From NCBI GenBank assembly GCA_012519745.1, contig JAAYPO010000069.1, positions 1-49,152 of the forward strand: DNA of 49,152 bases, read 5' to 3'. The position numbers and the translations under genes are program-made. This document shows, piece after piece, positions 1-49,152 of this stretch. Every line of letters starts with the position of its first letter. Position 1 is the stretch's first letter. The notes under the pieces are model-generated. The model made no database searches, was not told where the DNA came from, and saw only the letters and a list, made by a program, of their open reading frames with translations. The DNA comes from Clostridiaceae bacterium (GTDB lineage Bacteria > Bacillota > Clostridia > Acetivibrionales > DTU013).

Positions 1-48
1 ATAATTTTACATTATTCGATAAAATATTTCAACATTATTATTTAATTG

Positions 49-753
49 TCACTCGAACTCCCGGAAACCCATCTTAAGCCAGGTCTGGAGATCTATCGTG
101 TTGTGGGCCTTGAGACCGCTGTCACGTTGGAAACGGTGAACAGCCTTTTTCAAGCCGTCCTCGTATATACCGTCCAAAGGACCGTTATAGTAACCCAGCT
201 GCTTAAGCCTGCGTTGTATGGCAAGAACATCAGCTCCCCTGTCACCGGGATTGATTTCATCGAAATGCCTTCCGAATGGTCCGAACTGGCCATTCACGAT
301 TACCACCTCGGTGCCGACGGATACAAGACTGTACAGCTCTGCTACATCCTCATTGAACATGCGTATACAGCCATGGCTGGCTGCGGATCCGATAGTCCCG
401 CTTTGCTTTGTGCCATGTATTCCGTATTTCCCCCAGGGTACATCCAGTCCCAGCCACCTGCCGCCAAAGCCTTCACCCCAGTCGCCCTTCTCCACTATCG
501 TCCAGCGGCCGAGAGGTGAGGGCAGCCCGGACTTTCCCGAGGCTATCCTGTACTCCTTCACACACTCATTGCCCTCAAGAAGGTACAATGTCTTATCCTC
601 TATTTCTATAAAAATAGTATATTCTACTTTTTCATTTAATATAGAAGCATCAGACAAAATTTCCTTTTTTACATCAATGAATACCTGCGTAATCGACAAA
701 ACCAAAACAACAGCCAGAAAATACATCAAACAAATACTGTGCTTGTTCAACAT
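49..753 (-). CDS. L,D-transpeptidase (YkuD) with C-terminal peptidoglycan-binding domain
   Basis: Probably an extracytoplasmic L,D-transpeptidase that makes or edits 3-3 peptidoglycan crosslinks. An N-terminal hydrophobic stretch (about residues 8-25) would anchor or export it. The YkuD domain (about 45-155) carries the HGT segment near residue 113 and the catalytic signature SHGCIRM, with Cys near 129. A PG_binding_1 domain follows (about 168-232: GDRGADVLAIQRRLKQLGYY). The ATG at 753 was chosen because GGGGG lies 5 nt upstream; a GTG at 759 is in frame but overlaps that site. It lies downstream of the GGDEF-EAL gene with a 64-base gap and no obvious terminator between, so co-transcription is possible. 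The stop is near the window edge, so its own terminator cannot be judged. Confidence 0.9.
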   Translation of the reverse strand: MLNKHSICLMYFLAVVLVLSITQVFIDVKKEILSDASILNEKVEYTIFIEIEDKTLYLLEGNECVKEYRIASGKSGLPSPLGRWTIVEKGDWGEGFGGRWLGLDVPWGKYGIHGTKQSGTIGSAASHGCIRMFNEDVAELYSLVSVGTEVVIVNGQFGPFGRHFDEINPGDRGADVLAIQRRLKQLGYYNGPLDGIYEDGLKKAVHRFQRDSGLKAHNTIDLQTWLKMGFREFE

Positions 754-817
754 TAGCACCCCCGCAATTTATCTATATGCGGAGGAAGTAAAAAAAATTA
801 AATGGGTATCTTCTCCT

Positions 818-2665
818 CTATCCGATGAGTTTGCTGAACTGTTCCTCTTCCAGGGGCCTGCTGAGCAGGTATCCCTGAAGGCAATCGCAATTTTGCTTCT
901 TTAGATACTCAAGCTGTTCGGCGTTTTCCACACCTTCTGCTATGACTGTTATGCCAAGGCTGTGGGCCAGCCAGATTATTGAGCCTATTATTTGATTTCC
1001 ATGGTCCGTCTCACCGATCCTGCTTACGAAAGTCCTGTCGATTTTTAGTGTGTCGATAGGCAGCATCTGAAGGTATTTCAATGAAGCGTACCCGGTGCCG
1101 AAATCATCGAGGGCTATGCTTATTCCCATTTCCCTGAGTTGATTCAGAGTATCTACGACCTTCTCGGGATATGAGATCAGTACAGATTCCGTTATCTCAA
1201 ACTCAAGATATTTGCTGTCGAACTGTGTATCCTGCAGAACTTTTTTGACCATTCTTAGAAAGGATGGCTGTACAATTTGTACCACCGATATATTTATTGT
1301 CAGCTTGAAATCCATCCTGCTTGCTTCCTGCATCTCTCTAAACCTGTGCATGACCGTTCTGAGTATCCATTCTCCGATTTCAATGATCAGGCCTGTCTCC
1401 TCTGCTATCGGAATAAACTGCGCCGGACTTACATGCCCAAGGCTCTCGGAATTCCATCTGCAAAGAGCTTCAAATCCTCTGATGCGTCCTGTATCACAAT
1501 AGTATTGCGGCTGGAAAACAAGGTAGAGCTCCTCATTGTTAACTGCGGATTTGAGCCCGTTCTCGATCCTGGATCTCTTCAGCAGACTTATTTGCATCTC
1601 ACTGCAGAAAAAGCTGATACCGTTCTTGCCGGACCTCTTTATGGAATGCATGGCTATGTCTGCATTTTTCAACAGGTCCTCCGTAGTCTCACCATCCACC
1701 GGGAAGATGGATATCCCAAAGCTGGCATTGATATAAAACTCCTTGTTATCACATGTACATACTTCAGCTATGGCTGATTTGAAGCTATCGGCATATTTGA
1801 GTATCTCATCACGGCTCAGCTCGCGCCGGACGATCAGAGCAAACTCATCACCACCCAGGCGCCCAACCACATCTCTTTCATCTACACCTTTTTTCAAACG
1901 CTCCGCTACTATCTGCAATATCTTGTCGCCGATCTGATGACCCATCAGGTCATTGACCTCTTTAAAATTATCGATGTCTATATAAATAAATGAAAATCCG
2001 GTGTTGTTGATGCCGGAATAGTGGATGAGCATGTCCAGCTTTTTTATTATCATCTTCCTGTTGGGCAGTCCTGTCAGAGTATCATAAAAGGCCATGTACT
2101 CAAGCTGCTTCTTGTTTTCGTTCATCAATCGGTTGTATTTTACAAGCTGCTCATTCTGCTTGCTCATTTTATCCTGGGAAGCTGATATCTCTTCATACAA
2201 AGAGGTTATCTCCTCCTTTTGCTCCGACAGCCTCTTAAAATAACTGAGCAAGCCCTTCTTATAATAGTAGATGACAATGCAAATAATGATAGAGCCAAAA
2301 TATGAAATGATTCCAGACAAAGCGTAAAGCTCACCTGTATAAATGATACCAAACAGGGCAAAGACGATTCCTGTCAGATTCAGCAGAATAGCCGCTATCA
2401 TCCCCTTTTTTCTGGTACTGATCGTCAGGTAGGCAGAAAAAAGTATCTGTGCCTGAGATACGATACCACTAAAATCATGATTGCTCAAGACCATTCCAAA
2501 AAGCTTCATCTGCTCTGTGCTGTGTGTTGAAATATCTCTAAGAAAAAATGACAGGGCTATGTAGAAAGCCGAACAAACGGCGATCATGATCCATTCGCTT
2601 GCCGGACTTTTTTCGGTCATGCTTATGTCAGTCGGCTGAACATCAGTATTTCTGCTTATATGCAT
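818..2665 (-). CDS. Membrane-bound GGDEF-EAL cyclic-di-GMP protein
   Basis: A 615-residue cyclic-di-GMP turnover protein. About four hydrophobic segments occupy residues 25-135, then a coiled-coil linker (145-190), a GGDEF domain (190-355) with an intact GGDEF at 271-275, and an EAL domain (365-615). The inhibitory RxxD I-site is missing: the four residues at its place read DERD. The EAL domain keeps EALCR (399-403), Asn near 458, Glu near 490, DDFGTGY (520-526), KIDR (541-544), EGVE (577-580) and QGYL (597-600), so it should hydrolyse c-di-GMP. GGDEF could be a cyclase or a GTP-sensing regulatory domain. The ATG start has an AGAGG site and its own promoter upstream. The N-terminal membrane part is of unknown type and may sense an input. 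Confidence 0.92.
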   Translation of the reverse strand: MHISRNTDVQPTDISMTEKSPASEWIMIAVCSAFYIALSFFLRDISTHSTEQMKLFGMVLSNHDFSGIVSQAQILFSAYLTISTRKKGMIAAILLNLTGIVFALFGIIYTGELYALSGIISYFGSIIICIVIYYYKKGLLSYFKRLSEQKEEITSLYEEISASQDKMSKQNEQLVKYNRLMNENKKQLEYMAFYDTLTGLPNRKMIIKKLDMLIHYSGINNTGFSFIYIDIDNFKEVNDLMGHQIGDKILQIVAERLKKGVDERDVVGRLGGDEFALIVRRELSRDEILKYADSFKSAIAEVCTCDNKEFYINASFGISIFPVDGETTEDLLKNADIAMHSIKRSGKNGISFFCSEMQISLLKRSRIENGLKSAVNNEELYLVFQPQYYCDTGRIRGFEALCRWNSESLGHVSPAQFIPIAEETGLIIEIGEWILRTVMHRFREMQEASRMDFKLTINISVVQIVQPSFLRMVKKVLQDTQFDSKYLEFEITESVLISYPEKVVDTLNQLREMGISIALDDFGTGYASLKYLQMLPIDTLKIDRTFVSRIGETDHGNQIIGSIIWLAHSLGITVIAEGVENAEQLEYLKKQNCDCLQGYLLSRPLEEEQFSKLIG

Positions 2666-2715
2666 CCAATACCTCTCGCTTTATATGATTTTGCACTCCA
2701 ACCGCTTACATTTAC

Positions 2716-2745
2716 ATTATACCAATATTTATTTACATAATGCAA
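2716..2745 (-). promoter_or_regulatory. SigA-type promoter for the GGDEF-EAL gene
   Basis: On the minus strand TTGCAT (2740-2745) is followed after 18 nt by TATAAT (2716-2721), preceded by TGG, i.e. an extended -10. Transcription would start near 2708, about 43 nt before the ATG. This separates the gene from the amino acid operon upstream. Confidence 0.65.
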
Positions 2746-2779
2746 TAATGCCTTCATAAACGGTTATGCGCATACTGCA

Positions 2780-3055
2780 TCACTTCCTCATTTCACTGCC
2801 GCTTAGCAGTATCTCGAATTTATCGAACCAGACCTTCTCCATGAACTGCTCAGATGTAAAAAATGTTTTTCTAAAATTGGCGAGCTCCTTGGTGTTTTTT
2901 TTCAGCCAAAGAGGGACCGGTATCTCAAGAGCAGCACAAAGCTCCAAAAGACAAGCCTCCAGCTTGTCCCTGAAGCTGTGCTCGCTGTCATTATCTTCTG
3001 AGGTGCTTTCCCTCACTATCCTTCCTTCGACCAGAAGCTTACCGTTGAGTGTCAA
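2780..3055 (-). CDS. Small conserved-looking protein at the end of the ilv-leu-cim operon
   Basis: A 91-residue, soluble, charged protein that I do not recognise. It starts with TTG at 3055, supported by AAGGCGG about 7 nt upstream, and follows cimA by 40 nt on the same strand, so it is likely the last gene of the branched-chain operon. The sequence has an N-terminal short beta-like part (LNGKLLVEGRIV), an acidic stretch, then mostly amphipathic helices with Trp and Phe residues. No cysteine motif, membrane segment or signal peptide is visible. It could be a regulator or an assembly partner of the pathway, but that is only suggested by position. Confidence 0.6.
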   Translation of the reverse strand: MTLNGKLLVEGRIVRESTSEDNDSEHSFRDKLEACLLELCAALEIPVPLWLKKNTKELANFRKTFFTSEQFMEKVWFDKFEILLSGSEMRK

Positions 3056-3095
3056 TTATATTCCGCCTTTCACATTTTCTAGCCAAAGCGCATGG

Positions 3096-4658
3096 CTATA
3101 TGCTGCCCAGCTTATATTCTATAGAATCGACCAATGCCTTCCAGCTGGCTTCGATTATATCTGTTGATACGCCGATGGTCGTCCATACTTCGCTGCCGTC
3201 AGTGGACTCTATCAGTACCCTTACCCTTGCTGCCGTAGCTGCAGTTGAATCGAGCACTCTTACCTTGTAGTCCGTCAATTTCATCTCATGTATTTCCGGA
3301 TAGAATCTTGACAACGCCTTTCTTACAGCGTTATCCAGTGCATTTACAGGACCGTCGCCCTCTGCTGCCGTTATTTCTTCCTGATCTCCCACCTTGACCT
3401 TTATCATTGCGGATGAATTGCGCTCATTGGCTTTAGCGGGCTCGTTGACGATAACCTTGAAGTCCTTGAGTTCAAAGGATGGCTTGTATTTACCGAGTAT
3501 TCTTCTCACGATCAGCTCAAAGGAGCTTTCAGCGCCTTCATACTGGTATCCCTCATGTTCCATTTCCTTAAGCTTTTCAAGTATGAGCCTGGTTTCAGGC
3601 GAATCCTTTGTTATATGAGGAGCAACATTCCTGACCATGCTCAACACAGCACTTCTGCCCGCTACCTCTGACATGAGGAATGTTCTTTCGTTCCCGACAA
3701 GTCCGGGATCCATCAGTTCATATGCCGCCGAATTCTTTACGACTGCATCGGCATGCATGCCTGCCTTGTGGGCAAACGCTGATTTGCCGACATACGGCGC
3801 TCTCTCGTCATGGATCACATTGGCTATTTCACTTACTGCGCGGGCTACAGTAGTCATTTCTGTCATATTCTCCTCTGGTATACAGCTGCATTCCATTTTC
3901 AGCTGTAATGTCGGTATGATAGAGCAAAGGTTGGCGTTTCCGCACCTTTCTCCAAAACCATTTATAGTGCCCTGTACCTGTGTCGCTCCTGCCTGGACAG
4001 CCATAATGGTCCCTGCCACCGCCATGCCGATATCATTATGTGTATGGATACCGATCGGGATATCGAACTTGGCGACGACCTTCCCGGTGATATCATAAAT
4101 ATCCATTGGCAGACATCCGCCCTTGGTGTCGCACAGACAAAGACTGTCCGCACCGGCCTCCGCCGCAGCCTCCAATGTCTCCATGGCATATACGGGGTCG
4201 GAAAAATAGCCGTCGAAAAAGTGTTCGGCATCGTATACTACTTCCTTGCCCTGATCCTTGAAATACTTGACTGTATCAAATATCATCCTGATATTTTCCT
4301 CGAGAGTCGTCTTGAGGATATCGGTGACCTGGAAATCCCATGACTTGCCGAATATGACCACCGCATCAGTACCTGCCCTGAGCAAAGATCTGACATTGGC
4401 ATCCTCCTCTACAGGGATCCCGACTCTTCTGGTACTGCCAAAGGCGATGAGCTTGGCATGCTGAAACTTTATCTTCCCTGCCCTCTCGAAGAATTCCAGA
4501 TCCTTTGGATTTGATCCGGGATTGCCTGCCTCGATATAGGCAACGCCAAGTGAATCCAGCCTTTTAACTATTTTCAGTTTATCCTCCACCGTATATGAAA
4601 TCCCCAGCGCCTGTGCTCCGTCTCTCAGCGTGGAATCCAGTACTACGATTTTTTTCAT
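3096..4658 (-). CDS. cimA: (R)-citramalate synthase
   Basis: A 520-residue acyltransferase of the isopropylmalate/citramalate synthase family. It should condense pyruvate and acetyl-CoA to citramalate, opening the threonine-independent route to 2-oxobutyrate and isoleucine. The HMGL-like TIM barrel (1-270) begins with [20 protein letters not shown] and carries the metal-binding [12 protein letters not shown] segment and the [15 protein letters not shown] stretch. The C-terminal LeuA dimerisation/allosteric domain spans about 390-515. It is more like the CimA branch (long, [17 protein letters not shown]) than the neighbouring leuA, which has [10 protein letters not shown]. Its ATG overlaps the leuA stop by 4 nt (ATGA), indicating translational coupling; GGGAG lies upstream. 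Substrate choice is inferred from subfamily features, not proven. Confidence 0.88.
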
Positions 4659-6199
4659 ATTGTCTCCCTTCCATCCGCGGCACCCTTGCCATGATCGTTT
4701 ACTACCCTGTTGATGGCATTTATATATGCCTTTACGCTGGCTTCAATAACGTCGGTACTAACTCCCCTTCCAACGTATATCTTGTTGTCCTTCATAACTC
4801 TCACTGTAGCTTCACCAAGGGCATCAGTACCCTCCGTCACTCCCTTGAGGCTGTAATCCTGCAGCTCCATCTCGAAGCCCACAGTTCTCTCGACGGCCTT
4901 GAATGCCGCATTTACAGGTCCGTCACCGGTGGCAGCTTCCATCACCGGTTCTCCATTTTTAAACATGCTCACAGTGGCAGTGGCAATAACCTTGTTTCCG
5001 CTGTTGATCTGGAAGCTGTCAAGCTTGTAGACCTCATCGACCTCCGATACCTTTTCTCCGGCAAGAGCCTCTATATCCCTATCAGTGACAGTCTTTTTCT
5101 TATCGGCAAGCTCCTTGAACTTCTCAAAAGCCCTGGTGATCTCTTCTGCCGTCAGATTATATCCCATTTCCTTGAGCCTCTCCTCAAATGCATGCCTTCC
5201 GGAGAGCTTGCCCAGTATCATCCTGTTTTGAGAAAGTCCGATGGATTCCGGCGTCATGATCTCATAGGTGCTTTTTTCGGCCAATACTCCATGCTGGTGT
5301 ATCCCCGATTCATGTGCAAACGCATTAGCTCCCACAATTGCCTTGTTTGGAGGCAGCGCTACTCCGGTCAGATTGCTGACGAGCTTGCTGGTCCTGTATA
5401 TCTGCTTTGTTTTAATATTGTGTGCCATCTCGCCATAATAGTCTTTTCTGGTCTGCAGACCCATTATCAGCTCTTCCATCGATGCATTTCCGGCTCTCTC
5501 ACCAAGTCCATTTATGGTGCATTCCACCTGTGTCGCCCCATTCCTCACAGCTGCCAGTGAATTTGCAACAGCCAGACCAAGGTCATTGTGGCAATGAACA
5601 CTTATATCAGTTTTATCGATACCACTTACATTTTCCTTTATACCTTTAATAACAAGGCCGAATTCCTCGGGAGATGCATAGCCTACGGTATCCGGGATAT
5701 TTACCACAGTCGCCCCTGCCTTTATCACTTCCTCAAGTACCTTGTACAGAAACTCAGTCCTGGTCCTGCTGGCATCTTCCGCTGAAAATTCTACATCACC
5801 GCAATATTTTTTCGCGTACTTCACCATTGCCACAGCACGCTCAAGCACCTGTTCCTCCGACATCTTCAGTTTATATTTTATGTGTATATCAGAGGTTGCA
5901 ATAAATGTGTGTATCCGTGGACTTTCGGCATGACACAAAGCCTCCCATGCCCTGTCGATATCCTTTTCAACAGCCCGGCTGAGGCTGGCAATAGATGCAC
6001 CCTTTACATTTTCGGCAATGGTCTTTACCGCCATGAAATCTCCGGGTGAAGCAATAGCAAAACCCGCTTCGATGACATCAACTCCAAGCTTGACCAGCTG
6101 GCGAGCTATTTCAAGCTTTTCCTGTATGTTCAGGCTGACCCCGGGAGTTTGCTCCCCGTCTCTCAATGTTGTGTCGAATATTTTTATCCGTGCAGACAT
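4655..6199 (-). CDS. leuA: 2-isopropylmalate synthase
   Basis: First committed step of leucine synthesis: 2-oxoisovalerate plus acetyl-CoA to 2-isopropylmalate. The 514-residue protein has [15 protein letters not shown] at the start, the metal-binding [14 protein letters not shown], and the [15 protein letters not shown] segment, followed by linker and a C-terminal LeuA allosteric domain (about 385-505), where leucine feedback normally acts. The ATG is preceded by AAGGAGG at good spacing. It follows ilvC after 93 nt. That gap holds a GC-rich hairpin (about 6248-6264, GGCGG/CCGCC) without a T-run, which may be an mRNA processing or stability element rather than a terminator. leuB, leuC and leuD are not in this cluster. 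Confidence 0.93.
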
Positions 6200-6292
6200 A
6201 TAAAAACCTCCTTAGATACCATATAAATCTCATATTCATAAATATCCGGCGGTACTCTCCCGCCTTTTCTCTTTTATACCGCTTATGCCTTG

Positions 6293-7805
<1,513 letters not shown>

Positions 7806-7904
7806 ATTGCTTTACTCCTTTCAAGTCTTAAACTGCGCATACACTGCACATATTTCTTTCATATAATAAAATCATTCTATAAATGATCTGTATTATCTGA
7901 CTGC

Positions 7905-9545
7905 TCATAATGTGGGTTCCATCGGGTCCACCATGCACTCCAGCAAATAGGGCCCTTTTGTACCCGTCATGCGTTCAAGTGCCGGTCTGATCTCATCATT
8001 GGAGCATATCTTCTCACCTCTGAAGCCATATGCCGCAGCCAGTGCCGTAAAATCAGGATTGCTGTCAAGGCATACCTGAGAATATCTGCCTGAATGCTTT
8101 GTCAGCTGTAGTTCCCGGACCATGCCCAGACGGCAGTTGTTAAACAGCACTATCTTGACATCTATATCGTGCTGCTTCATCGTACCGAGCTCCTGCATGG
8201 ACATCTGGAAGCTTCCGTCACCACTAATCACTACTACCGGCACATCGGGCCTGCCGATCTTGGCTCCTATGGCTGCGGGCAGCCCGTATCCCATTGTTCC
8301 AAGGCCGCCGGAGGTGATGAACGTTTTGGGCATGCGCACCTGAAGATTGTTTGCAGCCCATATTTGATTCTGTCCGACCTCTGTCGTCACAACAGCTTCT
8401 TCCGGCAGGAAGTCTGCCAGCATGGACAGCAGATACTTGGGGTCGATATATCCTGTGTCTTTGTGCTTACCTCTTTCTGCAGCAGCCTTCTGTTGGACTT
8501 TCAGTCTCTTTTCAGCTGCTTCACACAGCCATTCCTTATCCTCAGAAGCTTTGACATATCCAAGCAAATCTTTTAACGTCAGTTTAAGATCTCCCACCAG
8601 CGGGATGGATACGTCGATATTTTTCCCGATCTCAGCCGGGTCCACATCGATGTGTATTATCCTGGCCCTCTTCGCTAGTGTGCTCGCTGCGCCGATAGCC
8701 CTGTCCCCGACCCTGGCACCCAGTATCAGTACAAGGTCTGCATGATGCAGCGCACTGTTGGCTGCCTGGCTGCCATGGGTACCCACCATTCCGAAATGGA
8801 GCGGGTGGGCTGACGGTATTGCTCCGATCCCCATCAACGTCGTGACAACCGGTATGTTTCTTTTTTCAGCAAGCTCCAGCATCTCCCCTGCAGCATTTGC
8901 CGCGATCACTCCGCCTCCTGCACATATGACCGGCTTCTTTGCCTCCTCAAGTGCGGCTGCAGCCTTCTTTATCTGCATCGGATGTCCCTTTACGGTGGGC
9001 TTGTATCCCTTGATCTCAACTGCCTTAGGGGACTGAAATTCAAATACGCTGTTTTGTACATCGATGGGTATATCGATCACCACAGGACCCGGTCTTCCCG
9101 TAGCGGCGATATGGAAGGCCTCCTTTATGATCCTGGGAAGCTCACCGGCTGCTTTTACAAGGTAGCTGTGCTTGGTGAATGGTGCCGCAGAACCTGTTAT
9201 ATCCGCTTCCTGGAACGCATCGGTGCCTATCATGTCACTTCTGACCTGGCCTGTGATCGCTATGATGGGGATGCTGTCCATATATGCATTTGCGATCCCG
9301 GTGATCAGATTTGTTGCCCCGGGTCCGGAAGTGGATACGCAAACACCCGGCTTTCCTGTAACTCGCGCATATCCGTTGGCTGCATGAGCAGCACCCTGCT
9401 CATGGCGTGTGAGTATATGTCTTATGCGGCTGTTCAGCAATGCATCATAAAACGGCGAGATCGCAGCGCCGGGATATCCGAATATGGTATCGGTACCCTC
9501 AAGCTCAAGGGCTTTTATAATAGCTTCCGCTCCTGTTATCTTCAT
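7905..9545 (-). CDS. ilvB: Acetolactate synthase large (catalytic) subunit
   Basis: ThDP-dependent enzyme that joins two pyruvates to acetolactate, or pyruvate and 2-oxobutyrate to acetohydroxybutyrate. Visible elements: FGYPGAAISPFYDAL, the catalytic Glu in TRHEQGAAHAANGYAR, the FAD/central domain, and the ThDP-Mg motif GDGSFQMSMQEL followed by FNNCRLGMVRELQ. The start at 9545 (MKITGAEA) follows GGAGGG by 4 nt and matches the usual start of the family, giving 546 residues. The reading frame stays open for 32 more codons upstream, but these lie inside the T-box terminator and leader. First gene of the ilvBNC-leuA-cimA operon; expression should depend on leucyl-tRNA charging through the leader. 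Confidence 0.95.
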   Translation of the reverse strand: MKITGAEAIIKALELEGTDTIFGYPGAAISPFYDALLNSRIRHILTRHEQGAAHAANGYARVTGKPGVCVSTSGPGATNLITGIANAYMDSIPIIAITGQVRSDMIGTDAFQEADITGSAAPFTKHSYLVKAAGELPRIIKEAFHIAATGRPGPVVIDIPIDVQNSVFEFQSPKAVEIKGYKPTVKGHPMQIKKAAAALEEAKKPVICAGGGVIAANAAGEMLELAEKRNIPVVTTLMGIGAIPSAHPLHFGMVGTHGSQAANSALHHADLVLILGARVGDRAIGAASTLAKRARIIHIDVDPAEIGKNIDVSIPLVGDLKLTLKDLLGYVKASEDKEWLCEAAEKRLKVQQKAAAERGKHKDTGYIDPKYLLSMLADFLPEEAVVTTEVGQNQIWAANNLQVRMPKTFITSGGLGTMGYGLPAAIGAKIGRPDVPVVVISGDGSFQMSMQELGTMKQHDIDVKIVLFNNCRLGMVRELQLTKHSGRYSQVCLDSNPDFTALAAAYGFRGEKICSNDEIRPALERMTGTKGPYLLECMVDPMEPTL

Positions 9546-9590
9546 ATCATCCCTCCGTTTCCTGTGATACTCCATCAGACCCAAATTATT

Positions 9591-9631
9591 AAAAAAACCC
9601 TCGTCAACTGCATTGCTGCAGGGACGAAGGG
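9591..9631 (-). terminator. Regulated intrinsic terminator of the T-box leader
   Basis: CCCTTCGTC (9623-9631) pairs with GACGAGGG (9598-9605) with one bulge. An inner CTGCA/TGCAG stem with a GCAA loop caps it, and seven T residues follow (9591-9597). The antiterminator would use the adjacent T-box sequence at 9642-9655. Uncharged tRNA-Leu should prevent termination. Confidence 0.88.
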
Positions 9632-9865
9632 TATGATCCAACGTGGTACCACCCTGATTCGGCAGGCATAAGCCTACCCTCGGTAAGTACTGGTGTACTT
9701 GACTGTAACGCAGTCTGCGTCATCATCTGGGATAAATCTTCAATGATGAAGCTCCGGAATGAGCTATACACAGTTCCTGTGCACCGGCTTGCACCACCCG
9801 CCGGCTCTCTCTGCCACTTTGGTCCTGTCTTCTTTCCTTCATCGCACTGCCCTGTTCAAAATGAT
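9591..9865 (-). ncRNA. T-box riboswitch, probable tRNA-Leu (CUC specifier)
   Basis: Leader of the ilvB operon on the minus strand. Stem I closes with GATGAAG (9837-9843) pairing CTTCATC (9745-9751). Above it are AGAGAG (about 9805-9812), an apical stem CCGG/CCGG (9801-9804 and 9784-9787), and the candidate specifier CTC at 9761-9763 followed by ATTCCGGAGC, in the usual place just above the stem I base. The T-box sequence AGGGTGGTACCACG is at 9642-9655, next to a terminator. CUC reads leucine, which fits an operon containing leuA. An alternative ATC triplet at 9745-9747 is part of the stem I base and less likely. Confidence 0.92.
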
Positions 9866-9873
9866 TGTATAAT

Positions 9874-9902
9874 ATTGTATCAGCACAACAGAGCAGTGTC
9901 AA
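9874..9902 (-). promoter_or_regulatory. Strong SigA-type promoter of the ilv-leu-cim operon
   Basis: TTGACA (9897-9902), 17-nt spacer, TACAAT (9874-9879) on the minus strand, one base from full consensus. The start would be near 9867, immediately ahead of T-box stem I. Confidence 0.85.
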
Positions 9903-9966
9903 CTAAATTTTTATCCTTTATTGCCCATTTTACACGCGCTTTTTTATGCTTTTTTGCAATAATGTT

Positions 9967-10308
9967 CTACAGGTATATCCTCTCGTTGGTATTTCCTTCG
10001 AATTTACCTATACTGTACCCATAGCAAAATGACTGCCTCATGCTTACCACGATCAGTGCCTTCAGGTACTCTCTTTCCTCCTTGTTCAGCCCTCTGTCCA
10101 TCATCTCTATAAAATTCTTTGTTTTCTCTGCCGCAATCAGCTTGATTGCCTCTCTGGTACCCGAAAGGTCTCCATTGAGCTTTTCTCTTGCCTGCTTCAA
10201 ATATAGCTTCAGCATTTTTTCAAAGTCCAGCCTGTTCCCGGTCGTGCCTGCCATTTGAGCCACCTCCTGCATGTATTCAGGAGTAAGTGTTGCCAATTTA
10301 TAGCGCAA
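9967..10308 (-). CDS. Helical protein of unknown function, downstream of htrA
   Basis: A 113-residue, soluble, mostly helical and highly charged protein. I do not recognise the family. It begins with TTG at 10308, 8 nt after the htrA stop; the possible ribosome site AAGG overlaps that stop codon, so translation may be coupled to htrA. The middle is rich in Lys/Glu/Arg helices (FEKMLKLYLKQAREKLNGDL); the C-terminal part has a conserved-looking SMRQSFCYGYSIGKFEG segment with a single Cys. No membrane segment is present. Position suggests a role tied to the protease, without direct support. The start is uncertain because there is no nearby ATG before codon 13. Confidence 0.6.
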   Translation of the reverse strand: MRYKLATLTPEYMQEVAQMAGTTGNRLDFEKMLKLYLKQAREKLNGDLSGTREAIKLIAAEKTKNFIEMMDRGLNKEEREYLKALIVVSMRQSFCYGYSIGKFEGNTNERIYL

Positions 10309-10316
10309 AATATACG

Positions 10317-11609
10317 TTACCTTGTTATAAGTCCATCCTTATACTTCTTGGCAAGGACCAGGGTCGTTGTGACCCATTCGTTTGAGCCGTGCATTTTATG
10401 ATTTATCTGTATAGGATCTCCGGGAGACTTGGAATAGATATACGTCCGCAGCTGCATCATCGTATCGATCTGCCGGCCGTCCACCTGTCTGATAATGCAG
10501 CCCTCGCGGATACCCGCCTTTTGTGCAGGCCCCCTGCTGTCCACATGCGCCACATAGATGCCCTCCTTCAGCTTGGCCTCACCGTCGATATATGGGATAA
10601 CATTTCCGTCATATGCAAACATCCCCATATAGGGCTCCTCGAATGTGCCTGTCCTGACAAGCTTATCCACCACAGGCTTGGTGATGTTGATTGGAATAGC
10701 AAATCCCATTCCTTCGGCACTGGTGACCTTCACCGTATTGATGCCAATGACCTCTCCCTTTGCATTGAGCAGCGGACCACCGCTGTTTCCCGGGTTTATG
10801 CTTGCATCGGTCTGAATAAGATCCTCCATGTAGTTTGTACCGTTCTCGGTTTCTATACTGATGGTCCTATTAAGAGCACTAATGATACCGGAGGTTACGG
10901 ATCTTTGAAAATCAAGCCCCAGCGGGTTCCCTATTGCAATGGCATGTTCTCCCACCTCCAGCGTCGAGGCGTCCCCAAGTGGCAGCGGCGTTAGCCCGTT
11001 AAGATTCACCTTCACTGCTGCCAGATCCAGTACGGGGTCTGACCATACGACTACTCCATCGACATTTCTCCCATCGGCAAACGAAACTATTATCCTGTTG
11101 CTTTTGCCGCCTGCCACATGGTTGTTTGTCAATATATATCCATCGGAGCTTACCACAACACCGGATCCAAATCCAACCTCAGTCTCTCTGTTTCTGTCAA
11201 ACAGGTTTTCCCTTACAGCTCTTTCTACGGTGATCCCGACTACGCCTGCAGTTGCCTTTTTTGCTACGATCTGTGTAACAGGTATGCTGCCGGGTCCGGC
11301 AGCTGACGCTGGACCTTCAGACAATGCAGTTCCCTGCCGGTCCCCATCATTCTGTCCTATTTGGACCGGTTTGTCGGAAGGTGATTGTCCGGCGATTCGA
11401 AGCAGCTCGTCACCGATACCATCCCTTCCCTGCTTTGCACCTATTTGCTCGGCATTATTTCGGGCTCCTCCGTCTGCTGTAGGATCATTTAGTGAAATAT
11501 ACCTGGGCGCTGCGAATAATACAAGCATACATATAGCCATCGATGTCACGATTGAAATTATCAGCATCCCCGCAAATCCCACACGTTTTCTATTATCTCT
11601 GAACATCAT
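10317..11609 (-). CDS. HtrA/DegP-like membrane-anchored serine protease with PDZ domain
   Basis: Envelope quality-control protease. An N-terminal membrane anchor spans about 11-33, then a low-complexity Gly/Ala/Ser/Pro linker (40-110), a trypsin-like domain (115-310) and one PDZ domain (about 325-420). The catalytic triad is visible: His164 in TNNHVAGG, Asp195 in DLAAVKV, Ser276 in GNSGGPLLN. In Bacillus the Wal cluster ends with htrC; here the HtrA homologue lies 21 kb away from walRK, beside glnA/DUF951. ATG at 11609 with GAGG upstream; a second in-frame ATG is the next codon. A strong terminator of the preceding gene lies just upstream, so it should have its own promoter, but no clear -35/-10 pair was found in the short gap. 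Confidence 0.93.
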   Translation of the reverse strand: MMFRDNRKRVGFAGMLIISIVTSMAICMLVLFAAPRYISLNDPTADGGARNNAEQIGAKQGRDGIGDELLRIAGQSPSDKPVQIGQNDGDRQGTALSEGPASAAGPGSIPVTQIVAKKATAGVVGITVERAVRENLFDRNRETEVGFGSGVVVSSDGYILTNNHVAGGKSNRIIVSFADGRNVDGVVVWSDPVLDLAAVKVNLNGLTPLPLGDASTLEVGEHAIAIGNPLGLDFQRSVTSGIISALNRTISIETENGTNYMEDLIQTDASINPGNSGGPLLNAKGEVIGINTVKVTSAEGMGFAIPINITKPVVDKLVRTGTFEEPYMGMFAYDGNVIPYIDGEAKLKEGIYVAHVDSRGPAQKAGIREGCIIRQVDGRQIDTMMQLRTYIYSKSPGDPIQINHKMHGSNEWVTTTLVLAKKYKDGLITR

Positions 11610-11668
11610 ATCATCCTCATTTTCGAATCCTTTTAGGCTTATTATTTCAATAATGCCCTAAAGAATAC

Positions 11669-11701
11669 AAAAAAAGACCGGCGTTAGTTGCCCGCCGGGT
11701 C
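11669..11701 (-). terminator. Intrinsic terminator overlapping the end of the DUF951 gene
   Basis: GACCCGGCG (11693-11701) pairs with CGCCGGTC (11676-11683), with one bulged C, followed by seven T residues (11669-11675). The 5' arm lies in the final codons of the DUF951 gene and the stop codon is in the loop. It should end transcription coming from glnA and DUF951. Confidence 0.85.
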
Positions 11702-11896
11702 TGTTGGAAGATTTGATTTAATGATTTTTTTTACACTTTTCTCAAATTTGGGTCTGGGCAACATGACCTGGTGCCCGCATCCAAGGCATTTTATCCTGAA
11801 GTCGGCACCGGTCCTCATTACCTCCCACTGTCTGCTTCCGCAGGGATGTTCCTTCCTTAACTCAACAATGTCTCCCAGGCAGAACCTGTCAGCCAT
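11684..11896 (-). CDS. DUF951 family small protein (YyzM-like)
   Basis: A 70-residue protein of the DUF951 family, found widely in Bacillota (YyzM in Bacillus). It has LGDIVELRKEHPCGSRQWEV, then RIKCLGCGHQVMLPRPKFEK. The Cys residues (near 20, 39 and 42) look like a partial metal- or nucleic-acid-binding site. The C-terminal KSVKKIIKS tail is basic. Function is unknown; the basic nature suggests nucleic acid binding. ATG with AAGGAG upstream. It follows glnA by 58 nt and probably shares its transcript; the terminator of that transcript overlaps its last codons. Confidence 0.85.
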   Translation of the reverse strand: MADRFCLGDIVELRKEHPCGSRQWEVMRTGADFRIKCLGCGHQVMLPRPKFEKSVKKIIKSNLPTDPAGN

Positions 11897-11954
11897 TTTG
11901 CTTCACTCCTTGTGGATTTTTGATAATGCCAGCCGTTACGGTATGGGCAGATAC

Positions 11955-13289
11955 TCAGTAATTTTTCAGATAAGTATCTATCTCCCATCTGCTGACCCTT
12001 GTTTTGTATTCATTACACTCTTCCATCTTTGCCTCTATATACTTGCCGAATATATGATCTCCAAGGACCTCTCTGGTAAAGCTGCTTTCAGACATCTCAG
12101 CTATCGCTTCTTCCAGGCTGCTTGGCAGCGAATCTATCCCCGCTGTCAGTCTGTCCTGGTCACAAAGGTCAAACAGATTTTTGTTGACCGGTTCAGGCGG
12201 CATGATCCTGTTTTCGATCCCATCAAGCCCTGCCATAAGTATTGCAGCCAGTGCAAGGTATGGATTGCAGCTAGGGTCGGGATTCCTCAGCTCGAGCCTG
12301 GTAGCAGTACCGCGGGCTGCAGGTACTCTGACCAGCGGGCTTCTGTTTCTGGCTGACCATGCTATATATATCGGAGCTTCATATCCCGGGATGAGTCTTT
12401 TGTAGGAATTGACAAGGGGGTTTGTCAGTGCTGTGACAGCTCTCATGTGTTTCATCAGTCCTCCGATGAACCAGTATGCCTCCTGACTCAGTTGATACGG
12501 ATCCTTCTCATTATAGAACATGTTCCTGCCGTTTTTGAAGAGCGATGTGTTTATGTGCATGCCTGAGCCGGCTATACCAAAGACAGGCTTTGGCATAAAC
12601 GTGGCATGGAGGCCATGCCTCTGTGCAATAGTCTTGACCACAAGCTTGAATGTAAGTATTGCATCCGCTGCTGCAAGTGCGTCTGTATACTTAAAATCTA
12701 TCTCGTGCTGACCCGGTGCCACCTCGTGATGCGAGGCTTCTACTTCAAAGCCCATCTCCTCCAGCACAAGGCACATATCCCTTCTTGCATTTTCCCCCAG
12801 ATCCACCGGCCCCAGATCGAAATAGCCGGCTTTATCATGGGTGATGGTAGTGGGATTTCCCTCGCTGTCTGTCAGGAACAGAAAAAATTCACATTCCGGT
12901 CCCACATTGAATGTATCATATCCCATCTCCGATGCTTTTGCCAGCGCTCTCTTGAGAACATACCTGGGATCACCTTCAAACGGCTTGTCGTCGGCGGTAT
13001 ACACATCACATATCATCCTTGCGACCTTGCCTGTCTGCGGCCTCCATGGGAAAATCACAAATGTATTGATGTCCGGCCTCAGATACATGTCCGATTCCTC
13101 TATCCTGACAAAGCCTTCAATAGATGAACCGTCAAACATGCATTTGTTGTCCAGTGCCTTCTCCAGTTGTTTTGCAGTTATTGCCACATTTTTCAGCATA
13201 CCGAAAATATCAGTAAACTGCAGCCTTATGAACTCCACACCCTCATCCTGTACGATCCTGATTATATCTTCCTTCGTGTATTCCGGCAT
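11955..13289 (-). CDS. glnA: Glutamine synthetase, type I
   Basis: ATP-dependent synthesis of glutamine from glutamate and ammonia. The 444-residue length matches the GSI-alpha type of Bacillota, which lack the adenylylation insert and are controlled by feedback. Motifs: [20 protein letters not shown], the metal-binding [11 protein letters not shown], the ammonia/glutamate site around [11 protein letters not shown], and [23 protein letters not shown] split across the C-terminal domain. The start MPEYTKED at 13289 has GGGGGTG upstream; the frame is open 14 codons further, but those lie across the leader terminator. Its leader has a terminator and antiterminator-like hairpins, so expression is probably controlled by attenuation. 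Confidence 0.96.
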
Positions 13290-13311
13290 TATTATGCACC
13301 CCCATTTTAAT

Positions 13312-13353
13312 AAAAAAGCGTACTTAAACAAGCTGAATGTTGTTTAAGAACGC
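13312..13353 (-). terminator. Intrinsic terminator (attenuator) in the glnA leader
   Basis: GCGT-T-CTTAAACAA (13340-13353) pairs with TTGTTTAAG-T-ACGC (13318-13331): 13 base pairs with one T.T mismatch and an 8-nt loop, then TTTTTT (13312-13317). It sits between the glnA promoter and the glnA ribosome site, so glnA mRNA must read through it. Confidence 0.85.
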
Positions 13354-13405
13354 CATTGTTCCTGCAACTTCTATTATTCTGACCTTATACGGTATCCCTA
13401 ACCAT
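13346..13405 (-). promoter_or_regulatory. Candidate ANTAR-type antiterminator hairpins in the glnA leader
   Basis: Hairpin 2: AGGAAC [AATGGC] GTTCTT at 13346-13363, a 6-bp stem with a hexaloop having A at position 1 and G at position 4. Its 3' arm overlaps the 5' arm of the terminator, so the two structures exclude each other. A weaker hairpin 1 at 13389-13405 has ATGGT(T) [AGGGAT] ACCGT, again with A1 and G4 but a bulged T; it competes with a longer ATACGGTA/TACCGTAT stem. ANTAR regulators are known to bind paired hexaloop hairpins of this kind. No ANTAR gene is in the window. Confidence 0.6.
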
Positions 13406-13424
13406 CGAGGTGTACCGTATTTAT

Positions 13425-13452
13425 ATTTTAACATTAATTTGATATATTACAA
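13425..13452 (-). promoter_or_regulatory. Probable glnA promoter
   Basis: TTGTAA (13447-13452), 16-nt spacer, TAAAAT (13425-13430) on the minus strand, ending about 20 nt ahead of the leader hairpins. The weak -35 and short spacer make this a moderate call. Confidence 0.5.
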
Positions 13453-13471
13453 TACCAGATTTGAAATAAAT

Positions 13472-13514
13472 GAAAGAGACTGCGGCATGTCATCTTTTTG
13501 CTGCAGTCTCTTTC
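13472..13514 (-). terminator. Strong hairpin downstream of rubredoxin
   Basis: GAAAGAGACTGC pairs with GCAGTCTCTTTC across a 19-nt loop region. On the minus strand it is followed by ATTTATTT, a modest T-rich tail. It separates the rubredoxin gene from the glnA promoter. Confidence 0.7.
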
Positions 13515-13526
13515 TCTTCATCTTCT

Positions 13527-13688
13527 CTATTCTTCCTTTTCAAACATATCCTTTCCTACTCCGCAAAGGGGGCAGACCCAGTCGTCCGGAAGATCCTCAA
13601 AGGGTGTACCGGGTGCAATACCCGCATCGGGATCACCCAGCTCAGGCTCGTAGACATAACCGCAAGCAGTACACAAGTACTTATCCAC
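13527..13688 (-). CDS. Rubredoxin
   Basis: Small Fe(Cys)4 electron carrier of the cytoplasm, usual in anaerobes for NAD(P)H-dependent peroxide or superoxide reduction. Both Cys pairs are present: [14 protein letters not shown] and [12 protein letters not shown]. The GTG at 13688 is the likely start: AAGGAG lies 8 nt upstream and the product is 53 residues, the normal size. An in-frame ATG at 13715 would place the ribosome site inside the coding sequence. It stands alone between two hairpin or promoter regions, with no partner reductase nearby. Confidence 0.95.
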
Positions 13689-13767
13689 TAAATCATCTCC
13701 TTCTATCAGACTCATTCTTTATCTATATTACCCATGAAACATGGTCGTAAACGAATTTTTTTAAATA

Positions 13768-14286
13768 TTAATAGCTTTTGCCTTTTTTACCGCCTGACAG
13801 CACGATCAGTCCTATTACGATCAGCACTATCGGTATCGCATATGGCCCGGTATTAAAGTTCAGCATCTTACTCAGCGAAAATGAGAAGAAGAATATTGCT
13901 GACAGCCCGCCTAGTATACCAATGGGTATGAGCAGACCCTTTTCCCGGTTTCCGAAACAATACAGCTCAAACAGGCCGAAAGCCACCGAGAATATAAAAA
14001 GGGGCCATGTTACTCCCCAGCCGCCGAAAAGCATATTGAACTGTAATGTCATACCGATTATCAACAGTATGCCGCCCGGCACAAGGATCCCCGGATTTCT
14101 TCTGGATCCCGAGAAAAATTTCCAGTGGAACATCAATCCGGGCACTATGATGAAAAGCGTCGCCCAGAGCCTTGATACAACGAATCCAAAGATGCCCCAG
14201 AAATTGATGAGTTTGAAATTGTTTAGTAGAAACAGTATGCCAAGGCATATCAAAATTCCGCCTAATACCTTTCCTGAGTTTTTCAT
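13768..14286 (-). CDS. Multi-pass membrane protein (LiaF/DUF5668-like N-terminus)
   Basis: A 172-residue integral membrane protein with about five to six hydrophobic segments covering nearly the whole length. It starts KVLGGILICLGILFLLNNF, which resembles the N-terminal four-helix domain of LiaF-type stress proteins (DUF5668). The short charged C-terminus (GGKKGKSY) is probably cytoplasmic. The ATG at 14286 has GGGAGG 6 nt upstream; an in-frame ATG at 14310 lacks a ribosome site. It has its own promoter. Role unknown; homologous domains occur in cell-envelope stress sensing. Confidence 0.75.
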   Translation of the reverse strand: MKNSGKVLGGILICLGILFLLNNFKLINFWGIFGFVVSRLWATLFIIVPGLMFHWKFFSGSRRNPGILVPGGILLIIGMTLQFNMLFGGWGVTWPLFIFSVAFGLFELYCFGNREKGLLIPIGILGGLSAIFFFSFSLSKMLNFNTGPYAIPIVLIVIGLIVLSGGKKGKSY

Positions 14287-14332
14287 AAAAAGCCTCCCGG
14301 TTATATTCAAAGATTACTTGTTTCAAAAAGTC

Positions 14333-14361
14333 ATTCTATATTATTATAACGACATAATCAA
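14333..14361 (-). promoter_or_regulatory. Probable promoter of the membrane protein gene
   Basis: TTGATT (14356-14361), 17-nt spacer, TAGAAT (14333-14338) on the minus strand, about 45 nt ahead of the chosen start codon. Confidence 0.5.
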
Positions 14362-14397
14362 AAAAAGTCTGAATATATTTGGGCTCTTTATTTATTG

Positions 14398-15009
14398 TCA
14401 GGATCTATACTCTGCCGCTGATTTGTTTGCTGCCAGCTCTCTGTCCCTTTTAAGCTTCCAAATGACATATCGGATCCCGGAGGATATAAGATCTGCTATC
14501 TTCATCACAACAAAAAGCCTGGTATTCTGCAGTACCAGAAAATCCATGAAGCCGCCGAAATTGACAATACCCGTCACAAACATGTCCCCTACCGGAGCCA
14601 GTTCCTTATTGACACCGGACCCGGGCTTTATCGGCCCCTCTCCGATCCCGATATAACCTACATGATCCATAGTCCCAAGACATGCATCTATAGCAACCAC
14701 AAAAGGGCTGTCACAATCCTTTATGACCTGTTTCATGACGTCATCGATGTTTTTTGCATGGACAGGGCTTTCAAGGCTCCCGTATACATGTATCCCCTGG
14801 CTCTTCAGACCGGAAAGCTTGTATCCTATAAGAGGTCCAAGACTGTCTCCGGTAGAGCGGTCGGTGCCTATGCACAGAAACACCAGTGATTTGGCACCCT
14901 TGTCGAGGCCGCCGCTGATGCGCAAATACAGCTCATCTGTCAGATGCTTGAAAGCTGAAATGCTGCCGGAATTTATATATTGCTGTTTTGCAGTTGTCCT
15001 TGTTAACAT
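14398..15009 (-). CDS. yyaC: YyaC-type sporulation protein (DUF1256, GPR-like fold)
   Basis: A 203-residue protein of the YyaC family, made in the forespore in Bacillus and related in fold to the germination protease GPR. Visible motifs: FLCIGTDRSTGDSLGPLIGY, VVAIDACLG, IGIGEGPIKPGSGVNKELAPVGD. The Asp residues in the TDRSTGD and VAIDACLG segments are those expected at the protease-like site. In spore formers the family is linked to small acid-soluble protein turnover, which fits the sspH gene at 28.1 kb. ATG start with CAGGAG upstream. It is divergent from the PAS-PP2C gene; the 121-bp gap holds both promoters, but I cannot assign a forespore-type promoter with confidence. Confidence 0.88.
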   Translation of the reverse strand: MLTRTTAKQQYINSGSISAFKHLTDELYLRISGGLDKGAKSLVFLCIGTDRSTGDSLGPLIGYKLSGLKSQGIHVYGSLESPVHAKNIDDVMKQVIKDCDSPFVVAIDACLGTMDHVGYIGIGEGPIKPGSGVNKELAPVGDMFVTGIVNFGGFMDFLVLQNTRLFVVMKIADLISSGIRYVIWKLKRDRELAANKSAAEYRS

Positions 15010-15130
15010 TCTGGCTCCTGAATTCTTTTGTATAATATATTATTTCCAGAATGCATGCATTTATTACTATATATGGTTCAGGCCATTGGATTTACACAGT
15101 TTTTTTTATCTGATATCATGATATAGAGGG

Positions 15131-16243
15131 GTGGTCATTACGGATTCGATAGAAAAAAGAAATCCATTGATAGAGGATATCCTCGATGGTATGTACGACT
15201 GGGTAAGAGTCGTAGATTTCGACAATAATATACTATATATGAACAGGGCTATGACCGAAGACCTCGGAGAACTGACCCCGGGAAAGAAGTGCTTTGAATT
15301 GATCGGACGAAGCGAGCCTTGTGAAAACTGTGTTTCCAGAAAAGCGATGCTGGAGGGGGTATCGGAGGAAAAAGAAGAAAAAATAAATGACAGGACCTTC
15401 TCTGTGATGTCATCCCCCTTAAGAAATGCCGAAGGCAGAGTGATAGCCATCGTTGAAGTGCTGCGTGAAACTACCCAGTTGAAAATGCTGTATGAAAAAA
15501 CCCAGGAGCAAAACCTCATTTTGAAAAAAGATGTGGAAATGGCCAGAAAGCTTCAGTCAAGCCTGCTCCCCGGTCCGATCAGTGACCCGAGAGCAGATCT
15601 GTCACTTATTTATATGCCCTGTGAGGAACTTGGCGGGGACTTTATTGATGTGTTTTACATAGACAGCTCCCATATGGGCATATATATTGCAGACGTTTCA
15701 GGCCATGGTGTTCAGGCGTCACTGCTGACTGTCTTTTTGCGCTCGACGCTGAATAAAAAGCTGCTGTCGCCGTCAATGGCTCTGGAAGAGCTGTACCGTG
15801 AATTCAACCAAAGCAGGCTGGACGAAGAACTTTATATATCGATTTTTTATTCTATAATCGACCTGGACAATAAAACCATGCTTTACTCCAACGCAGGGCT
15901 CAACGTAGCACCTGTCGTTTACAGCGAGAACAGATTCGAACTGCTTCGAATGCCAGGGATACCGGTCAGCAACTGGATGAAAAAGCCCGGCTACAGGGAT
16001 GGGGCTCTGGACCTCCTGCCCGGTGACAAGTTCTTTTTATATACCGACGGTATCCTTGAAATGAGAGATATCAATAATGAGCAATTTGGTGAAGAACGGT
16101 TACTGGAAATACTTCTGAAGGGTCAGCTAGACCCCAGAAAAATGCTGCTTAAGATAAAAAACTCCGCCTTCTCCTTTGCAGGGATACGATCAGCCGATGA
16201 GCTTTCGGATGATGTGACACTTGCACTCCTTGAAATAAAGTAG
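15131..16243 (+). CDS. PAS domain and SpoIIE/RsbU-type PP2C phosphatase
   Basis: A 370-residue soluble signalling phosphatase. The N-terminal PAS domain (about 10-115) carries Cys54, Cys64 and Cys67 (GRSEPCENC), a spacing seen in PAS domains that may bind metal or sense redox. A helical coiled-coil linker (115-150: LKKDVEMARKLQSSLLPGP) leads to a PPM/SpoIIE phosphatase domain (150-370) with EELGGDFIDV, IADVSGHGVQASL and a terminal SDDVTLALLEIK, keeping the metal-binding Asp residues. Such proteins usually dephosphorylate an anti-anti-sigma factor, but no such gene is nearby. The start is uncertain: the GTG at 15131 touches the AGAGGG site, while an ATT codon at 15137 would have normal spacing. 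Convergent with prmC. Confidence 0.9.
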   Translation: MVITDSIEKRNPLIEDILDGMYDWVRVVDFDNNILYMNRAMTEDLGELTPGKKCFELIGRSEPCENCVSRKAMLEGVSEEKEEKINDRTFSVMSSPLRNAEGRVIAIVEVLRETTQLKMLYEKTQEQNLILKKDVEMARKLQSSLLPGPISDPRADLSLIYMPCEELGGDFIDVFYIDSSHMGIYIADVSGHGVQASLLTVFLRSTLNKKLLSPSMALEELYREFNQSRLDEELYISIFYSIIDLDNKTMLYSNAGLNVAPVVYSENRFELLRMPGIPVSNWMKKPGYRDGALDLLPGDKFFLYTDGILEMRDINNEQFGEERLLEILLKGQLDPRKMLLKIKNSAFSFAGIRSADELSDDVTLALLEIK

Positions 16244-16299
16244 TGTTTATTTGCCACAGCAGTACACCATGATACTACAGCTGCTCGAAGCAATACGCC

Positions 16300-17160
16300 T
16301 CATCGCCTCAAACCTGCGACAACTCTGTCGATTCCGTTCATATCCTTGAATACCCTGACAGCTTCATATCTTTCGTCCCGGGCCATCAGAGCGGCAACCT
16401 CCGCTGCCTGATCATACCCGGTCTCAAAGGCAAGCATGCCCCCGATCCTCAGATACCCGGTGGAAGACGCGATGATCGACCTGTAGAAGTGAAGTCCATC
16501 CGGACCTCCATCAAGTGCCTCAACCGGCTCATGATCCTTTACCTCTCTCTGGAGTGCGGATAAATCGTCCGTCCGGATATATGGGGGATTTGATACTATT
16601 ACATCGTATTCATCCTCAGGTATGCTGTTGAATAAATCGCTTTGTATAAAAGATATACGGTCAGCGACACCATTTCTTTTTGCATTCCCTGATGCAGCCT
16701 TCAACGTGGCAGGCATTATATCAGAGGCTGTCACCATGCAGGCGGGATAATGGTACGCAAGACTTACGGCTATGCAGCCCGAACCGGTACACAAATCGAG
16801 TATGTCCACTGTGTTCACTGTTCCTTTGCTTTTAGTACAGTGCTCCAAAACAATCTCTACAAGCAGTTCGGTATCCTGGCGGGGTATCAAAACACCCGGC
16901 TGTACTTCAAATGTAAGAGACATGAACTCCTGTATACCTGTCAGATATTGAAGAGGCCATCCCCCAGCGCGCTTCTCCAGCATTTGGTGGTATACGCGAT
17001 CAGTCACGTCCTCCAGCAGCTCATCTCCATGTGCATATATGAATGTCCTATCGCACTTTGCGGCATGGCAAAGCAGAACCCCGGCATCGTTGGCCGGGGC
17101 TTCGATTCCAGCACCTCTCAATATCCGTATACCTTCTTTGTACGCCTCACCATAGGTCAT
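16300..17160 (-). CDS. prmC: Release factor glutamine methyltransferase
   Basis: Transfers a methyl group from S-adenosylmethionine to the Gln of the GGQ motif in peptide release factors. The N-terminal helical substrate-binding domain (1-75) includes PLQYLTGIQEFM; the Rossmann methyltransferase domain has DLCTGSGCIAVSLA (about 122-135) and the catalytic NPPY motif at 191-194. The ATG at 17160 has GGTGAG upstream, lying at the end of the DUF1385 gene; an in-frame TTG one codon earlier is less likely. It follows DUF1385 by a few bases, as in many Clostridia, but prfA, normally next, is not present: a convergent PAS-PP2C gene is there instead. No terminator with a T-run is visible. Confidence 0.93.
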   Translation of the reverse strand: MTYGEAYKEGIRILRGAGIEAPANDAGVLLCHAAKCDRTFIYAHGDELLEDVTDRVYHQMLEKRAGGWPLQYLTGIQEFMSLTFEVQPGVLIPRQDTELLVEIVLEHCTKSKGTVNTVDILDLCTGSGCIAVSLAYHYPACMVTASDIMPATLKAASGNAKRNGVADRISFIQSDLFNSIPEDEYDVIVSNPPYIRTDDLSALQREVKDHEPVEALDGGPDGLHFYRSIIASSTGYLRIGGMLAFETGYDQAAEVAALMARDERYEAVRVFKDMNGIDRVVAGLRR

Positions 17161-17166
17161 CAATAC

Positions 17167-18093
17167 TCACCATTTATCCGAATCATTCTCTACCATTACA
17201 TTTTTCATAGCGACAATCGCCACTTCTATCTGGGAATCATCCGGCTCTCTGGTAGTCAGCTTCTGAAACAGCATGCCAGGCGCGCTGACTATCTTCATCA
17301 AGGGCCAGTCCGTGTGCCTTCCGGCAAACCTCTGGATCTCATACGCCACTCCGGCCACCACCGGTATCATCAGAAGCCTCAACAGCAGATTCATCAATAT
17401 GTTGTGAACGCCAAGAAACGAAAACATTATTATACTTATTATCATAACCAGAAATAAGAAGGAGGTGCCGCAGCGGGGATGCTTTGTTGAATATTTCCTG
17501 ATGTTTTCCACTGTCAGCTCTTCTTCGTTCTCATAGCAGTGTATGGTTTTGTGCTCTGCTCCGTGATACTGCCAGACTCTTTTGATATCATCCAGCAGGG
17601 TTGCCAGATAAATATATAAAAAGAATATGGTTATTCTGATCACACCTTCAAAAAGGTTGTATAATACAACGTTTGGCCCTTCTCTCTTAAGATTGATGAG
17701 GCTTGCAAGAAGGTTGGGCAGCAGTATGAACAGCCCGATGCTAAATGCCAGTGATATTACAACTGACACATATACCACAGCATCCTTGCCCTTATCCTTG
17801 AACAGCTTCTCTATAAAAGCATCGAACTTTGAAGGCTCTTTGTCTGAATCATCCTCAAGCTCAACAAAATCTGCGGAGTACATCAGTGCTTTCACTCCAA
17901 CTATCATTTGCCTGAAAAGATTCACTGATCCGCGTACGACAGGTATTTTTGAAAACAATGATTTCTTCGGCAGCGGCTTCTTGTCCAGAACGATCTCGCC
18001 GTCAGGCTTGCGTACGGCAATAGCCGTGTTTTCAGGCCCCATCATCAGCAATCCTTCCAGAAGCGCCTGTCCTCCTATGGTCGTTTTCTTCAT
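17167..18093 (-). CDS. DUF1385 family membrane protein
   Basis: A 308-residue membrane protein of the DUF1385 family, common in Clostridia and placed between rpmE and prmC or prfA. It begins with the family hallmark TTIGGQALLEGLLMMGP and has about four to five hydrophobic segments in residues 95-265. It also carries the conserved WQYHGAEHKTIHCYENEEELT and STKHPRCGTSFLFLV segments, rich in His, Cys and Glu, which may bind a metal. Function is unknown. The start at 18093 was chosen because the family starts with KKTTIGGQA and GGAGAG lies upstream; an in-frame upstream start would run into the rpmE terminator zone. It is probably in one operon with prmC. Confidence 0.88.
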   Translation of the reverse strand: MKKTTIGGQALLEGLLMMGPENTAIAVRKPDGEIVLDKKPLPKKSLFSKIPVVRGSVNLFRQMIVGVKALMYSADFVELEDDSDKEPSKFDAFIEKLFKDKGKDAVVYVSVVISLAFSIGLFILLPNLLASLINLKREGPNVVLYNLFEGVIRITIFFLYIYLATLLDDIKRVWQYHGAEHKTIHCYENEEELTVENIRKYSTKHPRCGTSFLFLVMIISIIMFSFLGVHNILMNLLLRLLMIPVVAGVAYEIQRFAGRHTDWPLMKIVSAPGMLFQKLTTREPDDSQIEVAIVAMKNVMVENDSDKW

Positions 18094-18160
18094 ATATCTC
18101 TTATCTCTCCTCTGATCCCATCGCATTGAACATATAATAAACACCGGCACATAGACCGGT

Positions 18161-18198
18161 AAAAAAATAAAGGCCGAATCATATATTGTTCAGCCTTT
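18161..18198 (-). terminator. Intrinsic terminator of rpmE
   Basis: AAAGGCTGAA (18189-18198) pairs with TTCGGCCTTT (18169-18178), 10 bp with one T.G, loop of 10 nt, followed by ATTTTTTT (18161-18168) on the minus strand. Confidence 0.85.
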
Positions 18199-18254
18199 AG
18201 TGTACCACTTTTATACACGCTTTTCAATTCGTATGCGTTGTCATAGCAAGTATT

Positions 18255-18464
18255 TTATTCACTGTCTACGATACCGTATCTCTTCTTGAATTTCTCAACT
18301 CGTCCGCCGGTATCAACAAGCTTCTGTTTGCCGGTAAAGAACGGATGACATTTTGAGCATATTTCAACATGCAGTTCCTTTTTGACGGAACCTGTAGTAA
18401 AGGTCTCACCGCAAGCGCACTTTACAACTGCCTCTCCATATTTGGGCTGAATATTTTCCTTCAT
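18255..18464 (-). CDS. rpmE: Ribosomal protein bL31 (zinc-type)
   Basis: Ribosomal protein of the large subunit central region. The 69-residue product has the Zn-binding Cys set of the C+ form: [11 protein letters not shown] and [15 protein letters not shown], then [15 protein letters not shown]. The zinc form is usually made in metal-replete cells. It is monocistronic: a promoter lies in the gap after rho and a strong terminator follows. Order rho-rpmE-DUF1385-prmC is the usual Clostridia arrangement. Confidence 0.96.
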
Positions 18465-18535
18465 CGTCGATTCACCTTCCTCCGCTTTGCTGCAAAATAG
18501 ATTCTGCCATTCTGCTCACGCAACAAGCAAAAAAC

Positions 18536-18564
18536 ATTGTAACATATATCATTACCTTAATCAA
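18536..18564 (-). promoter_or_regulatory. SigA-type promoter of rpmE
   Basis: TTGATT (18559-18564), 17-nt spacer, TACAAT (18536-18541) on the minus strand, just downstream of the rho stop; a 65-nt leader follows. Confidence 0.7.
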
Positions 18565-18567
18565 GTC

Positions 18568-20625
18568 CTATTTATCAATGAAAGATTTATTGATACTGTT
18601 CACAAATTCTTCATTGGTTTTGGTCTGAGTAAGCTTGTTAAGGATCATCTCCGTGACATCCGAAGTTCCCAGGTTGCTCATGGCCTTCCGGATAGCCCAT
18701 ATGCTCTCCATCTCTCTTTGGTTGAGCAGCAGGTCCTCTCTCCTGGTCCCCGACTTATTAATGTCGATGGCAGGGAAAATACGCTTTTCCGACATCTTCC
18801 TGTCCAGGTGGATCTCCATGTTTCCGGTCCCCTTAAACTCTTCGAATATTACATCATCCATACGGCTGCCGGTTTCTATCAATGCAGTCGCAATGATCGT
18901 AAGGCTGCCGCCGAACTCAATATTACGTGCTGAACCGAAGAATCTCTTTGGGCTGTGGAGGGCGCCTGGGTCAAGACCTCCCGAAAGTGTCCTTCCTGTT
19001 GGAGGTATGGTCAGATTGTATGCTCTGGCAAGCCTGGTTATACTGTCGAGCAGTATCACCACATCCTTTTTGTGCTCAACAAGTCTCTGGGCTCTTTCCA
19101 GTACCATTTCCGCGACCTTTATATGGTGCTCCGGGACCTTGTCGAAGGTTGAGTAGATTATCTCTCCGTTTATTGATCTCTGCATATCGGTGACCTCTTC
19201 AGGTCTTTCATCGATAAGCAGCACTATAAGCTCTATTTCAGGAAAATTCGTCGTTATCGCATTGGCAATTTTCTTGAGCAGTATGGTCTTTCCTGCCTTC
19301 GGTGGAGAAACGATCATTCCCCTCTGCCCTCTGCCTATCGGAGCTATCAGATCGATGAGCCTGGTGGACAATTCTCTCGGGCCGGTTTCAAGTGTGATCC
19401 GCTGATTGGGGAATATAGGCGTCAGATATTCGAAAGGTCTCCTCTTTGCTGCCACATCGGGAGTGTCGCCGTTGACAGTGGACACATAAAGCAGCGCCTG
19501 GAATTTTTCACCCTCCTTGGGTATCCTTCCCTTGCCCTTTATCTTGTCTCCGGTCTTAAGTCCGAACCTTCTGATCTGGGAGGGGGACACATACACATCC
19601 TTTGTGCCCGACAGGAAATTATCACTCCGAAGGAAGCCGTATCCATCCGGCAGCACCTCCAGAACTCCTTCCACCGGATCGTCACTTTCGATCTTCTCTG
19701 TTCCGTTCTGCTGTGACTGGTGTCTGTCCTGCTGATTGTTCCATTCTCTCTTTTGCTGCTGGTCGTAGCTCTTGTAAGCAGGCCTTTCCTCCGTTTTGAC
19801 CTCCTCGGACTTTCCGGCCTCTGCCTTGGCTGTATCCTGTCCTTCGACCTTCTCCGCAGCGGCAGGATCGGTTGTTCGACTTTCAGACTCAGGCCTTCTT
19901 ACAGCCTTCTGTGTCACTTTTTTCCCTATGCTCTCTGCTGCATCTTCCTGAGCTGCGGCATGTGTATCGTCAGCCTTTTCAGCCTCGCTTCCTTTACGGC
20001 CTGCTTTAGCAGTCTTCTGTGCAGTGGCATCTCCCGCCGGCAATTCTTTTACTGTTTCAGGAGTCGCTTCTGCAGAGGCCTTGTCATTCTTGCCCTCATC
20101 CTTGGAGGTATGTGGGGCGGCAGCATTTTTATCAGCCTCAGTTTCCTCAGCAGCATTGGGCTGAGCCTCACTTGATCCGGCTGCAGCTGCCATTGCAGCC
20201 TCCTTGGCAGCTTTGCTCGGTCTGCCCCTTCTGGACTTTCTCAAAACGACGGGTTCCTCCGCCGGCTCTTTTTTCTCATCATCTGCTGCAGCCGCGGATG
20301 CCGTATCTTCACCGGCAGTATCCTTATCCTTTACAGCCTTGCTTTTATTGTCAGCCTTTGCGGTTTCTTTGCTCTCCGCGCTGTCATCTATGTCAACCTT
20401 TTTTGCTTTTCTGCCTCGTTTGGGTTTCACGTCCTCATCGGTTTTTTCTCCCTCCTGTGCACTCTCTGTGCTCTTGCTCTTATTAGCTCCTTTAGGCACA
20501 CCTGCATTGAGGATCTTTTCTATGAGCTCATCCTTCTCATATTTTTTAACGCCTCTGAGTCCCATCATTTTTGCTATGTACTGCAAATCCTCCAACGATT
20601 TTGCAGAAAGGTTCACCTCTTCCAT
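18568..20625 (-). CDS. rho: Transcription termination factor Rho with long disordered insertion
   Basis: Hexameric RNA helicase that ends transcription. The 685-residue form has the Rho N-terminal helical domain (4-42: [18 protein letters not shown]), then about 270 residues of low-complexity Ala/Glu/Lys/Asp sequence (44-315) absent from the 420-residue standard Rho. The cold-shock-like RNA-binding domain (317-395: [16 protein letters not shown]) and the ATPase domain follow: Walker A PPKAGKT at 441-447, Walker [17 protein letters not shown], and the R loop region [12 protein letters not shown]. The insertion holds two basic, AT-hook-like patches ([10 protein letters not shown], about 67-76; [11 protein letters not shown], about 131-141) and a Gln/Asn-rich end ([19 protein letters not shown]). 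ATG at 20625 with AGGTAGGTGG upstream. Preceded by a leader of about 200 nt, which may carry autoregulation. Confidence 0.95.
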
Positions 20626-20823
20626 AATCCACCTACCTTGTAAAATTATTATTTGATTTATTATAAGAAATTCATATGACCATATATGCGGTGCCGGAAC
20701 CACTCGCCAGCAATGTCAGAAAAATTTCCGTAGATATCGACCGATAGTAACTACATGTAACATATGAAAATTCCTTGGTTTAACAGGGAAATCCAAACAA
20801 ATAGAATGATTCTTACATAATTC
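20626..20823 (-). other. Long 5' leader of rho
   Basis: About 200 nt between the predicted transcription start and the rho ATG. A weak imperfect hairpin can be drawn (GGATTTCC with GGAATTTTC, about 20769-20792) but no terminator and no known riboswitch was recognised. Rho genes are often autoregulated through their leaders; that is inference here. Confidence 0.45.
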
Positions 20824-20829
20824 CAGATA

Positions 20830-20859
20830 ATTATAGCACTACAAAAATGAAATTGTCAA
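20830..20859 (-). promoter_or_regulatory. Strong promoter of rho
   Basis: TTGACA (20854-20859), 18-nt spacer, TATAAT (20830-20835) preceded by TGC (extended -10) on the minus strand. Both hexamers are perfect consensus. Confidence 0.85.
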
Positions 20860-20916
20860 TCATAACAACCCGGTAATAAGCGTTTCTGCAATATTTTACG
20901 AATAATGCAGTCTGAT

Positions 20917-21585
20917 TTATTTCCCTGACTTATCACCTGAGCGTCTGGATAAAAAATCGTGTCTGTAGGCGAAATCATCCCTGGTAATGAAGAGCTGGCT
21001 TGTTCTCAACACTTCCCTGAGGTCCTCATTTTTTGCCGCCGGGAGCTTTTGATTGCCGCCGCATTTCTCACATCTGAGCAATATACAGTCAGACAGCAGC
21101 ACCAGCTCTATATCTGCAACTCCGCATTCGCAATAAAGATTTCCTCTCAATGCTATGTCATGTATGTGGTTCAATGTGTCAAACATTACCTGGGTGTTGC
21201 GGAAATAATTCTCGTAACCATAGGTGTCCATAAGCTCATCAAATTCTTTTTCCAGACTGTCTACCTTTTTGCGGACTGCTTCATCCCGTCCGATAAAGCA
21301 TGTCTGCATCCCTGTCTCCGGGCAGTTCAATACTATCGTTTCGCCCAGCAGCATTGACCTTTTTGTAATGAGGTAGGTATGCTCATTATCGCATCCGATA
21401 CAGGGTATATTGATCAAAAAATTGCTTTCACCCTCCTGCTTTATTGATACGTATGATTTCCTGCAGCGACACGCAAGATCGCAGTTCTTTTTGTATATTA
21501 TTGTGAACATCGATACATTGAAAAATTCAAAGCTCCCGCAGGAAGTACACTTATATGCGATGGTGATACTTGTATCTATCAGCAT
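20917..21585 (-). CDS. Cysteine-rich, CpXC-like zinc-ribbon protein of unknown function
   Basis: A 222-residue soluble protein, not recognised beyond its zinc-ribbon look. The N-terminal half has CTSCGSFEFFNVS, a CRC motif, and IPCIGCDNEHTYLI, arranged like CpXC proteins: a beta-rich domain with repeated CxxC. A charged helix follows (about 115-140: KKVDSLEKEFDELMDTYG), then a second ribbon with LYCECG and LLRCEKCGGNQKLPA. The two halves look like two related ribbon domains separated by a helix. ATG at 21585 with GAGGTGGG upstream. It lies upstream of rho, which has its own promoter. A CTGCA/TGCAG hairpin without a T-run follows the stop. Confidence 0.75.
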   Translation of the reverse strand: MLIDTSITIAYKCTSCGSFEFFNVSMFTIIYKKNCDLACRCRKSYVSIKQEGESNFLINIPCIGCDNEHTYLITKRSMLLGETIVLNCPETGMQTCFIGRDEAVRKKVDSLEKEFDELMDTYGYENYFRNTQVMFDTLNHIHDIALRGNLYCECGVADIELVLLSDCILLRCEKCGGNQKLPAAKNEDLREVLRTSQLFITRDDFAYRHDFLSRRSGDKSGK

Positions 21586-21761
21586 TTTACCCACCTCAAT
21601 TAAATATATTCGCCATATATAAAAAAAATCCTGCTTTACCTCAAAACGCATATATCATACTGTACATGGCAAAAATACCGGTAGCTGAAGGGCGTGAGAA
21701 TCAGAACAGGCATATTGTCCGGCTAACAGGTCAAAGAAAGCATTTCACTTATGCATAATTG

Positions 21762-21770
21762 TGTTATAAT
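21762..21770 (+). promoter_or_regulatory. Extended -10 promoter of the diacylglycerol kinase-like gene
   Basis: TGTTATAAT on the plus strand, 45 nt before the ATG. No good -35 is seen at 16-18 nt, as expected for an extended -10 promoter. Confidence 0.5.
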
Positions 21771-21814
21771 TTATCTAATATAAATTTTATGTCAAAAAAA
21801 CAGGCAGGGAATAC

Positions 21815-22699
21815 ATGAAGCATCTTTTTATAATAAATCCCGTTGCCGGCAAGGGCAAGACTGTCAGACTGATCCCAGGAATCACCGAATACTGCGGATC
21901 GCGGGATTACAGGTACGAAATCGTGACTACCGATTATCCGGGCCATGCAACCGAAATAGCAAAGCAAAAGAGCGACGAGGAGCCCTGCCGGATATATTCG
22001 GTCGGGGGGGACGGAACACTAAACGAGGTGCTGAACGGCATGGCCGGCAGCAGCAGCAGCCTTGCCGTCATTCCCGGAGGTTCGGGAAATGATTTCATAA
22101 AGAGCATCATAGGAAGCAGGATCCCTGACAACATCCTCACAGCTACCATTGAAGGCACAGAAAGGCTTATCGATTATGCCAGAGTAAACGACAAGTATTT
22201 TATCAATATATCCTCTGTGGGCTTTGATGCGGAGGTAGCGTACCAGACCGGCCATTTTAAGAAGCTGCCGCTGATTTCCGGCAAGATAGCCTACATACTC
22301 GGCATACTCAGCACCATTGCAATATGCAAGAATCACCATATGGAGCTTATACTTGACGATGAGGTCATATCCGGCAGATCCCTGCTCATCGCGGCAGGTA
22401 TAGGCAGGTATTACGGTGGAGGTGTCTTTGCCTTGCCAGATGCCGAAATCGACGACGGCCTCTTCGATATTTGTCATGTGGATGCCAAGTCAAGGTTTAG
22501 TATACTGCGCCTTTTCCCTCAATACATGAAGGGGCTCCACAAGAGTATCGAAGGTGTCCGTCTGCTGAGAAGCAAAAAAGTTGAGATCAGGACAGAAACA
22601 CCGGTACCGCTGAATCGTGACGGTGAGATCATACTGACAGACAAAGCGGTCTTTGAAATATTCCACAAGAGTCTGCCCTTTGTCATCCCGGCACTGTGA
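21815..22699 (+). CDS. Diacylglycerol kinase-type lipid kinase (YegS/DagK family)
   Basis: ATP-dependent lipid kinase, likely recycling diacylglycerol to phosphatidic acid at the membrane. The 294-residue protein has the INPVAGKGK start, the nucleotide-binding GGDGTLNEVLNG at 64-75, and the PGGSGNDFIKS motif at 87-97. The C-terminal beta-rich domain has ISSVGFDAEVAYQ and ends in INRDGE-like LNRDGEIILTD. It is a soluble-type enzyme without membrane spans, unlike the small DgkA. A single gene on the plus strand with its own promoter; it converges with the ABC exporter operon, with only 25 bases between stops. Confidence 0.9.
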   Translation: MKHLFIINPVAGKGKTVRLIPGITEYCGSRDYRYEIVTTDYPGHATEIAKQKSDEEPCRIYSVGGDGTLNEVLNGMAGSSSSLAVIPGGSGNDFIKSIIGSRIPDNILTATIEGTERLIDYARVNDKYFINISSVGFDAEVAYQTGHFKKLPLISGKIAYILGILSTIAICKNHHMELILDDEVISGRSLLIAAGIGRYYGGGVFALPDAEIDDGLFDICHVDAKSRFSILRLFPQYMKGLHKSIEGVRLLRSKKVEIRTETPVPLNRDGEIILTDKAVFEIFHKSLPFVIPAL

Positions 22700-22724
22700 T
22701 ATTCAACACAGCCTGTCACAGCGG

Positions 22725-24509
22725 TCACATAGCCTCCAGCAAACGATATTGTGCTGTATAAAGGTGGTAATATGCGCCGCCATTGGCCATCAGCTCGTCA
22801 TGGGTGCCTTGCTCCATTATTTTACCGTCGTTTATATACATTATCTTATCGGCATTTTTTATGGTGGAGAGTCTATGGGCTATTATAAATGAAGTCCGTC
22901 CTTTAAGCAGCCTCTGCAGTCCTTCCTGAAGCGCCAGCTCCGTCTTGGTGTCGATGCTCGATGTAGCCTCATCCAGTATCAGTATCCTTGGGTCTGCCAG
23001 CAGCGCCCTTGCAAAGGATATGAGCTGTCTCTGTCCGACGGAAAGCCTCGAACCCCTCTCATTGACTTCGGTATTATACCCGTCCGGCATCGCAGCGATA
23101 AAATCATGGGCCTTTACAGCCTTAGCTGCAGCTATTGCCTCTTCATCCGTCGCATCCAGCCTGCTGTACTTGATATTGTCCATGATAGTGCCTGAAAAGA
23201 TGAAGGTGTCCTGCAGCATTATCCCCATCTGGTTTCTCAGCGAAGCAAGAGTCACGCTCCTCAAATCCCTGCCGTCTATCATGACGCTGCCGTGTTCGAT
23301 ATCGTAAAACTGGCTGACCAGATTTACAATGGTCGACTTGCCTGCTCCCGTAGGTCCGACCAGCGCTACAGTTTCACCCGGCTTGACATCAAAGCTCACA
23401 TGATCAAGTATGATCTCATCCTTCTCGTAACTGAAAACAACATCCCTGAATTCGACTGCACCCTGTATCGCCGGTATGTCCACCGCTCCCGGAAGATCAG
23501 CTACCGTCGGCTTCTCATCTATAGTCTCAAATATCCTTTCAAGATATGCCACCGCATTGATGATGGAGTTATAGAAATTTCCCAGGTTGCTGACAGGTTC
23601 CCAGAACCGCCATATATAGCTCATAAACGCAACGATGATACCGACGGTGATGCCGCTTGTCCCAAGCCAGCTGACTCCCGCTGTGAAAACGGCAGCGACG
23701 CTGCTCACAGATATGATATCGATGAAAGGCCAAATCAGGAACTGTACCTTTATGGCATCGATCCAGGACTTTTTATACTCACTGCTCTGCTCGAGAAAAA
23801 TCCGCATATTTTCCTCTTCTCTTGCAAAGGACTGTGTGACTTTCATGCCGCATATGCTTTCGTGGATATATGCATTCATGTTAGCCTGTTTCCTGCTGAG
23901 CTTCTGCCATGCCTTGCGCTGGGCATTCTTCACAAGCATGGTCACCGTGATCAGCACCGGAAGGCCGGCCAGGCATACCAGTGCCAGCCTGACATTCAAA
24001 AACAGCATAAACCCGATTATAGCGATAAGGGTGAACATGTCTGTTATAACATTTATAATACCGTTTGAGAGCAGATCACTGAGTGAATTCACATAATTGA
24101 CCACCCTTACGAGTATCTTGCCATGGGGCCTGCTGTCATAATAGGCAAACGGCAGCTTCTGCAGATGGACAAAAAGATCCTTTCTGATATTATACAAAGT
24201 ACTCTGCCCGATGCTCGTCATTGTCCTTATCCTGAATTTCATGCAGACGGTGTTGATAATCAGAATAGCAAGATATATGGCAGCCAGGAGCGCAAGTCCG
24301 GTCATATCCTTTTCAGGGATCTTTTCATCTATCGCTGTCTTTACCAGATAAGGCCCCAGCAGCGCAAGTGCACTGGAGACCAGCATCAGCAGTACGGTGG
24401 TGATGACCTTCCCGGTATAAGGCTTCAGATATCCTGTCAGTCTTCTGAATTGATTGAAATCAAATTTAGTGTCCAATTCCTCATCAATATCGAATTTATT
24501 CCTTGCCAT
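22725..24509 (-). CDS. ABC exporter half-transporter, subunit with canonical catalytic Glu
   Basis: A 594-residue half-transporter: six-helix membrane domain (about 30-310) and ATPase domain (350-590). Walker A GPTGAGKS at 385-392, Walker B ILDEATSS with catalytic Glu514, and H-loop His545 are intact. The signature reads LSVGQ instead of LSGGQ. Its partner upstream has a canonical LSGGQ and an altered Walker B, the standard pattern of heterodimeric exporters, in which the degenerate site pairs the partner's Walker motifs with this LSVGQ. The ATG at 24509 has AGGTGAGG upstream and lies inside the last codons of the partner gene (14-nt overlap). Substrate unknown; related pairs export drugs, peptides or lipids. 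Confidence 0.94.
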   Translation of the reverse strand: MARNKFDIDEELDTKFDFNQFRRLTGYLKPYTGKVITTVLLMLVSSALALLGPYLVKTAIDEKIPEKDMTGLALLAAIYLAILIINTVCMKFRIRTMTSIGQSTLYNIRKDLFVHLQKLPFAYYDSRPHGKILVRVVNYVNSLSDLLSNGIINVITDMFTLIAIIGFMLFLNVRLALVCLAGLPVLITVTMLVKNAQRKAWQKLSRKQANMNAYIHESICGMKVTQSFAREEENMRIFLEQSSEYKKSWIDAIKVQFLIWPFIDIISVSSVAAVFTAGVSWLGTSGITVGIIVAFMSYIWRFWEPVSNLGNFYNSIINAVAYLERIFETIDEKPTVADLPGAVDIPAIQGAVEFRDVVFSYEKDEIILDHVSFDVKPGETVALVGPTGAGKSTIVNLVSQFYDIEHGSVMIDGRDLRSVTLASLRNQMGIMLQDTFIFSGTIMDNIKYSRLDATDEEAIAAAKAVKAHDFIAAMPDGYNTEVNERGSRLSVGQRQLISFARALLADPRILILDEATSSIDTKTELALQEGLQRLLKGRTSFIIAHRLSTIKNADKIMYINDGKIMEQGTHDELMANGGAYYHLYTAQYRLLEAM

Positions 24510-26286
24510 ATGCCTCACCTCCTGCCGCAAAAGCTTCCTGCTTATCGAAATCACCGTACTGGTTCACAAACACACTGTAATAATGACCCTTCAGCGCCAG
24601 CAGCTCTTCATGAGTACCTCTTTCAACGATCCTGCCCTGATCGAGCACCAGGATCAGATCCGCGTTTCTTACGGCGGAGATCCTATGGGCTATGATGAAT
24701 GTCGTTCTGTTTTTGCAGAATTCACTCAGCGACCTGTGGATCACATGCTCCGTCTCAATGTCCACGCTTGATGTAGTATCGTCCAGTATAATTACCGCGG
24801 GATCCTTTACCAGCGCACGGGCCAGCGCTATCCTCTGCTTCTGTCCGCCGGACAGGCCAACGCCCCTTTCTCCTATGATCGTGTCATACCCTTCAGGGAA
24901 ATCCGCGATAAACCCGTCGGCCTCCGCCATTCCGGCAGCCCATTTGATCCTTTCGGCCGATGCTCCCGTCACTCCGTAGGCTATATTCCCCTCAATGGTG
25001 TCGGAAAACAGGAATATCTCCTGCATTGCCACCGCGACGCTCTCCCTCAGGGTTTTCAGGCTGTGCTCCCTTACATCCCTGCCATCGATGAGTATCTGTC
25101 CCTTCCTGCAGTCGTAGAACCTGGAAATGAGACTGACAAGCGACGACTTTCCCGAGCCGGTGGGCCCTATGACAGCCACTGTCTGCCCGGGATACGCCTC
25201 GAAGCTTATATCCTTGAGCACAAGTTCCTTTCCGTATCCGAAGTCCACGTTCCTGAACTCCACACGCCCCTTCAGCCTGCTGATGCCCGCGGCCGCCTCG
25301 CTGTCCTTTATCTTCGGCTCTCTGATCAGCAATAGCATGATTTTCTCTGCAGAAGCAGCAAATCTCTGGGCATCGTTTATCAGCCAGCCCACCATTCTCA
25401 TAGGATTGTTCAGAGCCCAGATGAAGCTGTTGAAGGTGACAAGCTCTCCGAGTGTTATGTCCCCGGTTATTACCATTATCCCTCCCACAAGGATGATGAT
25501 CACCGACAGCAGTCCTGCCAGTGAGTCCAGCACCGGAAGGTACCGCTCCCATATCCTTGCCGCCTCTACGTTACGGTCTCTGAAGCCCGCATTCTCCCTT
25601 GAGAACTTGTATATTTCATAGTCCTCCTTCGCGAAGGCCTTGATTACCCTGTTTCCGCTGATGCTTTCCTGCACTGTGGAATTCAGTCGTGAAAATTGCT
25701 CCCTTATCGCTGAGAATGCCGGCTTGACCTTTCCCGACAGCTTAATGGCAAAATAACCCGTAAAGGGGGTTACGGCCAGTAATATGAGTGTGAACAAAGG
25801 ATTTATCGTAAATAGTATTATGATAACGAACAGCAGCGTAATGGCATGCATGAAGAACTGGTATATGACATATGCGGTAAAATGTCTGACTGCTTCCAGG
25901 TCGCCCGTCAGCCTCGCCATTATGTCACCCGTCCTGGTACAGTCGAAAAATTCAAAGTCAAGCTCCTGGATCCTCTTGAATATGGACTTCCTGGCATTGA
26001 ACACCACATTTTGGGACACGTTCTCAAACATCATAAGATATATATACCTTATGACCGACTTTATAACAGTGATGGCTATCATTGTCATGACCAGCTTTGG
26101 CAGTATTTCTGTCTGGCCGTCTGTAATGACCCTGTCGACGATCTGTCCCTGTATCAGAGGATTGGCCATATTGAGCACATTCACCACCACTACGAGTACC
26201 ATCGCCGTTAAAAACATATATTTGTACTTTTTAATGAATCCCCATATCCATTTGAATTCCGTCACATGTATCAACGCCTTTGACAT
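24496..26286 (-). CDS. ABC exporter half-transporter, subunit with degenerate Walker B
   Basis: A 596-residue half-transporter with membrane domain (20-310) and ATPase domain (340-590). Walker A GPTGSGKSS is at 374-382 and the LSGGQ signature at 478-482. Walker B reads VIILDDTTSS: Asp503 replaces the catalytic Glu, as in TM287 and BmrC-type subunits. This marks it as the degenerate half of a heterodimer with the next gene. H-loop His534 is kept. ATG at 26286, but its ribosome site is weak (TGGG only), so the true start may be a few codons further in. First gene of the two-gene operon; a remnant of an AraC-type regulator lies upstream on the other strand. Confidence 0.94.
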   Translation of the reverse strand: MSKALIHVTEFKWIWGFIKKYKYMFLTAMVLVVVVNVLNMANPLIQGQIVDRVITDGQTEILPKLVMTMIAITVIKSVIRYIYLMMFENVSQNVVFNARKSIFKRIQELDFEFFDCTRTGDIMARLTGDLEAVRHFTAYVIYQFFMHAITLLFVIIILFTINPLFTLILLAVTPFTGYFAIKLSGKVKPAFSAIREQFSRLNSTVQESISGNRVIKAFAKEDYEIYKFSRENAGFRDRNVEAARIWERYLPVLDSLAGLLSVIIILVGGIMVITGDITLGELVTFNSFIWALNNPMRMVGWLINDAQRFAASAEKIMLLLIREPKIKDSEAAAGISRLKGRVEFRNVDFGYGKELVLKDISFEAYPGQTVAVIGPTGSGKSSLVSLISRFYDCRKGQILIDGRDVREHSLKTLRESVAVAMQEIFLFSDTIEGNIAYGVTGASAERIKWAAGMAEADGFIADFPEGYDTIIGERGVGLSGGQKQRIALARALVKDPAVIILDDTTSSVDIETEHVIHRSLSEFCKNRTTFIIAHRISAVRNADLILVLDQGRIVERGTHEELLALKGHYYSVFVNQYGDFDKQEAFAAGGEAYGKE

Positions 26287-26416
26287 AAGTGATAAGACCC
26301 ATAATTATTATCGGGCATTTAAAATCCTAATGAAATGTACAATTCTTAACTCCTGATGTATAATCTTATATTGGCGGCAAAATGCACGAATCGTTGACAC
26401 GGAGCAACAGCCGGCT

Positions 26417-26506
26417 GTAGGATATGAGGACGCCTACTATTTCAGTAAACTGTACAAAAAGTATAACAATGTTTCTCCGTCAAAGGTAAAAAAGTCTTCA
26501 GTCTGA
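26417..26506 (+). pseudogene. Remnant of an AraC-family regulator (C-terminal HTH end)
   Basis: A 29-codon in-frame stretch ending in TGA reads VGYEDAYYFSKLYKK followed by YNNVSPSKVKKSSV. This matches the second helix-turn-helix of AraC-family proteins (typically VGYxDxxYFSKxFKKxxGxSPxxYR). The frame upstream does not continue into the first HTH or a start codon, so this is a decayed 3' end, not a working gene. The rest of the gap (26287-26626, about 340 bp) shows only the ABC operon leader on the minus strand and no other recognisable feature. Confidence 0.7.
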
Positions 26507-26626
26507 CCGCAGCCCGGCTGGAAGCCTGCTCCCATTGACCTGTCTTACCACTGTGGCTGTTTTACCGCCGGACAAACAAGTGCTGCTGCAATTCGCCTAA
26601 TATTCATTGACTATATGTCAGCCCGG

Positions 26627-27160
26627 TCATGAGCTCCCGACGGTCTCACGCGTCGGTGTTTTCGCACTTTCTGCCCCAGCAGGGAACAGTTCTCTGACCT
26701 TTTTGGACTTCTCCAGGAATATGTACCATCCGACACTGAAAACTATTATAAATAATAAACTGATAATGAATGATACAATAATGCTTCTGTGCATTGCCGC
26801 ATACAGTTCAAAGTCCTTTTCATATGGAATTTCCTCGATTTGTCTGATCGTATTCATAATGAGATAAGGGACCATGTAGATGATTCTGAATACAAGGAAT
26901 ACCTTTGAGACTTTTAATGCATATTTTTTGAGCAGCTTCAGTACAATTGCCGAGTATACTGAGAATAACACATAAAACAATGAAATTCCCATAATTATCA
27001 TACCAAGGATTCTGCTTTCCGACAGCAGATTGTATCCAAAAGACAGAGAAATTATACCCAGCAGGGATTCCTCTGCCAGAAGCATAATAAAATAAAGCAG
27101 CAGGAGGCCGCTCACACCTTTCTCATCATCATACTCATAGGGCTTCTTGAACCCATCCAT
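26627..27160 (-). CDS. Four-helix membrane protein, DUF2569-like
   Basis: A 177-residue membrane protein with four hydrophobic segments (about 16-38, 52-72, 85-105, 126-148). The opening GVSGLLLLYFIMLLAEE and the end GWYIFLEKSKKVRELF resemble the DUF2569 family, whose role is unknown. The C-terminal tail is hydrophilic. ATG with GGGGAT upstream. It is transcribed from a good promoter with a perfect 23-bp palindrome at the start site, so a dedicated repressor is likely. No regulator gene lies beside it. Confidence 0.7.
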   Translation of the reverse strand: MDGFKKPYEYDDEKGVSGLLLLYFIMLLAEESLLGIISLSFGYNLLSESRILGMIIMGISLFYVLFSVYSAIVLKLLKKYALKVSKVFLVFRIIYMVPYLIMNTIRQIEEIPYEKDFELYAAMHRSIIVSFIISLLFIIVFSVGWYIFLEKSKKVRELFPAGAESAKTPTRETVGSS

Positions 27161-27186
27161 AAAAATATCCCCTATCTGATAAATAT

Positions 27187-27209
27187 AGAGTACTTTATCA
27201 AAGTACTCT
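27187..27209. promoter_or_regulatory. Perfect 23-bp palindromic operator at the DUF2569 promoter
   Basis: AGAGTACTTT-ATC-AAAGTACTCT: two 10-bp arms around 3 bp, starting 4 bp downstream of the -10 box, over the expected transcription start. No T-run follows, so it is not a terminator. A related element, AAGTGTACTTTT (about 27240-27251), lies at the -35. Looks like a dimeric repressor site. Confidence 0.7.
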
Positions 27210-27212
27210 TAC

Positions 27213-27241
27213 ATTATAACAGGAAATTATTGTATGACCAA
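27213..27241 (-). promoter_or_regulatory. Promoter of the DUF2569 gene
   Basis: TTGGTC (27236-27241), 17-nt spacer, TATAAT (27213-27218) preceded by TGT (extended -10) on the minus strand. Confidence 0.75.
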
Positions 27242-27270
27242 GTGTACTTTTAAAATTGACGGGATCAGCT

Positions 27271-27864
27271 TCATTCTATTACTGTATATGATGCCGTCAT
27301 CTGTTCTCCGCCGCCTGAAACCATTATTGCGTATGTTCCCGGCGCTGTCTGTCTGCTAACATTCCACTCAAGCTCGACTATTCCATTATTTCCCGAACGC
27401 TTTACGACAGTGGATGTGAGCATATTGTCAGAAATTCTGTAAACACCTGTTATAGTGTACTCGGTATCAGGTTTCCCCCTTACAGACAGTGCACCTGTTT
27501 CGCCCTGCCTGACAGGTGATTTGATGCTCCTTAATACGAGACCTCCCACGTCCGACTGATTCCCGTCGCCTGTAGACAGTCTGGTCCCGGTGTTCCCTGC
27601 CGCTCCCCCGTCTGCTGTATTATCACCGGCTCCGATCAGGGCTGCGTAGTTCTGTCCCGGATAATCCTCCCTGCCTCTCTCGTATTGAAGGTCTGCTTCT
27701 CCGGTTCCGACAGCTCCAGCTCTGGGCAGTACAGCATTTCCCGCTCCTGCAGCATTGTCTCCATAATTCTGTCCTTGGGGTATATTGTCATCAAGCTCAG
27801 CTGCGCAACCGGATATGAACAATAAAAAAACAGGGACTATGAGCAATGATGATAATCTTCTCAT
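27271..27864 (-). CDS. Secreted lipoprotein of unknown function
   Basis: A 197-residue lipoprotein: positively charged start MRRLSS, hydrophobic core, lipobox FISGC (Cys about residue 20), then a long low-complexity Gly/Ala/Asn/Asp linker (25-105). The C-terminal domain is compact and beta-rich (about 110-197), with GALSVRGKPDTEYTITGVY and APGTYAIMVSGGG, reminiscent of bacterial Ig-like or surface domains. The ATG at 27864 was chosen because GAGGTG lies at good spacing; an in-frame TTG at 27879 overlaps the ribosome site. Single gene, outer surface of the membrane; partner unknown. Confidence 0.75.
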   Translation of the reverse strand: MRRLSSLLIVPVFLLFISGCAAELDDNIPQGQNYGDNAAGAGNAVLPRAGAVGTGEADLQYERGREDYPGQNYAALIGAGDNTADGGAAGNTGTRLSTGDGNQSDVGGLVLRSIKSPVRQGETGALSVRGKPDTEYTITGVYRISDNMLTSTVVKRSGNNGIVELEWNVSRQTAPGTYAIMVSGGGEQMTASYTVIE

Positions 27865-28149
27865 ATAAACACCTCGCAATCATTGGATAAGGTCATTTAT
27901 ATGATGCCCAAGAATGCCTGCTTATCATTATTGTATAATTTTCCACAGCACGGGCCTATTCGACCCAGTCCGACGGCTGGAAAAAATCCGTATAAACTCC
28001 GTGTGCTCCCATGTCCGTCAATTTAACATAAATATTGTAATCATTTATATGTTCGTTAGAGTGAAGAATCGTCTCGGGAATACTTTACCGCTCTGTGGAG
28101 AAAACTAAATCCTGGCATACCTACAATTTGTTATAAGGAGCGGAACAAT

Positions 28150-28332
28150 TTGAACAAAAGACGTGCAAAGCAAATAGCATCATCACCGATCATGGCCAAT
28201 GTCACCTACGAAGGTACACCTGTTTATATCGAAAGGATCAACGACATAACGGGGACAGCTTATATTCATCCCCTCGATATGCCCGGAATGCGCAGGGAGG
28301 TTTTTATATCGGAACTGACAGAAGAACAATAG
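28150..28332 (+). CDS. sspH: Small acid-soluble spore protein, H type
   Basis: A 60-residue SspH-family spore protein. Family features: NKRRAKQIASSP at the start, the NVTYEGTPVYIERI core and the GTAYIHPLD segment. SspH-type proteins accumulate in the forespore. The start is TTG at 28150, with AAGGAG 9 nt upstream. It is monocistronic with a 285-bp region upstream (27865-28149) that holds the lipoprotein start and no other gene. I could not assign a forespore sigma-factor promoter with confidence. Confidence 0.92.
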   Translation: MNKRRAKQIASSPIMANVTYEGTPVYIERINDITGTAYIHPLDMPGMRREVFISELTEEQ

Positions 28333-28393
28333 GCGGTACCTGCTTGGAATCAAAGGAAAATATTGAGATTTTTAAACACTATTTTCTAGCTTA

Positions 28394-28402
28394 TGGTATA
28401 AT
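28394..28402 (+). promoter_or_regulatory. Extended -10 promoter of the ABC ATPase/permease pair
   Basis: TGGTATAAT on the plus strand; transcription would start near 28409. That rules out the in-frame TTG at 28408 as the start of the ATPase gene. Confidence 0.6.
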
Positions 28403-28443
28403 ATCCTTTGTACGAAAACGCAAAGGATGTGGGGTCATTGAAG

Positions 28444-29235
28444 ATGGTAAGGCAGCCGGAAGAAGCAGTCGTGAGCATCAGAGGTCTGAAAAAGAGCTTT
28501 GGTGATAAAGAAGTCCTCAGGGGCATCGACCTGGAAATATTCAAAGGACAGATCATCGGCTATATCGGGCCGAACGGAGCCGGCAAAAGTACGACAGTAA
28601 AGCTGATGCTCGGTATACTCGAAGATTTTGAAGGTGAAATAAGGATCTTTGGCGAGGATATCAGAAACGGGAGCGTCGAGTATAAACGAAGGATCGGATA
28701 TGTGCCGGAGTCGGCCGATGTCTACGACAGCCTAACAGCCAGTGAATACCTCACATTCATAGGCGGGATATACGGTCTTGAGCATGATGCGGCAGACACC
28801 CTGGCCTCAAGGCTGATGTCACTTTTCGGGATCGGGGATGTATACCATTCGAGGATATCCTCATATTCCAAGGGAATGAAGCAGAAGCTGCTCATCATAT
28901 CAAGCCTGCTGCACGATCCGGATATCCTCTTTTTCGACGAGCCGATGAGCGGCCTGGACGCAAACAGCGTCATGGTGTTCAAGGAGATCATGTCCCTGCT
29001 GGCGGAACAGGGCAAGACGATATTCTATTCGTCCCACATCATGGATGTGGTCGAAAAAATAAGCAGCAGGATCATATTGATAAACGACGGGCAAATAGTT
29101 GCCGACGGCAGCTTTAAAGAATTAAAGCAAAAGAGCCGGGAGGGCTCCCTTGAGGAGATATTCAACCAGCTCACCGGCTTCAACATGCACAGGGAGATAG
29201 CCGATGAATTCATTTCTTTGGTAAAAGGGGTGTAG
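28444..29235 (+). CDS. ABC transporter ATP-binding protein
   Basis: A 263-residue ATPase subunit. After an N-terminal start (VRQPEEAVVSIRGLKKSFG) come Walker A GPNGAGKST, Q-loop region RRIGYVPES, signature variant YSKGMKQKL, Walker B ILFFDEPMSGLD and the H-loop SSHIMD. The YSKGM signature and the sequence around it match exporters of the ABC-2 type. ATG at 28444 chosen because the promoter sits just upstream and GGGG lies at 28431-28434; a TTG at 28438 is a close alternative. Its stop is 3 nt before the permease start, so the two are coupled. Confidence 0.93.
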   Translation: MVRQPEEAVVSIRGLKKSFGDKEVLRGIDLEIFKGQIIGYIGPNGAGKSTTVKLMLGILEDFEGEIRIFGEDIRNGSVEYKRRIGYVPESADVYDSLTASEYLTFIGGIYGLEHDAADTLASRLMSLFGIGDVYHSRISSYSKGMKQKLLIISSLLHDPDILFFDEPMSGLDANSVMVFKEIMSLLAEQGKTIFYSSHIMDVVEKISSRIILINDGQIVADGSFKELKQKSREGSLEEIFNQLTGFNMHREIADEFISLVKGV

Positions 29236-29238
29236 CTC

Positions 29239-30906
29239 TTGAAGGAATTCGGTCTTTTAAAGCTTCTTGACAGATTCAGCGATTTGTTCACACGGGCAGG
29301 GGCGGACTACGGTGTGCTGCGGCGGATACTGCATCTTAAGCTTGTTATGGACAGCCGGAGGGTCCCGACAGTCATTGCAAACAGCGGCAAGGTAAAGGAA
29401 GGGAAAAACTACTTCAAGTCGAGCCTTTTCATTTACAGCTTTATGGGACTTTTCACCGCATTGCTGATGTTGCTGCCCTTTCCAATGTTTTATAAAATGA
29501 ACTTTTCATTTGGGATGATAATCTTCTTGCTGATGTCTACTATGATCTCCGACTTTTCATCCGTATTGCTGGATGTCAGAGAAAAGAACATACTTACTCC
29601 AAGGCCTATATCTCCAAAAACACTGAGCACGGCAAAAGCCATACATATCATATATTATCTTTTTTACATCACTCTTGCCCTGGCAGGGCCGTCAATGGTA
29701 CTGGGAACTATCAGTTATGGTCCGGTCTTTCTCATAGTATTTTTGATAGAGATCATCCTCATCTGTACCTTTGTCGTATTTTTTACTTCGATACTCTATA
29801 CGTTGATCCTAAGATTCTTTGATGGGGAAAAACTTAAGGATATCATAAATTATTTCCAGATAATCCTTTCTGTGGTGCTGCTCATTTCCTACCAGCTCAT
29901 AGGACGTATATTTGACATTTCAAAGGTGGTGATCACCACATCCCCCGCCTGGTGGCATTATATCATGCCCACCGCCTGGTTTGCGGCTCCTTTCAGCCTG
30001 CTTTTGGAACATGACTGGTCCGTTTATAACATATATCTGAGTGTTGCAGCATTTGTCGTGCCATTATCATCTCTGATTCTATATATCAAGGCAGTAATGC
30101 CGCATTTTGAGAAGAATCTGCAGAAGCTTAATTCCCAAAGCAGCAGAAATACGGAAACTAAAAGTGTCAAAGCAGCAATTAACGAAAAAATCGCTAAATT
30201 GCTCTGTTCCACCGCCCATGAAAGGCTTTTCTTCAAATTCACGCAACAGCTGTCGGGAAATGAGAGGAAGCTCAAACTGCGTCTGTACCCGACCTTAGCC
30301 TTCTCAGTTTTCATGCCCTTTGTTTTTATGCTGAATTCCCTGGGTCGTGGCAAAACAACGGCTGGTTTTTTTGATGACATATCAAATGGAGTCTATTACC
30401 TAGGACTTTATTTTACTGCCATAATGCTTGGCAGCTCCATGCAGTTGCTGAAAAACAGTGAAAATTACAGAGGAGCCTGGATATACAGGGCATTGCCCCT
30501 CGAATCCCCTGTGCCCATTTTCAAAGGAGCTTTCAAGGGCTTCCTGTTTAATTTCATTATTCCGATATACCTGTTTACCTCTTTGATTTTCGTTATTATT
30601 TGCGGAATAAGGATCATTCCGGATGTTCTTTTGATTTTTTTCAATATGATGGCATTAATATTGCTGATATACAAATTGTCAACGAAGGAACTGCCGTTTT
30701 ATAAAGATTTCCAATATACCCAGGATGGAAATACAACAGCGAACATGCTGCTGTGCTTTCTTATAACGGGCTTGCTTGGCGGGGTACATTACCTCGTGAC
30801 TCTGGTTCCCTTTGGGGTGACAGTGAATCTGGCTATCTCGATCCTAATTGTCGTATTACTGTGGAAGAGCAGCTTTAAAATCGCCTGGAAGGATGTATCC
30901 TGTTAG
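29239..30906 (+). CDS. ABC transporter permease (ABC-2-like), 555 residues
   Basis: A long integral membrane protein with about 11-12 hydrophobic segments, the permease partner of the ATPase upstream. Segments begin after a soluble start (1-65), with notable groups at 66-110, 130-225, 240-280, 350-385 and 425-550. It does not clearly match a named family; the size and layout suggest an ABC-2-type exporter with the two halves fused. TTG start at 29239 with AAAAGGGG upstream. Its stop is 9 bp from the stop of the convergent hydrolase gene, with no terminator hairpin in between. Substrate unknown. Confidence 0.85.
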   Translation: MKEFGLLKLLDRFSDLFTRAGADYGVLRRILHLKLVMDSRRVPTVIANSGKVKEGKNYFKSSLFIYSFMGLFTALLMLLPFPMFYKMNFSFGMIIFLLMSTMISDFSSVLLDVREKNILTPRPISPKTLSTAKAIHIIYYLFYITLALAGPSMVLGTISYGPVFLIVFLIEIILICTFVVFFTSILYTLILRFFDGEKLKDIINYFQIILSVVLLISYQLIGRIFDISKVVITTSPAWWHYIMPTAWFAAPFSLLLEHDWSVYNIYLSVAAFVVPLSSLILYIKAVMPHFEKNLQKLNSQSSRNTETKSVKAAINEKIAKLLCSTAHERLFFKFTQQLSGNERKLKLRLYPTLAFSVFMPFVFMLNSLGRGKTTAGFFDDISNGVYYLGLYFTAIMLGSSMQLLKNSENYRGAWIYRALPLESPVPIFKGAFKGFLFNFIIPIYLFTSLIFVIICGIRIIPDVLLIFFNMMALILLIYKLSTKELPFYKDFQYTQDGNTTANMLLCFLITGLLGGVHYLVTLVPFGVTVNLAISILIVVLLWKSSFKIAWKDVSC

Positions 30907-30915
30907 CACGTATTC

Positions 30916-31842
30916 TCAAAGAACAATATACTTGCCTAGAAATTCAGCTACTCGTGTAACATACGTCTTGTAGTCGACTTCGCTTGCCAGACCGTGTCCG
31001 GCATCCGGTATGATCAGCAACTCCTTTTCACCTACCGCCGCATCATAAAGCTGGTTCACCATTTCATGCGGCACAAAGCTGTCGCTTCCCCCATGTATAA
31101 ATAGTATCGGCAATCCGGTTTTTTTCACCTGCTCCAGCGCAGATGCCTCCTTGAAAAAATATCCGGCTATGAGCTTTGATAAAAAGCTCGTTGTGTAAAG
31201 AAACGGGAATGCAGGCAGGTGATACAATCGCTTGAGCTGCCAGGATAACTCATCATATGCCGATGTATATGCACAGTCGGAAACAACAGCCTTGACCTGT
31301 GCCGGAAGATCCTCTCCCACGGTCATCAGCACAGTTGCACCGCCCATAGAGATGCCATGCAGCACAATGCTTGATTTCTCCCCTGTCAGTTCTATCGCTT
31401 TATCGATCCATTTCAAATAATCCTTCCGATCGAGCCAGCCAAAACCTATATATTTTCCTTCGCTCCTGCCATGAGCGCGTGCATCCGGCACCAGAACATT
31501 GAAGCCCAGATCATCATGATAGAATCTGGCAAAGCTATGCATATGAAACGCTTTGCTGCTGTAGCCGTGCGCCAGTATCACAGTTCTGCCGGAACCCCCT
31601 CCGGCCTTGATGAAATATCCATGAAGCTTTAGTCCGTCATCGGAATCGATGACTATGTCATCAAATCCATGCTTTTGCATCCAGTTATCAGGTGAACCCA
31701 TTATCTTGTACTCATCAGGATCCATATCTGGACTTTTTTTAAAGATATCCTTCCTGCTTCTGACGACAGCCTTGTGAAAGAAGTAGTAAGAGGCAACGAT
31801 AAATAAAAGCAGCAAAATCGTAATAATTGAACCTATCAGCAT
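30916..31842 (-). CDS. Alpha/beta-hydrolase, membrane-anchored
   Basis: A 308-residue hydrolase with an N-terminal membrane anchor (1-22). The fold shows the oxyanion region VILAHGYSSK, the nucleophile elbow HGISMGG (Ser165), the acid in HGGSDSFVP (Asp254) and the catalytic His283 in PDAGHGLASE, all three residues in order. Similar to the YqkD-type or BAAT-like esterase/peptidase group. ATG with GGGGG upstream. A TATAAT at 31903-31908 may serve as -10, but no good -35 accompanies it. Substrate unknown. Confidence 0.88.
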   Translation of the reverse strand: MLIGSIITILLLLFIVASYYFFHKAVVRSRKDIFKKSPDMDPDEYKIMGSPDNWMQKHGFDDIVIDSDDGLKLHGYFIKAGGGSGRTVILAHGYSSKAFHMHSFARFYHDDLGFNVLVPDARAHGRSEGKYIGFGWLDRKDYLKWIDKAIELTGEKSSIVLHGISMGGATVLMTVGEDLPAQVKAVVSDCAYTSAYDELSWQLKRLYHLPAFPFLYTTSFLSKLIAGYFFKEASALEQVKKTGLPILFIHGGSDSFVPHEMVNQLYDAAVGEKELLIIPDAGHGLASEVDYKTYVTRVAEFLGKYIVL

Positions 31843-32101
31843 GTCGATCCCCCTCTAATATCATAAAGCCCGGTGAGGTCTTGAATATTTCCGCTGCTAC
31901 TATTATAACGCATTATTCATACCTTTGTGCATTTCATTGAGGCGAAAACTATGTTCGCCGCTATACACATAGAACTGATTATTAAGCCAATGCGTATTGC
32001 TATATAAGATAAAGGCAATAATACCTTGTAGGTCTCAGATGCTCATAGATACATGGACACGCGAATATATTAATATTGATCATTCACTGTGGAGGTTAAG
32101 T

Positions 32102-32275
32102 ATGAGTTTAAATGAACTCAAACACAAATGCTTGCTTATTGACAGATTTATTAAAAAAATGAATGCCGAGGATATCCCCGGCAATATCAAGCCAATTATG
32201 CTAAAACTATATGCAAGCTCACTGAAGATCCGTCTCTCTGACAAAATGGCACAGGACATGATCCGATCTGCGTAG
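32102..32275 (+). CDS. Small hypothetical protein, 57 residues
   Basis: A single plus-strand gene, not recognised. The ATG at 32102 has a perfect GGAGG six bases upstream (32091-32095); the frame is open further upstream, but no other start there has a ribosome site. The product (MSLNELKHKCLLIDRFIKK...) is basic and helical, with one Cys and no membrane segment. It lies in a 450-bp gap between two minus-strand genes and runs toward the convergent gene at 32290. The rest of the gap (31843-32101) shows nothing else beyond the hydrolase promoter region. Confidence 0.6.
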   Translation: MSLNELKHKCLLIDRFIKKMNAEDIPGNIKPIMLKLYASSLKIRLSDKMAQDMIRSA

Positions 32276-32289
32276 CTCACCGCTTACTT

Positions 32290-32679
32290 CTATGCTTTTT
32301 CATCTTCTGTCTCTTCCCCGCTCTTGCTGTTTGACTGCAACACTCCTCGGATCATCAGTCCCACGCCGACTGCCGTACATCCGAACATAAGTATCGCAAC
32401 ATACAGGCTCGTGGGCTTGAAATAGATCTCCAGCCCCATCAGCAAGCCCAGCAGTATCGTAGCCAGACCAAATCCTATCAGTATCCAGCCCCATATCTGC
32501 TTTTTCATGGCAAACAGCAGGATAATTCCGATCAGGACCGGGAGAAGCAGTATTCCGAAAGGAGGATTGTACCCGCCTGTTATCCCCCGCAGGTTGAAAC
32601 CGCTCCTAACAACAGTATTCTGTGTTATGAGAAAGACACCCAGCACAAAAAAGGCTATCCCCGCAAGCAGATTCTTCAT
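32290..32679 (-). CDS. Small membrane protein, four helices
   Basis: A 129-residue membrane protein (start at 32679, MKNLLAGIAFFVLGV) with four hydrophobic segments (about 4-18, 40-55, 62-80, 92-112) and an acidic, probably cytoplasmic tail (SKSGEETEDEKA). In-frame ATGs at 32697 and 32709 exist; GGCGG at 32679-side spacing favours the inner one. It comes at the tail of the wal-murA-yycJ-rlmH gene run, but a 60-bp gap to the small ORF and no clear promoter leave its transcription open. Family not recognised. Confidence 0.65.
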   Translation of the reverse strand: MKNLLAGIAFFVLGVFLITQNTVVRSGFNLRGITGGYNPPFGILLLPVLIGIILLFAMKKQIWGWILIGFGLATILLGLLMGLEIYFKPTSLYVAILMFGCTAVGVGLMIRGVLQSNSKSGEETEDEKA

Positions 32680-32739
32680 GATACCGCCTACCCCCATTCC
32701 CACGTTCATAAATAATATGTAGCTTCTTGTTAGATATTA

Positions 32740-32829
32740 TCAAAATTCGTTTACTCTTTCAAGCCACTCGATGACAAGGGAATTCATCAACCCATCCTGC
32801 TCGATCTGCAAATTGCTCTGATTTTTCAC
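32740..32829 (-). CDS. Possible 29-codon small ORF overlapping the cysteine-cluster gene
   Basis: GTG start overlapping the TGA stop of the upstream gene (GTGA), 29 codons, ending with TGA at 32740. The peptide is KNQSNLQIEQDGLMNSLVIE followed by WLERVNEF, with an amphipathic helix in the second half. There is no good ribosome site besides AGG just upstream, so translation would need coupling. It may also be chance. Confidence 0.3.
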   Translation of the reverse strand: MKNQSNLQIEQDGLMNSLVIEWLERVNEF

Positions 32830-33326
32830 CCTGTCAGCTTTCTATACTCATCCAGAGCGCTTGAAAGCAAGCAGATAAATCGTCTGATTTCATCATCCCG
32901 GATAAGGGCCCGGAATGCATTGAGTACATTCCTTTTGAAGGCAGTATCTATTCCCAGGTCAATCGATCCTGATAAAAGAGGGCAAATATACTTCGCTCTT
33001 GGATCTTCGATCACGGTAAGCCGTCCTTTTTCATCGATATAAGGTGTGAAGGGAAAGATCCTGCAGGCCAAAGGCCTGTACCTCCGGTTGCATTTGCCGT
33101 TGCAGACCGCAAAAAGAACATCAGTATCCCGAAGCTTATCCTGCCTTATGAATAGAAAATCTTCATGGCCTTCAAACATCACTTCTTCACCCGGATAGAT
33201 ATACATACCCATGTCACTGTCACCTGAGCAGCATTTGCTGCTGCATATAAGGCCGCAGTCAAATTTCAAAGGTGTTGAGTCTTTCAGCAGTCTGTAAGCT
33301 TTTTTATACAGGATCCTAGTGTACAT
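32826..33326 (-). CDS. YkgJ-like cysteine-cluster protein
   Basis: A 166-residue soluble protein with the Cys pattern of the YkgJ-type Zn/Fe-S cluster family: FDCGLICSSKCCSGDSD, then FAVCNGKCNRRYRPLACRIFP, then YICPLLSG. The RPLACRIFPF motif is the family hallmark. Biochemical function unknown. The ATG at 33326 has GAGGTAATA upstream; the frame extends 18 codons into the end of rlmH, which was not used. It follows rlmH by 13 bp, so it is probably the same transcript. Confidence 0.85.
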   Translation of the reverse strand: MYTRILYKKAYRLLKDSTPLKFDCGLICSSKCCSGDSDMGMYIYPGEEVMFEGHEDFLFIRQDKLRDTDVLFAVCNGKCNRRYRPLACRIFPFTPYIDEKGRLTVIEDPRAKYICPLLSGSIDLGIDTAFKRNVLNAFRALIRDDEIRRFICLLSSALDEYRKLTG

Positions 33327-33339
33327 ATTATTACCTCTG

Positions 33340-33819
33340 TCATTTATGGTAAGTCTCGCCATGATTGATCTTAAATGCACGGAATATCTGTTCCAGTAAT
33401 ATCAAGCGGGTCAACTGGTGTGGAAAGGTCATGTCAGACAGGGACAACCTTAGATCAGCTTTATTGACCAGCTCGGCATCTATGCCCAGTGATCCTCCAA
33501 TAACAAAGATAATGTTGGATTTGCCGCTTGTCAGACAGTTTTGGAGAGTTGATGCAAATTCTTCAGAACTCTTTTTTACTCCTTTAACATCAAGAACTAT
33601 AAGGTAGGCTCCATCCCTGATCTTGCCTAATATCCTGGAAGCTTCCTTTTTCTTGATCTGTTCCTCCTGCGCCGGGCTTAAAGATGCAGGAGCCTGTTCA
33701 TCTTCTACTTCAATGAGCTGCAGGCCGCAAAAACGCGAAAGACGTTTTGTATACTCTGCCATTCCCTCTTTTAAGTAGCGCTCCTTAAGCTTGCCAACTG
33801 CAATGATCGTTACCTTCAT
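33340..33819 (-). CDS. rlmH: 23S rRNA pseudouridine(1915)-N3 methyltransferase
   Basis: SPOUT-class methyltransferase that methylates the pseudouridine in helix 69 of 23S rRNA. The 159-residue length is exactly that of the family. N-terminal KVTIIAVGKLKERYL, the SAM-binding knot around FVIGGSLGI, and the C-terminal SLSDMTFPHQLTRLILLEQIFRAF helix are present, ending in HGETYHK as usual. Start at 33819 (family start MKVTIIAVG); AGGAG lies 13 nt upstream, within the end of the yycJ gene. In Bacillus rlmH (yydA) also lies in the walRK neighbourhood. Confidence 0.96.
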   Translation of the reverse strand: MKVTIIAVGKLKERYLKEGMAEYTKRLSRFCGLQLIEVEDEQAPASLSPAQEEQIKKKEASRILGKIRDGAYLIVLDVKGVKKSSEEFASTLQNCLTSGKSNIIFVIGGSLGIDAELVNKADLRLSLSDMTFPHQLTRLILLEQIFRAFKINHGETYHK

Positions 33820-33835
33820 GAATAAAGCCAATCTC

Positions 33836-34624
33836 CTAAATCTCAATAACTCTGCCGACTCGGTCCCGCAGAGCAACATCAAGTGTATAATCAGTACCCG
33901 CCTTTAGCTTCTTCTCACACAGAGCATTGCATACGGTCTGATAGGCGAGCTCCGGGAAATTATTCTCCTTACTGAGATGCCCGAGCAGAAACTGCTTTGT
34001 CCCCTTCTCCGCCATATATGCAATGACTTCGCTGGCTGCATCATTGGAGAGGTGCCCATGAGCCCCTGCAATACGCTTCTTTAACGGCCATGGGTACGGT
34101 CCCACCTTCAGCATCTCACTGTCGTGATTCGACTCCAGCAGCAATAGATCACTGTCCATAAAGTTGTTTAAAAGCTCCATGCTGATATGACCTATATCCG
34201 TAGCAATCGTCACCTTCTTGCCGGATGATGAAAAACTGTATCCCACCGGTTCATTAGCATCATGAGGTATTGGGAAAGGTATAACGGTTATATCGCCAAT
34301 ATCAAACGGTGCATATGACGAAAACACTTTTTTATTACACTCAAGGACCGGCCCTATCATATGCTCCATGCCCTTCCATGTGCCCTCGCTGGCATATACG
34401 GGCAGGTTGAATTTGCGCGAGAGTATGCCGGCTCCCCTGATATGGTCACTGTGCTCATGTGAAACTAAAATAGCGCTGATTTCCGAAGGCTTTTCGTCAA
34501 TGGAACACAACGCTTCTATTATCTTTTTGCCGCTCAGGCCTGCTTCTACCAACAGTTTGGTCTCACCTGACGACACAAATATTGAATTGCCGCTACTGCC
34601 GCTGTATAAACTGCAAAATTTCAT
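33836..34624 (-). CDS. yycJ: Metallo-beta-lactamase-fold hydrolase YycJ/WalJ
   Basis: A 262-residue MBL-fold enzyme linked to the Wal system, probably a nuclease-like hydrolase involved in cell division or mutation avoidance. The metal motif HEHSDH sits at 56-61; further ligands are in IATDIGHI, SNHDSEM and GHLSKENN. ATG with GGAG upstream. Follows murA by 53 bp and precedes rlmH by 16 bp. Product name follows Bacillus yycJ; exact substrate unknown. Confidence 0.93.
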   Translation of the reverse strand: MKFCSLYSGSSGNSIFVSSGETKLLVEAGLSGKKIIEALCSIDEKPSEISAILVSHEHSDHIRGAGILSRKFNLPVYASEGTWKGMEHMIGPVLECNKKVFSSYAPFDIGDITVIPFPIPHDANEPVGYSFSSSGKKVTIATDIGHISMELLNNFMDSDLLLLESNHDSEMLKVGPYPWPLKKRIAGAHGHLSNDAASEVIAYMAEKGTKQFLLGHLSKENNFPELAYQTVCNALCEKKLKAGTDYTLDVALRDRVGRVIEI

Positions 34625-34677
34625 TTATTTGTCTCCGAAACATCTATTTTCCCAAGAATTTTTAAAGCCGACCGGAC

Positions 34678-35937
34678 TTAATCCTCCATACGGGTTATAT
34701 CTGCGCCCAGCTGCTGCAGCTTACCGACAAAATCCTCGTAGCCACGGTCAATATACTTGATATTATGAACAACTGTAGTTCCTGCTGCGGTAAGTCCTGC
34801 TATAACCACCGCCGCTCCAGCCCTCAGATCTATTGCGTTTACCTCTGAGCCAGTGAGGGATACAGGTCCATCTACGACAGCGAGGTTACCCTCAACGCGT
34901 ATTTTCGCTCCCATTCTTTTTAGCTCATCCGCATATTGAAAACGGGTTGGCCAGATGCTTTCTGTCACTGTACTGCTGCCGGTTGCCAGGCAAAGCAGCA
35001 CTGTAGTCATGGGATGCAGGTCAGTGGGGAAGCCTGGGTATGGTAACGTCTTGATATTGGCTTTCTGTATTGGGTTATCTCTTTTTACCCGTATCCAATC
35101 CTCACCCTCGATCACATCTATATTCATCTCCTGAAGCTTTGCAGACATCGACTCCATATGTTTTGGTATCACATTCCTTACTATCACATCACCCTCTGTT
35201 GCTGCGGCTGCTATCATATATGTGCCTGCCTCGACCATGTCAGGTATTATCGAATGTGTCTGACCGCCCTTCAGATGGCTGACTCCCTTTATCTTTATCA
35301 CATCGGTACCCGCGCCTTTTATGTTGGCACCGGCAGCGTTCAGGAAGTTGGCAGTGTCAACTATGTGCGGCTCTTTTGCAGCATTTTCGATAGTAGTGAT
35401 GCCTTCTGCTTTGACGGCAGCCAGCATAAGGTTAATGGTAGCTCCTACACTGACTACATCAAGGTATATCTGGCTCCCCACCAATTTTTCAGCAGAAAGC
35501 TTTATCATTCCATGCTCAACGACCACATTGGCCCCCATTGCCTCAAATCCCTTTATGTGCTGGTCCATCGGCCTGTAACCAAAGTCACAGCCTCCGGGCA
35601 GTGCAACTTCAGCTTTGCCGAATCGGCCAAGCAACGCACCCAGCAGATAATAGGATGCTCTCATGCTTTTTATCATCTCATAGGGAGCTATGTAAGAATT
35701 GACCGCACTGGAATCTATCTGAACAGTATTTCTGTCTTCAAATGTGACTGTTGCTCCAAGCTGTGTGAGTGTATCCTCTAAAATCTTCGTATCCCTTATA
35801 TCCGGAAGATTCTCTATCCTGCACTTCCCATCGATCAGCAGCGCTGCCGGCAATACTGCCACCGCTGCATTTTTTGCGCCACTGATATATACATCACCCT
35901 GCAGTGCCTTACGGCCATGAATAACGATCCTTCCCAA
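34678..35937 (-). CDS. murA: UDP-N-acetylglucosamine 1-carboxyvinyltransferase
   Basis: First step of peptidoglycan synthesis: transfer of enolpyruvate from PEP to UDP-GlcNAc. Family features: SGAKNAAVAVLPAALL, the catalytic-loop motif PGGCDFGYRPMDQHIKGFEA, and RMGAKIRVEGNLAVVDG. The TTG start at 35937 gives 419 residues, normal for MurA, and puts the catalytic Cys at 117 (115 in E. coli). It has AGGTG 6 nt upstream. An in-frame ATG at 36003 with a weaker GGTGG would add 22 basic residues. Its position between yycI and yycJ is unusual relative to Bacillus and ties wall precursor synthesis to the Wal regulator. Bacillota often have two MurA copies; this could be either. Confidence 0.92.
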   Translation of the reverse strand: MGRIVIHGRKALQGDVYISGAKNAAVAVLPAALLIDGKCRIENLPDIRDTKILEDTLTQLGATVTFEDRNTVQIDSSAVNSYIAPYEMIKSMRASYYLLGALLGRFGKAEVALPGGCDFGYRPMDQHIKGFEAMGANVVVEHGMIKLSAEKLVGSQIYLDVVSVGATINLMLAAVKAEGITTIENAAKEPHIVDTANFLNAAGANIKGAGTDVIKIKGVSHLKGGQTHSIIPDMVEAGTYMIAAAATEGDVIVRNVIPKHMESMSAKLQEMNIDVIEGEDWIRVKRDNPIQKANIKTLPYPGFPTDLHPMTTVLLCLATGSSTVTESIWPTRFQYADELKRMGAKIRVEGNLAVVDGPVSLTGSEVNAIDLRAGAAVVIAGLTAAGTTVVHNIKYIDRGYEDFVGKLQQLGADITRMED

Positions 35938-36027
35938 TCTGTGCACCTGCCTTCTTGTCCTTTGTATATAGGAGTATCTTTGTCGATTGGCATCCCACTT
36001 CATTATACCACCGTTTTTTCTATAATA

Positions 36028-36855
36028 CTACAATGATATATCATGGGGGCTGATATATATGGGCTCTGCTTCACCCTTGACGATGACCCGCCATACAGGA
36101 AGGGGCTCGATTGATATGGATACATCCTCAGAGGCTTCATCTATTAGCTTGTAACCGCTGTCGATGCTTGTGATCACTATGTCTGTACTCCTATTGAAAT
36201 AAGAAAGCAGGGTCTGATACACCTCCGGCTGCTCTATATTCTCCGCTGAGTAACCCTTTATTTTATATTTCTGATATTCAAGCCGTACAACTCCGTTAGA
36301 ATTCAATTCGATTGAGAAATAATTGTCGAATAACAACTGACCTTCATATTGCTCTATGTAATACAGCACTGAACAACCGTCATCTTTCTTTTCAAACTTA
36401 TCCAGAACATATTTCCCGTCTAACAGTCCACAGGCCTCAATAAACCTATATGCTGCCTCAGATGCTTTATTTCTGTCGAAATCATTTGACAAAGATGATT
36501 CAACCATGCTGTCGGTATAGACGAACTTCATGTCTGCTAAGAAAATGATATTTTTTGAAGAGTTAAAATAGATTGAATTTTCCTTCGCTTCATAGTTCCC
36601 ACCCAATAGCCTGACTGCGATGCTTTCCTGATCCAGCCCTCCCCTGTCATACTCCAGGCGATGACTGTCGCCCGATTTTGCAGGTATATCACACTCCAGT
36701 GTTATGCCTCTTTGCTCAAGTATCATTTCCACATTCCTCAAAGTCTCTTTGCTGACACTCTGAGCATCGTTAAATGTCAAATTGCTGACAAGCATAAAAA
36801 TATTAAATGCAACAAGCAATACTATTATTACAGTTTTTGCTTTGGAAACATCCAT
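36028..36855 (-). CDS. yycI: WalRK accessory protein YycI
   Basis: A 275-residue membrane-anchored protein with one N-terminal transmembrane helix (about 7-27: VIIVLLVAFNIFMLVSNLTF) and a large external domain. In Bacillus, YycI and YycH form a complex with the WalK kinase and restrain it. ATG with AGGGAG upstream; 2 bp after the yycH stop. Sequence conservation with the family is moderate; synteny (walR-walK-...-yycH-yycI) makes the call firm. Confidence 0.88.
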   Translation of the reverse strand: MDVSKAKTVIIVLLVAFNIFMLVSNLTFNDAQSVSKETLRNVEMILEQRGITLECDIPAKSGDSHRLEYDRGGLDQESIAVRLLGGNYEAKENSIYFNSSKNIIFLADMKFVYTDSMVESSLSNDFDRNKASEAAYRFIEACGLLDGKYVLDKFEKKDDGCSVLYYIEQYEGQLLFDNYFSIELNSNGVVRLEYQKYKIKGYSAENIEQPEVYQTLLSYFNRSTDIVITSIDSGYKLIDEASEDVSISIEPLPVWRVIVKGEAEPIYISPHDISL

Positions 36856-36857
36856 AT

Positions 36858-38264
36858 CTACTCTCCCTCTTCAGGCAGCAAATTCAATAAAACCGTATCA
36901 TCTTCCTTTGTGTCAATAATCAAAGCCGGTTCGAGTACGACTTTTTGCTTATTATCAATATAAAACCCGGTGTCTATCTGCTGAATATTTATGCCGCTAA
37001 ATAAGATTTCATATTTTCCCATCAATTCAAGCAGTCTATCATTATACTTACCGTACCCTACCTGCCTGAAGTTCCGAAATAGCCAGTCACATTCCAGTAC
37101 CCTTTTGCTGTCTGCCATAATACTTATTGCATGCTGTAGTTTATCGCCATTACCATCTTTCATATCATAGTCGATCCTAACGGGCATACCATCAATCCTA
37201 TAGTCAAATCCAAATTTATATATACCTGCAGCCTTCTTCTCAACAGATGTCAGTGTAATATCAGCTTGCGTATCATAAAGCTCCATCTTTCTCACGACAA
37301 ACTGGTAAACATTCATCAGCGCTTCGTGGGCTCTGGATTTTGAATTCTGTTCTGCACTGCCCAAATAACGGTATGTGAGATATCCATCAGAGTAATACCT
37401 GTAAATATTACTGCCATATGTGAACTGAGTAATGTTTTCATTATATATGTATTTATTATAACGACCTGCATCACTCCCAAGGATAATAGCTTCAAAACTG
37501 TCGTTTATTACCATCATATCAGGTGGAACAGCCGATATCACCGGGTATGGCCAGTATCTTGGAGAAACCGCTGCGTAAAGAACGTCCGGTTCATCCTGTT
37601 TCTTTTGTATATTGCTTCCGGCAAAAGAATAATATCTCCGATTTAGCTGGTCGACATTCTCATACAGTTTATTTACAGCACTGTTTAGATTAACTGCCTT
37701 TTCATACCTTATTGGATCAGAAGCGTATACGATCCCGTCGCTCCCGTATAAATAGAAAGTCCCAATATCATCATTGATTATATCCCTTTTTATCATAAGC
37801 TTCCTGAACTCAGGCATATCATTGACCGGATCACCAATTCCCAAAAACCAGCCAAGGAGGCCAGGTTCAACCGTATATTTGAAATCTACCAAAAATCCCC
37901 GTCTCTCAACGATATTATCCCAGCTCTCAGCGGAAGCGGCCAGCTTGACCTTACCGTCAGCTATTTTTACAAGTCCGGCTGCAGCTTCGTTCCAAAAGCT
38001 GTTATAGTATTCATTTCCTTCTGTGATTACCCAATGAGAATTGGAGTACTCTCCATCTGAAACGACGATCCTGTCCGGCATGAATAGAGTTTCTCTCACT
38101 GCCTCATTACTGATCTGGATATCATTACTAAATAACCTCTCTAAAAAACTAATAGGAGTCCCCTGGTTCTGATAGCTCCAAAGGATTCCTACCTGTAAAA
38201 GTCCTGACACAAAAAGTATGTATATAAAAATCGTCTTAATACGCTCTGTTATTTCACGGCTCAT
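36858..38264 (-). CDS. yycH: WalRK accessory protein YycH
   Basis: A 468-residue protein with an N-terminal transmembrane helix (about 8-28) and the external three-domain fold of YycH, which negatively tunes WalK activity in Bacillus. Typical family features: the FLERLFSND start region and the central DGIVYASDPIRYEKAV section. The ATG at 38264 has GGGGGC upstream. It lies two genes after walK, separated by the 262-residue secreted protein. Confidence 0.88.
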   Translation of the reverse strand: MSREITERIKTIFIYILFVSGLLQVGILWSYQNQGTPISFLERLFSNDIQISNEAVRETLFMPDRIVVSDGEYSNSHWVITEGNEYYNSFWNEAAAGLVKIADGKVKLAASAESWDNIVERRGFLVDFKYTVEPGLLGWFLGIGDPVNDMPEFRKLMIKRDIINDDIGTFYLYGSDGIVYASDPIRYEKAVNLNSAVNKLYENVDQLNRRYYSFAGSNIQKKQDEPDVLYAAVSPRYWPYPVISAVPPDMMVINDSFEAIILGSDAGRYNKYIYNENITQFTYGSNIYRYYSDGYLTYRYLGSAEQNSKSRAHEALMNVYQFVVRKMELYDTQADITLTSVEKKAAGIYKFGFDYRIDGMPVRIDYDMKDGNGDKLQHAISIMADSKRVLECDWLFRNFRQVGYGKYNDRLLELMGKYEILFSGINIQQIDTGFYIDNKQKVVLEPALIIDTKEDDTVLLNLLPEEGE

Positions 38265-38291
38265 TTAAGCCCCCGTATGTATGCCTGTAGA

Positions 38292-39080
38292 TTACTTTCC
38301 TCTACCCAATAAATTATCAATAATTGTACTAAAACTATCCAATGTAGCCTGTGGATCGATGCTTGGCTTCTTTATAGTGTTTTCCGGACTGATGGCTTTA
38401 TCTGCTGCCGCCTCCCGGTTTACTTCAACTACGATAGGATTATACTGTACCTTTGATGCCTGCTTCTCAGAGTCTCTGTAAGATATGAACAGCAAATTGT
38501 TTGAACCATATTCCAAAATGGCTTCTTTAGTTTCTGTCCCACATGCCAGATTGATCGATTTCTCTCCGTCAAATTCAATTCTTTCATACTTGCCCGTTTT
38601 ACTGTTCAGTCTGGCAACAGAGAATATTACGTCATGAAATTCAGTCCTTACACTGATACTGAATTTATTGGAATATATTCCCACCTTTCCATTTATCGCT
38701 TCCGGTTTTGTTATCAATATAATTTCAAGATCATTGCTTACAGGTGTTCCTTCATCAAGCACTTTCATTATCGCTGCGAAAAATTCTGCATCGGGTCCTG
38801 TCATTTCCAAATCATCATATGTACTCTTCTCACTTTTGTCTTCCGCATCAGCGGCGGCTGCTTGCTCGCTCGTGGTGTCTGATCTGTCTTTGCCGCTTTC
38901 TGTCCGGGCTGTTTCATTTGACAACGCGCTGTTCCTTGCTGCGGCTGCAGCAGCTGCTGCGGCCACCGACGTTGGAGCAGATATGCCGCCGGTACCCTCA
39001 TCATAGCCGGCAAATACCGTCATCGTAAAGCCTGTTATTATGATTAATGCAATTGTCATTGCTATCAATTTTTTCCACAT
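38292..39080 (-). CDS. Secreted protein of unknown function inside the Wal cluster
   Basis: A 262-residue protein with a signal peptide (1-25, ending TVFAG), a poly-Ala tract of nine residues (40-48), then a low-complexity acidic linker (50-90) and a compact, mixed alpha/beta C-terminal domain (about 95-262) including FSISVRTEFHDVIFSVARLN and GTETKEAILEYGSNNLLFIS. The mature part may be anchored to or act at the wall. It sits between walK and yycH, a slot with no gene in Bacillus. ATG with GGGG upstream. Not recognised; a TATAAT-like box at 39148-39153 may give it its own promoter, and 141 bp separate it from walK. Confidence 0.75.
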   Translation of the reverse strand: MWKKLIAMTIALIIITGFTMTVFAGYDEGTGGISAPTSVAAAAAAAAARNSALSNETARTESGKDRSDTTSEQAAAADAEDKSEKSTYDDLEMTGPDAEFFAAIMKVLDEGTPVSNDLEIILITKPEAINGKVGIYSNKFSISVRTEFHDVIFSVARLNSKTGKYERIEFDGEKSINLACGTETKEAILEYGSNNLLFISYRDSEKQASKVQYNPIVVEVNREAAADKAISPENTIKKPSIDPQATLDSFSTIIDNLLGRGK

Positions 39081-39221
39081 GTTATATCCCCTCAGACCAC
39101 ATTTCCTTTACAGATATAATACATTTCTCCACTATTATGCTATCATCATTATACAGGTGCTCTGTTACAGGATTATTACATCGAACTTACGAATAAATTA
39201 CATAAAAAACCCTCCAAAAGC

Positions 39222-41009
39222 TCATTTTGTCAGGCCTGTCTGGTTTACCGGCAGTCTTACGGTAACTTCGGTACCGACGCCGATTTTACTGCTTATGTCG
39301 ATCCTGCCGCAGTGGGCCTCCACGATCTCCCTTGCTATCGACAGCCCCAGTCCTGTCCCCCCCATCTCTCTGGATCTCGCCTTGTCCACTCTGTAAAATC
39401 TCTCAAAAATCCTTTGCAGATCACTCTCAGGTATCCCTATACCACTGTCGGATACTTTAAAGTAAACATCGTTATATATTCTTCCGACATAAACCGTTAC
39501 TTTACCGCCATCCAGCGTGTATTTTATTGCATTGCCGATAATGTTGAATGCAACCTGCTCGATCCTTCCGTAATCAGCTTCGATTTCCGGTATCTCACCC
39601 ATAACGAAGCATTCAAGCTTTTGGTTCCTGGCTCCGGCTTCCAGCTCCAGTCTTTCAACAGCACTCTTGACAAGCTCCACGACGGATACTTTCTTGAAAT
39701 CCCACTGCATTTGCTGGTTGTCAAGCCTCGAAAGCTGCAGCAGATCTTTTACGAGCCTTGTCATCCTGTCGGCCTCAGAGTTTATTACCTCAAGAAAATG
39801 CTCCGCCGTCTCCCTGTCTTCCAGCGCACCGTCGAGCAGTGTCTCAGAATAGCTTTTTATCGACGTCAGAGGTGTCCTGAGCTCATGAGAAACATTCGCC
39901 ACAAACTCCTTGCGCATATCTTCCAGACGCTGCTGCTCGGTAATATCCTGCAGCACTGCTATAATTCCCTCCGGCTTTTTGATCTCATCGGTAAATACAG
40001 CAAAATATACCTTTACCGTTTTTCTGTCAACAGTGATATTTGTTTCTGCAGTCTGATTTGACTGCAAATAGAGTACGTCCTCAAGAGAGTATTCGAACCC
40101 GAATCGAGCCCTGTAATCCTTAAAGTTCACCAGTCCTTCTATTCCAAGTATCTTTGAGGATGCCGGATTGACGTGGATAACCTCACCTTTTAGATTGAAC
40201 GCTATGATACCATCGGTCATATAGTTCAAAATAGTTTCCATTTTGCTTTTTTCGCTGGATATCTCTGTAAGATTGTCCTTCAGATTTTTGGCCATGTAGT
40301 TGAAGGCTTCTGTCAGCTTTCCTATCTCATCGCCGGATTTCACCTCAAGCTCCTTATCAAAATCACCTTTTGCTATACTTTGAGCCTTTTGCATAAGCTT
40401 CACCAGAGGAGAGGTGATTGTCCCGGACAAAAAATAGCCTGCTGCAAGAGCAATGATTATGCCCAGTATCAAGCTCGTGTATATTATGTTATTGAAGTGC
40501 TTGGTTATGGCCGCCCAGTCTTCCCTGTAATATCGAAAATATATGATGCTGTCGCCCACAGGCTTTGCATAGTCAAAAAAGCTCGATCCTCCCGAGCTTT
40601 CAAGTATTCTTTTATTGTCTTCCTTTCCTGCAAGAGCCCGGATAAAATTATCTGAGCCGAGAAGTGAGTTTAATGCCAGTTCCCTGCTGTTGTTATAGAA
40701 TTCGTTGTCATTGGTGAAATATATCTCGCCGCTATTGGTATCATAAATGGTATAGCTGCGGTTCTCCAGGTTCAGCTGAAAAACACTTTCGCTGTTCTGC
40801 AGAGCGATCTTCAATTCCTCAGCACTTGGAAAACCATTTGCTGCAGATATGGACCAATCCGCAAACCCTCTCTCTATCCTCCCGATGAAGCTGTCATAAT
40901 ACTTACTCTCTATCCTGCCGTTAAGATACAGTCCTATCGGAATGATCAGGCAAAATATTATAAGACAGAAAAAGCTGACCAGCCGCCACTGTAAACTTTT
41001 TGGAAACAT
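39222..41009 (-). CDS. walK: Cell-wall sensor histidine kinase WalK
   Basis: Membrane sensor kinase of the WalRK system that adjusts peptidoglycan hydrolases to wall growth. Domains: two transmembrane helices flanking an external domain (about 12-30 and 178-198), HAMP (199-252), a PAS domain (255-360), HisKA with the phospho-accepting His375 in SHELRTPLTS, and an HATPase domain with NIIGNAIKYT, SDSGIGIPESD and GGTGLGLSIA. The ATG at 41009 was chosen because a GTG two codons earlier lies inside the GAGGTG ribosome site. It follows walR by 34 bp, in one operon. Confidence 0.95.
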   Translation of the reverse strand: MFPKSLQWRLVSFFCLIIFCLIIPIGLYLNGRIESKYYDSFIGRIERGFADWSISAANGFPSAEELKIALQNSESVFQLNLENRSYTIYDTNSGEIYFTNDNEFYNNSRELALNSLLGSDNFIRALAGKEDNKRILESSGGSSFFDYAKPVGDSIIYFRYYREDWAAITKHFNNIIYTSLILGIIIALAAGYFLSGTITSPLVKLMQKAQSIAKGDFDKELEVKSGDEIGKLTEAFNYMAKNLKDNLTEISSEKSKMETILNYMTDGIIAFNLKGEVIHVNPASSKILGIEGLVNFKDYRARFGFEYSLEDVLYLQSNQTAETNITVDRKTVKVYFAVFTDEIKKPEGIIAVLQDITEQQRLEDMRKEFVANVSHELRTPLTSIKSYSETLLDGALEDRETAEHFLEVINSEADRMTRLVKDLLQLSRLDNQQMQWDFKKVSVVELVKSAVERLELEAGARNQKLECFVMGEIPEIEADYGRIEQVAFNIIGNAIKYTLDGGKVTVYVGRIYNDVYFKVSDSGIGIPESDLQRIFERFYRVDKARSREMGGTGLGLSIAREIVEAHCGRIDISSKIGVGTEVTVRLPVNQTGLTK

Positions 41010-41043
41010 ACACACCTCATATATTGAAATGCTTCAGGATCTG

Positions 41044-41742
41044 CTATTTATCCTGCTTGTCAAAATAATAGCCTACCCCGCGCTTGGTCAGGATATACTG
41101 ACAGTTGGCAGGATCCCTTTCAAGCTTCTCCCTGACACGCCTTATGGTAACATCAACTGTTCTCACATCTCCGTAGTATTCATAGCCCCAAACCTTTTCC
41201 AGGAGATTCTCTCTGGAGAATATCTGCCCGGGATGCATCGCAAGGAATTTAACAAGCTCAAATTCCCTTAGTGTCAGCTCTATCCCATCATCGCCCCTGG
41301 TAACCTCATATCTGTCGCAATCTATCCTGAGATCGCCGCACTGTACCAAGTTGGTCCTGGTAGCAGCGACCTCTTCAAGGGCAGTTCTCCTGATATTCGC
41401 CTTTATCCTGGCCATCAGCTCCCTCTGACTGAAGGGCTTGGTTATATAATCATCCGCGCCAAGCTCAAGGCCAAGCACCTTGTCGACCTCCTCTTCCTTT
41501 GCCGTCAGCATCAGAATAGGAGTGGACAGATACTGCCTCAGCTTTCTGCAAACTGTGAAACCATCCATTTTAGGAAGCATGACATCCAACAGGATCAGAT
41601 CAGGCCTCTCGCTCAACGCAAGCTCCACCGCCAGCTCTCCATCGTATGCCTCTATTGTTGAAAAACCTTCTTTTTTAAGATTGAACTTCAGAATATCTAC
41701 TATGTTTTTCTCATCATCAACTATAAGAATTTTCTTACTCAC
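41044..41742 (-). CDS. walR: Response regulator WalR
   Basis: OmpR-type response regulator of the essential WalRK system. The receiver domain has the phospho-accepting Asp53 in LLDVMLPKMDG, the acidic pair in ILIVDDEK, and the conserved Lys near 103 in ITKPFSQREL. The C-terminal winged helix (about 130-230) includes LTLREFELVKFLAM and VDVTIRRVREKLE. GTG start with GGGAG upstream; preceded by an extended -10 promoter at 41781-41786. Confidence 0.96.
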   Translation of the reverse strand: MSKKILIVDDEKNIVDILKFNLKKEGFSTIEAYDGELAVELALSERPDLILLDVMLPKMDGFTVCRKLRQYLSTPILMLTAKEEEVDKVLGLELGADDYITKPFSQRELMARIKANIRRTALEEVAATRTNLVQCGDLRIDCDRYEVTRGDDGIELTLREFELVKFLAMHPGQIFSRENLLEKVWGYEYYGDVRTVDVTIRRVREKLERDPANCQYILTKRGVGYYFDKQDK

Positions 41743-41780
41743 AAATACTCTCCCTTTTCTAAATAGACAATTTATTAATA

Positions 41781-41786
41781 ATTATA
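41781..41786 (-). promoter_or_regulatory. -10 of the walRK promoter
   Basis: TATAAT preceded by TGT (extended -10) on the minus strand, about 40 bp before the GTG of walR. No convincing -35 at 17 bp. Confidence 0.5.
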
Positions 41787-41849
41787 ACACTACTGTTACA
41801 ATATTAATAGTTATAAGCTTTACATTGCACTTTTTACCATGTCATAATG

Positions 41850-44129
41850 TTATGATCCAAATCTTACATCTATCAAATTGTCTCCATCTGCATCAGTTCG
41901 TGTATAAACTTCAGAGTAATCAGTCAATGCTTTAAACCTGAGCTTATAGGATACTGAAGGATCCAGCTCATCAAATCTGAGAACCAATGTTTCAGCATTT
42001 ATGTAGTTTACCGCAACAGGTGCCAACCTTAATGTTTCACCATCGTATTCATACTCCAAAGTATAATTGTCAATACCGATATTAGTTGGACTAAATGCAA
42101 TTTCCACATCAAAGGTCAGCTTTATCGTATCCTTTGAAATTGTGACGGCGTCCACTACTACAGGCTTCCCTGCACCTACTCTGTTCGCAGTGAATTCTTT
42201 TTGAAATACCGATTGCTCCACTTGTCCCATCTTGTCCTTCATTCCGCTGACATAGACAAAGTATTTCTTTTTATTGCTAAATGATACTCCTGACGGAAGG
42301 AATAGCTTCACCGAATACTCACCGTTTTTTTCGCTGTAAAAAGCTTTATGAGGGTCTGTACTAACTGATATATCATTATTTCCCCTAATTAAATAATTAG
42401 ATACCTTTTCTGCTGATACAGGATCTAAAGCTTTGTTGAATATAACCTCGACGATGTTGTTCCTCTCATTGATTATTCTCTTTATGGCCAGCGGTATCTC
42501 TCTTGGATATGCTCCAGAGAATGAGACCTCCACGCCCTCGATAGTGCTCTGCTTGTAAACATCGGGTATGTAATCAATAATGACCTTATAAGTACCACTA
42601 TTTCTAAGAGATGTCCCCAGTTTCAAGAGTATCTCTCTGCCTAAGTACTCCTCGTTGTCACCTACTATTGCTTCAACTACGTCTATTTCATCTTTATCCG
42701 GATCAAGGACAGTGTAGTTGAGCCTCTTACCTGCCCAGACCATATCTGCCTCACGGGTGAAACGGATCAATACGGAATCGGCTGATGACGCCTTTACAGA
42801 CAGGATTCCGAACTCTTCCCGCTCAATATGACTTGCGACAAAATCCTTTTCCTCTCCTTCTCCTTCACCCAGTCTCACTCCATATGCACTGGCAAGTTTG
42901 CCGCTCACATTGAGAGTATACACCACGCCTCTTTTCAGCTTCATGTCCTTTAGAGCGATCGAAACTGCATTGTCGGTGGATTGCAGTCTTTTTACAGTCA
43001 TATTCTGTGCCGACCCTGTAACAAAATCACTTCCATCCTCAAGCAATTGATAGTAAATAGGAGTTTCTGCATTCAGATTGATGGGATGGGTAAAAAATAC
43101 ATTTATAATATTCTCAGATGTTTGTTCGAGTTTACTGATCTTAAAGAAGTCAGAAGTAATACTGACCGGCATATATCCTTTGAAAATCTCTGATATTTTT
43201 TTCGATATATTGCCGTTCACATCAGTTACACTTTGTATTTCAACTGTGTATGAAGATCCCGGCGTCTGTCCGGCTGTTATTATCTGTATTGTTTTGCCGC
43301 TGATTCCAATCGATTTCACATCAAGCTTGCTTTCAGTCTTGTTATCGATTATTGAAACATCCTCAATATTGACACTTTGTATTACTTCACTAAAAACGAT
43401 CTCAATATTGTTAGGAGCTAGCGCTGATATTGTTTCAATTTCTGCTATGGTTTTTCCATTCAGTATCCCGCTGTCAGCCACTGCATCATTTGTCAAAACG
43501 CCCTCTTCAACCAGTGTATATACCATCTTGGTCTGCGTTCCGTTTTTATAGGCATTTAAAGAATGATATAAAATTTTGACCGCGTCCGATCTTAAGTAAT
43601 CTGCATTATCCTGGGTTCTTGCCTCATAGGACGGGTCGGTGACGATACCGATATCATAAGCCTTCTGGTATACATTTGTCCAGTCAAAGTCCTCTGCGTA
43701 GACATAACCAAGGGCACACAGCGCCATCTTGATAAAGGCTTTCTCTGTTATGTATTCTGTCGGTGCAAAACTGCCGTCCGGTTTTCCCCCTACTATGTCG
43801 TTCTGGGTACTGTATCCTACATATGGGGCATACCATGCTTGCGCATTGACATCCGAAAACTTTGTATATCGCATCTCGTCTGCATTTTCAAGAACATATT
43901 CGTTCTTTCCAAGCATCCTGATAATCAGTGTGACCGCCTGAGCCCTGTCGAGTTGGTTGTTAAGCAAATAATCACCATTACTCCCTTGAAGGATATTCAG
44001 CTTGTTCAACGCTGATGCCATTTCTTCCACACCAACATCCTGCGACGCTGCGCTGACGCTTCCGGCAAACAGGAGCAGACAAATGGATGCTGATAAAATC
44101 ACGGATATCAGTTTCCTTATGTACAGCAT
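41850..44129 (-). CDS. Surface protein with N-terminal SLH domains and Ig-like repeats
   Basis: A 759-residue secreted protein. Signal peptide (1-28), then S-layer homology domains in residues 33-200: ALNKLNILQGS with RAQAVTLIIRMLG, then KFSDVNAQAWYAPYVGYSTQ with NDIVGGKPDGSFAPTEYITE, then a weaker third repeat. The rest (220-759) is a row of SbsA-type Ig-like domains, marked by repeated NIEIVFSE, VEVIFNKAL and LTFDVEI strands. SLH domains bind wall polymers, so this protein should coat the cell. Own extended -10 promoter (44181-44186), ATG with AAGAGG upstream. It ends 107 bp before walR begins. Confidence 0.88.
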   Translation of the reverse strand: MLYIRKLISVILSASICLLLFAGSVSAASQDVGVEEMASALNKLNILQGSNGDYLLNNQLDRAQAVTLIIRMLGKNEYVLENADEMRYTKFSDVNAQAWYAPYVGYSTQNDIVGGKPDGSFAPTEYITEKAFIKMALCALGYVYAEDFDWTNVYQKAYDIGIVTDPSYEARTQDNADYLRSDAVKILYHSLNAYKNGTQTKMVYTLVEEGVLTNDAVADSGILNGKTIAEIETISALAPNNIEIVFSEVIQSVNIEDVSIIDNKTESKLDVKSIGISGKTIQIITAGQTPGSSYTVEIQSVTDVNGNISKKISEIFKGYMPVSITSDFFKISKLEQTSENIINVFFTHPINLNAETPIYYQLLEDGSDFVTGSAQNMTVKRLQSTDNAVSIALKDMKLKRGVVYTLNVSGKLASAYGVRLGEGEGEEKDFVASHIEREEFGILSVKASSADSVLIRFTREADMVWAGKRLNYTVLDPDKDEIDVVEAIVGDNEEYLGREILLKLGTSLRNSGTYKVIIDYIPDVYKQSTIEGVEVSFSGAYPREIPLAIKRIINERNNIVEVIFNKALDPVSAEKVSNYLIRGNNDISVSTDPHKAFYSEKNGEYSVKLFLPSGVSFSNKKKYFVYVSGMKDKMGQVEQSVFQKEFTANRVGAGKPVVVDAVTISKDTIKLTFDVEIAFSPTNIGIDNYTLEYEYDGETLRLAPVAVNYINAETLVLRFDELDPSVSYKLRFKALTDYSEVYTRTDADGDNLIDVRFGS

Positions 44130-44180
44130 ACTAATACCTCTTTTCTTTCGTTATTAGCAGATAAACTTTATTTCTATTAC

Positions 44181-44186
44181 ATTATA
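44181..44186 (-). promoter_or_regulatory. -10 of the SLH protein promoter
   Basis: TATAAT preceded by TGA (extended -10) on the minus strand, 51 bp before the ATG at 44129. It lies just after the terminator of the upstream operon. Confidence 0.5.
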
Positions 44187-44242
44187 TCAATTTATCCAAC
44201 AATCAGCCAGATATTTGACGATGATATTCACAGAATTGTTCC

Positions 44243-44271
44243 AAAAAAACCTCTGCAGATATCTGCAGAGG
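44243..44271 (-). terminator. Intrinsic terminator of the TolC-like operon
   Basis: CCTCTGCAGAT/ATCTGCAGAGG, a perfect 22-bp palindrome (44250-44271), followed by seven T residues on the minus strand (44243-44249). It separates the TolC-like genes from the SLH gene. Confidence 0.9.
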
Positions 44272-44286
44272 CATAGAGGATAAAAA

Positions 44287-45408
44287 CTAATTCTTATTGA
44301 TAATATTATTGAACTCCAGTATTTTTCCGTTAAGATCACAAATGGATTTATATTTGCCATATACAGCATCCAGATAGCTTTCCTCAGCAGCCATATATGT
44401 CTCTTTGCTTACTGTGCCCTTTTCGTATTTGATCTTCACATTATCGGCAATTTTCCTCTGGAGTTCTTCATACCGTTCAGCAAGATCTGCACTGTCTTTC
44501 AGACTTAGTAAATCATTATATGTATTTCTTATCTCAACTTCTCTGTTCCGTTTTGCAGCATCGTAGTCTCTTAGTGCCGTTTCCAGACTTACCATATTAT
44601 TATCATAGGTTTCACTTCCCTGCGTAAACAGCTCTGCTGTCAGCTCCATAGTAATTTTAGCTGAATTATACTTTTCAGCCGCTGCATACACTGAAGTATC
44701 GGTTTCAATATTCTCTCGTACCAGTCTGTCTATATCGACCTCCGGTATTTCCTCTCGTATAATCATGCCTTTTATTTGCAGCATATCGCCATCCAGCGGC
44801 AATCCGAGCTGATCCTTCAGCTTCATATCCAAATTCTTTATTTTTTCTTTTATCGATTCTATTTCTATATTTCTGCTATACAGATTGTATTCCGCCATAT
44901 CGAGGTCATCTTTTGTTATGGTTTTTGCTCCATATCTGGACTTCGCCATGTTTAGCCTTTCCTCGGTGAACTTCAGCTTCTCTGCCGTAGTTTTCAATTC
45001 CATCTGAGCCAGTAATATATTGTAGAATGTCAGCTTTACATCCCTTTCGAGCTGCGCAGCATTATCTGTCTTAGTCCTTTTAGCAATTTCAAGATTGGCC
45101 TCAGCCTCTCTCACCTTCACCTTTACAGTGACCCTGTCCCTCAGTGCAGCTGTCGGCGTGATTCCTCCTGCAACTGAATCGGCATCTTCTATAGCCTGCT
45201 TTATCGCAGTTTCCTTCGCAGCTATCTCCAAATCATCAATGACAGCCTGTCTGCTGTTTACAGCAGCGATCCCAACAGCATCATCAATTGATATCTCCCT
45301 GTTGATTTTTGTCTGAAGGCTTTCTTCAGCAGCAGATTGTGCAATTGAAGTATTTGTTAAAGTGAACAATAATGAAAATATTATTAAGATACATACGATT
45401 TTTTTCAT
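44287..45408 (-). CDS. TolC/OEP-family coiled-coil protein (second gene of pair)
   Basis: A 373-residue exported protein: signal peptide (1-23, ending SIAQS), then two repeats of the outer-membrane-efflux (OEP) pattern. Repeat one (about 38-200) has ISIDDAVGIAAVNSRQAVID and the long helical hairpin LTFYNILLAQMELKTTAEKL; repeat two (about 225-370) has EIRNTYNDLLSLKDSADLA and IKYEKGTVSKETYMAAEES. The short stretches where TolC has its beta strands are only about 15-25 residues and not barrel-like. In a single-membrane bacterium this is unlikely to be an outer-membrane channel; it may cross the S-layer or cell wall or act with an exporter. ATG with GGAGG upstream, 11 bp after the first TolC-like gene. 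Confidence 0.8.
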   Translation of the reverse strand: MKKIVCILIIFSLLFTLTNTSIAQSAAEESLQTKINREISIDDAVGIAAVNSRQAVIDDLEIAAKETAIKQAIEDADSVAGGITPTAALRDRVTVKVKVREAEANLEIAKRTKTDNAAQLERDVKLTFYNILLAQMELKTTAEKLKFTEERLNMAKSRYGAKTITKDDLDMAEYNLYSRNIEIESIKEKIKNLDMKLKDQLGLPLDGDMLQIKGMIIREEIPEVDIDRLVRENIETDTSVYAAAEKYNSAKITMELTAELFTQGSETYDNNMVSLETALRDYDAAKRNREVEIRNTYNDLLSLKDSADLAERYEELQRKIADNVKIKYEKGTVSKETYMAAEESYLDAVYGKYKSICDLNGKILEFNNIINKN

Positions 45409-45419
45409 ATTATATCCTC

Positions 45420-46574
45420 CTAGTATGCCGGACCTATGCCGGCGGCATATTCAAGCTTCATAAGCTTTGTATTATGATCAAATAATGCTGCTTTATAGCC
45501 ATTATCCGTTTCATCATATCCTATCTGTATTTGATCAAGAAGAGTTTTTGGTATGAGACCTTTCTCATATCTGCTCTTCACATTTTCAAGATTATTCTTC
45601 TGAAGATCCAGTACCTTCTTCAAGCCTGTGATATTGCTTTCAGAAACAGATACTTCAATATAGGCCTCCTTTATTTCCTTTTCAATTTCGATTTTTTCTT
45701 TCTCAAGCATCAGCTTTTGCTTCTCAAGCTCCAGGAGCATCGCCTCATAATCTTTTTTATTCTCAGGCAGTTTAATGGTGTAAGGATATTTTTCATATAT
45801 TTCCTTCCTTTGCTCCATAAGAGATATCTGTTTTAGAGAGCTTACGATCTCAAGTCTGGATGAAAGCGCCCTTTCAATATAATGATCTAAATCCTTGAGT
45901 TCAGTTTCATCAAATATTTCTTCGTATATGATTTGATCATATGCTGTGTCAAGTTTTACCCCTATAAAAGAATTAAGACTTCTAAGAATATTTTCATAAT
46001 TTCTTTTGGCTGCATCATACGCTGCTTTTGCTTTTAATGAATCATACTCCGACTGAGAAAGTTCGATACTGGTGATCATGCCTCTTTCATACTTGATTTT
46101 GCTTTGATTATATATCGTCTGCGCCAGTTCATTCTTTTTTTGCTTTAGCTTACAGTCGTTATCCGCGGTATAAACACCCAGGTATAATCCCCGTAAACCT
46201 ATTTTCATTGAGTTCAGTGTCACTTTCCTGCTATCCCGTGTCATTTCCCAGGAAAGCTTCATTTGTGCCGGGTAAAGCTCTTTTTGCATTGTCAAAAGCA
46301 TTTTAGTATTTGTATTAAAATGTATGTACATTTCCTTACCGAAAAACTCAACCGATATCCCTTCAGTATCGATACCCTCAGAACTGTTGACAGCACTTTC
46401 GTATTGCTTCTTTGCAGTCTTCTCTGACTCAGCCATATTAAGCAAGGTGTTATTTTTATTTTCTAGATTCGACAATGCTTTTTCCATGAACAGAATGTTT
46501 ATGTCTTCAGCGAAAACATCTGTATTTAGAAACAGCAATATCAGTATCATGACAGCTGACAAAAGCTTTTTCAA
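45420..46574 (-). CDS. TolC/OEP-family coiled-coil protein (first gene of pair)
   Basis: A 384-residue exported protein starting with TTG at 46574, supported by GGGAGG upstream; the open frame continues 34 codons further, without a ribosome site. Signal peptide (1-21: ILILLFLNTDVFAED). The body is mostly long helices in two OEP-like halves, with GLRGLYLGVYTADNDCKLKQ and YERGMITSIELSQSEYDSLK in the first and IKEAYIEVSVSESNITGLKK and RYEKGLIPKTLLDQIQIGYD in the second. The GXXXXXXL turn motifs (ERGMITSIEL, EKGLIPKTLL) are typical of the OEP family. No membrane-fusion protein or ABC partner is next to it in the window. Confidence 0.78.
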   Translation of the reverse strand: MKKLLSAVMILILLFLNTDVFAEDINILFMEKALSNLENKNNTLLNMAESEKTAKKQYESAVNSSEGIDTEGISVEFFGKEMYIHFNTNTKMLLTMQKELYPAQMKLSWEMTRDSRKVTLNSMKIGLRGLYLGVYTADNDCKLKQKKNELAQTIYNQSKIKYERGMITSIELSQSEYDSLKAKAAYDAAKRNYENILRSLNSFIGVKLDTAYDQIIYEEIFDETELKDLDHYIERALSSRLEIVSSLKQISLMEQRKEIYEKYPYTIKLPENKKDYEAMLLELEKQKLMLEKEKIEIEKEIKEAYIEVSVSESNITGLKKVLDLQKNNLENVKSRYEKGLIPKTLLDQIQIGYDETDNGYKAALFDHNTKLMKLEYAAGIGPAY

Positions 46575-46647
46575 CTCCGGACCTCCCTTTACTGTGTTCA
46601 ACATATTGTACTGAATATTTCTCATTATGTCTGTTCTTCTTAAAGAT

Positions 46648-46676
46648 ATCGTAGCAAAAACACTGGCAGCAAACAA
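46648..46676 (-). promoter_or_regulatory. Possible promoter of the TolC-like operon
   Basis: TTGTTT (46671-46676), 17-nt spacer, TACGAT (46648-46653) on the minus strand. Moderately good only. The leader of about 70 nt holds nothing else recognised. Confidence 0.4.
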
Positions 46677-46720
46677 GTAGGTATATTTCGTTAATAAGAG
46701 TTTTATTTTAATAATAAAGA

Positions 46721-46747
46721 GAGCCGGTGGGACGAATCCCCCGGCTC
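46721..46747 (-). terminator. Terminator of the large Ig-repeat S-layer-like gene
   Basis: GAGCCGG and CCGGCTC arms with GGG/CCC extension around an ATTCGT loop, one bulge, followed by TCTTTATTATT on the minus strand. Strong stem, moderate T-tail. Confidence 0.8.
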
Positions 46748-46789
46748 CCGGATGTTACTTGAATTGACTTGTGTTACTAATCTTGCTTA

Positions 46790-49152
46790 TCAATCTTCCG
46801 TCATCAGCTTCAGTGCGTCAGTCCTGTTGAATGCAGCAACCTTGTTGCCATCTCCGTCACAGATTCCGAAGTTTCCGTCATAGCTGACATTGGTGTTCTT
46901 AGTGAACAGCTTGTCGCTCTTAGCTGTGAGAACTACTGTTGTAGGATTCAAGTAAAGCGCACTTACAAGTTCTCCACCGCCTGAGATCGAGAATCCGTTC
47001 TTAGCATCGCTCCTATTGGAGAAGGATGCATCATCAAGAGCTTCCTTGAATACTACGTGTATGGTCAATCCATCAGCAGCGTAGTAAACTTCGTCAACTT
47101 CCGGAGCAGCCTTATCTGCTACATCAGTAGTTGCAGCTTCAAGGAATTCTCCATATACGTTCTTGGACTGCGTTGCTGCTGTTACTACACTCAGTGCACC
47201 GTCATCTGTAGAACGTTCAGCTACTGTGAATGTAACTACACTATTGCCATCTGAGTTAACAGTATGCTTGACTCTGCTGTATGCGACTTCAGATGCACCG
47301 TCCATGATTGTGAAGTCTTGTGCTTTAAACGTTGTCAGTCTCTGCGTGATCGTAACTGCGATCGTAGTTTTGTCTGTAAGTTCAGCTTTATCAACTGCAA
47401 CTGTTCCCGCACCTACTACTGTGATTGCAGGAGATACGAGAGATATTGTCTTATTGCCAGCGGCATTTGCTACTCTGGCTATTATCAGAATATCGCCTAC
47501 TTCAAAGTCTTGACCGCCTTTATCTTCGTGCGGTATCTTGATTTCTACAGCCTTGTTATCGTTTACAGCTTTAATTGTAACGCCGTCTACGTCAGCAAGG
47601 TCTGTGCCATCGAGCTGGTATTTTTCAAGATCCAGTACAGAGTATGCACCTGTTACAGCCATAGCTTCGCCATAGTTGATTTTGAGCATCTGATCCTTTG
47701 CACCAGGATTGTAAAGTACTGCTGCACCTGATGTTGTCGGGAAGTCCGGTGCGTCTTTATCCTTGATGGTAAAGCTCTTTGTAACCTTTTCAATAGCATT
47801 TCCGGCCAGGTCTTTAACCTTTTCAACTACTATCGAGTAATCTCCGCTCAGTTCATCATCGAACGTTATCGTTACGATCTTATCTACACCGTCGTCTGCA
47901 CTCAGAACTGCTCCGCTGATCTTATCGAGTTTTTTTCCGTCCTTGTCAAGGAGCGTGTAATTGTCAACATCTTCAGCTGAATCAGCCTCAAGAGCTTCAG
48001 AGAATGTCAGTTTTATTTCATCTTCCTGGTCATCTACCTGCTCTACCTTGTCGAGAGTAGGCTTGGTAACATCAGTTTCTACTTCAACCTTAAATGCAAT
48101 CTTCGCATTCTTGTTGTCCCACATATCCTGTATAGCTTCTTTTTCCACGTAAATATAGGCTGTGCCAAGAGGAAGTTCATATCCTTCAGCAAATGTCAGC
48201 TTCAGTTCTTTTCCGCTGATGGTAGGTGCACCTGAAACAGCGTTGTTGGTATTTGTGTGATAGAAGTCTGCCAAATCTACAGGATCGTCAACGAATTCAA
48301 TATCCTCACTGAATATGAGTGTGATTTCACCCGGTTTTGCATCCTTGAATCCAACAACTACAGGAGCATCTTCATCCTTGACAACTTTCAGGGTGAAAGT
48401 CTTCTTTGCTGCACTATAGCCTGCATAGTCTTCGATACCTGATCCGACTTCGACTGTCAGTTCGCCTTCGTCAAGCACTGAATACAGCTTGAAGTTGATT
48501 TCAGTGTCATTGTTGACGAGTGCAGGATAATCTTCATCATCCACTACGATATAATCGCCGCCGTCAACAGTGATGTCGTCTCCTGATACTGATGCAGGGT
48601 CGATCGGTTCACTGAATGTCACCTTAATAGTGTCGTTACCTATCACAGCTGCGGACAGTGCCTTCGGAATAGTATTATCAAAGAGTTCGATGTCTTCAAT
48701 AGTCTGTTCTGCCATCTTTGTTCCGCCGGGAGTAACGATGTCCTTTACAGTAAGGTCAACAGTATCCTGATTCTCACTAGCTGCTGTTGTCATTGTTATA
48801 ACAACTGTCTTCTTGTCATCCTGCAGTGCAAAGTCAGAATCACCGTCTATTGCAGCCGTACCGTCAGTATCCAGTTCGTAGTTGTCTTCATCGCCTGCTT
48901 CTTTGATTTCCTGGTTGAAGGTAACAACCAACTGCTTAAGATTGTTAGCTGTTACGCTGACAACGACCAGTTCCTCAGGTACAGCAGCAATAAGACCTGC
49001 TTCAATTGCAGCAGCTTCATCAATAACACCATCAGCAACCAATTTAGCTGCCAGAGTAGTATCACTGTCTTTCACCTTTGCGTTGAGAGCTTCAACAAGT
49101 GCTGTAGCCATATCGTTGTTTGTCAGGTTAGTGACATCAGCGATCTTGGACA
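46790..49152 (-). CDS. Large S-layer-like Ig-repeat surface protein, 5' end beyond the window
   Basis: The reading frame is open to the right edge, so the N-terminus (probably signal peptide and SLH domains) is missing; about 786 residues are visible. It is a chain of SbsA-type Ig-like domains of roughly 90-100 residues. Each is marked by an edge strand such as VTFNQEI, VTFSEPI, LIFSEDI, LTFSEAL, ITFDDEL or VVFKEAL. It is very rich in Asp, Glu, Thr and Val and poor in Cys, like abundant S-layer proteins. The stretch before the first repeat (ALVEALNAKVKDSDTTLAAK...) is helical. Ends with a strong terminator. An internal ATG at 49111 exists but should not be taken as the start. Confidence 0.85.
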   Translation of the reverse strand, partial: SKIADVTNLTNNDMATALVEALNAKVKDSDTTLAAKLVADGVIDEAAAIEAGLIAAVPEELVVVSVTANNLKQLVVTFNQEIKEAGDEDNYELDTDGTAAIDGDSDFALQDDKKTVVITMTTAASENQDTVDLTVKDIVTPGGTKMAEQTIEDIELFDNTIPKALSAAVIGNDTIKVTFSEPIDPASVSGDDITVDGGDYIVVDDEDYPALVNNDTEINFKLYSVLDEGELTVEVGSGIEDYAGYSAAKKTFTLKVVKDEDAPVVVGFKDAKPGEITLIFSEDIEFVDDPVDLADFYHTNTNNAVSGAPTISGKELKLTFAEGYELPLGTAYIYVEKEAIQDMWDNKNAKIAFKVEVETDVTKPTLDKVEQVDDQEDEIKLTFSEALEADSAEDVDNYTLLDKDGKKLDKISGAVLSADDGVDKIVTITFDDELSGDYSIVVEKVKDLAGNAIEKVTKSFTIKDKDAPDFPTTSGAAVLYNPGAKDQMLKINYGEAMAVTGAYSVLDLEKYQLDGTDLADVDGVTIKAVNDNKAVEIKIPHEDKGGQDFEVGDILIIARVANAAGNKTISLVSPAITVVGAGTVAVDKAELTDKTTIAVTITQRLTTFKAQDFTIMDGASEVAYSRVKHTVNSDGNSVVTFTVAERSTDDGALSVVTAATQSKNVYGEFLEAATTDVADKAAPEVDEVYYAADGLTIHVVFKEALDDASFSNRSDAKNGFSISGGGELVSALYLNPTTVVLTAKSDKLFTKNTNVSYDGNFGICDGDGNKVAAFNRTDALKLMTED

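Follow-up and report, generated by a model that had tools for sequence, protein, structure and literature searches.

Background

glnA-nitR operons are known from clostridia. The target of an ANTAR protein has been defined as a hexaloop with A at position 1 and G at position 4, topped by an A-U pair and then the closing C-G pair, in a hairpin (P2) that excludes a terminator and is preceded about 5-12 nt upstream by another hairpin, P1 (PMC3369931). Antitermination by EutV needed both hexaloops and their spacing (PMC3369931; PMC8934654), yet EutV engages its hexaloops singly, G4 stacking on Tyr164, and binds either loop alone with comparable affinity (PMC8934654). In that 2022 work a single hexaloop was proposed as the minimal ANTAR target, attenuation was left open and a bioinformatic search for single-loop sites was called for. 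Attenuation of nitrogen genes by ANTAR proteins is already known, and the single-hexaloop attenuator is a new variant of it; as a widespread natural form it was not found in the literature searched beyond PMC8934654, the supplementary tables of PMC3369931 being outside that search.

Results and discussion

Layout of the glnA leader

The window is the whole stretch of 49,152 nucleotides that was analysed, from a Clostridiaceae bacterium, and it carries the following features at glnA.

11955-13289, minus strand: glnA, type I glutamine synthetase of 444 aa, the putatively regulated gene (Pfam Gln-synt_C 464.9 bits and Gln-synt_N 116.4 bits)
13425-13452, minus strand: promoter-like pair TTGTAA-16-TAAAAT with TG upstream (consensus scan, 9/12 matches)
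near 13418, minus strand: predicted RNA start of the glnA leader, placed from the promoter-like pair
13381-13418, minus strand: 5' hairpin ATACGGTA-loop-TACCGTAT, 8 bp (minimum-energy fold)
13346-13363, minus strand: putative antiterminator hairpin AGGAAC[AATGGC]GTTCTT carrying one hexaloop of the ANTAR type (A1 and G4, with A-U and C-G as top pairs; fold, conservation and outer-pair covariation)
13318-13353, minus strand: terminator stem of 4+9 = 13 pairs with one T-T mismatch (fold and covariation)
13312-13317, minus strand: U-tract of the terminator, six T (sequence)

Our reading of this leader, which comes from sequence comparison and to which we give a probability of roughly 0.8, is that it is a transcription attenuator that responds to ANTAR through a single hexaloop and that the only ANTAR protein of the genome reads it. 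Computation gave two mutually exclusive structures that are conserved, no P1, an ANTAR gene with conserved RNA-contact residues and the co-occurrence of element and gene. An earlier examination of the letters alone (the sequence-only reading) had proposed a promoter-like pair, a 13-bp intrinsic terminator ahead of glnA and a hairpin whose 3' arm overlaps the 5' arm of the terminator, and all three were recovered. The promoter placement is similar in relatives. The terminator, GCGT-T-CTTAAACAA / TTGTTTAAG-T-ACGC followed by TTTTTT, folds at -12.8 kcal/mol (z -5.0), the antiterminator hairpin folds at -3.9 kcal/mol (z -3.4), and the leader as a whole folds much better than its shuffles (z -4.3). 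The antiterminator's loop position 5 is where the 5' arm of the terminator starts; this arm takes in loop positions 5-6 and the antiterminator 3' arm, and because bases 13353-13346 serve both structures the two are mutually exclusive.

A weaker upstream hairpin with the loop AGGGAT, which had also been proposed, has to be given up, as one T-A pair alone can close that loop and the stretch sits in the ATACGGTA...TACCGTAT hairpin. This 5' hairpin has no ANTAR hexaloop and its sequence is not conserved; in a congener (L004) the same spot is occupied by another 8-bp hairpin. Further upstream on the minus strand lies a rubredoxin-like gene (about 13535-13697), which is also the neighbour in L009 and L017, and between it and glnA there is a strong hairpin at about 13475-13518. 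When the window was scanned against Rfam the sole match was a T-box leader elsewhere, at 9617-9851 on the minus strand (RF00230, 95.6 bits), before an acetolactate synthase-like gene.

Conservation and covariation

The glnA loci of 60 relatives were fetched and their leaders compared, and the same element was found upstream of glnA in most of them, which puts it beyond chance. A covariance model built from glnA leaders, with the window copy included in the training, scores that copy at 63.7 bits. When the element was aligned over 18 glnA leaders of the order, A1 was present in 16/18 and G4 in 16/18, which bears out the earlier remark that the loop resembles ANTAR targets in these two bases, and the closing C-G pair was kept in 17/18.

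The sequence-only reading had named a lack of covariation in homologous leaders as grounds for refuting it. Covariation was found, in the terminator of these leaders and in one pair of the antiterminator stem across a wider set of hairpins. In the terminator, 7 of the 14 aligned pairs show changes on both sides, and its covariation score was 0.383 compared to a shuffle mean of 0.277, with 0 of 500 shuffles as high, a statistic that kinship among the sequences can inflate according to the caveat of the tool. Loop position 5 covaries with the 3' arm of the terminator (G-C, A-U, G-U). The antiterminator pairs were kept in 93% of cells in the 18 leaders, versus 30-54% after sliding. No double compensatory change in the antiterminator was seen in the glnA leaders alone (n=18), a point against our model; such a lack is to be expected where the 3' arm serves two structures. 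Since the antiterminator 5' arm and loop bases 1-3 fall outside the terminator, their conservation is explained only by the antiterminator. In a set of 51 distinct hairpins spanning several families of genes, for which G4 was required and the second-outermost pair was not a selection criterion, this pair covaries, being paired in 32 compared to 19.8 expected (p 1e-4).

The same comparison bears on leader-peptide attenuation, in which stalling at Asn or Gln codons would pick the structure. A short frame, AGGA-ACA-ATG GCG TTC TTA AAC AAC ATT CAG CTT GTT TAA, does overlap the hairpin and its AGGA is Shine-Dalgarno-like, but its start codon falls in the variable part of the loop: positions 2-4 read ATG, GTG or TTG in 20 of the 51 distinct hairpins and AAG, ACG and similar in the remainder of this set, which was selected for G4, and position 3 varies in the 18 glnA leaders too. 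As the start codon is not conserved we rejected the leader peptide, which we regard as very improbable.

One hexaloop and not two

In the window, a scan upstream of P2 found no A1/G4 hexaloop, down to a stem of 2 pairs. Likewise, such a hexaloop with at least 4 pairs and within 60 nt upstream of P2 was found in 0 of 23 GSI-type glnA leaders, whereas chance alone would give 0.5. The RNA of Clostridium, Blautia and Sedimentibacter is predicted to start just 2-11 nt before P2, which leaves no room for an upstream hairpin in these leaders. P1 being absent, the window leader falls outside the published dual-hairpin definition, as do the 23 GSI glnA leaders, although it has the other features listed in PMC3369931, namely the A1/G4 hexaloop, the top pairs AAC[..]GTT and a P2 that overlaps and excludes the terminator. 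The earlier proposal of an ANTAR-controlled attenuator is supported by the exclusive structures, conservation, co-occurrence and gene neighbourhood, whereas its paired hexaloops have to be dropped.

Two hexaloops do occur in the same clade before glnN, which encodes GSIII, as TTTTAAAC[AATGGC]GTTTAAAA followed by GAAC[GAAGGC]GTTT and in similar forms, and because these leaders share their loops and top pairs with the single-loop form they tie it to ANTAR targets. They are also, with the two hexaloops at L068, L080 and L082, what speaks for taking the glnA leader as a canonical dual-hexaloop target whose first hairpin lies upstream in a degenerate or unusual shape. We consider this quite unlikely, as P1 is lacking in all 23 GSI glnA leaders and the predicted RNA of three genera leaves only 2-11 nt before P2. 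Dozens of putative natural single-loop attenuators, compact leaders among them, precede nitrogen genes.

A second design of glnA leader was seen in relatives, at L014, L019, L020, L027, L030 and L209, with a hexaloop of the form TACTC[AATGAA]GAGTA or ACTC[AATGGA]GAGT nested in the terminator (GGACGTAC...GTACGTCC); some leaders of this group have an extra upstream hexaloop, ATGC[AATGAG]GCAT.

The ANTAR protein of the genome

The regulator had been predicted to be encoded away from glnA, and this is supported: a single ANTAR gene is present in the genome, on a different contig (C135), where it adjoins prfB (release factor 2), identified from its translation. The protein matches PF03861 with 61.5 bits (curated cut-off 27.3) and its closest solved relative is EutV (E 2.8e-17). 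Among the residues through which EutV is reported to contact RNA (PMC8934654), R142, K143, K149, E160, Y164, R168, M172 and R175 are identical in this protein, which differs at K147 (R), N173 (D) and R177 (T). The residues predicted to read G4, R142, K149, E160 and Y164, are thus conserved, and a hexaloop with G4 is present in the leader.

A tree of 78 ANTAR proteins, in which bootstrap was not settled, shows several clades of ANTAR paralogues in the order. The genome of the window lacks the clade encoded immediately after glnA, and its sole ANTAR protein belongs to a prfB-linked clade. In all 18 members of the latter Y164, R168, E160 and K149 are present, and of the 17 further members that were examined 16 have prfB alongside. 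Paralogues next to prfB (L147, L141, L174, L156, L155, L148 and others) were seen in nearly every genome examined. That the ANTAR gene beside glnA in most relatives is of another clade than the one found here counts against our model. Two other genomes, G036 and G052, likewise have the prfB-linked clade only, and their single-hexaloop glnA leaders are intact.

We infer binding of the leader by the ANTAR protein and the direction of the switch, and the signal may be nitrogen or glutamine status. By default the nascent RNA would form the terminator (13353-13318) and RNA polymerase would stop at 13312-13317. Upon activation of the prfB-linked ANTAR protein, a dimer would grip the single hexaloop AGGAAC[AAUGGC]GUUCUU, recognising G4 and the upper end of the stem, and the bound hairpin would hold bases 5-6 of the loop, together with the 3' arm, away from the terminator, the base of which could then not form, so that glnA would be transcribed. 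A single hexaloop might be insufficient for this, as antitermination by EutV needed both loops and their spacing (PMC3369931; PMC8934654).

Association of the element with ANTAR genes

The full pattern GAACRNNGGCGTTC...CGCTTTT was found in 24 of 341 Clostridia genomes and the reversed control was found in 0. An ANTAR gene is present in 23 of these 24 genomes compared to 172 of the 341 overall (Fisher p 9e-7, the genomes being phylogenetically non-independent); in the exception, G169, none was found. Of 49 relatives that possess ANTAR, 38 carry an ANTAR gene no more than 1.5 kb downstream of a GS gene. The genes downstream of the element, named from their translated starts, are glnA, glnN, gltB, asnB, purA and those for an ammonium transporter and an amino-acid ABC permease; the commonest in the pattern genomes is that for the glutamine-amidotransferase subunit of split glutamate synthase.

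By a hand count of recognisable glnA leaders, the hairpin is sound in 18 of 18 genomes with the glnA-linked or the prfB-linked ANTAR clade. In the five genomes with neither clade the terminator is retained while in four of them the closing pair or G4 is lost (U-G closing in G001, C-A in G003, G4 to A in G004 and G017), and in G006, which is 87% complete, the hairpin is intact and an ANTAR gene was not found. This apparent decay of the hairpin where both clades are missing (Fisher about 6e-4 by hand) is only suggestive, with three congeners in the sample and some assemblies incomplete.

These genomes also bear on whether the terminator could be constitutive or otherwise regulated, with another RNA-binding factor or a metabolite, and not an ANTAR protein, binding the hairpin. 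G006, and G001 with its weakened hairpin, carry the leader and no ANTAR gene was detected in them, as such a mechanism would allow; like G169, they speak against our reading. It is nevertheless unlikely: 23 of 24 pattern-bearing genomes do possess ANTAR, the loop and top pairs fit the target rules of EutV, and no family in Rfam, the glutamine riboswitches and the T-box included, gives a credible match to the leader, where nothing reached the gathering score and the weak matches up to E 10 were to implausible families and far below their cut-offs.

In two congeners (L222 and L223, of G002 and G004) a single-hexaloop switch, GGTGAAC[AAAGGC]GTTCATC, stands before a purC-like gene; an ANTAR gene was not detected in G002.

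Other candidate switches in the genome

A wider pattern, GRACRNNGNNGTTC, gave 15 matches in the genome of the window, fewer than its reversed control (39), and therefore matches were kept only with a promoter, a terminator and a position before a gene. The asnB leader has the same switch, GAAC[GAGGGC]GTTC (asnB, GATase_7 154.6 bits), and the split glutamate synthase operon has GAAC[AAAGGC]GTTC right where its RNA is predicted to start. A fourth candidate precedes glnN (L137, G000:C7, upstream at 6646) and has another stem, CGGC[AAAGGT]GCCG, wholly inside the terminator 5' arm. The same ANTAR protein probably controls asnB, the split glutamate synthase operon and glnN. A copy of the wider pattern on contig C85 was rejected as it lies inside a coding frame, and L066, L076, L083 and L201 were set aside because they resemble coding or chance matches. 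Just upstream of the TATAAT of asnB (L117, about 1955-1995, G000:C9) there is an inverted repeat, ATGCAGGAA...TTCCTGCAT, possibly an operator for a second regulator.

Implications

We lean towards a wider view, that one hexaloop suffices for natural ANTAR antitermination and that a clostridial nitrogen regulon (glnA, glnN, glutamate synthase, asnB, ammonium transporter and purine genes) is on single-hexaloop attenuators, often right after the promoter, which would be read here by a prfB-linked paralogue that keeps the G4-binding residues of EutV. If single-loop leaders respond to ANTAR proteins, then the two-hairpin rule is not general, earlier searches for two hairpins overlooked part of clostridial nitrogen regulation, and these minimal leaders would be good templates for kinetics. 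The single-loop leaders make the minimal-target question of 2022 testable for attenuation. Because EutV needed both loops yet binds each singly, they also test its two-loop model directly. Control of glutamine synthetase and glutamate synthase is relevant to industrial and gut anaerobes.

Comparison with known systems

The dual-hexaloop antiterminators of EutV in the Enterococcus faecalis eut leaders (PMC3369931; PMC8934654) share with the glnA leader the A1/G4 hexaloop with its A-U and C-G top pairs, the overlap of the 3' side with an intrinsic terminator and an ANTAR protein with the same G4-reading residues. They differ in having two hexaloops and not one, the target here is glutamine synthetase, and in the alignment the receiver domain of the ANTAR protein described here is without the N-terminal acidic pair of EutV. 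With the predicted ANTAR nitrogen regulons of glutamate and glutamine synthases, for example in Desulfotomaculum (PMC3369931), the gene themes and transcription attenuation are shared, but that search demanded two hairpins and so would miss single-hexaloop leaders, a comparison made without its supplementary tables.

As in the clostridial glnA-nitR operons, an ANTAR gene directly follows glnA in most relatives, whereas here the sole ANTAR gene adjoins prfB and is of a different clade. On nitR in Clostridium nothing was found in the open literature beyond PMC8934654. Finally, the extra single hexaloop of EutX and rli55 (PMC8934654) likewise places one ANTAR hexaloop bearing G4 in an RNA, but those are sequestering small RNAs whereas the hexaloop described here would be part of an attenuator of its own operon.
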